A stretch of 39,712 nucleotides of DNA from Alphaproteobacteria bacterium (lineage in GTDB: Bacteria; Pseudomonadota; Alphaproteobacteria; Caulobacterales; Parvularculaceae), in the NCBI GenBank assembly GCA_013151255.1, contig JAADIQ010000100.1:1-39712 (forward strand). The letters run 5' to 3'. Positions 1-39,712 of the stretch are shown piece by piece; the first letter of the stretch is position 1, and each line of letters opens with the position of its first letter. The notes under the pieces were generated by a model, which saw only the letters and a program-made list of their open reading frames with translations, ran no database searches and was not told where the DNA came from. A program made the position numbers and the translations under genes.

Positions 1-91
1 AGGCGATCGCCTGCTCGGTGTGGAACGTGCCGGTATCGCCGGTCAGGCCCTGGCATATGACTTTGGTGTTCTTGTCGATGAGAATGGACAT
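1..91 (-). CDS. sucD: Succinyl-CoA ligase (ADP/GDP-forming) subunit alpha, N-terminal part, cut by window edge
   Basis: Only the first 30 codons are inside the window. They begin [15 protein letters not shown] and continue with TGDTGTFH, the start of the CoA-binding Rossmann domain of succinyl-CoA synthetase alpha. The protein pairs with SucC to interconvert succinyl-CoA and succinate in the TCA cycle with substrate-level phosphorylation. A GGAG sits about 6 nt upstream of the ATG. sucC normally lies directly upstream in alphaproteobacteria; here it is about 3.7 kb away on the same strand. Identity is secure from the N-terminal signature; the rest of the gene cannot be seen. Confidence 0.93.
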
Positions 92-194
92 GGGGGCTCC
101 GCAAGAGGGGTCGGGATCTGCCTCGGTCTTAACTGCGCCCGACGGCAGGAGCAACCGGCAAACTCTTGCATGGTTGAAGGCGGTGCGGTCAGCC

Positions 195-569
195 TTAAAG
201 CTCGGGCAGGTCGTGTTTGGTTCGCGCTGAGGCGTTCTCGCCAGTATTCAGCGCGCCGGCGCTTGCAATCATCATGATCCAGCACTCTTCCTCAGCGAGA
301 GGCATATGCTCAACGCCGGCGGGCACGACAATAAAATCGCCCTCACCCATCGCGACATCACGATCGCGAAACCGCATGGTGAAGCCGCCTTTGACCACAA
401 AGAACGCCTCGTCAACGCCGTCATGGTGATGCCATTCAAAGGCGCCGTCGATTTTCGCGAGCCGCACCTCTTGTCCATTCACCCGCCCGGCAATATGCGG
501 CGACCAGGCCTCATGGATGCGGTTGAAGGCGCCCTTGATGTTGGTTTTTTTAATGTTGAGTTTTTTCAT
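195..569 (-). CDS. Cupin domain protein
   Basis: A 124-residue single-domain cupin. Cupin motif 1 is visible as H47, H49 and E54 (HHHDGVDE), and motif 2 as G77-x5-P83-x-G85-x2-H88 ([12 protein letters not shown]), so the usual His/His/Glu/His metal site is complete. The start is placed at MKKLNIKK because GAGGAG lies 5 nt upstream; the frame stays open further upstream but that part overlaps the methyltransferase gene and looks non-coding. The substrate cannot be deduced. It is the last gene before sucD, on the same strand, within the material that separates sucC from sucD. Confidence 0.85.
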
Positions 570-628
570 GCGGCCTCCTCTGTCAGCCCTGGCGCCCTGT
601 GACAGGGACGCCAAAGATCGTGCAGCCC

Positions 629-1549
629 CTACGATGTTTTTCGATACATCGCCAAGATGGTGTGCCCATTTATGGTGGCGCAATTTTCTTCCAGGTAGCG
701 GCGCAAAGCGACGCCAAAACGATAATAAACCCAACGCGCAAAGCGGCCGCTCGGCAGGTATCGCGCTTCCATGGTCGCCTGGTACCAGCTGATATTGGCA
801 GGCTGTAGCGGCTCGGTTTCGAGCCAAACAAGATCGACAGGGTAAATGCCTACAAGCGCCTCAAGCGTGCTTCGCCGCCACAATGTCACATGATGCGGCG
901 GCAGATTAAGAGGCAACAATTCACAATGCTGCAGGAAGGCGTCATTATTTGGGACACTGATTAAAAGCGTTCCATCTGGCTTCAGCGCCGCGATACAGGC
1001 CTGCAGAAATGCTGCGGGGTCATCAACATGTTCCAGGACCTGAAATGCGGTCACCATATCATAACGACCGTTGTTGTCTTTGGCGTGCTCAATGATCGTT
1101 TGGTTGTAAACTTCTATTCCCTTGCCCCCGGCCGCCTCGCGACCCAAAGCACTGGTTTCAAGACCGAAGCGGCTGATTTTCGACGCATCTAATTGCTCAA
1201 GAAAGGCGCCCCCGCCGCAGCCAACATCAAGAACGGACGCCGCCCCGTCAATCAACCGAGCGCCAACTTTGAACTCCCACTTCTCGTCCTGATAGGCCCA
1301 ATCACCGTCATCGCCGGCATATAGCGTCTCATAAAATGATGGCGGGCCAGCAAGGCCGCCCGGGTCAAAAAACTCCAGGCCGGTATCACGACAGCGATAA
1401 ACCTCAATCTCGCTGATGGCTGGAAGGTAGGCCGTTATGTCGATTTGGTGGGCGCTACGATAGGCATCTGTAAGCGCCTTCACAGAGATCGATCTAATGT
1501 GGTCAGTGGCTCCCTTCGTAAGAGGGCTAACGATAGTTTTTTGTGTCAT
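629..1549 (-). CDS. Class I SAM-dependent methyltransferase
   Basis: A 306-residue protein with a Rossmann methyltransferase core of the UbiE/Methyltransf_23 type. The SAM-binding motif I is VLDVGCGGGAF near residue 107. It is followed by the motif II/III region VTAFQVLEHVDDP and the strand LKPDGTLLISVPN. The N-terminal segment (EVYRCRDTGLEFFDP) resembles methyltransferases often found near glycan or natural-product genes, but nothing next to it identifies a substrate. No strong Shine-Dalgarno is seen before the ATG. It lies between the decayed dehydrogenase gene and the cupin gene, all on one strand, in the sucC-sucD insert. Confidence 0.85.
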   Translation of the reverse strand: MTQKTIVSPLTKGATDHIRSISVKALTDAYRSAHQIDITAYLPAISEIEVYRCRDTGLEFFDPGGLAGPPSFYETLYAGDDGDWAYQDEKWEFKVGARLIDGAASVLDVGCGGGAFLEQLDASKISRFGLETSALGREAAGGKGIEVYNQTIIEHAKDNNGRYDMVTAFQVLEHVDDPAAFLQACIAALKPDGTLLISVPNNDAFLQHCELLPLNLPPHHVTLWRRSTLEALVGIYPVDLVWLETEPLQPANISWYQATMEARYLPSGRFARWVYYRFGVALRRYLEENCATINGHTILAMYRKTS

Positions 1550-1675
1550 GAGTACCGTTCGGGTTGTTCGCCTTCAGCGCATAATAGCAGCGCAGATGGC
1601 CTTGTTAGAAGTTTTACTGTGTGGAGTAAGGTGTTCACCCCCTTGCCCACTGCGCCGTCGTCGCGTTCAGCATAG

Positions 1676-2438
1676 CTACTCGCCACTATTCTTCAGCGCC
1701 TCAAGCAGCTTGGCGATCTCGCCCCTCACTCTCGGATCGGCAACATTCGGGTCCGGCAACCGTACCGGGAACGACCTGCGAGGGCTGTTCGATGAACGTT
1801 ATCAGATTTTCCTCATCCCAATACCCCGATGCGGCCCGCATCGCAGCGCTGTAGCCGGCAAATTTCGTACTGCCGAAGCGCTCACCCGCAATCGCCCCGA
1901 GCCCGGGGGCATTTTGATGCTCGTCCGGCCTGAAGGAATGACACTGCATGCAACCTTCAATCGCAGATTGAACCTGTGTTTTCAATTCTGCATCAAGACC
2001 GGATGCACTGACATGGTCTTCAATAAATTGTGCGGTCGCATCCTGCTTCGCCGGCGTCACGAACACGACGAATTCGTCATCTGTCCACAAAACAATGCGT
2101 CCGTCGGTGTGTTGATGAACATAGCGAATACGTTGACCGATCGGTATTTGTTCTTCGAACTGTACATAGTCATTAGCTATCCTAGTACGGAATATACTCA
2201 TGCTGTTTAATCCGCCGATTAGAAAATCACCGTCTCAACTTTCATGAAAATTATCTATGACCGCTAAGCTGGAAACGGCGACAGATGGCAGCCACGCAAA
2301 CACCGGCGCAGCATAAACATCATGACGCCCGTATGAAATTGTGTTGGGAATAGGCAGGCCATTATACCGTGTTCCCAATGTCTCCAATGGCCAGCCATAA
2401 TTTCCGCCGTCGATAATTCTGTTCAACTCATCGCCGCC
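1676..2438 (-). pseudogene. Decayed PQQ-dependent sugar dehydrogenase with C-terminal cytochrome c domain
   Basis: Three pieces form one broken gene. The first (GGDELNRI, NYGWP, YGRHD, FAWLPSV) is the C-terminal part of a soluble PQQ sugar dehydrogenase propeller. It stops at an in-frame TGA at 2235-2237, exactly where a Trp is expected (FHES-[W]-DGDFLIGGLNSM), and the same frame continues without interruption. The second piece carries a class I cytochrome c motif CMQCH followed by APGLGAIAGERFG and YSAAM. After VPGT, near 1762, the frame is lost by 2 nt. In the next frame the expected end (PDPNVADPRVRG...AKLLEALKNSGE, stop at 1676) is readable. The N-terminal half of the dehydrogenase is absent: upstream of 2438 the reading frame holds unrelated sequence. 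Truncation, nonsense and frameshift together make it a remnant. Confidence 0.82.
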
Positions 2439-2580
2439 GACGGCGAACGCGTTGCGCGGCCGTTTGAGCCAACGTATTAACGCCGCTTTGTTCATACCAA
2501 ACCTCTTACTGCCATTCATACGCTAGCAGAAACCGTCTTGAGGGCGATCTGGTATTATTGAATCGATAATCCCTAATAAG

Positions 2581-2697
2581 CTACCCCTGCACCACAGCCA
2601 CAACCTTCTTCGCGGCGTCTTCCAGATCATCGGCGGTGGTAATTTTCAGCCCCGAATTGGCGAGGGTTGCCTTGCCCTCATCGATATTGACGCCCTC
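2581..2697 (-). pseudogene. Displaced second copy of the sucC 3' end
   Basis: These 117 bp repeat the last 117 bp of sucC (3792-3908) in the same orientation, with 12 mismatches counted by eye (about 90 percent identity). They encode [16 protein letters not shown] and so on to VVAVVQG and a TAG stop, against [16 protein letters not shown] and VVAAVQG in the intact gene. Six of the differences are silent and six change residues. Homology stops abruptly upstream at a shared GAGGGC; downstream a short TTAT-AGG similarity may continue for about 12 nt past the stop. There is no start codon or SucC body attached. It forms a direct repeat bracketing the thioesterase and phage-type genes. Confidence 0.85.
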
Positions 2698-3115
2698 GCT
2701 CCGGCGGCGTTTTTTCAAAGCCCATAATTCGCTCCACAAAGGCGGCGGGTATGGGCGATTTTTTTTGTGTTTCCACATCCGCATGGACGTAAGTCAACGA
2801 GCCATCGGTGAGGACTTCGTCGCCGCGAAAAATCGCCGCCTTCAGGGTCATTGAGGTTTTGCCAATCCGTACACAGCGAATAGCGACCTCAACCTCATCA
2901 TCAAACCTTGCCGGCGCGCGATAATCAGCCTCGGCATGGACGGTGAAAAATTCCACCACCTGGTCACCCTCAAACCCAAGCGCGCGAAGATATTCCGTCA
3001 TCCCAACATCGAAATAGAGAAAATAATTGACGTTAAAGACAATGCCTTGCGCATCGCATTCAGCCCAACGTACGCGCAGGGGGTGGGTGAAGGTGAAATT
3101 ACTGATACCACTCAT
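2678..3115 (-). CDS. Acyl-CoA thioesterase, YbgC/4HBT hot-dog family, 3' end altered
   Basis: A 145-residue hot-dog fold thioesterase. The N-terminal strand [23 protein letters not shown] is the 4-hydroxybenzoyl-CoA thioesterase/YbgC signature, with the catalytic Asp in ECDAQG and an N-x-x-Y-x-x-Y pattern after it. Proteins of this family hydrolyse acyl-CoA thioesters in the cytoplasm. The last seven or so codons (ERGRQYR and stop) are read out of frame from the displaced sucC tail, so the original C-terminus and stop were probably replaced at the junction near 2697. The catalytic core is complete and the protein may still function. Confidence 0.8.
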
Positions 3116-3172
3116 AATAATGCCGTCTTTATACGAATCATTTACACGATTTCAGTTTTTCAAAAGGAAAGG

Positions 3173-3775
3173 CTATACCTTAGCCAATTGCTCAAAATGA
3201 GCGCCCACAAGATTATTCGGGCCATGTCTTTCAAGATATTTTTTTGCTGTTTGCATCAGCACATATTCTGTAAAAAATGGACGCAATGCCTCCAAGTCGA
3301 TTTGATCGCGATCTACCGCGCTCACACTCCACGTCAGTTCAATTTCCGGGTTATTCGTACTGGCAGACGTTGCTATCCGAACACCCGTATCAGAATAAAC
3401 TGCCGGCGCATCCAGGTTACCCTCTTTCACTTTCGCGCGCCCGACTTCGGCTTGTGTAATCGCTTGTATAACACTGTGTTCCGCCGCCTTAAGCGGCGTC
3501 TCAAATTCTTCATAGAAGGACTGAACAGTCTTAACCGCCTCTCGAAACGATTTAGCATCTGATAGCCTGGACGAACGGCATTCTTTAAGGTGTCCCTTCA
3601 GCATTTTCGAAAACGCAAGCGCCTCGGCGCGCTCATTTTCCGTCATCAGCTTATCTGGTATCCGTTGAAATTCTTCTATGAGCTGGCGGCTCTGATTGAT
3701 GAGCGCCTCATTAGCTTCAGCCAACAAGCGGCCTACCTCATCAGTATCAACAGAAAACAAGTTTCGTCGGACCAA
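3173..3775 (-). CDS. Phage-type protein of unknown function
   Basis: A 200-residue acidic, helix-rich protein. The N-terminal half (LLAEANEALINQSRQLIEEFQRIP, then SDAKSFREAVKTVQSFYEEF) and the end (SAVDRDQIDLEALRPFF) resemble a family of early or recombination-region proteins I know from alphaproteobacterial prophages. This is a recognition from memory, not a search. It starts with TTG, supported by a consensus AGGAGG about 5 nt upstream. Only 16 nt separate its start from the sucC stop, so it is probably transcribed with sucC. Base composition looks more AT-rich than neighbours. No integrase or other phage gene accompanies it. Confidence 0.6.
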   Translation of the reverse strand: MVRRNLFSVDTDEVGRLLAEANEALINQSRQLIEEFQRIPDKLMTENERAEALAFSKMLKGHLKECRSSRLSDAKSFREAVKTVQSFYEEFETPLKAAEHSVIQAITQAEVGRAKVKEGNLDAPAVYSDTGVRIATSASTNNPEIELTWSVSAVDRDQIDLEALRPFFTEYVLMQTAKKYLERHGPNNLVGAHFEQLAKV

Positions 3776-3791
3776 AACCTCCTCCTATAAC

Positions 3792-3908
3792 CTACCCCTG
3801 AACCGCAGCCACAACCTTTTTCGCGGCGTCTTCCAAATCATCCGCCGTGGTAATTTTCAGCCCCGAATTGGCGAGGATTTCTTTGCCCTCATCGACATTG
3901 GTGCCCTC
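3792..3908 (-). repeat. Direct repeat partner: 3' end of intact sucC
   Basis: This 117-bp segment of the functional sucC gene is the partner of the copy at 2581-2697. The two lie in the same orientation, 1211 bp apart start to start, and differ at 12 positions. They bracket the thioesterase and phage-type genes as attachment-site-like or duplication-derived direct repeats would. Confidence 0.85.
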
Positions 3909-4985
3909 CAGGCGGACCACCAGCGGGTCTTCGAGGCCGACCTCTTTGACGGCCGCAACGATGCCTTCGGCGATGATATCGCAGCGCATGATGCCGCCAA
4001 AGATATTGACGAGAATGCCTTTGACGCCCGGGTCGGTGGTGATGATTTTGAAGGCTTCGGTGACGCGTTCTTTGGTGGCCCCGCCGCCAACATCGAGGAA
4101 GTTGGCCGGTTCCGCGCCATAATGCTTGATGATGTCCATGGTCGCCATGGCCAGCCCTGCGCCATTCACCATACAGCCGATATTGCCGTCGAGTTTGACG
4201 TAAGATAAATCATACTCGGAGGCTTTCAGCTCCGTCGCATCTTCTTCAGATGGGTCGCGCATCTCCAAGATGTTTGGATGACGGAACAGGGCATTGGGAT
4301 CAAACCCCATCTTAGCGTCAAGCACCAGGAGATCGCGGGCGCCGGTCACAACCAGCGGGTTGATTTCCAAAAGGCTCATGTCTTTTTCGACAAATGCCTT
4401 ATAGAGCACTGGGATCAGTTTCCCGCACTGTTTCGCAGTCCTCCCTTTTAGTCCCAATGCCTGCGCGATGCGCCGCGAATGATGGGGCATGCAGCCGGTC
4501 GCTGGATCGATCTGGACCGTGATGATTTTCTCCGGCGTTTGCTCGGCGACTTCCTCAATATTCATTCCGCCTTCTGTGGATGCGATGAAGGCGATGCGCC
4601 CCGTCGCGCGATCGACTAGCGCGGAGAGATAAAGCTCGGTCTCAATATTGGAGCCCGCCTCAATATAGACGCGGCCGACCTTTTTGCCGGCGGGGCCGGT
4701 CTGTTTGGTAACCAGCGTCGCGCCCAACATCTGCTTGGCGAAGACGGCCGCTTCCTCCGGCGATGTCGCCATGCGCACGCCGCCTGCCTCACCGGCTTCT
4801 TTCTCTTTAAACTTGCCTTTGCCGCGCCCACCCGCATGGATTTGCGCTTTGACCACATAGACCGGACCAGGCAACTCCTTGGCTGCGGCTTCGGCCTCAT
4901 TGGGCCGAAACACCGGGCGGCCTTCAGCGATCGGCGCGCCGAAATCTTTCAACAGGCGTTTGGCTTGGTATTCGTGAATGTTCAT
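3792..4985 (-). CDS. sucC: Succinyl-CoA ligase (ADP-forming) subunit beta
   Basis: A full-length 397-residue SucC. It begins [16 protein letters not shown], followed by the ATP-grasp domain ([16 protein letters not shown], nucleotide-binding). The C-terminal ligase domain contains [20 protein letters not shown] and [11 protein letters not shown]. The enzyme couples succinyl-CoA cleavage to ADP or GDP phosphorylation with SucD. The ATG at 4985 has GGAGA about 8 nt upstream; the frame is open well beyond it, but that part is antisense-like overlap with the GNAT gene. The usual partner sucD is displaced by an insert, and the last 117 bp are duplicated downstream. Despite that, the coding sequence is intact. 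Confidence 0.97.
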
Positions 4986-5055
4986 GAAAGCGTCTCCGGC
5001 GGCTGGGTTGCATGTGCGGTTATAACTGCGCCGAAAGGTTAAACAACTGTTCGCC

Positions 5056-5754
5056 TCAAGCGCCACCCCGGCATTGGCGCAGAGATCGCCGCTGGCGCCC
5101 GTCCGCGTCAAAATTCTCCGGCGCCAGCCAGGCCTCAAACCCGGCTTTGAGGCGCGGCCACTCGCTGTCGAGGATGGAGAACCAGGCGGTGTCGCGGTTT
5201 TCGCCCTTGACCACCATGTCCTGGCGGAAGACGCCCTCAAATTCAAACCCCAACCGCGCCGCGGCGGACTTTGAGGCGGCGTTATCGCCGTTGCATTTCC
5301 ACTCGTAGCGGCGATAGCCGAGATCGTCGAAAATATGCCGCGCCAGCAGATACATTGCCTCACTGGCGGCAGGCGTTCTTTGCAGCTGTTTTGAAAATAT
5401 AATGCAGCCGATTTCAACCGAGCCCGCCTCAGGGCGGATGCGCATATAGCTCGCCATACCCAAAATCTCTCCGGTTTCGGCCGCGCGGATAATATGCGTG
5501 CGCCAGTTTTGAGCATCGGCCACGAGTACTATCGCGTCAGCCAACTCATCGGCGGATGTGCAAGGCCCAAACGGAATATATCGCCACAGAGCATCGTTGC
5601 CGGCGCCGCCAATCGCAGCGAACACCCCGTCGCGATCACGCTCCGGCGAGAAGACGTCAATCTGCACGAAGGCGCCGCGAACGCTTGGCAAAGCGGGCGG
5701 GGCACATGGCTTCCAAGTGTGTAAATCCGTCACGGTTTGCGACCCATACTGCAT
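5056..5754 (-). CDS. GNAT family N-acetyltransferase (RimJ/RimL-like)
   Basis: A 232-residue protein with the GNAT fold of the RimJ/RimL ribosomal-protein or small-molecule acetyltransferase subgroup. Visible elements are [41 protein letters not shown] (beta4 and the acetyl-CoA loop region) and [38 protein letters not shown], the C-terminal motif B typical of this subgroup. It lies 70 bp upstream of sucC on the same strand and could be co-transcribed. It diverges from the ABM gene across a 73-bp gap. The acetyl acceptor is unknown. Confidence 0.85.
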
Positions 5755-5827
5755 ATTCTCCTCGACGCCGCCGCGTGCAAACCGTTACATGCACAAAATC
5801 CATACAGCCAACAACAGGAGTACTGGC

Positions 5828-6133
5828 ATGATCGTCGTTTCAGGAAAAGCCAAATTCAAGCCCGGTGCGATAGTTGGCTTGCGTGACATTATGCAAGCGA
5901 CCATTACCGAGACGCGCAAGGAAGAAGGCTGCATCGACTATTCCTATGGCGTCGATGTGCTCGACCCGGACGCCATCGTGGTTGTCGAATATTGGGAAAG
6001 CTGGGCGGCGCTCGAAAAACATTTCACCCAGCCGCATATGGCCGAATGGGTCGCCGCGCTTGGCAAAGCCGGCGTTGTCTTGCGGGACATAAAATTTATC
6101 GAAGCCGGTGAAGAGCGGGAATTCTTCCGTTAA
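5828..6133 (+). CDS. Antibiotic biosynthesis monooxygenase (ABM/YgiN-like) domain protein
   Basis: A 101-residue single-domain protein of the dimeric alpha/beta-barrel ABM superfamily. The pattern MIVVSGKAKFKPG, then EEGCIDYSYGVDVLDPDAIVVVEYWESWAALEKHF, then HMAEW is characteristic. Members include quinol monooxygenases and many small proteins of unknown role, so activity is not certain. The start is chosen at the ATG preceded by AGGAG about 8 nt upstream. Its stop overlaps the end of the convergent Mur ligase gene by 4 nt. Confidence 0.87.
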   Translation: MIVVSGKAKFKPGAIVGLRDIMQATITETRKEEGCIDYSYGVDVLDPDAIVVVEYWESWAALEKHFTQPHMAEWVAALGKAGVVLRDIKFIEAGEEREFFR

Positions 6134-7530
6134 ACCCCGAGTTTGTCGACCAACCCGGCGGCGAATATCGACAGCGTATCATCGCGCGCGCCCATGATGA
6201 CAATCCTGTCGCCGGGCCGTGCGCATTCAAGCAGCCTGGCGCCGCAGGCGTCGCGATCGGGCAACGCCTCTGCGTTGCCGCCAGCGGCAACGACGCCTTG
6301 TGTGATGTCAGAACTCGACACCGAGCGATCGACACTGCCGCCATAATAGACCGGTTGCGGCATTATTAAAATATCATCCGGATTCAGATTATTGGCAAAG
6401 CAGGCGATGAATTCAGCTTTCATCTTGTTGAGCGGGCCGAACCCATGCGGTTGAAACATCACCAGCAAGCGCCCGGGAAACTCGTGCAAGGCTTTAAGGC
6501 TCGCGGTAATCTTGTCCGGGTTATGAGCGAAATCGTCGATCACGATAACGCCGCCGCCCTCGCCGACATATTCAAGCCTGCGCTTGACGCCCTCAAACGA
6601 CGACAGCGCCAGCGCCGCATCCGGGATCGCAACGCCGCAGGCGGTAGCGGCGGCAATCGCCGCCAGAGCGTTGGAAACATTATGACGGCCGGGCATCTTC
6701 AGCGCCACGGGCGCGGAAATATTTGCCTCGCTCGCCACAACATCGAACGAAACGCCGAACGGCTCCGGGCGGATATTGCGCGCACCCAAATTCCCTTTAC
6801 CGGCCTCAAGGCTATAGGTGATGGACGCCTTTTCGCGTATCTCGGCAATGCGCGCCGTTTCTTCATTGTCCAAATTTAAAACAGCCGTTTGCGCCCGGTC
6901 AACGAAACCGCCAAACAGCGCGCGCAGCTCGGCCATGGTTTTATGGTCGAGGGCGATATTGTTCAGCACCGCAATCTTCGGATTGAACGCAGCAATTGAG
7001 CCGTCGCTTTCATCTACCTCGCTGACAAACGCCGCGCCGGCGCCGACTAGCGCGCTGGCGAACAGCGCATCCTTGCGGACAAAGTTTTTCATCACCGCGC
7101 CGTTCATCACCGTCGGGTCTTTGCCGGCGTGGTGAAGTATCCAGCCGATCATCGCCGTCGTGGTTGACTTGCCGCTGGTGCCGGCGACGCCGATGGGGCA
7201 AGCTGACTGGTTGAACAGCTGCGCCAACAGGTCCGCGCGGGTGAGCCGCGCCGCGCCAATCTTATTTGCCGCCACAACATCAGGCACGGTGTCCTCAACC
7301 GCCGCAGAAGCCACCAGAATTTGGCCGGGCCGGGTCAGGCCGGTTCCGTCCTGGGCGTGAAGCGCGATGCCGAGGGAGCGCAAATAATCGAACTTCGCAG
7401 CCGTCCGGCCCTGATCCAGCGCCCGGTCAGAGCCCTCCACATGGTCCCCGCGGGCGCTCACAATCATCGCCAAGGGCAACATGCCCGAGCCGCCAATACC
7501 GCAGAAAAAATAGTCTTTTGTGTCCGCCAT
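6130..7530 (-). CDS. Mur ligase family protein, MurC-like, probable murein-peptide recycling ligase
   Basis: A 466-residue Mur ligase. The N-terminal dinucleotide-like motif is GIGGSGM at residues 11-17, the P-loop is GTSGKST at 117-123, and the C-terminal domain has DDFAHNPDKI and MFQPHGFG. These match the MurC/Mpl branch, which ligates L-Ala or a tripeptide to UDP-MurNAc with ATP in the cytoplasm. The P-loop reads GTSGKST rather than the GTHGKTT usual in MurC, so this is likely a paralogue and not the essential MurC, which normally sits in the dcw cluster. Divergence from an LD-carboxypeptidase gene 93 bp away supports a role in peptidoglycan recycling; that role is inference. Confidence 0.8.
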   Translation of the reverse strand: MADTKDYFFCGIGGSGMLPLAMIVSARGDHVEGSDRALDQGRTAAKFDYLRSLGIALHAQDGTGLTRPGQILVASAAVEDTVPDVVAANKIGAARLTRADLLAQLFNQSACPIGVAGTSGKSTTTAMIGWILHHAGKDPTVMNGAVMKNFVRKDALFASALVGAGAAFVSEVDESDGSIAAFNPKIAVLNNIALDHKTMAELRALFGGFVDRAQTAVLNLDNEETARIAEIREKASITYSLEAGKGNLGARNIRPEPFGVSFDVVASEANISAPVALKMPGRHNVSNALAAIAAATACGVAIPDAALALSSFEGVKRRLEYVGEGGGVIVIDDFAHNPDKITASLKALHEFPGRLLVMFQPHGFGPLNKMKAEFIACFANNLNPDDILIMPQPVYYGGSVDRSVSSSDITQGVVAAGGNAEALPDRDACGARLLECARPGDRIVIMGARDDTLSIFAAGLVDKLGV

Positions 7531-7623
7531 CAGGCAACCGCTATAGGGTGATTTTGTTTATAGTGCGTCACCAATCGGGTTAGGGCCTGATTTACGCCGT
7601 CTTGCTAGGTTAAATCCCGAATT

Positions 7624-8469
7624 ATGAGCCAAGCGACAAAACATATCGCCCTGGTCTGCCCTGGCGGGCCGATTGACCGCGAGCTTGCCGACCAAACCGG
7701 CGCGCTTGCAGCCGCGAGGTTTGGCGAGCGCGTGGCGCTCCATTTCCACCCGCAATGCTTTCTTGAGGCTGGCCATTTCGCCGGCGACGACGCGGCGCGC
7801 AGCGACGCTTTTCTGGAGGTTGCGAACGATCCGAAATTTGACGCGGTGTGGTTTGCGCGCGGCGGCTATGGCGCCTGCCGGCTCGATGACAGCGTGTTCG
7901 CAAAACTCAACGCCGCTGCACACGCAAAAACCTATCTCGGCTATTCCGACGCCGGGATGATTTTGGCGCGGCTCTACGAGGCCGGGGTCGGCAAGCCCGT
8001 ACACGGACCGATGCCAACAGACCTCGCCCGGCCAAACGGCGACCAGGCGATTGCGCGCGCGCTCGATTTTCTCGTCACCGGCGCTGCTGAGACGCTGGAG
8101 CCGACGGCAAAATCCGGCGGGAAAACCGTAGCCTTCAATATCACCGTGCTTAGCCATCTCATCGCCGCAGACTGGGCGCCGGACCTTTCCGGCCACATCG
8201 TCCTGTTGGAAGACGTATCGGAATATTTATACAGCATCGACCGGGCGATGTTCGCCATCGCGTCGAGCCCAAAACTACGCCATGCAGCGGGCATAAAACT
8301 TGGACGCATCACCGACGTGCCGGAAAACGACCGCCCGTTCGGCCACAGCGAGGAAGAAATCTTCGCCTATTGGTGCGCCAGATCCGGCATCGCCTATCTC
8401 GGCCGCGCCGATATCGGTCATGACGCAGACAACAAGGTAGTTCCGTTTGGGGTCAGCCAAACGCCTTAA
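7624..8469 (+). CDS. ldcA: Peptidase S66 family LD-carboxypeptidase
   Basis: A 281-residue S66 peptidase. It shows the N-terminal IALVCPGGPIDRE, the WFARGGYGACRL segment, the nucleophile Ser108 in LGYSD, the Glu-bearing strand VLLEDVSEYLYSIDRAM, and the C-terminal His in GHDADNKVVPFG. This is the Ser-Glu-His arrangement of LdcA, which removes the terminal D-Ala from murein tetrapeptides in the cytoplasm. It diverges from the Mur ligase gene; the two activities are consecutive steps of peptide recycling. It is slightly shorter than the roughly 305 residues of well-studied LdcA. Confidence 0.87.
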   Translation: MSQATKHIALVCPGGPIDRELADQTGALAAARFGERVALHFHPQCFLEAGHFAGDDAARSDAFLEVANDPKFDAVWFARGGYGACRLDDSVFAKLNAAAHAKTYLGYSDAGMILARLYEAGVGKPVHGPMPTDLARPNGDQAIARALDFLVTGAAETLEPTAKSGGKTVAFNITVLSHLIAADWAPDLSGHIVLLEDVSEYLYSIDRAMFAIASSPKLRHAAGIKLGRITDVPENDRPFGHSEEEIFAYWCARSGIAYLGRADIGHDADNKVVPFGVSQTP

Positions 8470-8520
8470 CGGCGGGCTTTGTTAGCCCAGCTATTCCTCG
8501 TCATATTATTTTTAGGCGAT

Positions 8521-8537
8521 GCATCCGCGCCGGATGC
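8521..8537. other. Inverted repeat upstream of asd
   Basis: GCATCCG and CGGATGC form a perfect 7-bp stem with a 3-nt loop, 53 bp before the asd start. No T-run follows, so it is not a convincing intrinsic terminator for ldcA. A TTGACA begins just after it (8538) and could be a -35 element, but I see no good -10 at the right spacing. Confidence 0.3.
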
Positions 8538-8589
8538 TTGACAGAAGCAGCTTATCGGCGTCTGTCGCGCTTTCGCTATGGAGAAGGTC

Positions 8590-9615
8590 ATGGACGTCAA
8601 TGTCGCTCTTGTCGGCGCTACCGGTAATGTCGGGCAGGAAATACTCGCCATTCTCGATGAGCGCGGATTTCCGGTAAAGCAAGCCTTCGCGCTCGCCTCG
8701 CGCCAGTCGATTGGCCGCGAGGTCTCGTTCGGCGACAAGACGTTGAAATGCCAGGACCTTGAAACCTTCGATTTCTCCAAAGTCGACATCGCGCTTTTTG
8801 CCGCCGGCGGCGAAGTCTCCAAAACATGGGCGCCGAAGGCTGCAAAAGCCGGCGCCATTGTCATCGACAACTCATCGCATTTCCGGATGGACCCGGATGT
8901 GCCGTTGATCGTTCCGGAAGTGAACGCCGATGCGGTCGCCGGGTTTTCCAAAAAGAACATTATCGCCAATCCGAACTGCTCCACCGCGCAGCTGGTTGTC
9001 GCATTGAAGCCGCTGCATGACGCGGCGACCATCAAACGCGTTGTCGTTTCGACCTATCAGTCGACCTCCGGCAAAGGCAAGGCGGCGATGGATGAATTGT
9101 TTACGCAAACCAAGGGCATCTATGTCAACGACACGCCCTCGCCGATGGAGTTCACCAAGCAAATCGCTTTCAATGTCATTCCGCATATTGACGCGTTCAT
9201 GGAAGACGGCTTCACCAAAGAAGAGTGGAAGATGATGGCGGAGACCAAGAAAATTCTTGACCCCAAAATCAAACTGACGGCGACTTGCGTGCGCGTGCCA
9301 ACCTTTGTTGGCCATGCCGAGGCGGTCAATGTTGAGCTTGAAAATCCGCTCTCGGATGATGAAGCGCGCGAAATTCTGCGTGCGGCGCCAGGTTTGTTGA
9401 TCATCGATAAACGCGAAGACGGCGGCTATGTGACGCCGGTTGAATGCGTGGGAGAATTCGCCACCTTCATCAGCCGCCTGCGGGTCGACCCGACCATCGA
9501 CAACGGCCTCGCCTTCTGGTGCGTTAGCGACAATCTGCGCAAGGGCGCGGCGCTCAACGCGGTGCAAATTGCAGAACTATTACTCAACCGCAGGCTCCTG
9601 CGCGCCGCCGCCTAA
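8590..9615 (+). CDS. asd: Aspartate-semialdehyde dehydrogenase
   Basis: A 341-residue enzyme that reduces aspartyl-4-phosphate with NADPH to aspartate semialdehyde, the branch point to lysine/diaminopimelate, threonine and methionine. The NADP-binding loop VGATGNVGQE is at residues 8-17. Cys130 in NPNCSTAQ is the catalytic nucleophile, followed by STYQSTSGKG. The C-terminal domain contains the substrate-binding region VRVPTFVGHAE with the catalytic His. The start at MDVNVALVG is preferred over an ATG four codons upstream because GGAGAAGG lies just ahead of it. It is monocistronic in appearance. Confidence 0.96.
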   Translation: MDVNVALVGATGNVGQEILAILDERGFPVKQAFALASRQSIGREVSFGDKTLKCQDLETFDFSKVDIALFAAGGEVSKTWAPKAAKAGAIVIDNSSHFRMDPDVPLIVPEVNADAVAGFSKKNIIANPNCSTAQLVVALKPLHDAATIKRVVVSTYQSTSGKGKAAMDELFTQTKGIYVNDTPSPMEFTKQIAFNVIPHIDAFMEDGFTKEEWKMMAETKKILDPKIKLTATCVRVPTFVGHAEAVNVELENPLSDDEAREILRAAPGLLIIDKREDGGYVTPVECVGEFATFISRLRVDPTIDNGLAFWCVSDNLRKGAALNAVQIAELLLNRRLLRAAA

Positions 9616-9727
9616 AAGGTTTCTACGAAAACCACCTTATGATCGGAATGCACCGGCCAGACGCAAGAAACGGGTCGGCCGCTAATTGCCTTCGCGCTAT
9701 ATGGCAAACAAGTTTTAAAGGTTCGAT

Positions 9728-10648
9728 ATGTCCGGCGACAACAAGCAATCCCTGCGCTCTGATGTTCAGTTCGGCCTTATCGCCGGGGTCGCCGCCTATA
9801 CGTTTTGGGGCCTGTTTCCCGCCTATTTAAAAACCCTCGACGATGTCTCGGCGCTGGAAATTCTCGCCCACCGCATTGTCTGGTCGGTGCCGTTTGGCGC
9901 TCTGTTGATCGCCTTGCGCCGGCAATGGCCGGAGGTGAAAACCGCCTTCACAACCCGGCGGGTGTTGCTGCTGCTTGGCGTCAGCGCGCTCGCCATTTCC
10001 GGCAACTGGCTGATCTATGTCTGGTCAGTCATCAACGACCGCATCCTCGAAGCCAGCCTCGGCTATTACATCAATCCCCTGATGTATGTCGGCATCGGCG
10101 TTTTTGTGCTCGGCGAGCGCTTGCGTCCGGCGCAAATCGCAGCCGTTATCATCGCCGCCGCCGGCGTTCTGGTGCTCACTGTCGGCTCTGGTGTTTTCCC
10201 ATGGGTGTCGCTTGCGCTCGCCGTTTTATTCACCGTCTACGGATATTTGCGCAAGACCACGCCGGTTGGCGCGATGCCGGGACTGTTCGTTGAAACCACG
10301 CTGCTGTCGCCGATTGCCCTCGTCTATCTTTTCTGGCTGCTGAGTTCCGGCGGCGCCGTCTTTCTCCACCAGTCCGCCGGCAAGGACATGCTGCTCTTAC
10401 TTGCCGGACCGGTGACGGTTATTCCGCTGGTGTTGTTCGCACTGTCTGCCCGGCGTTTAAAACTATCGACGGTTGGCTTCCTTCAATATATCGGCCCGAC
10501 GGTTCAGTTCGTGCTGGCGATTTATTATGGCGAGACCTTCACCACGGCGCATGCGATTTGCTTTGGCCTGATCTGGACGGCGCTGGCGATTTTCAGCGTC
10601 GACGCGATGCGCGCCAACCGCATGGCGCGTATTATGAAAGCCGCTTGA
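9728..10648 (+). CDS. rarD: EamA family transporter RarD
   Basis: A 306-residue inner-membrane protein of the drug/metabolite transporter superfamily with about ten hydrophobic segments. The RarD signature is clear: FGLIAGVAAYTFWGLFPAYLK at the start, EILAHRIVWSVPF, NWLIYVWSVINDRILEASLGYYINPL, and FLQYIGPTVQFVLAIYYGE near the end. The transported substrate is not known with certainty for this family. AAAGG lies about 6 nt ahead of the ATG. The last 17 bp overlap the end of the convergent PaaI thioesterase gene. Confidence 0.92.
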   Translation: MSGDNKQSLRSDVQFGLIAGVAAYTFWGLFPAYLKTLDDVSALEILAHRIVWSVPFGALLIALRRQWPEVKTAFTTRRVLLLLGVSALAISGNWLIYVWSVINDRILEASLGYYINPLMYVGIGVFVLGERLRPAQIAAVIIAAAGVLVLTVGSGVFPWVSLALAVLFTVYGYLRKTTPVGAMPGLFVETTLLSPIALVYLFWLLSSGGAVFLHQSAGKDMLLLLAGPVTVIPLVLFALSARRLKLSTVGFLQYIGPTVQFVLAIYYGETFTTAHAICFGLIWTALAIFSVDAMRANRMARIMKAA

Positions 10649-11075
10649 GCACGCCGGAAAAACTTAACACCGGTTTTTCTTTTGCGCTAACAACGCCGCG
10701 GACAAAGGCGGTAGTGCGGCCGGCCTTCATCACCTCGCCGGTGGCGGTGATAAATTCACCCAACGGCGCCGGCGACAAAAACTCTGCATTCATCGTCATA
10801 GTGAGCGCAGGAACACGGCCATTTGCACGGAAGAAAATATCAAACAGCGCCATGTCAGCCAGCGTCATCAGCGCGCCGCCATGTACGATGCGGGCAAGGT
10901 TTGCGTGGTGCTGCTCGGAGAAAAATCCAACCCCGGGCGGGCCGCCCTCCTCACGGAAATAAAACGGGCCGGCGTGGCCGCTGAAGGTTTGCGGATGCGA
11001 CTGTAGCACCCATCCCTCGGGCGCGGGCCTTGCTTCCGACAATTTAGCTTCTGGTAATATTGGCTCGTCTGTCAT
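10632..11075 (-). CDS. PaaI family thioesterase
   Basis: A 147-residue hot-dog thioesterase. The motif IVHGGALMTLADMALFD is the PaaI/YdiI-type central helix with HGG before it. A strand TMTMNAEFLSPAPLGEFITATGEVMKAGRTTAFVRG follows, typical of acyl-CoA thioesterases that act on phenylacetyl- or hydroxybenzoyl-CoA-like thioesters. Substrate is unassigned. The gene diverges from the epoxide-hydrolase-like gene across about 110 bp, and its 3' end overlaps rarD by 17 bp in a convergent arrangement. Confidence 0.87.
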   Translation of the reverse strand: MTDEPILPEAKLSEARPAPEGWVLQSHPQTFSGHAGPFYFREEGGPPGVGFFSEQHHANLARIVHGGALMTLADMALFDIFFRANGRVPALTMTMNAEFLSPAPLGEFITATGEVMKAGRTTAFVRGVVSAKEKPVLSFSGVLKRLS

Positions 11076-11187
11076 CCGGCAGGCTTTAGCGAGCTTGAAC
11101 AGATTTGAAAACCGGCATCAGCAGCGCCGGCGCGGTGGCTGCGCCATGCCATTGCGCTTGGCGTTGATTGCCGCCACCTTGCGGGCA

Positions 11188-12159
11188 ATGAACCATCCCT
11201 TTCCAGAACCCGCTTTCATCGATGCTGGCGGCGTCAAAATCGCCGTCTATGAGGCTGATGGCGACGCAAACCGCGAACGGCTTCCGATTATTCTCATTCA
11301 TGGCTGGCCGGAGATCGCCTATTCGTGGCGCAATCAAATCCATGCGCTGGCGGCGGCGGGATATCGCACTATCGCCATCGACCTGAAGGGCTTTGGCCGC
11401 TCCGATGCGCCGAAAGATGTGCGCGCCTATGACATCGAACACCTCACCGGCGATCTCTGCGCTATCCTCGATGCACTCGACATTGAACGGGCGATTTTTT
11501 GCGGTCATGACTGGGGCGGGTCTATCGTCTGGAGCATGGGCCAGTGGCGCGAAACCCGTGTCGCTGCGATTATCAGCATATGCACGCCAGTAAAACCGCA
11601 CGCTCCGGCGGCGCCAATCAGTATTTATAAAAAGCGTTTCGGCGAAACGCATTATTTCGTTCAGTTCCAGGAACCGGATGCGCCTGAAGAATTGTTTGCA
11701 ACCGACATTGAGCGCTTCGTGAAGATGATGTTTCAAACGCCGCCGCCACGAAAGCAATGGGCCGCCCTCATCCCGCGGGTTTACGACCTGTCCGGCCGGT
11801 TTAAACATGCAAAAACGCCAAGCCCCGATAAGCTCATTGTTAGCGAGGACACGATCCAGATTTATGTCGACGCTTATAAGCGCAGCGGCTTTCATGGCGG
11901 CATAAACCTTTACCGTAACATCGATCGCAATTGGGAATTGATGGCGGGACGCGATGAAACCATCCGCGCGCCCAGCCTTTGGGTTGGCGCTGAACTTGAT
12001 CTTTTCCTGCCGCCGGAAAGCGCGGACGGTATGGAAGCCATCGTCCCCGACCTTGAAAAACATGTCATTAGCGGCAGCGGCCATTGGCTGATGTGGGAAA
12101 AGCCCGCAGAGCTCAATGCATTGTTGATCGATTGGCTGAAGCGGAAAATTTCAATCTAA
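11188..12159 (+). CDS. Alpha/beta hydrolase, epoxide-hydrolase-like
   Basis: A 323-residue alpha/beta hydrolase. The oxyanion-hole motif HGWP is at residues 38-41, the nucleophile Asp108 sits in GHDWGG, and the catalytic His is about residue 299 in SGHWLMWEKP. An Asp nucleophile and HGWP are the epoxide hydrolase or haloalkane/haloacetate dehalogenase pattern; the sequence around residues 55-85 (GYRTIAIDLKGFGRSDAP) fits epoxide hydrolases best. The start at MNHPFPEP gives a family-normal length. In-frame starts up to 31 codons upstream are possible, but that stretch looks non-coding. No strong Shine-Dalgarno helps to decide. Confidence 0.83.
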   Translation: MNHPFPEPAFIDAGGVKIAVYEADGDANRERLPIILIHGWPEIAYSWRNQIHALAAAGYRTIAIDLKGFGRSDAPKDVRAYDIEHLTGDLCAILDALDIERAIFCGHDWGGSIVWSMGQWRETRVAAIISICTPVKPHAPAAPISIYKKRFGETHYFVQFQEPDAPEELFATDIERFVKMMFQTPPPRKQWAALIPRVYDLSGRFKHAKTPSPDKLIVSEDTIQIYVDAYKRSGFHGGINLYRNIDRNWELMAGRDETIRAPSLWVGAELDLFLPPESADGMEAIVPDLEKHVISGSGHWLMWEKPAELNALLIDWLKRKISI

Positions 12160-12265
12160 TTTACCGGAACTTCGCTGGCTATTTTGATGAAAACTGGCGC
12201 TTGCGTCATAAATTTTTAGATACCTCCGCCATGCACCGTTGGTGTTCATGGGATGGAGGAGAGTG

Positions 12266-12556
12266 ATGGTGATCAGAATGATCGCAGCTGCGGGCTTGTG
12301 TATTTTTTACCTCACGCCCGCACATGCGCAGAGCCAGACACGCAGCCACTATACCGAACGCCAGGCGACGCCGCACCCGATTACGGCGGTGACGTTTGGC
12401 GCGCGGCGCATTGAAATACTGGCGGTGACGGCGCGGGCGCGCGCCGATACGCCGCTGCGCAAAGATTACCTTTATGAAAGTCGAGCGATGGCGAAAGTAT
12501 ACCCCGGCTATCCGCAACAGGCGTTTGTGAGCGTTGATTTTCGCATTAAATTTTAA
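12266..12556 (+). CDS. Small secreted protein of unknown function
   Basis: A 96-residue protein that I do not recognise. The first 24 residues form a standard Sec signal peptide (MVIRMIAAAGLCIFYLTPAHA, cleavage expected after AHA). The mature part of about 75 residues is polar and beta-prone (ITAVTFGARRIEILAVTARARAD), with no cysteine. A strong GGAGGAG about 5 nt upstream fixes the start at 12266, although the frame is open further back. It follows the hydrolase gene by about 100 bp on the same strand. Confidence 0.7.
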   Translation: MVIRMIAAAGLCIFYLTPAHAQSQTRSHYTERQATPHPITAVTFGARRIEILAVTARARADTPLRKDYLYESRAMAKVYPGYPQQAFVSVDFRIKF

Positions 12557-12597
12557 CGGCTACAGCGCCGGGCGATCCCTCTTATTCGCTCGGCGCC

Positions 12598-12642
12598 CTA
12601 TAGCAAAATGCAATAATTCTGAATCGAATGATTTTGCTATAG
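12598..12642. repeat. Palindromic intergenic repeat (12-bp perfect arms), probable REP-like element
   Basis: CTATAGCAAAAT at 12598-12609 and its exact complement ATTTTGCTATAG at 12631-12642 flank a 21-nt spacer. A second short inverted repeat (GTCGC/GCGAC, about 12652-12666) and a T/A-rich tail ending near the hydrolase stop follow. The composite looks like the dispersed palindromic intergenic repeats common in alphaproteobacteria. Copy number cannot be judged from one window. It sits between the convergent ends of the secreted-protein gene and the serine hydrolase gene, where it may also help end transcription. Confidence 0.6.
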
Positions 12643-12705
12643 ATTTTTCTGGTCGCATCGCGCGACGCAAAAACCGTTGCACACTTTTACTTTTTGCTCG
12701 ATGCT

Positions 12706-13845
12706 CTAAAGCCCGTCATAAACCGCATTGATTAATCGTAATGCACGCGGATCGCCCACCAGATAGGGCGACATTTTATTCATTACATAGGCTGCAGTCA
12801 GCCGGTTTTGCGGGTCAATCAAAACACACGAGCCGCCAAAGCCGGCATGGCCGTATGCGGCCTCGTTCGGGCCAAAGTGCTGGTTGATGTTGCGCATCAG
12901 CCCGGCGGTCCAGGAAAGATGAAACGGCAGCACCAAATCGTCGCCGCGAATGCGTTCGGCAAGCGCGCCGTCAATCGCCTGTGATGTCAGATATTGTGCG
13001 CCGTCCAATTGGCCGCCATTGGCAAACGGGTGAACCATGCGCGCCAACGAACGCGCATCGGCATGCATATTAGATGCGGGGATTTCCGCCGCCATCCAGT
13101 CTTCGCGAGCAACACCCGCCGGGGCCGACCACTTTTTCAGGAAGGCAAGCTGCGTATACTCATTAAGCTCGCCAAGGTCCGGCGCCGTTGGCGGCTTGGG
13201 CATGAAGGCGGTGCGCTGCATTTCGTCCGGCGTCATCCCGCAATAGACTTCCAGCCCGTGCGCCTCGCGCAGCGTGCTAATCAATTCGCCAACCGACTTT
13301 CCGCGCACCCGCCGAAGCAATTCACCAGCAAGAAACCCGAATGTCTGCGGGTGGTATCCGTTTGCGGTTCCCGGCTCCCAAAGCGGCGCCATAGCCGCGA
13401 GACGGCTGGTGATGTCGTCCCAGTCGAGCCAGGTTTGAGGCAGCATTTCATCGGCAATGCCGCAGAGCCCCGCCTGATGCGACAGCAACTGCGCAACGCT
13501 CACCCCGCTTTTGCCGGCTTGCGCAAATTCCGGCCAATATTGTGCGACCGGGGCGTCATAATCCAACTTGCCGTCGCTCACTGCTTGCGCAATTAAAAGC
13601 GCCAACACCGCCTTACCGGTGGAGTATACGCAAGTGAGCGTATCTTCCGTCCACGGCTGTTGTTCTGCTTTATCGACATAGCCGCCGCGAATATCGACCA
13701 CAAGCGCGCCATCGATTACCACCGCAAACGCCGCGCCCAACTCCAGCTCTTCGGTGAAATTATCGCAAAACGCATCGCCGACGCTGGCAAACGTCTCGCG
13801 CAGCGCGCCCGAGGAATTCGGCGTGCGGGCGTCAGACCAATTCAT
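12706..13845 (-). CDS. Beta-lactamase-fold serine hydrolase (class C/EstB-like esterase)
   Basis: A 379-residue protein of the serine beta-lactamase/penicillin-binding transpeptidase superfamily. The S-x-x-K nucleophile motif is S75-T-G-K78, a Tyr motif is at Y164 (NGYHPQTFG), and the third motif is replaced by HAGFGG near the C-terminus, as in EstB-type esterases and LACTB-like proteins. There is no signal peptide, so it is likely a cytoplasmic esterase or peptidase and not a secreted beta-lactamase. Natural substrate unknown. A 41-bp gap separates it from the lipoprotein gene upstream on the same strand. Confidence 0.87.
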   Translation of the reverse strand: MNWSDARTPNSSGALRETFASVGDAFCDNFTEELELGAAFAVVIDGALVVDIRGGYVDKAEQQPWTEDTLTCVYSTGKAVLALLIAQAVSDGKLDYDAPVAQYWPEFAQAGKSGVSVAQLLSHQAGLCGIADEMLPQTWLDWDDITSRLAAMAPLWEPGTANGYHPQTFGFLAGELLRRVRGKSVGELISTLREAHGLEVYCGMTPDEMQRTAFMPKPPTAPDLGELNEYTQLAFLKKWSAPAGVAREDWMAAEIPASNMHADARSLARMVHPFANGGQLDGAQYLTSQAIDGALAERIRGDDLVLPFHLSWTAGLMRNINQHFGPNEAAYGHAGFGGSCVLIDPQNRLTAAYVMNKMSPYLVGDPRALRLINAVYDGL

Positions 13846-13886
13846 GCAATATCCCTATCCGTAGGCTGGCGCCGGGCGGCAATGAT

Positions 13887-14195
13887 TTAATTCTGGTGGC
13901 CCAAAGCGCAAGCCAGGCTCGCCCGCGCGATGGCGGCGGCGGCGCGTGGGTTGCCGATCCGCAAAAGCGCATCCAGCGCTTCGCCGGCGTTGGTCGCCTC
14001 ATTGAGGCCGCCAATATAGTCGGCAACGTCATTGAGGTCGTCTCGCCCAAGCCGCTCATCAAGCTCGGAGGCGAGGCAATCGGCGCGCTCTTGCGATACC
14101 CCAAAATCGACAAACCGGTCCGCGATTTTCGCTCGCGGCGACGCCGTCGCGCAGGCGGCGACAAATAATATCAGTGCAACAACACTAAGGCGCAT
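13887..14195 (-). CDS. Small lipoprotein of unknown function
   Basis: A 102-residue protein with a lipoprotein signal: MRLSVVALILFVAAC, lipobox VAAC with Cys15 as the lipidation site. The mature part is helical and acidic (FGVSQERADCLASELDERLGRDDLNDVADYIGG) and ends with an Ala-rich helix. I do not recognise the family. GAGGAGGGG just upstream of the ATG supports the start. It probably forms a two-gene unit with the downstream serine hydrolase. Confidence 0.72.
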   Translation of the reverse strand: MRLSVVALILFVAACATASPRAKIADRFVDFGVSQERADCLASELDERLGRDDLNDVADYIGGLNEATNAGEALDALLRIGNPRAAAAIARASLACALGHQN

Positions 14196-14364
14196 CTCAC
14201 CCCTCCTCTAAAACCAGCCGCGAGCATAGGGGGATCGCCGGCCCGCGTCCACGCGGGGCCTTAACCCGGCGTCAATCCGCATATTCCTAGTATGAGGGCG
14301 GGGATTTGAGCCTGGCGCGGCAACCGTGCCATAGAGGGCGCAAACCAGTTTGAGAGGAAACGGC

Positions 14365-15237
14365 ATGAAGGGCATCGTTCTGGCAGGAGGCTCCGGCACG
14401 CGGCTGCACCCGGTAACGCGCGGGGTTTCCAAACAGCTATTGCCGATCTTCGACAAGCCGATGATCTATTACCCGCTGAGCGCGCTGATGCTGGCGGGGA
14501 TACGTGATATTTTGATTATCACGACGCCGGAGGACCGGAGCGCGTTTGAGCGGTTGCTCGGCGACGGCGCATCGCTTGGCATGCGGTTTCAATACGCGGT
14601 CCAGCCCAAGCCCGAGGGCCTCGCCCAGGCGTTCATTATTGGCGAGGAATTTATCGCCGGCGATAAATGTGCGCTGGTGCTTGGCGACAATATTTTCTAC
14701 GGCCACGGCCTGGCGGAGATGTTGCAGCAAGCAGCGACACTGCAATCGGGCGCGGAAATTTTCGGCTATCATGTCGCCGACCCGGAACGCTATGGCGTCA
14801 TCGAGTTTGGCGATGGCGGCAACGTCCTCAGCATTGAAGAAAAACCGGCAAAGCCAAAATCATCCTTCGCTGCCACCGGTCTATATTTTTATGACGAAAC
14901 CGTGTGCGAGCGCGCCCGCGCGGTCAAACCCTCCGCCCGCGGAGAATTGGAAATTACCACGCTCAATGAGATGTATATGCATGACGGCAAGTTGCGCGCG
15001 CAAATTATGGGCCGCGGCTTTGCCTGGCTTGATACCGGCACCCACGCCTCCCTGCTGGAGGCCGCGCATTTTGTCCAAACGATTGAGACACGCCAGGGAT
15101 TGAAAGTCGCCTGCCTTGAGGAAATCGCTTATCGGCTCGGCCATATTGACGCCGCAGCGCTCAACGAACTCGCCAAGCCATTATCGAAAACCGGTTATGG
15201 CCAATATCTGGCGCAGGTTGCGGCTGAAAAGAGCTAG
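14365..15237 (+). CDS. rfbA: Glucose-1-phosphate thymidylyltransferase
   Basis: A 290-residue nucleotidyltransferase that makes dTDP-glucose from dTTP and glucose-1-phosphate, the first step of dTDP-rhamnose and related sugars. The start [18 protein letters not shown] carries the nucleotide-binding signature, followed by [25 protein letters not shown] and the C-terminal [10 protein letters not shown]. Length matches RmlA. The ATG at 14365 is preceded by GAGAGGA. It is not adjacent to rfbB or rfbD; rfbC is 2.3 kb downstream, separated by three minus-strand genes. Confidence 0.96.
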
Positions 15238-15240
15238 CCG

Positions 15241-15882
15241 CTAATCACGCCGCAGCCCGCGTTGCTCCAGCCGCCAGACCAGCGAATTCAAACGGTCCTG
15301 GCCAAAAAACGGCTCGCCATCGAGCACCATTAACGGCACACCCCAATGATGTTCGAGCTGCGCGGCTTCGTTTCTCTCGGTGGTCTCTTTAATGGCGGAT
15401 GAATTGTCCGCCGCCCATTGTGACAGCGCGGCCAAATCAAGCCCGGCATCACTCAGCGTCTGTCCCAACACATCAGGCGCGTTCCAGTTTTGCTTGCCGC
15501 CCCAGATCGAGGCGCCAACCGCTTGCGCAAAATCAAGCCCGCGATTTTCGGCGCAGGCCGCAAGCGCCAACCCCATGATTGCGTTTAAAATCGGTTGCTC
15601 CGCATCGACCTTGCCGGAGCTCATATCCATTTTTATGGGGTCGGGGTTAGGCATGCCGAAGGCAATGCCAAGCTGTTCCGCCTCGCGCGGCACATCGCGA
15701 AAAAGATAGGGCAGGAATTGTTTGCGGCCGCGTTCAAAAAAATCCGGCTCGCGCATCGCCAGCGGGCGCACCGGACGAAAATCAATATCAATGTCAAAAT
15801 CGCGCGCAATCCCCACCAGCCGATCGACAGCCAAATATGAATAAGGGCTGCGGAACGACCAGTAGATGTCGAGCTTGGCCAT
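15241..15882 (-). CDS. DsbA-family thiol oxidoreductase, 2-hydroxychromene-2-carboxylate isomerase-like
   Basis: A 213-residue protein of the DsbA/GST-kappa fold. It opens with LDIYWSFRSPYSYLAVDRL, where the CxxC of DsbA is replaced by SFRSPYSY with a Ser in the active-site position, as in 2-hydroxychromene-2-carboxylate isomerase (NahD) and GST kappa. The C-terminal WGVPLMVLDGEPFFGQDRLN, with the cis-Pro loop, is diagnostic. These enzymes are glutathione-dependent. The ATG at 15882 is used; a TTG two codons earlier directly abuts the stop of the upstream small gene, so the two are probably translated together. Confidence 0.85.
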   Translation of the reverse strand: MAKLDIYWSFRSPYSYLAVDRLVGIARDFDIDIDFRPVRPLAMREPDFFERGRKQFLPYLFRDVPREAEQLGIAFGMPNPDPIKMDMSSGKVDAEQPILNAIMGLALAACAENRGLDFAQAVGASIWGGKQNWNAPDVLGQTLSDAGLDLAALSQWAADNSSAIKETTERNEAAQLEHHWGVPLMVLDGEPFFGQDRLNSLVWRLEQRGLRRD

Positions 15883-15888
15883 GGGCAA

Positions 15889-16110
15889 TCAGTCAGCAGC
15901 GTCGCGCTTAACGAAGGTCACCGAAAACAAAGGCTCACCGTCAAACAGATCCTTTGGCGCATCCATGCCCTCAATCATCTTAAAAGCGCGCGGGGTGATT
16001 GAGCCTTCCATGCGATAGCCCTTTTCGGCCATGCGCCCGCGGTGAAATTCGAGCGCCGCCACGGTGAATTCACGGGCGAGAATGGTGATGCGTTCGGGAT
16101 CGTTGGACAT
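15889..16110 (-). CDS. Small conserved-looking hypothetical protein
   Basis: A 73-residue protein, unrecognised. It starts MSNDPERITILAREFTVAALEFHRGRMAEKGYRMEG and ends LFSVTFVKRDAAD. A short helix followed by beta strands is suggested. No signal peptide, membrane segment or cysteine pair. It directly precedes the DsbA-family gene with about 6 nt between its stop and that gene's ATG, so the two form an operon; a shared function is inference only. Confidence 0.65.
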   Translation of the reverse strand: MSNDPERITILAREFTVAALEFHRGRMAEKGYRMEGSITPRAFKMIEGMDAPKDLFDGEPLFSVTFVKRDAAD

Positions 16111-16231
16111 GGGTTTTCTTTCTCAGGCTCGCGGTTTGATGATCACAAAATTCAACCGGAATATGGCCGCACGCGGCAGGCTTGTCCACACCGGACGGCG
16201 GCTTGCGAACGCGACAAAATACAAAGCGCGA

Positions 16232-17281
16232 TCAGACAGTTTCGACCGCCGCCTCTTTCCTCTTGTCCATCATCTGATCGAAATTCGCCCAGACGCCGTC
16301 TTGCCCGTGCCATTCGCCGCGGGTGGCGGCTTTTGAATATTCGGTTGCGCGCGCCTCGAAAAAGTTTGCGTGCTCGACGCCGTTCAAAATTTCGGTGAGC
16401 CAGGGCAGCGGATGTTTTTCCACGCCGTAAACTTTCGGCAGATCAAGCTGGCTGAGGCGCCAGTCGGCGATATAGCGGATATATTGCTTGATATCGGCCG
16501 CCGTCATGCCCTCCACCGGGCCCATCTCAAAGGCGAGGTCGATGAACTTGTCTTCCAGCCCGACAACGGTTTTGCAGCAATCGATAATATCGTCAGCGAC
16601 GGCTTTGGTGACGCAACCGGTCTCTTGCGCGAACGCATGATAGAGCTGGATCATGCCCTCGCAATGCAGCGATTCATCGCGAATGGACCAAGTCACGATC
16701 TGGCCCATGCCCTTCATTTTATTAAAGCGCGGGAAGTTCATCAGCATGGCGAAGGAGGCGAATAATTGCAGGCCTTCCGTAAACCCGCCAAACATCGCAA
16801 TCGAGCGGGCGATATCTTCGTTGGTGCCGGTGCCGAATTCCTGAATATAATTGTGTTTGGCGGCCATGGATTCATATTCCATGAAGGCGGAAAATTCTGA
16901 ATCCGGCATGCCCACGGTTTCCAACAACAACGCATAGGCGGCGATGTGCACGGTCTCCATGTTGGAAAACGCCGACAACATCATTTTCACTTCAACCGGT
17001 TTGAACACTCTTGCGTAGTGTTCCATGTAGTTGTCGTTGACCTCGATATCGCCTTGCGTGAAAAACCGGAAAATCTGCGTCAGGAGATTGCGCTCGGCGT
17101 CGGTGATGGTGTTCGCCCAATCCTTGCAGTCCTCGCCGAGCGGCACTTCCTCCGGCATCCAGTGCACCTGCTGCTGGCGCTTCCAGAAATCATAGGCCCA
17201 AGGGTAGCGAAACGGCTTGTAGCCGCGTGAAGAGGTCAACAGGCCAGGCAGCGGATGGATCGTTTCGGCAATGTCAGACAT
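16232..17281 (-). CDS. nrdB: Class Ia ribonucleoside-diphosphate reductase subunit beta
   Basis: A 349-residue R2 subunit, the diiron-tyrosyl radical partner that reduces ribonucleotides to deoxyribonucleotides with NrdA. Spacing to the known enzyme is exact: Asp78 (FTQGD), Glu109 and His112 (METVH) as iron ligands, and Tyr116 as the radical tyrosine (E, +3 H, +7 Y; D to E 31 residues, as in E. coli NrdB). Later ligands lie in QEFGTGTNED and RDESLHCEGM. The start is set at MSDIAETIHPLPG; the frame is open upstream through the operator region. nrdA is not in the window. Two putative NrdR boxes lie 47-93 bp upstream. Confidence 0.95.
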   Translation of the reverse strand: MSDIAETIHPLPGLLTSSRGYKPFRYPWAYDFWKRQQQVHWMPEEVPLGEDCKDWANTITDAERNLLTQIFRFFTQGDIEVNDNYMEHYARVFKPVEVKMMLSAFSNMETVHIAAYALLLETVGMPDSEFSAFMEYESMAAKHNYIQEFGTGTNEDIARSIAMFGGFTEGLQLFASFAMLMNFPRFNKMKGMGQIVTWSIRDESLHCEGMIQLYHAFAQETGCVTKAVADDIIDCCKTVVGLEDKFIDLAFEMGPVEGMTAADIKQYIRYIADWRLSQLDLPKVYGVEKHPLPWLTEILNGVEHANFFEARATEYSKAATRGEWHGQDGVWANFDQMMDKRKEAAVETV

Positions 17282-17327
17282 CGGTCGGTGTTCCCGTTCA
17301 CAAAATGTCGCCCTGGGGCGGCGATTA

Positions 17328-17343
17328 CCACAGCATATTGCGC
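17328..17343 (-). promoter_or_regulatory. Putative NrdR box, start-proximal
   Basis: Read on the minus strand this is GCGCAATATGCTGTGG, which agrees at 11 of 16 positions with the NrdR consensus as I recall it (acaCwAtATaTwGtgt). It lies 47 bp upstream of the nrdB ATG and exactly 31 bp from a second box. NrdR represses ribonucleotide reductase genes when ATP/dATP bind it. Confidence 0.55.
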
Positions 17344-17358
17344 TCAAATCAGCGAAAA

Positions 17359-17374
17359 ACGCAAGATATGGTGT
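17359..17374 (-). promoter_or_regulatory. Putative NrdR box, distal
   Basis: Read on the minus strand this is ACACCATATCTTGCGT, matching the NrdR consensus at 13 of 16 positions. It is offset by 31 bp (three helical turns) from the start-proximal box, the spacing known for tandem NrdR sites. The 15 bp between the boxes probably hold part of the nrdB promoter. Confidence 0.62.
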
Positions 17375-17544
17375 TTGGTAGTTTTCCACGGAGTTTTCCC
17401 CGCAGGCTCAATCTATGGGCGGATTCGCCCCCATTGAAAGCGCCAAACCGGTTGCATCCGGACAGGGCTCGCCGGATAAAGCGGAAACCAGACCCGCAAT
17501 GCGGGCGCCGCGCGCCACCACCGCTCTCAAGGATTATTTGCCGC

Positions 17545-18096
17545 ATGCAAGTCGACGCCCTCAACATTGCCGACGTTAAACTCATCACGCCGAAGCGGAT
17601 TGGCGATGAACGCGGGTATTTCTGCGAGACCTATAACGCCAAAGCTTTCAAACAGGCAGGGATCGGTTGCGACTTCGTTCAGGACAACCAGTCTTATTCG
17701 GCCCGCAAAGGCACGCTGCGCGGGCTCCACTATCAGGCGCCGCCCTTCGCCCAGGCAAAGCTGGTGCGGGTTTTGAGCGGCGCGATTGTCGATGTCGCGG
17801 TTGATGCGCGCAAAGCCTCACCAACTTATGGCCAATGGGTCAAAGCCGAGCTTAGCGCGGACAACGGCGCGCAACTGTTTGTGCCCGCCGGCTTCCTCCA
17901 CGGGTTTGTCACGCTCACGCCCGACACCCATGTCGCCTACAAGGTCGATAATTATTATGACCGGGAAAGCGATGGCGCGGTGAAATGGGACGACCCGGCG
18001 CTTGCCATAGACTGGGGCGTCAGCGCCAACAGCGTGACGGTTTCAGACAAGGACGCAGAGGCACAATCCTGGGAAGCGTTCAACACGCCGTTTTGA
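17545..18096 (+). CDS. rfbC: dTDP-4-dehydrorhamnose 3,5-epimerase
   Basis: A 183-residue cupin-fold epimerase that converts dTDP-4-keto-6-deoxy-glucose to the L-lyxo form on the way to dTDP-L-rhamnose. The catalytic His62 is in LRGLHYQ, Lys72 in KLVRV, His119 in GFLHGF and Tyr132 in VAYKV. The N-terminal block KRIGDERGYFCETYN and QDNQSYSARKGTLRG match RmlC. Start at MQVDALNI, with AAGGA about 11 nt upstream; the long open frame before it (from 17227) is not coding-like. rfbB and rfbD are absent from the window. Confidence 0.95.
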   Translation: MQVDALNIADVKLITPKRIGDERGYFCETYNAKAFKQAGIGCDFVQDNQSYSARKGTLRGLHYQAPPFAQAKLVRVLSGAIVDVAVDARKASPTYGQWVKAELSADNGAQLFVPAGFLHGFVTLTPDTHVAYKVDNYYDRESDGAVKWDDPALAIDWGVSANSVTVSDKDAEAQSWEAFNTPF

Positions 18097-18114
18097 GATT
18101 GAGCGCGTTGCAGC

Positions 18115-18270
18115 GTGATGGTTGGCGTCGAAGGCCATGAAATGGCCGTGCTCAACGGCATCGAGTTCAACCCGTTAAAGCCGCGCACTATAGTCGCCGG
18201 GTTTAAGGGCGCCAAGAACCCGGACAACAACCGAGCCCACACATTCCTTAAGCGGAGTTTTTCTGGGCCC
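18115..18270 (+). pseudogene. Fragment of an FkbM-family methyltransferase
   Basis: Lies in the 406-bp gap between rfbC and gmd. One frame reads VGVEGHEMAVLNGIEFNPLKPRTIVAGF, which matches the motif around D-V-E-G-H-E-x-x-V-L-x-G in FkbM-type SAM methyltransferases, then FKGAKNPDN, resembling the following strand and loop. There is no N-terminal SAM-binding region and nothing recognisable after about 18270; the remaining 230 bp look like intergenic sequence. The key Asp of the motif is Gly here. I read it as a remnant of a methyltransferase once in the glycan cluster. Confidence 0.55.
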
Positions 18271-18502
18271 ACACCCCGACAAGCCTTGCGATGGTATCGG
18301 AAACATCGTCAATATCTGACCTGTCTCCAGCCCTTGGAGCCATTTAACCCGCAATTTATCCCGCCATGGGACTCAAACAAGGATGGTGGATCAGGCCTCG
18401 CAATGACGGCTCAGCTCAAGGGTTGCGTCACTTAAAAAAATCGGGTGTGTAAGACTTTCCCGCCGCCCTCTTTCGCCGTGGAGCGCTAAGCAAAGGATTG
18501 AA

Positions 18503-19564
18503 ATGATGTCGAAAAAGGTCGCCTTGATCACTGGGGTTACAGGCCAGGACGGCTCCTATCTGGTGCGGCTGTTGCTGGAAAAGGGTTACATTGTCCACGG
18601 CGTAAAGCGCCGCTCGTCGTCATTCAATACCGGGCGCATCGACGATATATATGAAGATTTCCACGATCCGCACACGCGTTTTTTTCTGCATTACGGCGAC
18701 CTGACCGATTCAACGAATTTGATCCGCCTGGTTCAAGAAACCCAACCAAGCGAAATTTATAATCTCGGCGCCCAGTCCCATGTTCAGGTCAGTTTCGAGA
18801 CGCCTGAATATACGGCGAATTCAGACGCCATAGGCGCGCTGCGCATCCTCGAAGCGATCCGCATCCTCGGCATGGAAAAGAGCGTGCGTTTCTACCAAGC
18901 CTCTACGTCTGAACTTTACGGCCTGGTGCAAGAAACGCCGCAATCGGAGACAACGCCGTTCTATCCGCGCAGCCCTTATGCCGCCGCCAAGCTTTATGCC
19001 TACTGGATTACAGTAAACTATCGCGAAGCGTATGGCATGCATGCATCTAACGGTATTCTTTTCAATCATGAAAGTCCGGTGCGCGGAGAGACGTTCGTCA
19101 CCCGCAAAATAACCAGAGCCGTCGCCCGGATCGCGCGCAACATGCAGAACGAACTCTTCCTCGGCAATCTCGACGCCAAGCGCGACTGGGGGCATGCGCG
19201 CGATTATGTCGAAGGAATGTGGCGCATTGTGCAGCATGATACGCCGGATGATTTCGTGCTCGGCACTGGCGAGACCCATTCCGTGCGGGAATTTGTAGAG
19301 CGGTCATTTGCGCATATAGACATTCCAATCGAATGGCGCGGCAAAGGCGTCAAGGAACAGGGCGTCAATGCAAAAACGGGCGCCGTTCTCATTCGCGTTG
19401 ATCCGGTCTATTTCAGGCCAACCGAAGTCGACTTGCTGCTTGCTGACCCGTCCAAGGCGCGTGATGTGCTGGGCTGGAAACACAAGACGCCGTTTGAGGA
19501 GCTGGTGAACGAGATGGTTCAGGCCGATTTAGCCGAAGCAGATGAACTTCTCAAAAAGGCGTAA
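18503..19564 (+). CDS. gmd: GDP-mannose 4,6-dehydratase
   Basis: A 353-residue short-chain dehydrogenase that turns GDP-D-mannose into GDP-4-keto-6-deoxy-mannose, the first step to GDP-L-fucose. Visible features are the Rossmann loop [10 protein letters not shown] at 11-20, [17 protein letters not shown] (Gmd-specific), STSELYG with catalytic Thr/Glu near 135-137, and the Tyr159/Lys163 pair in [10 protein letters not shown]. The [21 protein letters not shown] segment is nearly invariant in Gmd. It is followed after 5 nt by fcl, forming the expected two-gene unit. Confidence 0.97.
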
Positions 19565-19569
19565 TTGTA

Positions 19570-20535
19570 ATGACGTCCGGACAACCATCCATCACTTACG
19601 CGCTTGAGGGCAAGCGGGTCTGGGTCGCCGGCCATCGCGGCATGGTGGGCTCAGCGCTGGTGCGGCGACTGCAGGCGGAACACTGTGCTGAAATTTTGAC
19701 GGCAACGCGCAGCGAACTCGATCTCACCCAACAGGCGTCGGTGCTGGACTGGCTTTGCCAGGAAAAACCGCAGGCGGTATTTCTCCCCGCCGCTAAGGTT
19801 GGCGGCATCTATGCAAACGATACCTATCCGGCTGAATTTCTCTACGAAAATTTGATGATTGCCGCTAATGTCATTCACGCATCCCATGCGGCCGGCGTTG
19901 AGAAGCTTCTGTTTCTCGGCTCATCTTGTATTTATCCGCGAGATGCGGCCCAGCCGATGAGCGAAGAGGCTTTGCTAACTGGCCCGCTTGAGCCCACCAA
20001 TGAATGGTATGCGATCGCAAAGATTGCCGGCATCAAACTTTGCCAAGCTTACCGAAAACAATATGGCGCGGATTTTATCTCGGCGATGCCGACAAATCTT
20101 TATGGGCCGCATGACAATTACCATCCGGAAAACAGCCACGTTATTCCGGCGCTCTTACGCAAAGCGCGGCTCGCCAGCGAGAAAGGCGAGAGCGATCTGG
20201 AGATTTGGGGGTCGGGATCACCCTTGCGGGAGTTTCTGTATGTTGACGATTGCGCGGATGCGCTGGTTTTTTTGATGAAACATTATTCCGGAAATGATTT
20301 CATCAATGTTGGCGCCGGCTCGGATGTAACCATCGCAGAACTTGCAAAACTGGTCATGCAAACTGCCGGACTAACTGGAGAGCTGCGCAAAGACGCCTCA
20401 AAACCGGACGGCGCGCCGCGCAAATTGATGTCGTCTGAACGCCTCCTCAACATGGGCTGGCGCGCCCAGACGCCCCTGAAAGACGGGCTAAAACTGGCCT
20501 ATGACTGGTATTTAAAGACCGTAACTGACGCGTAA
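19570..20535 (+). CDS. fcl: GDP-L-fucose synthase
   Basis: A 321-residue epimerase/reductase that converts the Gmd product to GDP-L-fucose using NADPH. The NADP-binding motif GHRGMVGSA is at residues 21-29, the LGSSCIYP strand holds the active-site Ser/Cys, and the Tyr147/Lys151 catalytic pair lies in NEWYAIAK. The [23 protein letters not shown] block is diagnostic of Fcl/WcaG. It lies 5 nt after gmd and shares its transcript. The product likely feeds surface glycan synthesis together with the flippase and glycosyltransferases further along. Confidence 0.96.
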
Positions 20536-20619
20536 GGATTGCTCGTTCACAAAGAAACAACCGGAAAACATAACCACTAAGCCACACCCCAACGCTGTCC
20601 CCATCAGAAAGTATCCCGC

Positions 20620-21780
20620 ATGAGTATCCCGTTCATCGACCTGCAGGCGCAGCGGCGCCGGATTGCCGGCAAAATCGACAGCGCCATTCAAACCGTCCTT
20701 GACCATGGCGCTTTTGTTATGGGGCCTGAAGTCGGTGAACTTGAACGTCAGCTCGCTGCATTTTCAGGCGCAAAACACGCCGTCGCCTGCGCCAGCGGAA
20801 CGGACGCCATCGCCCTGGCGCTGATGGCCTGGGAGGTGAAACCAAATGACGCGGTTTTCTGTCCCAGCTTTACGTTCTGCGCAACCGGCGAGGTCATCCC
20901 GTGGTTTGGCGCATCGCCCGTCTTTGTTGATATCGAAGCTGATACATACAACCTCAACCCGGACGACCTCGAACGCGCGATTGAACAAACAATTCGCGAG
21001 GGTAAACTAACGCCGAAAGTGATTATCGGTGTTTGTCTTTTTGGCCAGAGCGCCAATTACCCAAGGCTTCGCGAGATTGCCGACAAGTATGGTCTCAAAC
21101 TACTCGCCGATAGCGCGCAAGGGTTTGGCGCAACGATAAACGGGCGCCATCCTAGCGATTTTGCCGACGTGGTGACCACCAGTTTCTTTCCGGCAAAACC
21201 TCTGGGGTGTTATGGCGATGGCGGCGCCGTTCTCACCAATGACGCCGCGCTTGCGGATATTCTGGACAGTCTGCATGTGCACGGCAAGGCCATCACCGCC
21301 GACATGGAAGGGCGCACATTCGACCATGATCCGAAATATCTCAATATGCGCATCGGCATGAACTCGCGCCTCGATACGATTCAGGCGGCGGTGCTGCTTG
21401 AAAAGCTGGCAATCTTCGCTGACGAAATCGAGGCGCGCAATAAAATTGCCGCACGGTATAATGAGCTTCTGGCGCCGCATGTTTCGTCGACGCCATCTGT
21501 CAAAGACGGGTATGTCTCAATCTGGGCCCAATATACTATCGAACATGATAACCGCGACGGCTTGCGAGGCCATCTTGCCGCGTTAGATATTCCAACCGCG
21601 GTTTATTATCCGGCGCCGATGCATGTCAGTCCCGCCTATAAGGAATTTGCGCCCGCGCCAGGCACGCTCAAGGTCACTGAAGAAAAAGCCGGCGGCGTCA
21701 TGTCGTTGCCCATGCATCCCTATCTTGATGAGGAAACGCAAGACCGGATTGTCGACGCCATCCGTGGGTTTAATGGATAA
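20620..21780 (+). CDS. DegT/DnrJ/EryC1/StrS family sugar aminotransferase
   Basis: A 386-residue PLP-dependent aminotransferase acting on keto-sugar nucleotides. The PLP-binding features are GTDAIALAL (phosphate loop) at 60-68, Asp in LLADSAQGFGA, and Lys193 in SFFPAKPLGCYGDGGA as the Schiff-base lysine. The RIGMNSRLDTIQAAVLLEKL block is typical of the WbpE/PglE branch, which makes amino sugars for O-antigen or glycoprotein glycans. Which keto-sugar it uses cannot be said. It follows fcl by 84 bp on the same strand and ends 20 bp from the convergent GT2 gene. Confidence 0.92.
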   Translation: MSIPFIDLQAQRRRIAGKIDSAIQTVLDHGAFVMGPEVGELERQLAAFSGAKHAVACASGTDAIALALMAWEVKPNDAVFCPSFTFCATGEVIPWFGASPVFVDIEADTYNLNPDDLERAIEQTIREGKLTPKVIIGVCLFGQSANYPRLREIADKYGLKLLADSAQGFGATINGRHPSDFADVVTTSFFPAKPLGCYGDGGAVLTNDAALADILDSLHVHGKAITADMEGRTFDHDPKYLNMRIGMNSRLDTIQAAVLLEKLAIFADEIEARNKIAARYNELLAPHVSSTPSVKDGYVSIWAQYTIEHDNRDGLRGHLAALDIPTAVYYPAPMHVSPAYKEFAPAPGTLKVTEEKAGGVMSLPMHPYLDEETQDRIVDAIRGFNG

Positions 21781-21800
21781 AAGATAGCGGCGCGCACGGT

Positions 21801-22796
21801 TCATTCGCCGAAAATATCGGCCTGTTTTCGCAATAGTTTTATTGGCGACCAGGTCAAAACCTTTGCAAGCTTGCCGAGCGAGATTTTGCGGGTCCGCTGA
21901 ATCTCACGGCGCGCCGCCGTTTGCGCCGGCAGACCGGCAAAGCCGTCGCGCATGGCGCGCAGATACGGCTTGGCTTCGCCGAGAAAGGCAAACCGCGCCA
22001 GCAGATAAATATTTGCAAACACCTGAAACGGCGCGCTGATGATAAGCAACGCCAAAGGCATGTTTCGATAGTAAGCCCAAATCCGGTTGCGGTGGCCGTG
22101 ATAGACGGTGAAATCACTGCGCCGGCCGGTAACGCCGGAACCCTCATGCAGCACAAGCGCATCCGGGATTTGCATCGCCCGCCCACCGGCCAGGCGCAGG
22201 CGGAAGCCCAAATCGACATCTTCACAATAACAAAAAAAGCTTTCCTCAAATCCGCCTAGCGCTGCGAATGTCGAGCGGCTATACATCGCCGCCGCTGCGC
22301 ATGGCGCGAAGCACTCGCCTTCCGGCGGCAAGGATGCAACCGGCCAACCATGATGGCCGCGATAGGGAACGCCGGAAAAATGATAGGCGTCGCCGGCACC
22401 GTCGAGCCGGTCCGGGTTTGCGGCGTCAATCTGCGCCGAGCCAAACGCATCAACGCCGGGATGGCGCCCCGCCGCCGCCAGCAACGCCGCCAGCCAACCG
22501 GGCTCCGGATAGGCGTCCGGGTTGAGAAAGGCGAGCCATTCGCCCGTAGCCGTCTTCGCAGCGCGATTATTAGCGGCGGCGAAACCAAGATTAGTCCCCA
22601 CCTCATCAATCGTAACCGGCAATGCGGCGGCGCGTACATGTTCCAGCGAATTATCCGTAGACCCATTATCGACAAGGATAGTTTCAAAATCCTGGAAGGT
22701 CTGCGCGGCAAGGCAACCCAGGCAGCGCCGCAAGCGGCCGCCGGCATTGTAATTGACGATGATAATCGTAACGCGTGGGGCCGAGGCTTGTGTCAT
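21801..22796 (-). CDS. Glycosyltransferase family 2
   Basis: A 331-residue GT-A fold glycosyltransferase of the rhamnosyltransferase (WbbL-like) subgroup. The N-terminus VTIIIVNYNAGGRLRRCLGCL, then ETILVDNGSTDNS and FLNPDAYPEPGW (the Asp-containing donor-binding segment), then FEESFFCYCEDVDLGFRLRLAG are characteristic. A C-terminal hydrophobic stretch (MPLALLIISAPFQVF) may attach it to the inner membrane. It starts 16 nt after glmS ends and is probably co-transcribed with it. The donor could be dTDP-rhamnose, given rfbA/rfbC nearby, but that is inference. Confidence 0.9.
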   Translation of the reverse strand: MTQASAPRVTIIIVNYNAGGRLRRCLGCLAAQTFQDFETILVDNGSTDNSLEHVRAAALPVTIDEVGTNLGFAAANNRAAKTATGEWLAFLNPDAYPEPGWLAALLAAAGRHPGVDAFGSAQIDAANPDRLDGAGDAYHFSGVPYRGHHGWPVASLPPEGECFAPCAAAAMYSRSTFAALGGFEESFFCYCEDVDLGFRLRLAGGRAMQIPDALVLHEGSGVTGRRSDFTVYHGHRNRIWAYYRNMPLALLIISAPFQVFANIYLLARFAFLGEAKPYLRAMRDGFAGLPAQTAARREIQRTRKISLGKLAKVLTWSPIKLLRKQADIFGE

Positions 22797-22812
22797 ATCA
22801 GGGGATGCGCCG

Positions 22813-24639
22813 CTATTCGACGGTCACCGATTTGGCGAGATTGCGCGGCTGGTCAACATCGGTGCCTTTGGTGGTCGCCGTGTAATAGGCGAGCAGCTGC
22901 ACCGGCGCCGCATAGACAATCGGCGCCAGCAACGCATCCGTATCCGGCGTTTCTATTGTCGCCCAAACCCCGTCGCCCGCTGCGGCGATGCCTTTTTTGT
23001 CGGAAATCAACAGCGGCTTGCCGCCGCGGGCGATAAGCTCGTGCATGTTTGAAATGGTTTTCTCGTAATGCCGGTCGCTGGGCGCCACCACTACCACCGG
23101 CACGGTCTCGTCGATCAGCGCAATCGGCCCGTGCTTTAACTCGCCCGCGGCATAGCCTTCCGCATGGATATAGGAAATCTCTTTCAGCTTGAGCGCCCCC
23201 TCCATCGCAATCGGGAAACTGACGCCGCGCCCAACGTATAAAATATCATCGCACTTGGCGATGTCCGCAGCGATCTGCGCAATGGCCGGCTCATGGGCGA
23301 GCGCTTCTGCAACCAGTCGCGGGGTTTCTAAAAGCGCGCCAACCAGCCGCTGCTCATCCTCCTGCGAGAGGACGCCGCGCTGGCGCCCGGCGGCGATGGC
23401 GATACAGGCAAGCGTCGTCAGCTGGCAGGTGAAGGCTTTGGTGGAGGCAACCCCAATCTCCGGCCCGGCCGCGGTCGGAAACACCACATTCGCCGCGCGC
23501 GCGATGCTTGATTCCGCGACATTGACGACAACGGCGATTTTCTGGCCATGGGCTTTGGCGTCGCTCAACGCCGCCAGCGTGTCGGCGGTCTCGCCGGATT
23601 GTGAGATGAACAACGCGCCGCCGTTAGCCGCATAAGGCACATCGCGGTAGCGCAGCTCCGACGCGACATCGATTTCAACCGGTAGTCGCGCCCAGGTCTC
23701 AAACCAGTATTTGGCGATCATCCCGGCGTAATAGGCCGTACCGCAGGCGGAAATCGTCAGCCGGTCAAGCTTGGAAAAGTCAAACCCATGGCTCAGCTTT
23801 CCAAGTGTTTTGCTCGCCGGGTCGACATAACGGGACAATGTGTGGGCGATCACTTCCGGCTGCTCATGGATTTCTTTGGCCATAAAATGACGGTGGCCGT
23901 CCTTGTCGACCATTGCACCGGATGCGGAAGATATGGTCTCCGGGCGTTCAACCTTGCGCCCGGCATCGTCAACGATTTCAAAACCAGCGCGTGTCACCAT
24001 CGCCCAGTCGCCGTCTTCGAGATAGGTGATGCGGTTGGTGAACGGGGCGAGTGCAAACGCATCCGAGCCAATAAACATTTCCCCGTCGCCGCGCCCAATC
24101 GCCAGCGGGCTGCCGCGCCGGGCAACTAAGATGAGGTCATCTTCACCTTCGAATATCGCAGCAAGGGCAAAGGCGCCGCGAAGGCGCTTCAGCGCCTTGG
24201 AAAACGCCTCACGGGGCGCAAGGTTTTCGCTTTCCAGATAATGCGTGATCAGCTGGGCGCAGACTTCCGAATCGGTTTGCGACGCGAAGCTGCGCCCGTG
24301 GCCGACCAGCTCTTCGCGTAGCTCAGCAAAATTCTCGATGATGCCATTATGGATCAGAGCAAGACGCTCAGTTACATGCGGATGCGCATTTTCGTCGGTT
24401 GGCGCCCCATGGGTCGCCCATCGCGTGTGGCCAATGCCGGCAGCGCCGGCCAGTGGTTGTTTATCGAGCAGCGCCGTCAGAACCGAGAGCTTGCCCGCCG
24501 CCCGCCGACGAACGATGGCGCCATCATTGACGCAAGCGACGCCGGCGGAATCGTAGCCGCGATATTCGAGCCGCTTCAGCCCCTCCAAAATGGCTGGCGT
24601 CGCCTCTCCATGGCCTAAAACGCCGATGATCCCGCACAT
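22813..24639 (-). CDS. glmS: Glutamine--fructose-6-phosphate aminotransferase (isomerizing)
   Basis: A 608-residue, full-length GlmS that makes glucosamine-6-phosphate, the entry to UDP-GlcNAc. It starts MCGIIGVLGHGEATP with Cys2 as the glutaminase nucleophile, then has GIGHTRWATHG, LIHNGIIENF and the linker region. Two SIS domains carry SACGTAYYAGMIAKYW, SQSGETADTLAAL and the C-terminal DQPRNLAKSVTVE, the invariant tail. It heads a unit with the GT2 gene. A 121-bp gap separates it from the type I secretion operon upstream; no riboswitch or ribozyme is apparent there. Confidence 0.97.
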   Translation of the reverse strand: MCGIIGVLGHGEATPAILEGLKRLEYRGYDSAGVACVNDGAIVRRRAAGKLSVLTALLDKQPLAGAAGIGHTRWATHGAPTDENAHPHVTERLALIHNGIIENFAELREELVGHGRSFASQTDSEVCAQLITHYLESENLAPREAFSKALKRLRGAFALAAIFEGEDDLILVARRGSPLAIGRGDGEMFIGSDAFALAPFTNRITYLEDGDWAMVTRAGFEIVDDAGRKVERPETISSASGAMVDKDGHRHFMAKEIHEQPEVIAHTLSRYVDPASKTLGKLSHGFDFSKLDRLTISACGTAYYAGMIAKYWFETWARLPVEIDVASELRYRDVPYAANGGALFISQSGETADTLAALSDAKAHGQKIAVVVNVAESSIARAANVVFPTAAGPEIGVASTKAFTCQLTTLACIAIAAGRQRGVLSQEDEQRLVGALLETPRLVAEALAHEPAIAQIAADIAKCDDILYVGRGVSFPIAMEGALKLKEISYIHAEGYAAGELKHGPIALIDETVPVVVVAPSDRHYEKTISNMHELIARGGKPLLISDKKGIAAAGDGVWATIETPDTDALLAPIVYAAPVQLLAYYTATTKGTDVDQPRNLAKSVTVE

Positions 24640-24760
24640 AAAGATCTACTCCAGTAATGAATGACACGCTTCTGAATGGGCTTAAACTGACAATGCCGAC
24701 GAAACAATACGCCATGCAAGAGCCAAGCTTGAACAACGATACTATACAGGAAAATGGCGG

Positions 24761-26086
24761 TTATTTGTCCTGCAGCGCCTTATGGCTGACATCTGCGAGC
24801 GGCTTCATAATATAGGCGAGAACCGTGCGTTTGCCATTCAGGATAGCAACCTCCGCGGCCATGCCGGGAAGAATATTGAGGTTGCCGCGCTTGCTTTCCA
24901 GCGCCGCCGTATGCGTGCGCACGACGATATTGTAAAAGCTCTCGCCGGTTTTCTCATCTTCTATGGCATCGGGACTGATGGTCTCAATATAGCCTTTCAT
25001 CGACCCGTAAACGGACGAATCATAAGCGGTGATCGAGACTTTTACATCCTGGCCGACTTGTAAAAAACCAATATCGGATGGCTTGATCTTCGCCTGAACA
25101 ATCAACGCATCCTCGCTCGGCACCACCTCGACAATCGTTTCGCCCGGCGCAACCACGCCGCCAATCGTCGACACCAGAACCCGGTTCACAATGCCCGAGA
25201 CCGGCGCACGCACCTCAGTGCGCATAACTTTATCTTCAAGCGCAGGCAATTCGCCTTTCAGATCCTCAAACTTGGCTTTTGCCTTATTAAGGTCATCGGT
25301 GGCGGCGGCCGCAAAGGTTTTGCGTATCCGGTCAACCTCGCCTTCCGCTTCGCGCACCTCAAAGGCGGATCGCTTAACGGCGATCTCAGCGCGCTGCATC
25401 TCGCCGCGCGAGGCGGCCTCGCGCTGTTGAGCGCGCAGGAGTTCAACCCGGGGTTCAATTCCTTTTTCGACCAGGCGCTGCAACATTTGCAGCTCCTGAA
25501 TGGCAAACGCCTGCGCTTCCTTTGCCGTCGCAAAAGATACTTTTGCATCCTGATAGGCCTCGCGGCGCTGATCGAGCTTGTTTTGCTCAACCCCAAGCGC
25601 GGCTTCCATCTCCGCCCGTCGCGCTTCATACAGCGCGCGCTCATTAGTAACGATGCGCGGCGCGACGGCGACAAGCGCGCGCGCAAACACCACCGGCGTC
25701 AGCGCTGCTTCGGCTTCAAGCCGCGCGATCTGCGCCGCCAGCACATTGTAGCCCTCGCGGCTTTTGGTGAATTCAACATTCATCTGCGTCGGGTCGAGCC
25801 GCACTAGAATTTGTCCGGCGATAACCTCTTCGCCTGCCGACACCAGTATTTCCTTAACGATGCCGCCTTCGTAATACTGAACCTCCTGCAACTGGTTGGA
25901 GGTAACAACCTTGCCCGTACCGCGGGTGACACGGTCAAGCTTTGCGACCGAGGCCCAAACCAGCGTCGTCAGAAATAGCGCCGCAATCGTATACAGAAGA
26001 TATTGCGCCGCGCGCGCCGGCGCAATCATCAGGACGTCGTCAACATCGACGTCAACGGCAACGACTTCGCGTGCGTCGCTCATCAC
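24761..26086 (-). CDS. HlyD family type I secretion periplasmic adaptor
   Basis: A 441-residue membrane fusion protein linking the inner-membrane ABC exporter to the outer-membrane TolC channel. A single N-terminal transmembrane helix (about residues 28-48, YLLYTIAALFLTTLVWASVA) is followed by TRGTGKVVTSNQLQEVQYYEGGIVKEILVSAGEEV (lipoyl half). A long coiled coil spans about residues 90-290, and then come RAPVSGIVNRVLVSTIGGVVAPGETIVEVVP and the beta-barrel. The order matches HlyD/LapC of type I secretion systems. Its start overlaps the end of the ABC gene by 4 nt (ATGA), so the genes are translationally coupled. Confidence 0.94.
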   Translation of the reverse strand: MMSDAREVVAVDVDVDDVLMIAPARAAQYLLYTIAALFLTTLVWASVAKLDRVTRGTGKVVTSNQLQEVQYYEGGIVKEILVSAGEEVIAGQILVRLDPTQMNVEFTKSREGYNVLAAQIARLEAEAALTPVVFARALVAVAPRIVTNERALYEARRAEMEAALGVEQNKLDQRREAYQDAKVSFATAKEAQAFAIQELQMLQRLVEKGIEPRVELLRAQQREAASRGEMQRAEIAVKRSAFEVREAEGEVDRIRKTFAAAATDDLNKAKAKFEDLKGELPALEDKVMRTEVRAPVSGIVNRVLVSTIGGVVAPGETIVEVVPSEDALIVQAKIKPSDIGFLQVGQDVKVSITAYDSSVYGSMKGYIETISPDAIEDEKTGESFYNIVVRTHTAALESKRGNLNILPGMAAEVAILNGKRTVLAYIMKPLADVSHKALQDK

Positions 26087-27861
26087 GCGGCCCTCGTATC
26101 AACAAGCTTGGGCGCCTCGCGGCGGCGTGATTTCAGCTGACGCGCAGACGACATCGCGCTGAGCACCGTATCGCGTGCGCCATCAACAATCACCCGCCCC
26201 TGGTCGAGCACAATGATGCGATCCACTAGCTTCACCATCGACATGCGGTGGGTGACGACCAGCAGCGTGCGCCCCTGCGTCGCCTTGTTCAACCGGGCGA
26301 TAAGCGCTGCTTCCGCATGGCTGTCCAGCGCGCTGGACGGCTCGTCAAGCAGCAACATCGACGGCTTTGGCGCCAGCGCGCGCGCCAGCGCAATCGCCTG
26401 GCGCTGGCCGCCGGACAAGCCCTCGCCGCGTTCGGCCAAATGTTGGTCATAGCCGCCCGACGACGCGCCGATAAACTCATGCACGCCGGCAATTTTCGCC
26501 GCCGCCAAAATATCGTCGTCCGACACCTTCTCCAGACCGAGCGCGATATTTTCTTTAATCGACCCTGAGAACAGACACACATCCTGGAGGACGGCGCCGA
26601 TATTGGAACGCAAATCCGACGGCCTGATCTGGCGGATATCGGTATCGTCAACCAGGACGGAACCCTCCGTCGGCTGATAAAGGCCGGTAATCTGGCGGAC
26701 AATCGTGCTCTTGCCGGAGCCGTTCTTGCCAAGGATCGCAACCCGCTCGCCAGGCTCGATGGTAAAGGAAACCTCATCGAGCGCACGCACGGTCTGGCCG
26801 GGATAGGCGAAACTGACTTCGCGAAATTCTATTTTGCCGGTGAGTTTGGGCCGCGCGAGGTAATTGCGCTTGGGGTCAATTTCCGACTTCGCGGTCATCA
26901 ACTCGTTGAGCGCCTTATAGGAGGCGAAGGCGCCATTGACGCGGCTTAAAAGCGAGGCGACCTGCGCCAGCGGGCCCATGGCGCGACCGGTGAGGATGAC
27001 GCTCGCAATCAACGCGCCCATGGTGATCTCATTGGCGCCAATCAGAAAGACGCCGATAACGACAACGCCGACTTGACTGAACTGCTGGGCAAAGCCGGCG
27101 ACATTAACCGCGAACTGATTTAAAAAACGCCCGATGGTCGAAGTTTTCGCCTGCTGCATCACGCCGGCGCGCCAGCGCGAACGCATCATGCTTCCGGCGT
27201 CAACGCTCTTGACCGTTTCAAGCCCGGCAATCGTCTCGATAAGGACGGCGTGTTTCAGATGGCCCTCCGCCATCGCCTGTTTGGTGCGCTTCATAATCAA
27301 CGGCTGAATAATCACGCCGGCGCCGATCGCCATCAAAACACCGGTGAGCGGCACCAGAGCAATAGGCCCGCCGATCATGGCGATCACTGCGATAAACAGA
27401 AAAATAAACGGTAAATCGACAACCGCAACCAGCGTTGCCGAACTAAAAAAGTCACGTAAGTTTTCAAACTCTTTCACCAGCCCGGCGATCGCGCCGGCGC
27501 CGCCGCGCCGCGCCTCAAGCTTCATATCCATGAGATTGTCAAAAATCGTCGCGCCAACCGTCGCATCGAGCCGCTGGCCGGCTATATCGATGAAATAGCC
27601 GCGCAATGATTTCAATATGAAGTCAAAAAGATGCGCGATGAGGACGCCAATCGTCAGCACCACCAGCGATTCAATCGCCTGGTTCGGCAGCACCCGATCA
27701 TAAACGGTCATGATAAAAAACGACGACACCAGAGCCAGCATATTGACAATCGCCGCCGCCAGGATGGTCTGTCCGTAAATTTTTGCGTTGTCGCGCAGCG
27801 GTCCAAACAGCCAGTGCTGCGTTGGAATAAGCGCGTTCATGAAGGCGCCAGGCTTAGCCAT
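26083..27861 (-). CDS. Type I secretion system permease/ATPase
   Basis: A 592-residue ABC exporter. The transmembrane domain spans about residues 30-310 with six predicted helices. The nucleotide-binding domain has Walker A GKNGSGKS at 378-385, signature LSGGQ at 482-486, Walker B LLLDEP around 503-508 and H-loop His538. It belongs to the LssB/LapB-type branch that powers export of RTX or adhesin proteins. The usual N-terminal C39-like domain (about 130 residues) is absent, so the protein begins almost at the membrane domain, which is shorter than the roughly 700-residue LapB form. It overlaps the TolC gene by 8 nt and the HlyD gene by 4 nt. Confidence 0.94.
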   Translation of the reverse strand: MAKPGAFMNALIPTQHWLFGPLRDNAKIYGQTILAAAIVNMLALVSSFFIMTVYDRVLPNQAIESLVVLTIGVLIAHLFDFILKSLRGYFIDIAGQRLDATVGATIFDNLMDMKLEARRGGAGAIAGLVKEFENLRDFFSSATLVAVVDLPFIFLFIAVIAMIGGPIALVPLTGVLMAIGAGVIIQPLIMKRTKQAMAEGHLKHAVLIETIAGLETVKSVDAGSMMRSRWRAGVMQQAKTSTIGRFLNQFAVNVAGFAQQFSQVGVVVIGVFLIGANEITMGALIASVILTGRAMGPLAQVASLLSRVNGAFASYKALNELMTAKSEIDPKRNYLARPKLTGKIEFREVSFAYPGQTVRALDEVSFTIEPGERVAILGKNGSGKSTIVRQITGLYQPTEGSVLVDDTDIRQIRPSDLRSNIGAVLQDVCLFSGSIKENIALGLEKVSDDDILAAAKIAGVHEFIGASSGGYDQHLAERGEGLSGGQRQAIALARALAPKPSMLLLDEPSSALDSHAEAALIARLNKATQGRTLLVVTHRMSMVKLVDRIIVLDQGRVIVDGARDTVLSAMSSARQLKSRRREAPKLVDTRAA

Positions 27862-29392
27862 CTACACCCTCGCTTATGACGTCTGCATATTCGTTCATCG
27901 GCGAGAAAAACCGCAGCAAATCACCGGTGTGCTCCATCAGCGCATAAGTCGCCATATCGCGATTGGCCAGGCCGACAAGATAGGCGACGCCGGATTCAAA
28001 ATAATCATTTTCCGCCTGCAGAACATCGATAAGGCCTCCGCGCGCCACACGATATCGCTCCAGAATAAGCTCGCGACTTTGGTCATTGGCGATGATAGCG
28101 GCCTCAAGCGCGTCAAGGCGCGCCGCCGCGCCCTCGCGGCGCTCAAAAGCTATGGCGGCGTCGCGGGCGATTTCGCGGCGCGCCTGGTCCTCGCCAAATT
28201 TCGCCTGGCGCGCCCGCGAGCTGGCTTGGGCAATATCGGCCGCACGGGCGCCGCCGCCGAAGATGTCGTAATTGAGATTGAGGCCGGCGCGGACGTCAAA
28301 ATCGTTGCCGCTATCGAAAACATCGAACTTAGTTGCGTTGACCGACACCCGCACTTCAGGAAGCCGTGCGCCTTTTGCGGCTTTGTATTCAGCCCGTGAT
28401 GCGTCCGCGCGCGCGGTGGCGACGGCGATTTCGGGGTTATTCTGGATTGCTGCGGTTGCCGCCTGCTCGCGGCTTTTTACGACAACCGTATCGAAGGATG
28501 GCCGCGTCAGAGCGCCCGGCTTCTCAGCAAAGAATTCCTCGTAGCGAATTTCCGCCAATCGCTCAGCTTCGCGAATTTGAGCAACCCGCGCCCGCGCCGC
28601 CGCAAGACGGCCCACGGTGCGCATGATATCCGCGCGCGCGCTTGCGCCCAGTCGTTCACGCTCCTTGACGTCGCTGAGGATTTTTTCATGGCGACGGATA
28701 AACGCCTCGCCAAGCGCCAATAACGCCTGTTGAGTCAACAGGTCGTGATAGGCGCCCAGCGCTGTGAATGATAAATTATTGATACGGGTGCTGATTGAGT
28801 TTTTAAATTCAGAATGGCGCGCCCGCGCGCTTTTAATGCGCTGGAATGTCGCGCCGCCGTCAAAGATAAGTTGGGACGCGGAAACGCCCGCCTTGAATTG
28901 CTCGCGCGGCCGCAACGATTCAACCACATTGTCCGTCCCGGTTGCAAAGTCGCGGGTCAGCACATAATCACCGGTTACTTGCGCCGACAATTGCGGATAA
29001 AGCGCGGAACGTGCGCGCCGCGCGCCGGCCCTGGTTTCATCGAGTGTGGAAACCTGACGGTGATAGGCGGGATGGCGCCCGACGGCGCGGCGTATCTGCG
29101 CGCGGAATTTTTCGCCGCCGCTGGATGCATTGAGTACAAACGCCGCCGGCCCGAGCGCAGCGGCAAGTTGGGGATTGGCCCTTACCGCCGCCGGCGACGG
29201 CAATATGCTCGGCGCCGAAAGTCCAGAACCCGCATTTGCGTCTTGCGTCTCCACAACACGCAACGGCGCCACGATGTCGGCCGGATATAAAGCCCCCTCA
29301 GCCGTGCTTTGGGCGGAAGCATGCGCGCCCCACCCAAGCAGAATTCCTGAAATTGATGCGCCCATCAGCAAGCTAAATTTACGCGCGGCCAT
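27854..29392 (-). CDS. TolC family outer membrane protein of type I secretion
   Basis: A 512-residue TolC-type channel. It has a Sec signal peptide ending near residue 27 (MGASISGILLGWGAHASAQS). An approximately 70-residue Ala-rich mature N-terminus comes before the first TolC helix (RAQIRRAVGRHPAYHRQVSTLDETRAGARRARSALYPQLSAQVTGDY). The repeated structure ends with RYRVARGGLIDVLQAENDYFESGVAYLVGLANRDMATYALMEHTGDLLRFF, typical of the second TolC repeat. It is the first gene of the tolC-ABC-hlyD operon. The intergenic region before it probably contains the promoter. Confidence 0.93.
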   Translation of the reverse strand: MAARKFSLLMGASISGILLGWGAHASAQSTAEGALYPADIVAPLRVVETQDANAGSGLSAPSILPSPAAVRANPQLAAALGPAAFVLNASSGGEKFRAQIRRAVGRHPAYHRQVSTLDETRAGARRARSALYPQLSAQVTGDYVLTRDFATGTDNVVESLRPREQFKAGVSASQLIFDGGATFQRIKSARARHSEFKNSISTRINNLSFTALGAYHDLLTQQALLALGEAFIRRHEKILSDVKERERLGASARADIMRTVGRLAAARARVAQIREAERLAEIRYEEFFAEKPGALTRPSFDTVVVKSREQAATAAIQNNPEIAVATARADASRAEYKAAKGARLPEVRVSVNATKFDVFDSGNDFDVRAGLNLNYDIFGGGARAADIAQASSRARQAKFGEDQARREIARDAAIAFERREGAAARLDALEAAIIANDQSRELILERYRVARGGLIDVLQAENDYFESGVAYLVGLANRDMATYALMEHTGDLLRFFSPMNEYADVISEGVDG

Positions 29393-29705
29393 AAACTACC
29401 CACTGCTCATACTACAGGTTGAACCAAACGACACATGCCCGTGGCGGGAATACGTTAAGGTTAACGAATCCAGTAATAGGCATTTATCGCTGACAAAGGT
29501 TTAATCGGGCCGGTTGGTCAACGGTTTCAGGCTAAAGCGAGGCATGAAATTTTGTTAAAAGATTCTCGCAACGCTTTTAAGCAGTTTTTAATAAAGTGCT
29601 TCGGTCTGGTATCAATGGCTATTGGCTGGTTTCAGACCCTGCCGGTTGCGTTTTTTATCCACCGCCGAGCCGTATGTTTTTCCTGACAAATTGGCGCAAA
29701 TGGCG
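29393..29705. other. Intergenic region upstream of the type I secretion operon
   Basis: 313 bp between the flippase end and the TolC start, both on the minus strand. It holds a short palindrome CGTTAAGGTTAACG near 29454-29467 and a pair TTAAAAG/CTTTTAA near 29554-29579 separated by 12 nt. Neither is a convincing terminator, and the TTAA pair spacing of 2 nt does not fit a CtrA site (TTAA-N7-TTAA). No coding sequence is seen. The region must hold the promoter of the secretion operon. Confidence 0.5.
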
Positions 29706-31091
29706 TCAGAAGGCCGGAATAAGTCCGGCGTTGATCGCCGCATGCACCGCCCAGTTGCCGCCGAACCCAATGAGATATCCCACCGCCGCGACGCCAAAGA
29801 TGAATAATTCTTCAGAAACTTTCAACAGCCCGCGACGGTGCAGATGCCACCAGAAAAACGGCAGCAGCACGACTTCCGTCAAGCTCATCACCACAATGAC
29901 GGCGAGCGGTCCGATTTGGAAATAAGCGATCGGCGCGGCCCCGAGCACCCAGGCCAACCTCAAAATATTCGCAACCAAGGTGATGCGAATAAAGCCCATA
30001 GCAACCAGCGCCTGCTCTGCGGGCACTGAACTCAGTCTGGCGAGCGGCTGCAGGCACAAAATCGCCAGGTAAAAGCCGGCGCCGAGGTAGTTATCGTTGA
30101 AAAGGATTCTGATGATGAGTTCCGCGCCGCCGATAACGCCGCCAGCGCCGAATGCTAACAATAGCGTTACCTGTCTGCGCGATGCATAAAATACATCCGC
30201 CGCTTTTTCCGGCGCCTCACGAACAACTTGCGCAAACCGAGGATAAAAAACACGCATAACATACTCGCCTATGACAGTGAGAATAGTCATCGCAAGCGCT
30301 GACGCCAGCATGTATTTCCCAAGCTCGGCAAGTGGAAAGAATTTTGCGAGAAAGAATTTATCCGTCTGTGTCAGGACAATGCTTATCATACTGGCTGGAA
30401 TGACAAACCGACAAAACCGCCACAGATCGAGCACATGCTCGCGGTCTAGTCGAAAACGGATCGGCGGGCCTTTCACCAGCGTATAACTCACCACCAGAGT
30501 AAAAACAGAACTTACGAACATCGAAATGATAATCGCCCAGAAATTTCTGAGAAAGTATGCAGCGATAATCGTGACGGTGGTGGCAAACAGAAATTTTACA
30601 AAATCGATTAGCGTCAACCGAATAACTCTTCTGGCGCGCTCATTGGTTAAAAAACCCAATGACGTAAGGCCTTCAATGAGTATAAATGCCGACGCCATTC
30701 TTATTGCCGGGCTCACTTCCGGCGCCGAATAGATATTTGCAAAGAAATCTGCGCCGACGAACATAATGGTCGCAAGAAAGATATTGCGTATAAACCGTAT
30801 CGTCCAAACTGTCTGGACAAGCTCGTCGCTCGCCGTCGGATGGCGTGTTACATAGGCGCGCAGCCCAAGATCCGACAGCATTACCAGGACGTACCAAATC
30901 GACACCACAATCGCGACGACGCCAAAGGCTTCCGGAACTAGAAGCCGCGTCAAAATCAGATTGCTGCCCAGGCGCAGAATGCTGGTAGCCGCCTGCAAGA
31001 TGATCAACAGGCTCGACCCGTCGCCCAAATAAGGCCTTACGCGTGAGACAAGCCGGATGGGATCAGGAACGGCGGACAAACCGGGCTCCAT
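29706..31091 (-). CDS. Wzx-like oligosaccharide flippase
   Basis: A 461-residue multi-spanning protein of the polysaccharide transport/MOP superfamily. About a dozen hydrophobic segments are visible. The N-terminal LLIILQAATSILRLGSNLILTRLLVPEAFGVVAIV with its TRLL-PEAFG element is the family hallmark, and GEYVMRVFYPRFAQV recurs in the middle. Such proteins flip lipid-linked sugar units across the inner membrane. The start at MEPGLSAV (31091) gives normal length; the open frame beyond lies inside the O-antigen ligase gene. That places a 29-bp overlap with the preceding gene, indicating tight coupling. Confidence 0.9.
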   Translation of the reverse strand: MEPGLSAVPDPIRLVSRVRPYLGDGSSLLIILQAATSILRLGSNLILTRLLVPEAFGVVAIVVSIWYVLVMLSDLGLRAYVTRHPTASDELVQTVWTIRFIRNIFLATIMFVGADFFANIYSAPEVSPAIRMASAFILIEGLTSLGFLTNERARRVIRLTLIDFVKFLFATTVTIIAAYFLRNFWAIIISMFVSSVFTLVVSYTLVKGPPIRFRLDREHVLDLWRFCRFVIPASMISIVLTQTDKFFLAKFFPLAELGKYMLASALAMTILTVIGEYVMRVFYPRFAQVVREAPEKAADVFYASRRQVTLLLAFGAGGVIGGAELIIRILFNDNYLGAGFYLAILCLQPLARLSSVPAEQALVAMGFIRITLVANILRLAWVLGAAPIAYFQIGPLAVIVVMSLTEVVLLPFFWWHLHRRGLLKVSEELFIFGVAAVGYLIGFGGNWAVHAAINAGLIPAF

Positions 31092-32643
31092 AGGGTAAAT
31101 GCGCGCGCGAATTAGACGCGCTTGGCGGTGGTGAGGGGTCTTGCGCGGGTGGAATTTCGACATGGTGTTCAGGCGTGGCGCCAGGCAGCGCGCCGACCCG
31201 GACTTGCGCTGCCATAAGTCCGAGAATGACAAACCCATATTGCCAGATATACGAGACCCAACTTATCGTCGCTATCATTGCGAGATAACCAATATGAGTT
31301 GCGATCAACAACACAACAGTCCTGCGCGCACCCGCCGCCTTAGCGCCAATATCACGGCCAAACGGCATGCGTCCCAACGTCGCGACACCGGCGTGCAACA
31401 CCAGCAAGTTTGCTCCAAAGAAAAGCGAAAACCCAACCAGCCCATAATGCAGGGAAAGCTGGATATAGACATTCACCAGATCGATGATGCCTTCTCCCTG
31501 GCGTAAATGAGCAAATCGCGGCGACTCTAAAAAATCCGCGGACCCAAATAACGGCCTTTCTGCAATTTGCTTCATGCTCGTACGCAACAAATCTGCGCGA
31601 TAATCAATCGTGCCATACTCGTCGCTCAGCAACGCACTGTCCTGGAATACAAGAACCAGGATTGTGGCAACGCCTGCAATGAGGGAAAGCAATAATATTT
31701 GGCGGCCGGATTTATTTAGTGTGGACAATAAAAAATAAGACCCAACGATTAGCATAGCCGCCAACCACCCGCCCCGGGCGCCTGTGGTGAATAGTACAAA
31801 CGCAAAAACACCCGAAAAAGCGATCGCATAAATCTTTGGGTATTCCTTGGCGGCCTGAAAAACAAACACTGCCGTAATCGCAACGCCCATCACAAATCCG
31901 AGAAGTGTTCCGCCTAAAGTCGCGCTGATTCTTAAAAACCCGTTGCGATACTCCGTAAACGACTTTGCGAAAATATGTTCGCTTAAATGAACATAATAAT
32001 TCCAACGCCACAGCGTGGAAAAAATACCTATACCGGCAAGAATGATCGCACTCACAAACAATGCCCTGACGGCGTTGTCTACTTCAGCCTGAGTGGTCAA
32101 CGCGCGGCTGATGGCGAAATAGGGTATAATCACCAACAGGAACTGATCGAATAAGGCTCTTAGCATGCTGGTAAACGGCAAATCTCGAATAGACATGACG
32201 CCGGTCAGCAACACAAAGATAACCAACAGCCTACCGACGGTTTTCAAATGCTGGGGCGGCCGTGACATGAGGTTCTTGACAAAAATCGGGCCTAATAAAA
32301 TAAGCGTCGTGATTTTGGCGTAGTCAAGACTGATAAGGTAATTCAGCCCCGGGAAAGGCAGGTTCAAACTAAGTCCCGCAGGGATCGCAACCATAGCGCC
32401 GATATAAAGATAGACCCTTTCAGCCGGTCGCGCCGGCGCGACAATCAATAGCGTGAGGCTGATCAGAGCAAATACAAGCCATTTGTTGCCAATTAGAAAT
32501 GCAAAGACTGCGACCGACACCCAGACTGCGACAATTCTGAAAAGGCAAAAGGCGCCCCCGCGCGGCGCCGACACAAAGGCGACCATCGCTGAGAAGGCGG
32601 TAAAAAAGATGCTTATCAATCCGCCGAGCATTCCGTGGCGCAC
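31063..32643 (-). CDS. O-antigen ligase/polymerase family protein
   Basis: A 526-residue integral membrane protein with about twelve hydrophobic segments and one large periplasmic loop. The loop contains TTGARGGWLAAML, the Arg-containing segment of the Wzy_C/WaaL domain, and QLSLHYGLVGFSLFF, matching the conserved x-H/N-x-YG element. The last 50 residues are Pro/Ala-rich and cytoplasmic. It either joins polysaccharide to lipid A-core or polymerises repeats; sequence cannot separate these. A GTG is used at 32643; an ATG four codons in (32631) is an alternative. It sits between the GT4 and flippase genes in one operon. Confidence 0.87.
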   Translation of the reverse strand: MRHGMLGGLISIFFTAFSAMVAFVSAPRGGAFCLFRIVAVWVSVAVFAFLIGNKWLVFALISLTLLIVAPARPAERVYLYIGAMVAIPAGLSLNLPFPGLNYLISLDYAKITTLILLGPIFVKNLMSRPPQHLKTVGRLLVIFVLLTGVMSIRDLPFTSMLRALFDQFLLVIIPYFAISRALTTQAEVDNAVRALFVSAIILAGIGIFSTLWRWNYYVHLSEHIFAKSFTEYRNGFLRISATLGGTLLGFVMGVAITAVFVFQAAKEYPKIYAIAFSGVFAFVLFTTGARGGWLAAMLIVGSYFLLSTLNKSGRQILLLSLIAGVATILVLVFQDSALLSDEYGTIDYRADLLRTSMKQIAERPLFGSADFLESPRFAHLRQGEGIIDLVNVYIQLSLHYGLVGFSLFFGANLLVLHAGVATLGRMPFGRDIGAKAAGARRTVVLLIATHIGYLAMIATISWVSYIWQYGFVILGLMAAQVRVGALPGATPEHHVEIPPAQDPSPPPSASNSRAHLPYGARFVRRS

Positions 32644-32653
32644 CCTTCACTAA

Positions 32654-33877
32654 CTATTGTAACATTGCTCCGACTGCGTCTGTCGGGTTATTTGCGATAA
32701 CATGCTGATAAAAATTCAGCGCTTTCATAGCGACCTTTTCGGGCGACAGATGCGTAATCGCCGTTTGCCGCCCGGTTGCGCCAAGCTGTTGCGCCCTTTC
32801 GGGATGTTCAATCAACGATGAAATACGCGCTTCAAGAGCCTCAGGGTCGTTAACATTTGCAAGCAGCAAGTCCTCGTCGTTGCGAAGATATTCTGTCAGA
32901 CCTTCGGTCGCCGACGCCACCACAGGGCACCCAAGCGCGAGCGCTTCAGTAACCGCATAGGGGAAGCACTCAAACCGCGAGGCGGAAATGCAGACCAGGG
33001 CCCGGCGGCGCAATTCATCCGCGCGTGCGCGGCTCACCGGCCCCAGAAAATCAACACGCGCGAAAACGTCGTCACTCAGATGCGCGCGTGCGTATTCTTC
33101 GAAGTGCTGAACGCGCCCATCCGCCCGTTCAATACCAATGTCTTTCCCGAGCATAACCAGTTTCAAATCCGCGTGACGCGCCGCCAACCCGGAAAATGCA
33201 GAAAGCATGATGTCCGCGCCTTTGATCGAATCAAAACGTCCGACAAACAGCAACATATTATGATCGCACCCATCGAGGCGCCACGCATCGGCGGAGATTT
33301 CTACTGGGTTTGGGATCGCGGTTCCGAAGCCTTCATCCAGACCATAATGGGACGCAACCTTGTCGAGAACGGATCGCGATGGGCAAGTCACAGCCCGGCT
33401 CGCGCGCATCGCAACACCTTCGGCATCGATACGTTGGCGATTGCGCTCCTCAATCTTTCCTTGATGAACGAGGAAGTGCGGGCCATGCAGGCGCGTGACG
33501 ACTGGCGTATTTATTAGTTTTTGCAAATGGTATGGGTGGCCAAACGACTCTTCGATTTCGATCAGATCAAACGGCGCGCTTTGCGATGCTCTGCCAATTG
33601 CCTCTGCTATGGCGCGCGCATAAGGTTTGTTGTCGGGCGCATGCTCGCCGCTTATCCGGCGATGAATGGCTTTAGCGGCCCTTTCCCAAATCGGCTGCTT
33701 TATGGGGCCAAGCTGAAATACATCGCGCTCGCTCTCTGTCCCAATCAATCTCGGAGTGATGACAACGCATTCATGGCCAGCCTTTCGCAGCGCTCTGGTC
33801 ATGATATCGACATAGGTCGCGATACCGTTTTGAGCTTGCGCCACGGGCCATGCCGGCGAGAAAAAGGCGATTTTCAT
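32654..33877 (-). CDS. Glycosyltransferase family 4
   Basis: A 407-residue GT-B fold glycosyltransferase. The N-terminal domain starts MKIAFFSPAWPVAQAQNGIATYVDIMTRALRKAGHECVVITP (glycine-rich acceptor loop). The C-terminal donor-binding domain contains LLFVGRFDSIKGADIMLSA and SRFECFPYAVTEALALGCPVVASATEGLTEYL with the E-x7-E pair of family GT4. The start is set at MKIAFF; ten codons of open frame before it are not supported. It is the first gene of the GT4-ligase-flippase operon, about 80 bp downstream of the tRNA-His gene on the same strand. Confidence 0.9.
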   Translation of the reverse strand: MKIAFFSPAWPVAQAQNGIATYVDIMTRALRKAGHECVVITPRLIGTESERDVFQLGPIKQPIWERAAKAIHRRISGEHAPDNKPYARAIAEAIGRASQSAPFDLIEIEESFGHPYHLQKLINTPVVTRLHGPHFLVHQGKIEERNRQRIDAEGVAMRASRAVTCPSRSVLDKVASHYGLDEGFGTAIPNPVEISADAWRLDGCDHNMLLFVGRFDSIKGADIMLSAFSGLAARHADLKLVMLGKDIGIERADGRVQHFEEYARAHLSDDVFARVDFLGPVSRARADELRRRALVCISASRFECFPYAVTEALALGCPVVASATEGLTEYLRNDEDLLLANVNDPEALEARISSLIEHPERAQQLGATGRQTAITHLSPEKVAMKALNFYQHVIANNPTDAVGAMLQ

Positions 33878-33953
33878 AAAACACCAAAGGACATACGCCG
33901 CGCGCATGCGAGACCTGCGCCAGTTTGAAGCCTATTTTGTAAGGATTTGTTAA

Positions 33954-34030
33954 TGGTACCGCCTCCCCGGATTGAACGGGGGACCTCTTGATCCACAATC
34001 AAGCGCTCTAACCAACTGAGCTAAGGCGGC
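33954..34030 (-). tRNA. tRNA-His (anticodon GTG), alphaproteobacterial type without G-1
   Basis: 77 nt including encoded CCA. The acceptor stem is GCCGCCU paired with AGGCGGU, so the first pair is G1-U72. The D arm is GCTC...GAGC, the anticodon stem CTTGA/TCAAG holds the loop TTGTGGA with anticodon GTG, and the T arm is CCCCG-TTCAATC-CGGGG. The discriminator is A73. The base just before G1 is A, so the G-1 that marks tRNA-His in most bacteria is not encoded. Absence of G-1 with U72/A73 is the known variant of a large alphaproteobacterial clade. Confidence 0.95.
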
Positions 34031-34048
34031 TCATAACTTTCTCAAAGC

Positions 34049-34069
34049 AAAAACAAGGGCCTGGCCCTT
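34049..34069 (-). terminator. Intrinsic terminator after ccmD and the remnant
   Basis: On the minus strand AAGGGC-CAG-GCCCTT forms a 6-bp stem with a 3-nt loop (34055-34069), immediately followed by GTTTTT. This is a fair Rho-independent terminator for transcripts coming through ccmD. It lies only about 20 bp before the tRNA-His gene and would insulate it. Confidence 0.6.
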
Positions 34070-34163
34070 ATTCGCTCTCCCCGGTCTCGCCAGCGTCGAC
34101 TGTCTTCCCCGGCTCCAAAGGCGGCATCGAATAGCGGACCCGGCCGTTGTTGTAAATCGCATA
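34068..34163 (-). other. In-frame open stretch following the ccmD stop; possible gene remnant
   Basis: Directly after the ccmD stop codon the same frame stays open for 31 codons (YAIYNNGRVRYSMPPLEPG, then an acidic end GETGESE) and stops with a TAA embedded in the terminator stem. It has no usable start. The sequence looks protein-like and ends where a gene normally would, so it may be the tail of a lost gene; I do not recognise the family. It could equally be chance. Confidence 0.25.
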
Positions 34164-34334
34164 TTAGGAGCGCGGCCGGGCGGCGCCTTCGGCGTCAAAC
34201 CGGGATAGCTGTCGCTGCAGGGCGCGCCCGCGACGCCATATCGCCAGGGACAGACCGCCAATGACCAGCGCGGAAACGATATAGGCCGGCCACACAAAGC
34301 GAGCGTAGCCGCCCATCTGTAGAAATTCGCTCAT
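34164..34334 (-). CDS. ccmD: Haem exporter protein CcmD
   Basis: A 56-residue single-span membrane protein. MSEFLQMGGYARFVWPAYIVSALVIGGLSLAIWRRGRAL shows the CcmD pattern: a short periplasmic segment with MGGYA..VWPAY, one helix, and a positively charged cytoplasmic tail. CcmD holds holo-CcmE to the CcmABC complex and helps release it. It is normally between ccmC and ccmE. Here ccmC and ccmE overlap each other on the far side of ccmFGHI, while ccmD stands alone 4 kb away on the same strand as them. It diverges from ccmF across 170 bp. Confidence 0.88.
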   Translation of the reverse strand: MSEFLQMGGYARFVWPAYIVSALVIGGLSLAIWRRGRALQRQLSRFDAEGAARPRS

Positions 34335-34504
34335 GCTGGATTGTCCTGTAGCAACGCCGACTTTGCAACATCGGCAACATTGCCGCCCTTGGCGCTGCGA
34401 CATTTCGCCTGCTACACCCCATATGCCGCGCCGGGCGGCGTGCTATTTTCCGCCAAACCGGCGCGATAATAGCAGCGCGGCGAGGCAACGAGACAGGACC
34501 CCTT

Positions 34505-36486
<1,982 letters not shown>

Positions 36487-36490
<4 letters not shown>

Positions 36491-37035
36491 AGCGTATGGT
36501 TTTCCTGGCGCCGTTGGCGCTCTTCGTTGTGCTCGGAATATATTTCGCCGTCGGCCTGACGCGCGATCCCTCCTACATGCCATCCGCGCTGATCGACCAG
36601 CCGCTGCCGGTGTTTGATCTCGCGGCGATTGAGGGCGAGGAACGCGGCTTTGCGACCAGCGATCTCGACGGCGAGGTGGCGCTGATCAATTTCTTTGGCT
36701 CCTGGTGCATCAGCTGCATTGTCGAGCATCCGGTATTGATGGATATCGCCGCGCGCGAGGAGGTTATCATCGCCGGCATCGACTGGAAGGACAAACCCGG
36801 CGCCGGCGCACGCTGGCTCGAACAACGCGGCAATCCTTACGACTTTATCGGCGACGACCCCACGGGCCGCACCGCGATTGATTTTGGCATTACCGGCGCG
36901 CCGGAAACGTTTATCATCGATCGCAAGGGCCGCATTCGTTATCGCTTTGCCGGCCCGATCACGCCGTTAATCTGGAAGCGGGATTTAAAACCGCTGGTGG
37001 AGCAATTGCGCCAGGAGGGCGATGATGGGCCGTAG
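36487..37035 (+). CDS. ccmG: Thiol:disulfide interchange protein CcmG/DsbE
   Basis: A 182-residue membrane-anchored periplasmic thioredoxin-like protein that keeps apocytochrome c (and CcmH) cysteines reduced for haem attachment. An N-terminal anchor ([19 protein letters not shown]) is followed by the thioredoxin fold. The active site is W73-C74-I-S-C77, and [12 protein letters not shown] holds the cis-Pro loop. The start overlaps the ccmF stop by 4 nt (ATGA) and the end overlaps ccmH by 14 nt, as expected for a translationally coupled operon. Confidence 0.95.
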
Positions 37036-37448
37036 CCTCATTTCCGCCGCGCTGGCGCTCATTCTCGCCGTCGCTTTTGTTGCGCCGGTTCTGGCGGTGG
37101 ACCCGGACGAAGTGCTGGACGATGCGGTGCTGGAACAGCGCGCCCGCGACCTCTCGCGGCAATTGCGCTGTGTTGTCTGTCAAAGCCAGAACATCGACAA
37201 TTCCAATGCCAAAAGATATGCGCATCCTGGTGCGCGAACGACTGGTCGCCGGCGACAGCGATGAAGCCATTCTCGCCTATCTTGTTGCTCGGTATGGAGA
37301 TTATATATTGCTGAAACCGCCAGTGCAGACCAACACAGCCTTTTTGTGGGCGGCGCCGGCGCTGATTTTCGCTTTCGCCGCCGCGATCGCCGGGTTTTAT
37401 CTCGCACGCATGCGCCGCGCCGATAATGATGCGGCGGATGAGCGCTGA
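37022..37448 (+). pseudogene. ccmH: CcmH (cytochrome c biogenesis thiol protein), frameshifted
   Basis: The first frame encodes a signal peptide and the redox motif LRCVVCQSQ (Cys50, Cys53) up to NSNA. After AAAA at 37211-37214 the frame becomes meaningless (KRYAHPG). The next frame (+1) continues with [37 protein letters not shown] and the C-terminal membrane helix. In homologues about three residues (such as ELA) lie between SNA and the K/R-D, so both the missing residues and the frame change fit one 8-bp deletion. As sequenced, the product lacks the C-terminal helical domain and anchor. Start overlaps ccmG; the last base overlaps the ccmI ATG. Confidence 0.85.
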
Positions 37449-38350
37449 TGACGGTTTTCATCATCGTCGCGATCATCTTAACGCTCGCCTCCACGGCGGC
37501 GATTGCCTGGCCGTTAGTGTTCGCAAAGCCTGCCGGCAAGACCAGCGCCGACGATGGCGATGCACTGGCGACGCAGCTAGCGGAAATTGAACGCGACCGC
37601 GACTATGGGCTGATCGACGAGCCATCTGCCGAGGATGCAATCCGGCAAGCTGCCGCCACCGCAACGCAAGTCAAGCCGGAACCCGCGCGAGCTGGCAAAG
37701 CCGGGCGTGGCGCAAGACTGATTGCGGCGTTTATCATTGGCGCGATGCCGGTGGGCGCGGCGTTTTTATATCTTGATATCGGCGCGCCCTATGCGTTGAG
37801 CGAAGCCGGGCGTCAGGCCGCCTCAACGCAGGCAGAAGATCAGGCAGCCGAGAACGCTGCGGCGATTGCCGCAATGGCGCCAGACGAACGCGCCGCCATC
37901 ATCGAGCGCATGGTCGCCGGCCTTGCTGACCGACTTGCCGGCCAGCCCGACGACGTCGATGGCTGGCGCATGCTGGGGCGGTCTTATGCAGCGCTTGGAA
38001 ACTTTGCGCAAAGCACCGACGCATGGCGCGAGGCCGCCAGCCGTTCCGGCGAGGCCGAAGATTTACGCGAGCTTGCCGCCGCGCTGTTGAGCGACCGCGA
38101 CGCGGAGGACAATCAGGTCAACGCGGAATTGAATGCGGTCCTGGAGGCGCTTCTCGCCGGCAACGAAAACGATCCGCTTGCCTTGTATTTTCTTGGCCAC
38201 GCCGCCGCGCAAAACGGCGATGCCGATACCGCCGTCGCATACTGGACAAAATTGCGCGCATCACTGCCGCCAGATTCGCCATTGACGCCAAAGCTTGATG
38301 GATTGATTGCCGATGCGCTGCCTCAGGCTGAAGCGCAAGACCGACCTTAA
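37448..38350 (+). CDS. ccmI: Cytochrome c-type biogenesis protein CcmI
   Basis: A 300-residue CcmI, which presents apocytochrome c to the CcmF/CcmH ligase. Two membrane helices (residues about 2-24, and about 95-112, LIAAFIIGAMPVGAAFLYLDI) flank a short loop with EIERDRDYGLIDEPSAEDA, typical of CcmI. The periplasmic part has tetratricopeptide-like repeats (VDGWRMLGRSYAALGNFAQSTDAWREAASRSG, then LALYFLGHAAAQNGDADTAVAYW). It starts at TGATG overlapping the ccmH stop. Its end overlaps convergent ccmE by 4 nt. It is somewhat shorter than many CcmI proteins. Confidence 0.9.
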   Translation: MTVFIIVAIILTLASTAAIAWPLVFAKPAGKTSADDGDALATQLAEIERDRDYGLIDEPSAEDAIRQAAATATQVKPEPARAGKAGRGARLIAAFIIGAMPVGAAFLYLDIGAPYALSEAGRQAASTQAEDQAAENAAAIAAMAPDERAAIIERMVAGLADRLAGQPDDVDGWRMLGRSYAALGNFAQSTDAWREAASRSGEAEDLRELAAALLSDRDAEDNQVNAELNAVLEALLAGNENDPLALYFLGHAAAQNGDADTAVAYWTKLRASLPPDSPLTPKLDGLIADALPQAEAQDRP

Positions 38351-38817
38351 GAGCCGGCCTCTTCGTCGTCCTGCCACAGCCCCTGCTCTTTCAACGCGTC
38401 CATGACTTCCTTGGGCATGTAGTTTTCATCATGTTTGGCGAGCACGGTGTCGGCGATGAGCGTTCCTTCTCCATCGAGCCGGCCCTGAACAACGACGCCC
38501 TGGCCTTCGCGGAAAAGGTCGGGGAGCAGCCCCTGATAGCGGACCGGCGTGACAGCGCCGCCGTCAGTGACAACGAACGACACCATTGCATTGCTCGGAT
38601 CAGCGCCGGACGCATCGCCATGGGCGATGCTGCCATTTTCAACCAATCCGCCAAGACGGATCACATTGGCGGGGGCCGCATCCAGAGCCAGCAACTGGCT
38701 TGGCGTATAAAAATACGTAATCGACGTGCGCAAGGCCGACAGCGTCAGCCCGAGCGCCAAACCCGCCGCTGCAAAGACAGCAAACAGCGAGACCATGCGT
38801 TTTTGTTTCCGGGTCAT
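38347..38817 (-). CDS. ccmE: Cytochrome c maturation haem chaperone CcmE
   Basis: A 156-residue haem chaperone, anchored by an N-terminal helix (MVSLFAVFAAAGLALGLTLSAL) with an OB-fold periplasmic domain. It binds haem covalently through His129 in VLAKHDENYMP, and Tyr133 completes the HxxxY motif. TSITYFYTPSQLL and IRLGGLVENGS are family blocks. It overlaps the end of ccmC by 4 nt, so it is co-translated; ccmD, which normally lies between them, is elsewhere. The last 4 nt overlap convergent ccmI. Confidence 0.96.
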   Translation of the reverse strand: MTRKQKRMVSLFAVFAAAGLALGLTLSALRTSITYFYTPSQLLALDAAPANVIRLGGLVENGSIAHGDASGADPSNAMVSFVVTDGGAVTPVRYQGLLPDLFREGQGVVVQGRLDGEGTLIADTVLAKHDENYMPKEVMDALKEQGLWQDDEEAGS

Positions 38818-39563
38818 TGTTCCACCAGCTCCGCTGCGCGGGTCTCGTCGACAAACTGTAGTCGCGCAAGCCGCCGCGCCGTTAATTCGTTTCTTATCGA
38901 TGGCAATAACATCGCCACATAACCGCTCATATAGGCGGCGATCATCAACAACAAAGGCGTCAGCATCGCGCCGTCTATTGTCGGCCCGTCAGCGCGAAGG
39001 ATGCTCGCTGGCTGATGCAGGCTGTTCCACCACTCAACCGAAAACTTTATGACCGGCACATTGACGAAACCGACAATCGCCAAGATGGCGGCAAGCCGCG
39101 CTGCGCGCGCTTTATCGGGGATCGCCCGCCACAGCGCCATATAGCCGAGATATAAAAACAACATCACCAGCACCGATGTCAGCCGCGCATCCCACACCCA
39201 CCAGGCGCCCCACATCGGCTTGCCCCAGAGCGAGCCAGTAAACAGCGCCAAGATTGTAAAACCGGCGCCAAGCGGCGCGGTCTGTTTGGCGACCACATCG
39301 GCCAGCGGATGCTTCCAGATAAACCCCACCGCCGAGGCGCCCGCCATCACTGAATAGCAAAACATCGACATCCACGCTGCCGGCACATGCACATACATAA
39401 TCCGCACCGCCTCGCCCTGCTGATAGTCGGCAGGGGAATTAAACAGCGCAAAGTAAAGCCCGGCGGCGCCGGTCAGCAGCGCCAGCCCGAGCGCCGCCGG
39501 AAAAGCTATCCGCGCGTAACGCTCAAAGCGCACAGGGTTGGCGAGGTCATTGAAAAAATTCAT
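38814..39563 (-). CDS. ccmC: Haem exporter/handling protein CcmC
   Basis: A 249-residue inner-membrane protein with six helices that delivers haem to CcmE. The WWD motif lies at about residues 113-125 (WGKPMWGAWWVWD). One haem-ligand His is His59 in MYVHVPAAW and the other is in NSLHQPAS. The start at MNFFNDLANP (39563) is 1 nt after the ccmB stop; the open frame to 39623 overlaps ccmB and is not used. It forms the ccmB-ccmC-ccmE unit. Confidence 0.96.
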   Translation of the reverse strand: MNFFNDLANPVRFERYARIAFPAALGLALLTGAAGLYFALFNSPADYQQGEAVRIMYVHVPAAWMSMFCYSVMAGASAVGFIWKHPLADVVAKQTAPLGAGFTILALFTGSLWGKPMWGAWWVWDARLTSVLVMLFLYLGYMALWRAIPDKARAARLAAILAIVGFVNVPVIKFSVEWWNSLHQPASILRADGPTIDGAMLTPLLLMIAAYMSGYVAMLLPSIRNELTARRLARLQFVDETRAAELVEQ

Positions 39564-39564
39564 C

Positions 39565-39712
39565 TTAATCCAGGTTGGAGCGCAACGCCGCCGCGCTGGC
39601 AAGAGGCGATAGTATCGCAGCAAACAGAACCGTCGCGCCGAGCAACATTAAATTGGCGCCATATTGCGGCGCGCCCGCGCCAGACATCGCCGCACCGGAC
39701 CCGAAAATCAGG
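39565..39712 (-). CDS. ccmB: Haem exporter protein CcmB, C-terminal part, cut by window edge
   Basis: The last 48 codons of a membrane protein that read LIFGSGAAMS, then LMLLGATVLFAAILSPLASAAALRSNLD and a TAA stop. This is the final helix and the short tail of CcmB, the membrane subunit of the CcmAB transporter that powers release of holo-CcmE. The stop is 1 nt before the ccmC ATG, the usual operon order. The rest of the gene is outside the window. Confidence 0.88.
   Translation of the reverse strand, partial: LIFGSGAAMSGAGAPQYGANLMLLGATVLFAAILSPLASAAALRSNLD

What the first reader, a model, noticed from the sequence alone, without database searches (positions are those of the whole stretch)
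92..3791. sucC and sucD are split by a 3.7-kb block carrying a second copy of the sucC 3' end
Succinyl-CoA synthetase subunits are normally encoded head to tail with almost no gap. Here five genes or remnants lie between them. The last 117 bp of sucC recur 1211 bp downstream in the same orientation with 12 differences, six silent and six replacing. An integrated element that carries its own gene tail leaves exactly this pattern: an intact gene with a new tail, and the old tail displaced to the far end. The silent changes suggest the two tails diverged while both were functional, so one is probably of foreign origin. No integrase is visible, so the element would be a decayed remnant. A simple partial duplication followed by drift is the alternative.
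Basis: partly seen in the sequence, partly recalled or inferred. Interest (0 to 1): 0.7.

Follow-up and report, generated by a model that had tools for sequence, protein, structure and literature searches.

The report
Displaced gene tail in variable slot
In this alphaproteobacterium the two halves of a basic metabolic enzyme are separated by a gene slot whose contents vary from relative to relative, and a decayed 117-letter copy of one gene's end left inside that slot is most likely a scar of ordinary recombination, not the mark of an inserted mobile element.

Summary
The repeat is real: the last 117 bp of sucC (3792-3908) recur at 2581-2697 with six silent and six replacing differences. The main inference fails. 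The sucC-sucD gap is not peculiar to this genome: it is 424-4066 bp in the 16 of 24 same-genus loci (own included) where it could be measured, while sucD-odhA spacing is 99-104 bp, and it exceeds 300 bp in 34 of 76 similar named genomes. A promoter-like motif precedes sucD. The extra tail, the orphan ORF beside sucC and the rewritten end of ybgC were seen only here. All six replacing differences are changes in the extra tail, so it is a decaying fragment. Both tails belong to this species group. I favour a one-sided (homology-facilitated illegitimate) recombination scar between two alleles of the slot; local duplication is nearly as likely; an integrase element is not supported. Separately, about 720 bp in the 5' part of sucC (~4221-4944) come from a more distant, unsampled relative. 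Interest is modest.

The parts
3792..4985 (-). sucC, succinyl-CoA ligase beta subunit, 397 aa, intact
3792..3908 (-). tail A, the functional 3' end of sucC
4221..4944 (-). foreign tract inside sucC (limits approximate): on average ~78% identical to the sister species, flanks ~90%
3173..3775 (-). ORF200, orphan; match in 1 of 62 family genomes (the own one), no significant Pfam match, no NCBIfam or PADLOC match
2678..3115 (-). YbgC/FadM-type thioesterase gene; its last residues are rewritten by the junction with tail B
2581..2697 (-). tail B, second copy of the last 117 bp of sucC, carrying all six replacing changes
2439..2580 (-). about 140 bp of unknown origin between tail B and the GSDH remnant
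   Evidence: no convincing match beyond itself in 11 genomes
1701..2519 (-). remnant of a GSDH-cytochrome c gene: N-terminal ~368 codons missing and one in-frame stop near 2235
629..1549 (-). methyltransferase gene, 91% aa identity to the gene directly behind sucC in G020
195..569 (-). cupin gene, common in this slot
126..154 (-). promoter-like element TTGC-(17 nt)-GTTAAGAC; GTTAAGAC begins 42 nt before the sucD ATG
1..91 (-). first 91 nt of sucD; identical to the end of contig C55, which holds the rest

Best explanation
The sucC-sucD junction is a variable gene slot of long standing in this family. Shown: the slot exists in relatives, a conserved promoter-like element lies between it and sucD, and tail B sits at a junction that (compared with G006) removes the last codon and stop of ybgC. 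Inferred: a DNA piece with a sucC 3' end, ORF200 and ybgC from a close relative paired with the resident sucC, and its other end was joined with almost no homology into the resident sucC, 117 bp before its end (homology-facilitated illegitimate recombination). The incoming tail (A) now ends sucC; the resident tail (B) was pushed behind ybgC and decays. No element or integrase is needed.
For: ybgC homology to G006 ends at 2697, the base where tail B begins, with only 2-3 nt shared at the junction (read). This locus looks like two slot types stacked: G006 has sucC-ybgC-cupin-sucD, G020 has sucC-methyltransferase-cupin-sucD, this genome has both sets. ybgC was not found in the slots of G020 and G010, which group with this genome in the 3' sucC tree at support 61 and are its nearest in sucD and the uncut odhA segments. 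In the tail no informative site unites A with B; two unite B with G006 and one A with G020. sucC carries another recombination tract. A like process is proposed in print for Vibrio immunity-gene arrays, with a shifted-back effector 3' end (PMC5361080, passages read); many hotspots without recognisable mobile elements show frequent recombination in flanking core genes (PMC5635113, passages read).
Against: Silent A-B distance (6/28) is the lowest of the pairs tabulated (A to the three sisters 9-12, B to G006 7), as a duplication inside the lineage would give. Four of five bases just past the stop also match between the copies, hinting that B was copied with its surroundings. No donor arrangement with ORF200 was found. 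The truncated GSDH needs a separate deletion. Gene order in the slot differs among relatives (G013 has GSDH before ybgC, G008 the methyltransferase before ybgC), so the ancestral order is unsure. Pairwise-distance correlations gave no clear sign that sucC recombines more than sucD or odhA across the genus.
Confidence: 0.48

Rival explanations
1. Local event inside the lineage: the last ~122 bp of sucC were copied to the ybgC 3' end, either by tandem duplication followed by deletion or as templated filler DNA when a deletion removed the end of ybgC and the first ~368 codons of GSDH. B then decayed.
For: The lowest silent distance tabulated is A-B; four of five bases match past the stop; in G023 ybgC and GSDH are adjacent, so one deletion with filler would explain both the lost ybgC end and the truncated GSDH; tail B was found only here.
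Against: No informative site unites A and B against G006, G020 and G010, and B weakly groups with G006. The ~140 bp after B have no known source. In G013 GSDH stands before ybgC, so the G023 order may not be ancestral.
Confidence: 0.35
2. A decayed integrative element that uses the sucC 3' end as attachment site and carries its own gene tail.
For: Intact gene plus displaced tail is the layout such elements leave (recalled, from no call).
Against: No integrase among the block proteins searched and no tRNA near it; most block genes are residents of the slot in relatives; no other slot tested has a second tail; the far repeat lies inside the block, not at its sucD end.
Confidence: 0.04
3. Assembly artefact or strain chimera in a fragmented genome assembly.
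For: The window is one contig of a 131-contig assembly and begins with a 91-nt overlap that ends exactly at the sucD ATG, which suggests a graph branch there.
Against: Tail B differs from A at 12 sites and carries decay-like changes, so it is not a misplaced copy of A; the two contigs are syntenic and mostly 87-93% identical to G020 and G010.
Confidence: 0.08

Closest known systems
Homology-facilitated illegitimate recombination scars (Vibrio T6SS immunity arrays, Rhs orphan 3' regions; PMC5361080, passages)
   Same: Conserved upstream gene as anchor, new cargo behind it, an old 3' end shifted downstream; no integrase
   Different: The anchor is a housekeeping enzyme gene and the displaced piece is a decaying fragment, not a kept immunity gene or toxin tip; donor not identified here
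Hotspots without recognisable mobile elements between core genes (PMC5635113, passages)
   Same: Fixed core flanks, turnover of unrelated small genes, no mobile-element gene seen among the own block proteins searched
   Different: Here the comparison is across a genus and family, and raised recombination of the flanking genes was not shown
Integrative elements that replace a gene's 3' end (recalled; no paper read)
   Same: Intact gene and a displaced tail
   Different: No integrase found and no bounded element; the gap exists in relatives

Membership tests
Integrative element in a gene 3' end | Integrase gene within the element | tested here: not met
   (Pfam): none among the six block ORFs searched; for two and three of them
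Integrative element in a gene 3' end | Relatives without the element have sucC and sucD joined | tested here: not met
   gap 424-4066 bp in the 16 of 24 same-genus loci where measurable; in the other 8 sucD was not in the fetched stretch
Integrative element in a gene 3' end | Repeats bound the whole insert | tested here: not met
   the far tail lies at 2581-2697, about 2.5 kb short of sucD
Homology-facilitated illegitimate recombination scar | One junction with long homology (sucC), the other with little or none | tested here: met
   ybgC/tail B join with 2-3 nt in common; the sucC crossover itself cannot be located
Homology-facilitated illegitimate recombination scar | Incoming piece and resident come from different genomes | tested here: inconclusive
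   searches point in different directions
Homology-facilitated illegitimate recombination scar | Donor arrangement known | tested here: not met
   ORF200 in 1 of 62 family genomes, the own one
Gene hotspot without mobile elements between core genes | Gap varies while neighbouring gaps are fixed | tested here: met
Gene hotspot without mobile elements between core genes | Excess homologous recombination in the flanking core genes | tested here: inconclusive
   a tract in this sucC, but no clear excess across 15 genomes

The most novel reading that the evidence does not exclude
Across much of the Alphaproteobacteria the point behind sucC is a standing, integrase-free gene-exchange slot inside the sucCD-odhAB gene row, kept tolerable by a separate sucD promoter; foreign DNA enters by pairing with sucC, and tail B plus the mosaic 5' part of this sucC are fossils of that traffic.
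Probability: 0.25. Interest if true: 0.45.

Novelty: new member of a known kind. Interest (0 to 1): 0.25.

Why it matters
It shows how a pattern that looks like a mobile-element footprint can arise in a variable slot of long standing by common recombination. If the slot reading holds, a TCA-cycle gene row would be a handy natural place to study element-free gene turnover and one-sided recombination across related species.

Tried and rejected
Misbinned or foreign contig: rejected, synteny and mostly 87-93% identity to G020/G010 on both contigs. A second sucC in the own genome as donor of the 5' tract: one search lists only the full gene and tail B there. Known donor for the 5' tract: 58 of 62 family genomes match, best non-self 79%. 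Origin of the ~140 bp behind tail B: no convincing match; best non-self 25 nt, E 0.003. ORF200 as a defence or known protein: no PADLOC or NCBIfam match, Pfam only non-significant. Excess recombination of sucC genus-wide: no clear excess; some odhA segments in that table are cut by a contig end (100% entries with G020) and are not used. Paper searches: (sucC, sucD, 'not adjacent') held 2 papers and neither title concerned this; one search was too loose (589,501 papers, 10 listed) to say anything; one search held 104, 12 listed, none on a split by title; some searches gave the three papers read in passages. I make no claim that the slot is undescribed. Single-breakpoint fit: best break at nt 921, nearly equal fits at 752-780; I use ~765 because the windowed identity changes there. 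The 21 comparison tails were counted back from the stop without alignment, and three of those genes differ by one or two codons in total length, so single mismatches in the genus-wide tallies may be shifts; the three sisters have the same length.

Full report
What is there. The window is contig C50 of a 131-contig genome, 92% complete. sucC lies at 3792-4985 on the minus strand. Its last 117 bp recur at 2581-2697 at 89.7% identity, with six silent and six replacing differences. Reading downstream from sucC come ORF200, ybgC, tail B, a broken GSDH-cytochrome c gene, a methyltransferase, a cupin and the start of sucD. The rest of sucD is on contig C55, whose last 91 bases equal window 1-91; odhA, odhB and lpd follow it there (names by similarity, recalled). 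The closest genome in the kept list is a MAG named Parvularcula sp. NAT21, 82% at the protein level.

The gap is not peculiar to this genome. Among 24 same-genus loci (own included) the sucC-sucD gap could be measured in 16 and runs from 424 to 4066 bp, median 1648; in the same 16 the sucD-odhA spacing is 99-104 bp (measured to a trimmed odhA start, so with a fixed offset), and odhA-odhB is 17-34 bp in 13 of 24. In the other eight, sucD was not found in the stretch fetched. A ybgC match was found behind sucC in 16 of the 24 and a cupin match in 16 of the 24; methyltransferase and GSDH matches in 3 each. Of eight loci from other families of the order, six gaps are 60 bp or less and two are 708 and 874 bp. 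Among 80 named-genome loci kept for sucC similarity, so not a random set, sucD was found downstream in 76: 38 gaps of 100 bp or less, 4 of 101-300, 34 above 300. Matches to the methyltransferase and the cupin occur in 3 and 4 of the 41 longer stretches, and none to ybgC, GSDH or ORF200. Of seven further genes standing directly behind sucC in relatives, one is a FkbM-type methyltransferase, one a DUF805 protein, one has a Pfam match below the cut-off and four have none.

sucD may have its own promoter. A GTTAAGAC-like motif starts 39-63 nt before the sucD ATG in the 15 genomes examined; 13 of 15 have at most one mismatch, two have two, against 5 of 312 background windows with at most one. TTGC at a near-fixed distance upstream was read by eye in the 15 printed lines. 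This would let the slot change without silencing sucD; expression was not tested.

The two tails. At the six replacing sites the three sisters agree with A, as do 18 or 19 of the 21 other same-genus tails; so these are changes in B. Two silent differences set A apart from the three sisters, and the remaining four lie at sites that vary among the sisters. So B behaves as an unselected fragment. Silent differences: A-B 6 of 28; A to G006, G020, G010 12, 11, 9; B to the same 7, 11, 8. Both tails thus belong to this species group. The tree of 117 nt puts B near G006 and A near G020/G010 with bootstraps below 60, and no informative site unites A and B. Whether B is a copy of A or a distinct allele is not settled.

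The junctions. The match of ybgC to G006 stops at 2697, where tail B starts. Compared with G006 the ybgC frame has five new residues in place of the last one and ends within the tail; 2-3 nt are shared at the join (read). The GSDH gene, which stands whole next to ybgC in G023, here lacks about 368 N-terminal codons and has one in-frame stop. In G013 GSDH stands before ybgC. The ~140 bp between tail B and GSDH have no convincing match.

A second scar. The first ~41 nt of sucC are as in G020 and G006; the next ~720 nt are on average ~78% identical to the sisters, which are ~90% alike there; the 3' third is ~90% again, and most of the 1.4 kb upstream is near 90% to G020. For the first 245 codons dS to the sisters is 1.10-1.21, against 0.44-0.52 among them; for the last 138 codons it is 0.46-0.54, against 0.56-0.69 among them. 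A change-point fit was not matched in 1000 permutations. The donor is unsampled: the best non-self match in 62 family genomes is 79%. This tract and tail B need not stem from one event, since the sucC end next to the cargo is of the own species group.

Mechanism. I favour one-sided recombination between two alleles of the slot from within the species group, because the locus looks like a G006-type and a G020-type slot stacked, joined at a near-homology-free junction. A local duplication or templated filler is almost as likely. The kind of event is known: a similar displacement with a shifted-back 3' end is proposed for Vibrio (PMC5361080, passages), recombination assisted by homology for small variable segments (PMC2884548, passages), and many hotspots lack recognisable mobile elements (PMC5635113, passages).

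Noticed in passing
window 12597-12709: Dispersed repeat of about 110 nt with 12-nt inverted arms at one end: four further copies in the own genome and many in G010 and G020, probably a small interspersed element.
   Followed up: partly
L033:5409-6905 (contig C55): odhB: the C-terminal part with the SYDHRVVDG motif lies in another reading frame than the rest; sequencing error or real is unknown.
   Followed up: no
window 39500-39712: The right end of the contig is 97% identical to C101:162-374 of the same genome, a repeat or strain variant at a contig end.
   Followed up: no
window 4221-4944: Tract of about 720 bp in sucC from an unsampled, more distant relative.
   Followed up: yes
window 126-154: Promoter-like element upstream of sucD, with counterparts in the 15 genus genomes examined.
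   Followed up: partly
window 1-91: The contig begins with a 91-nt overlap with C55 that ends exactly at the sucD ATG, which suggests a branch in the assembly graph, so the population may be mixed upstream of sucD.
   Followed up: partly
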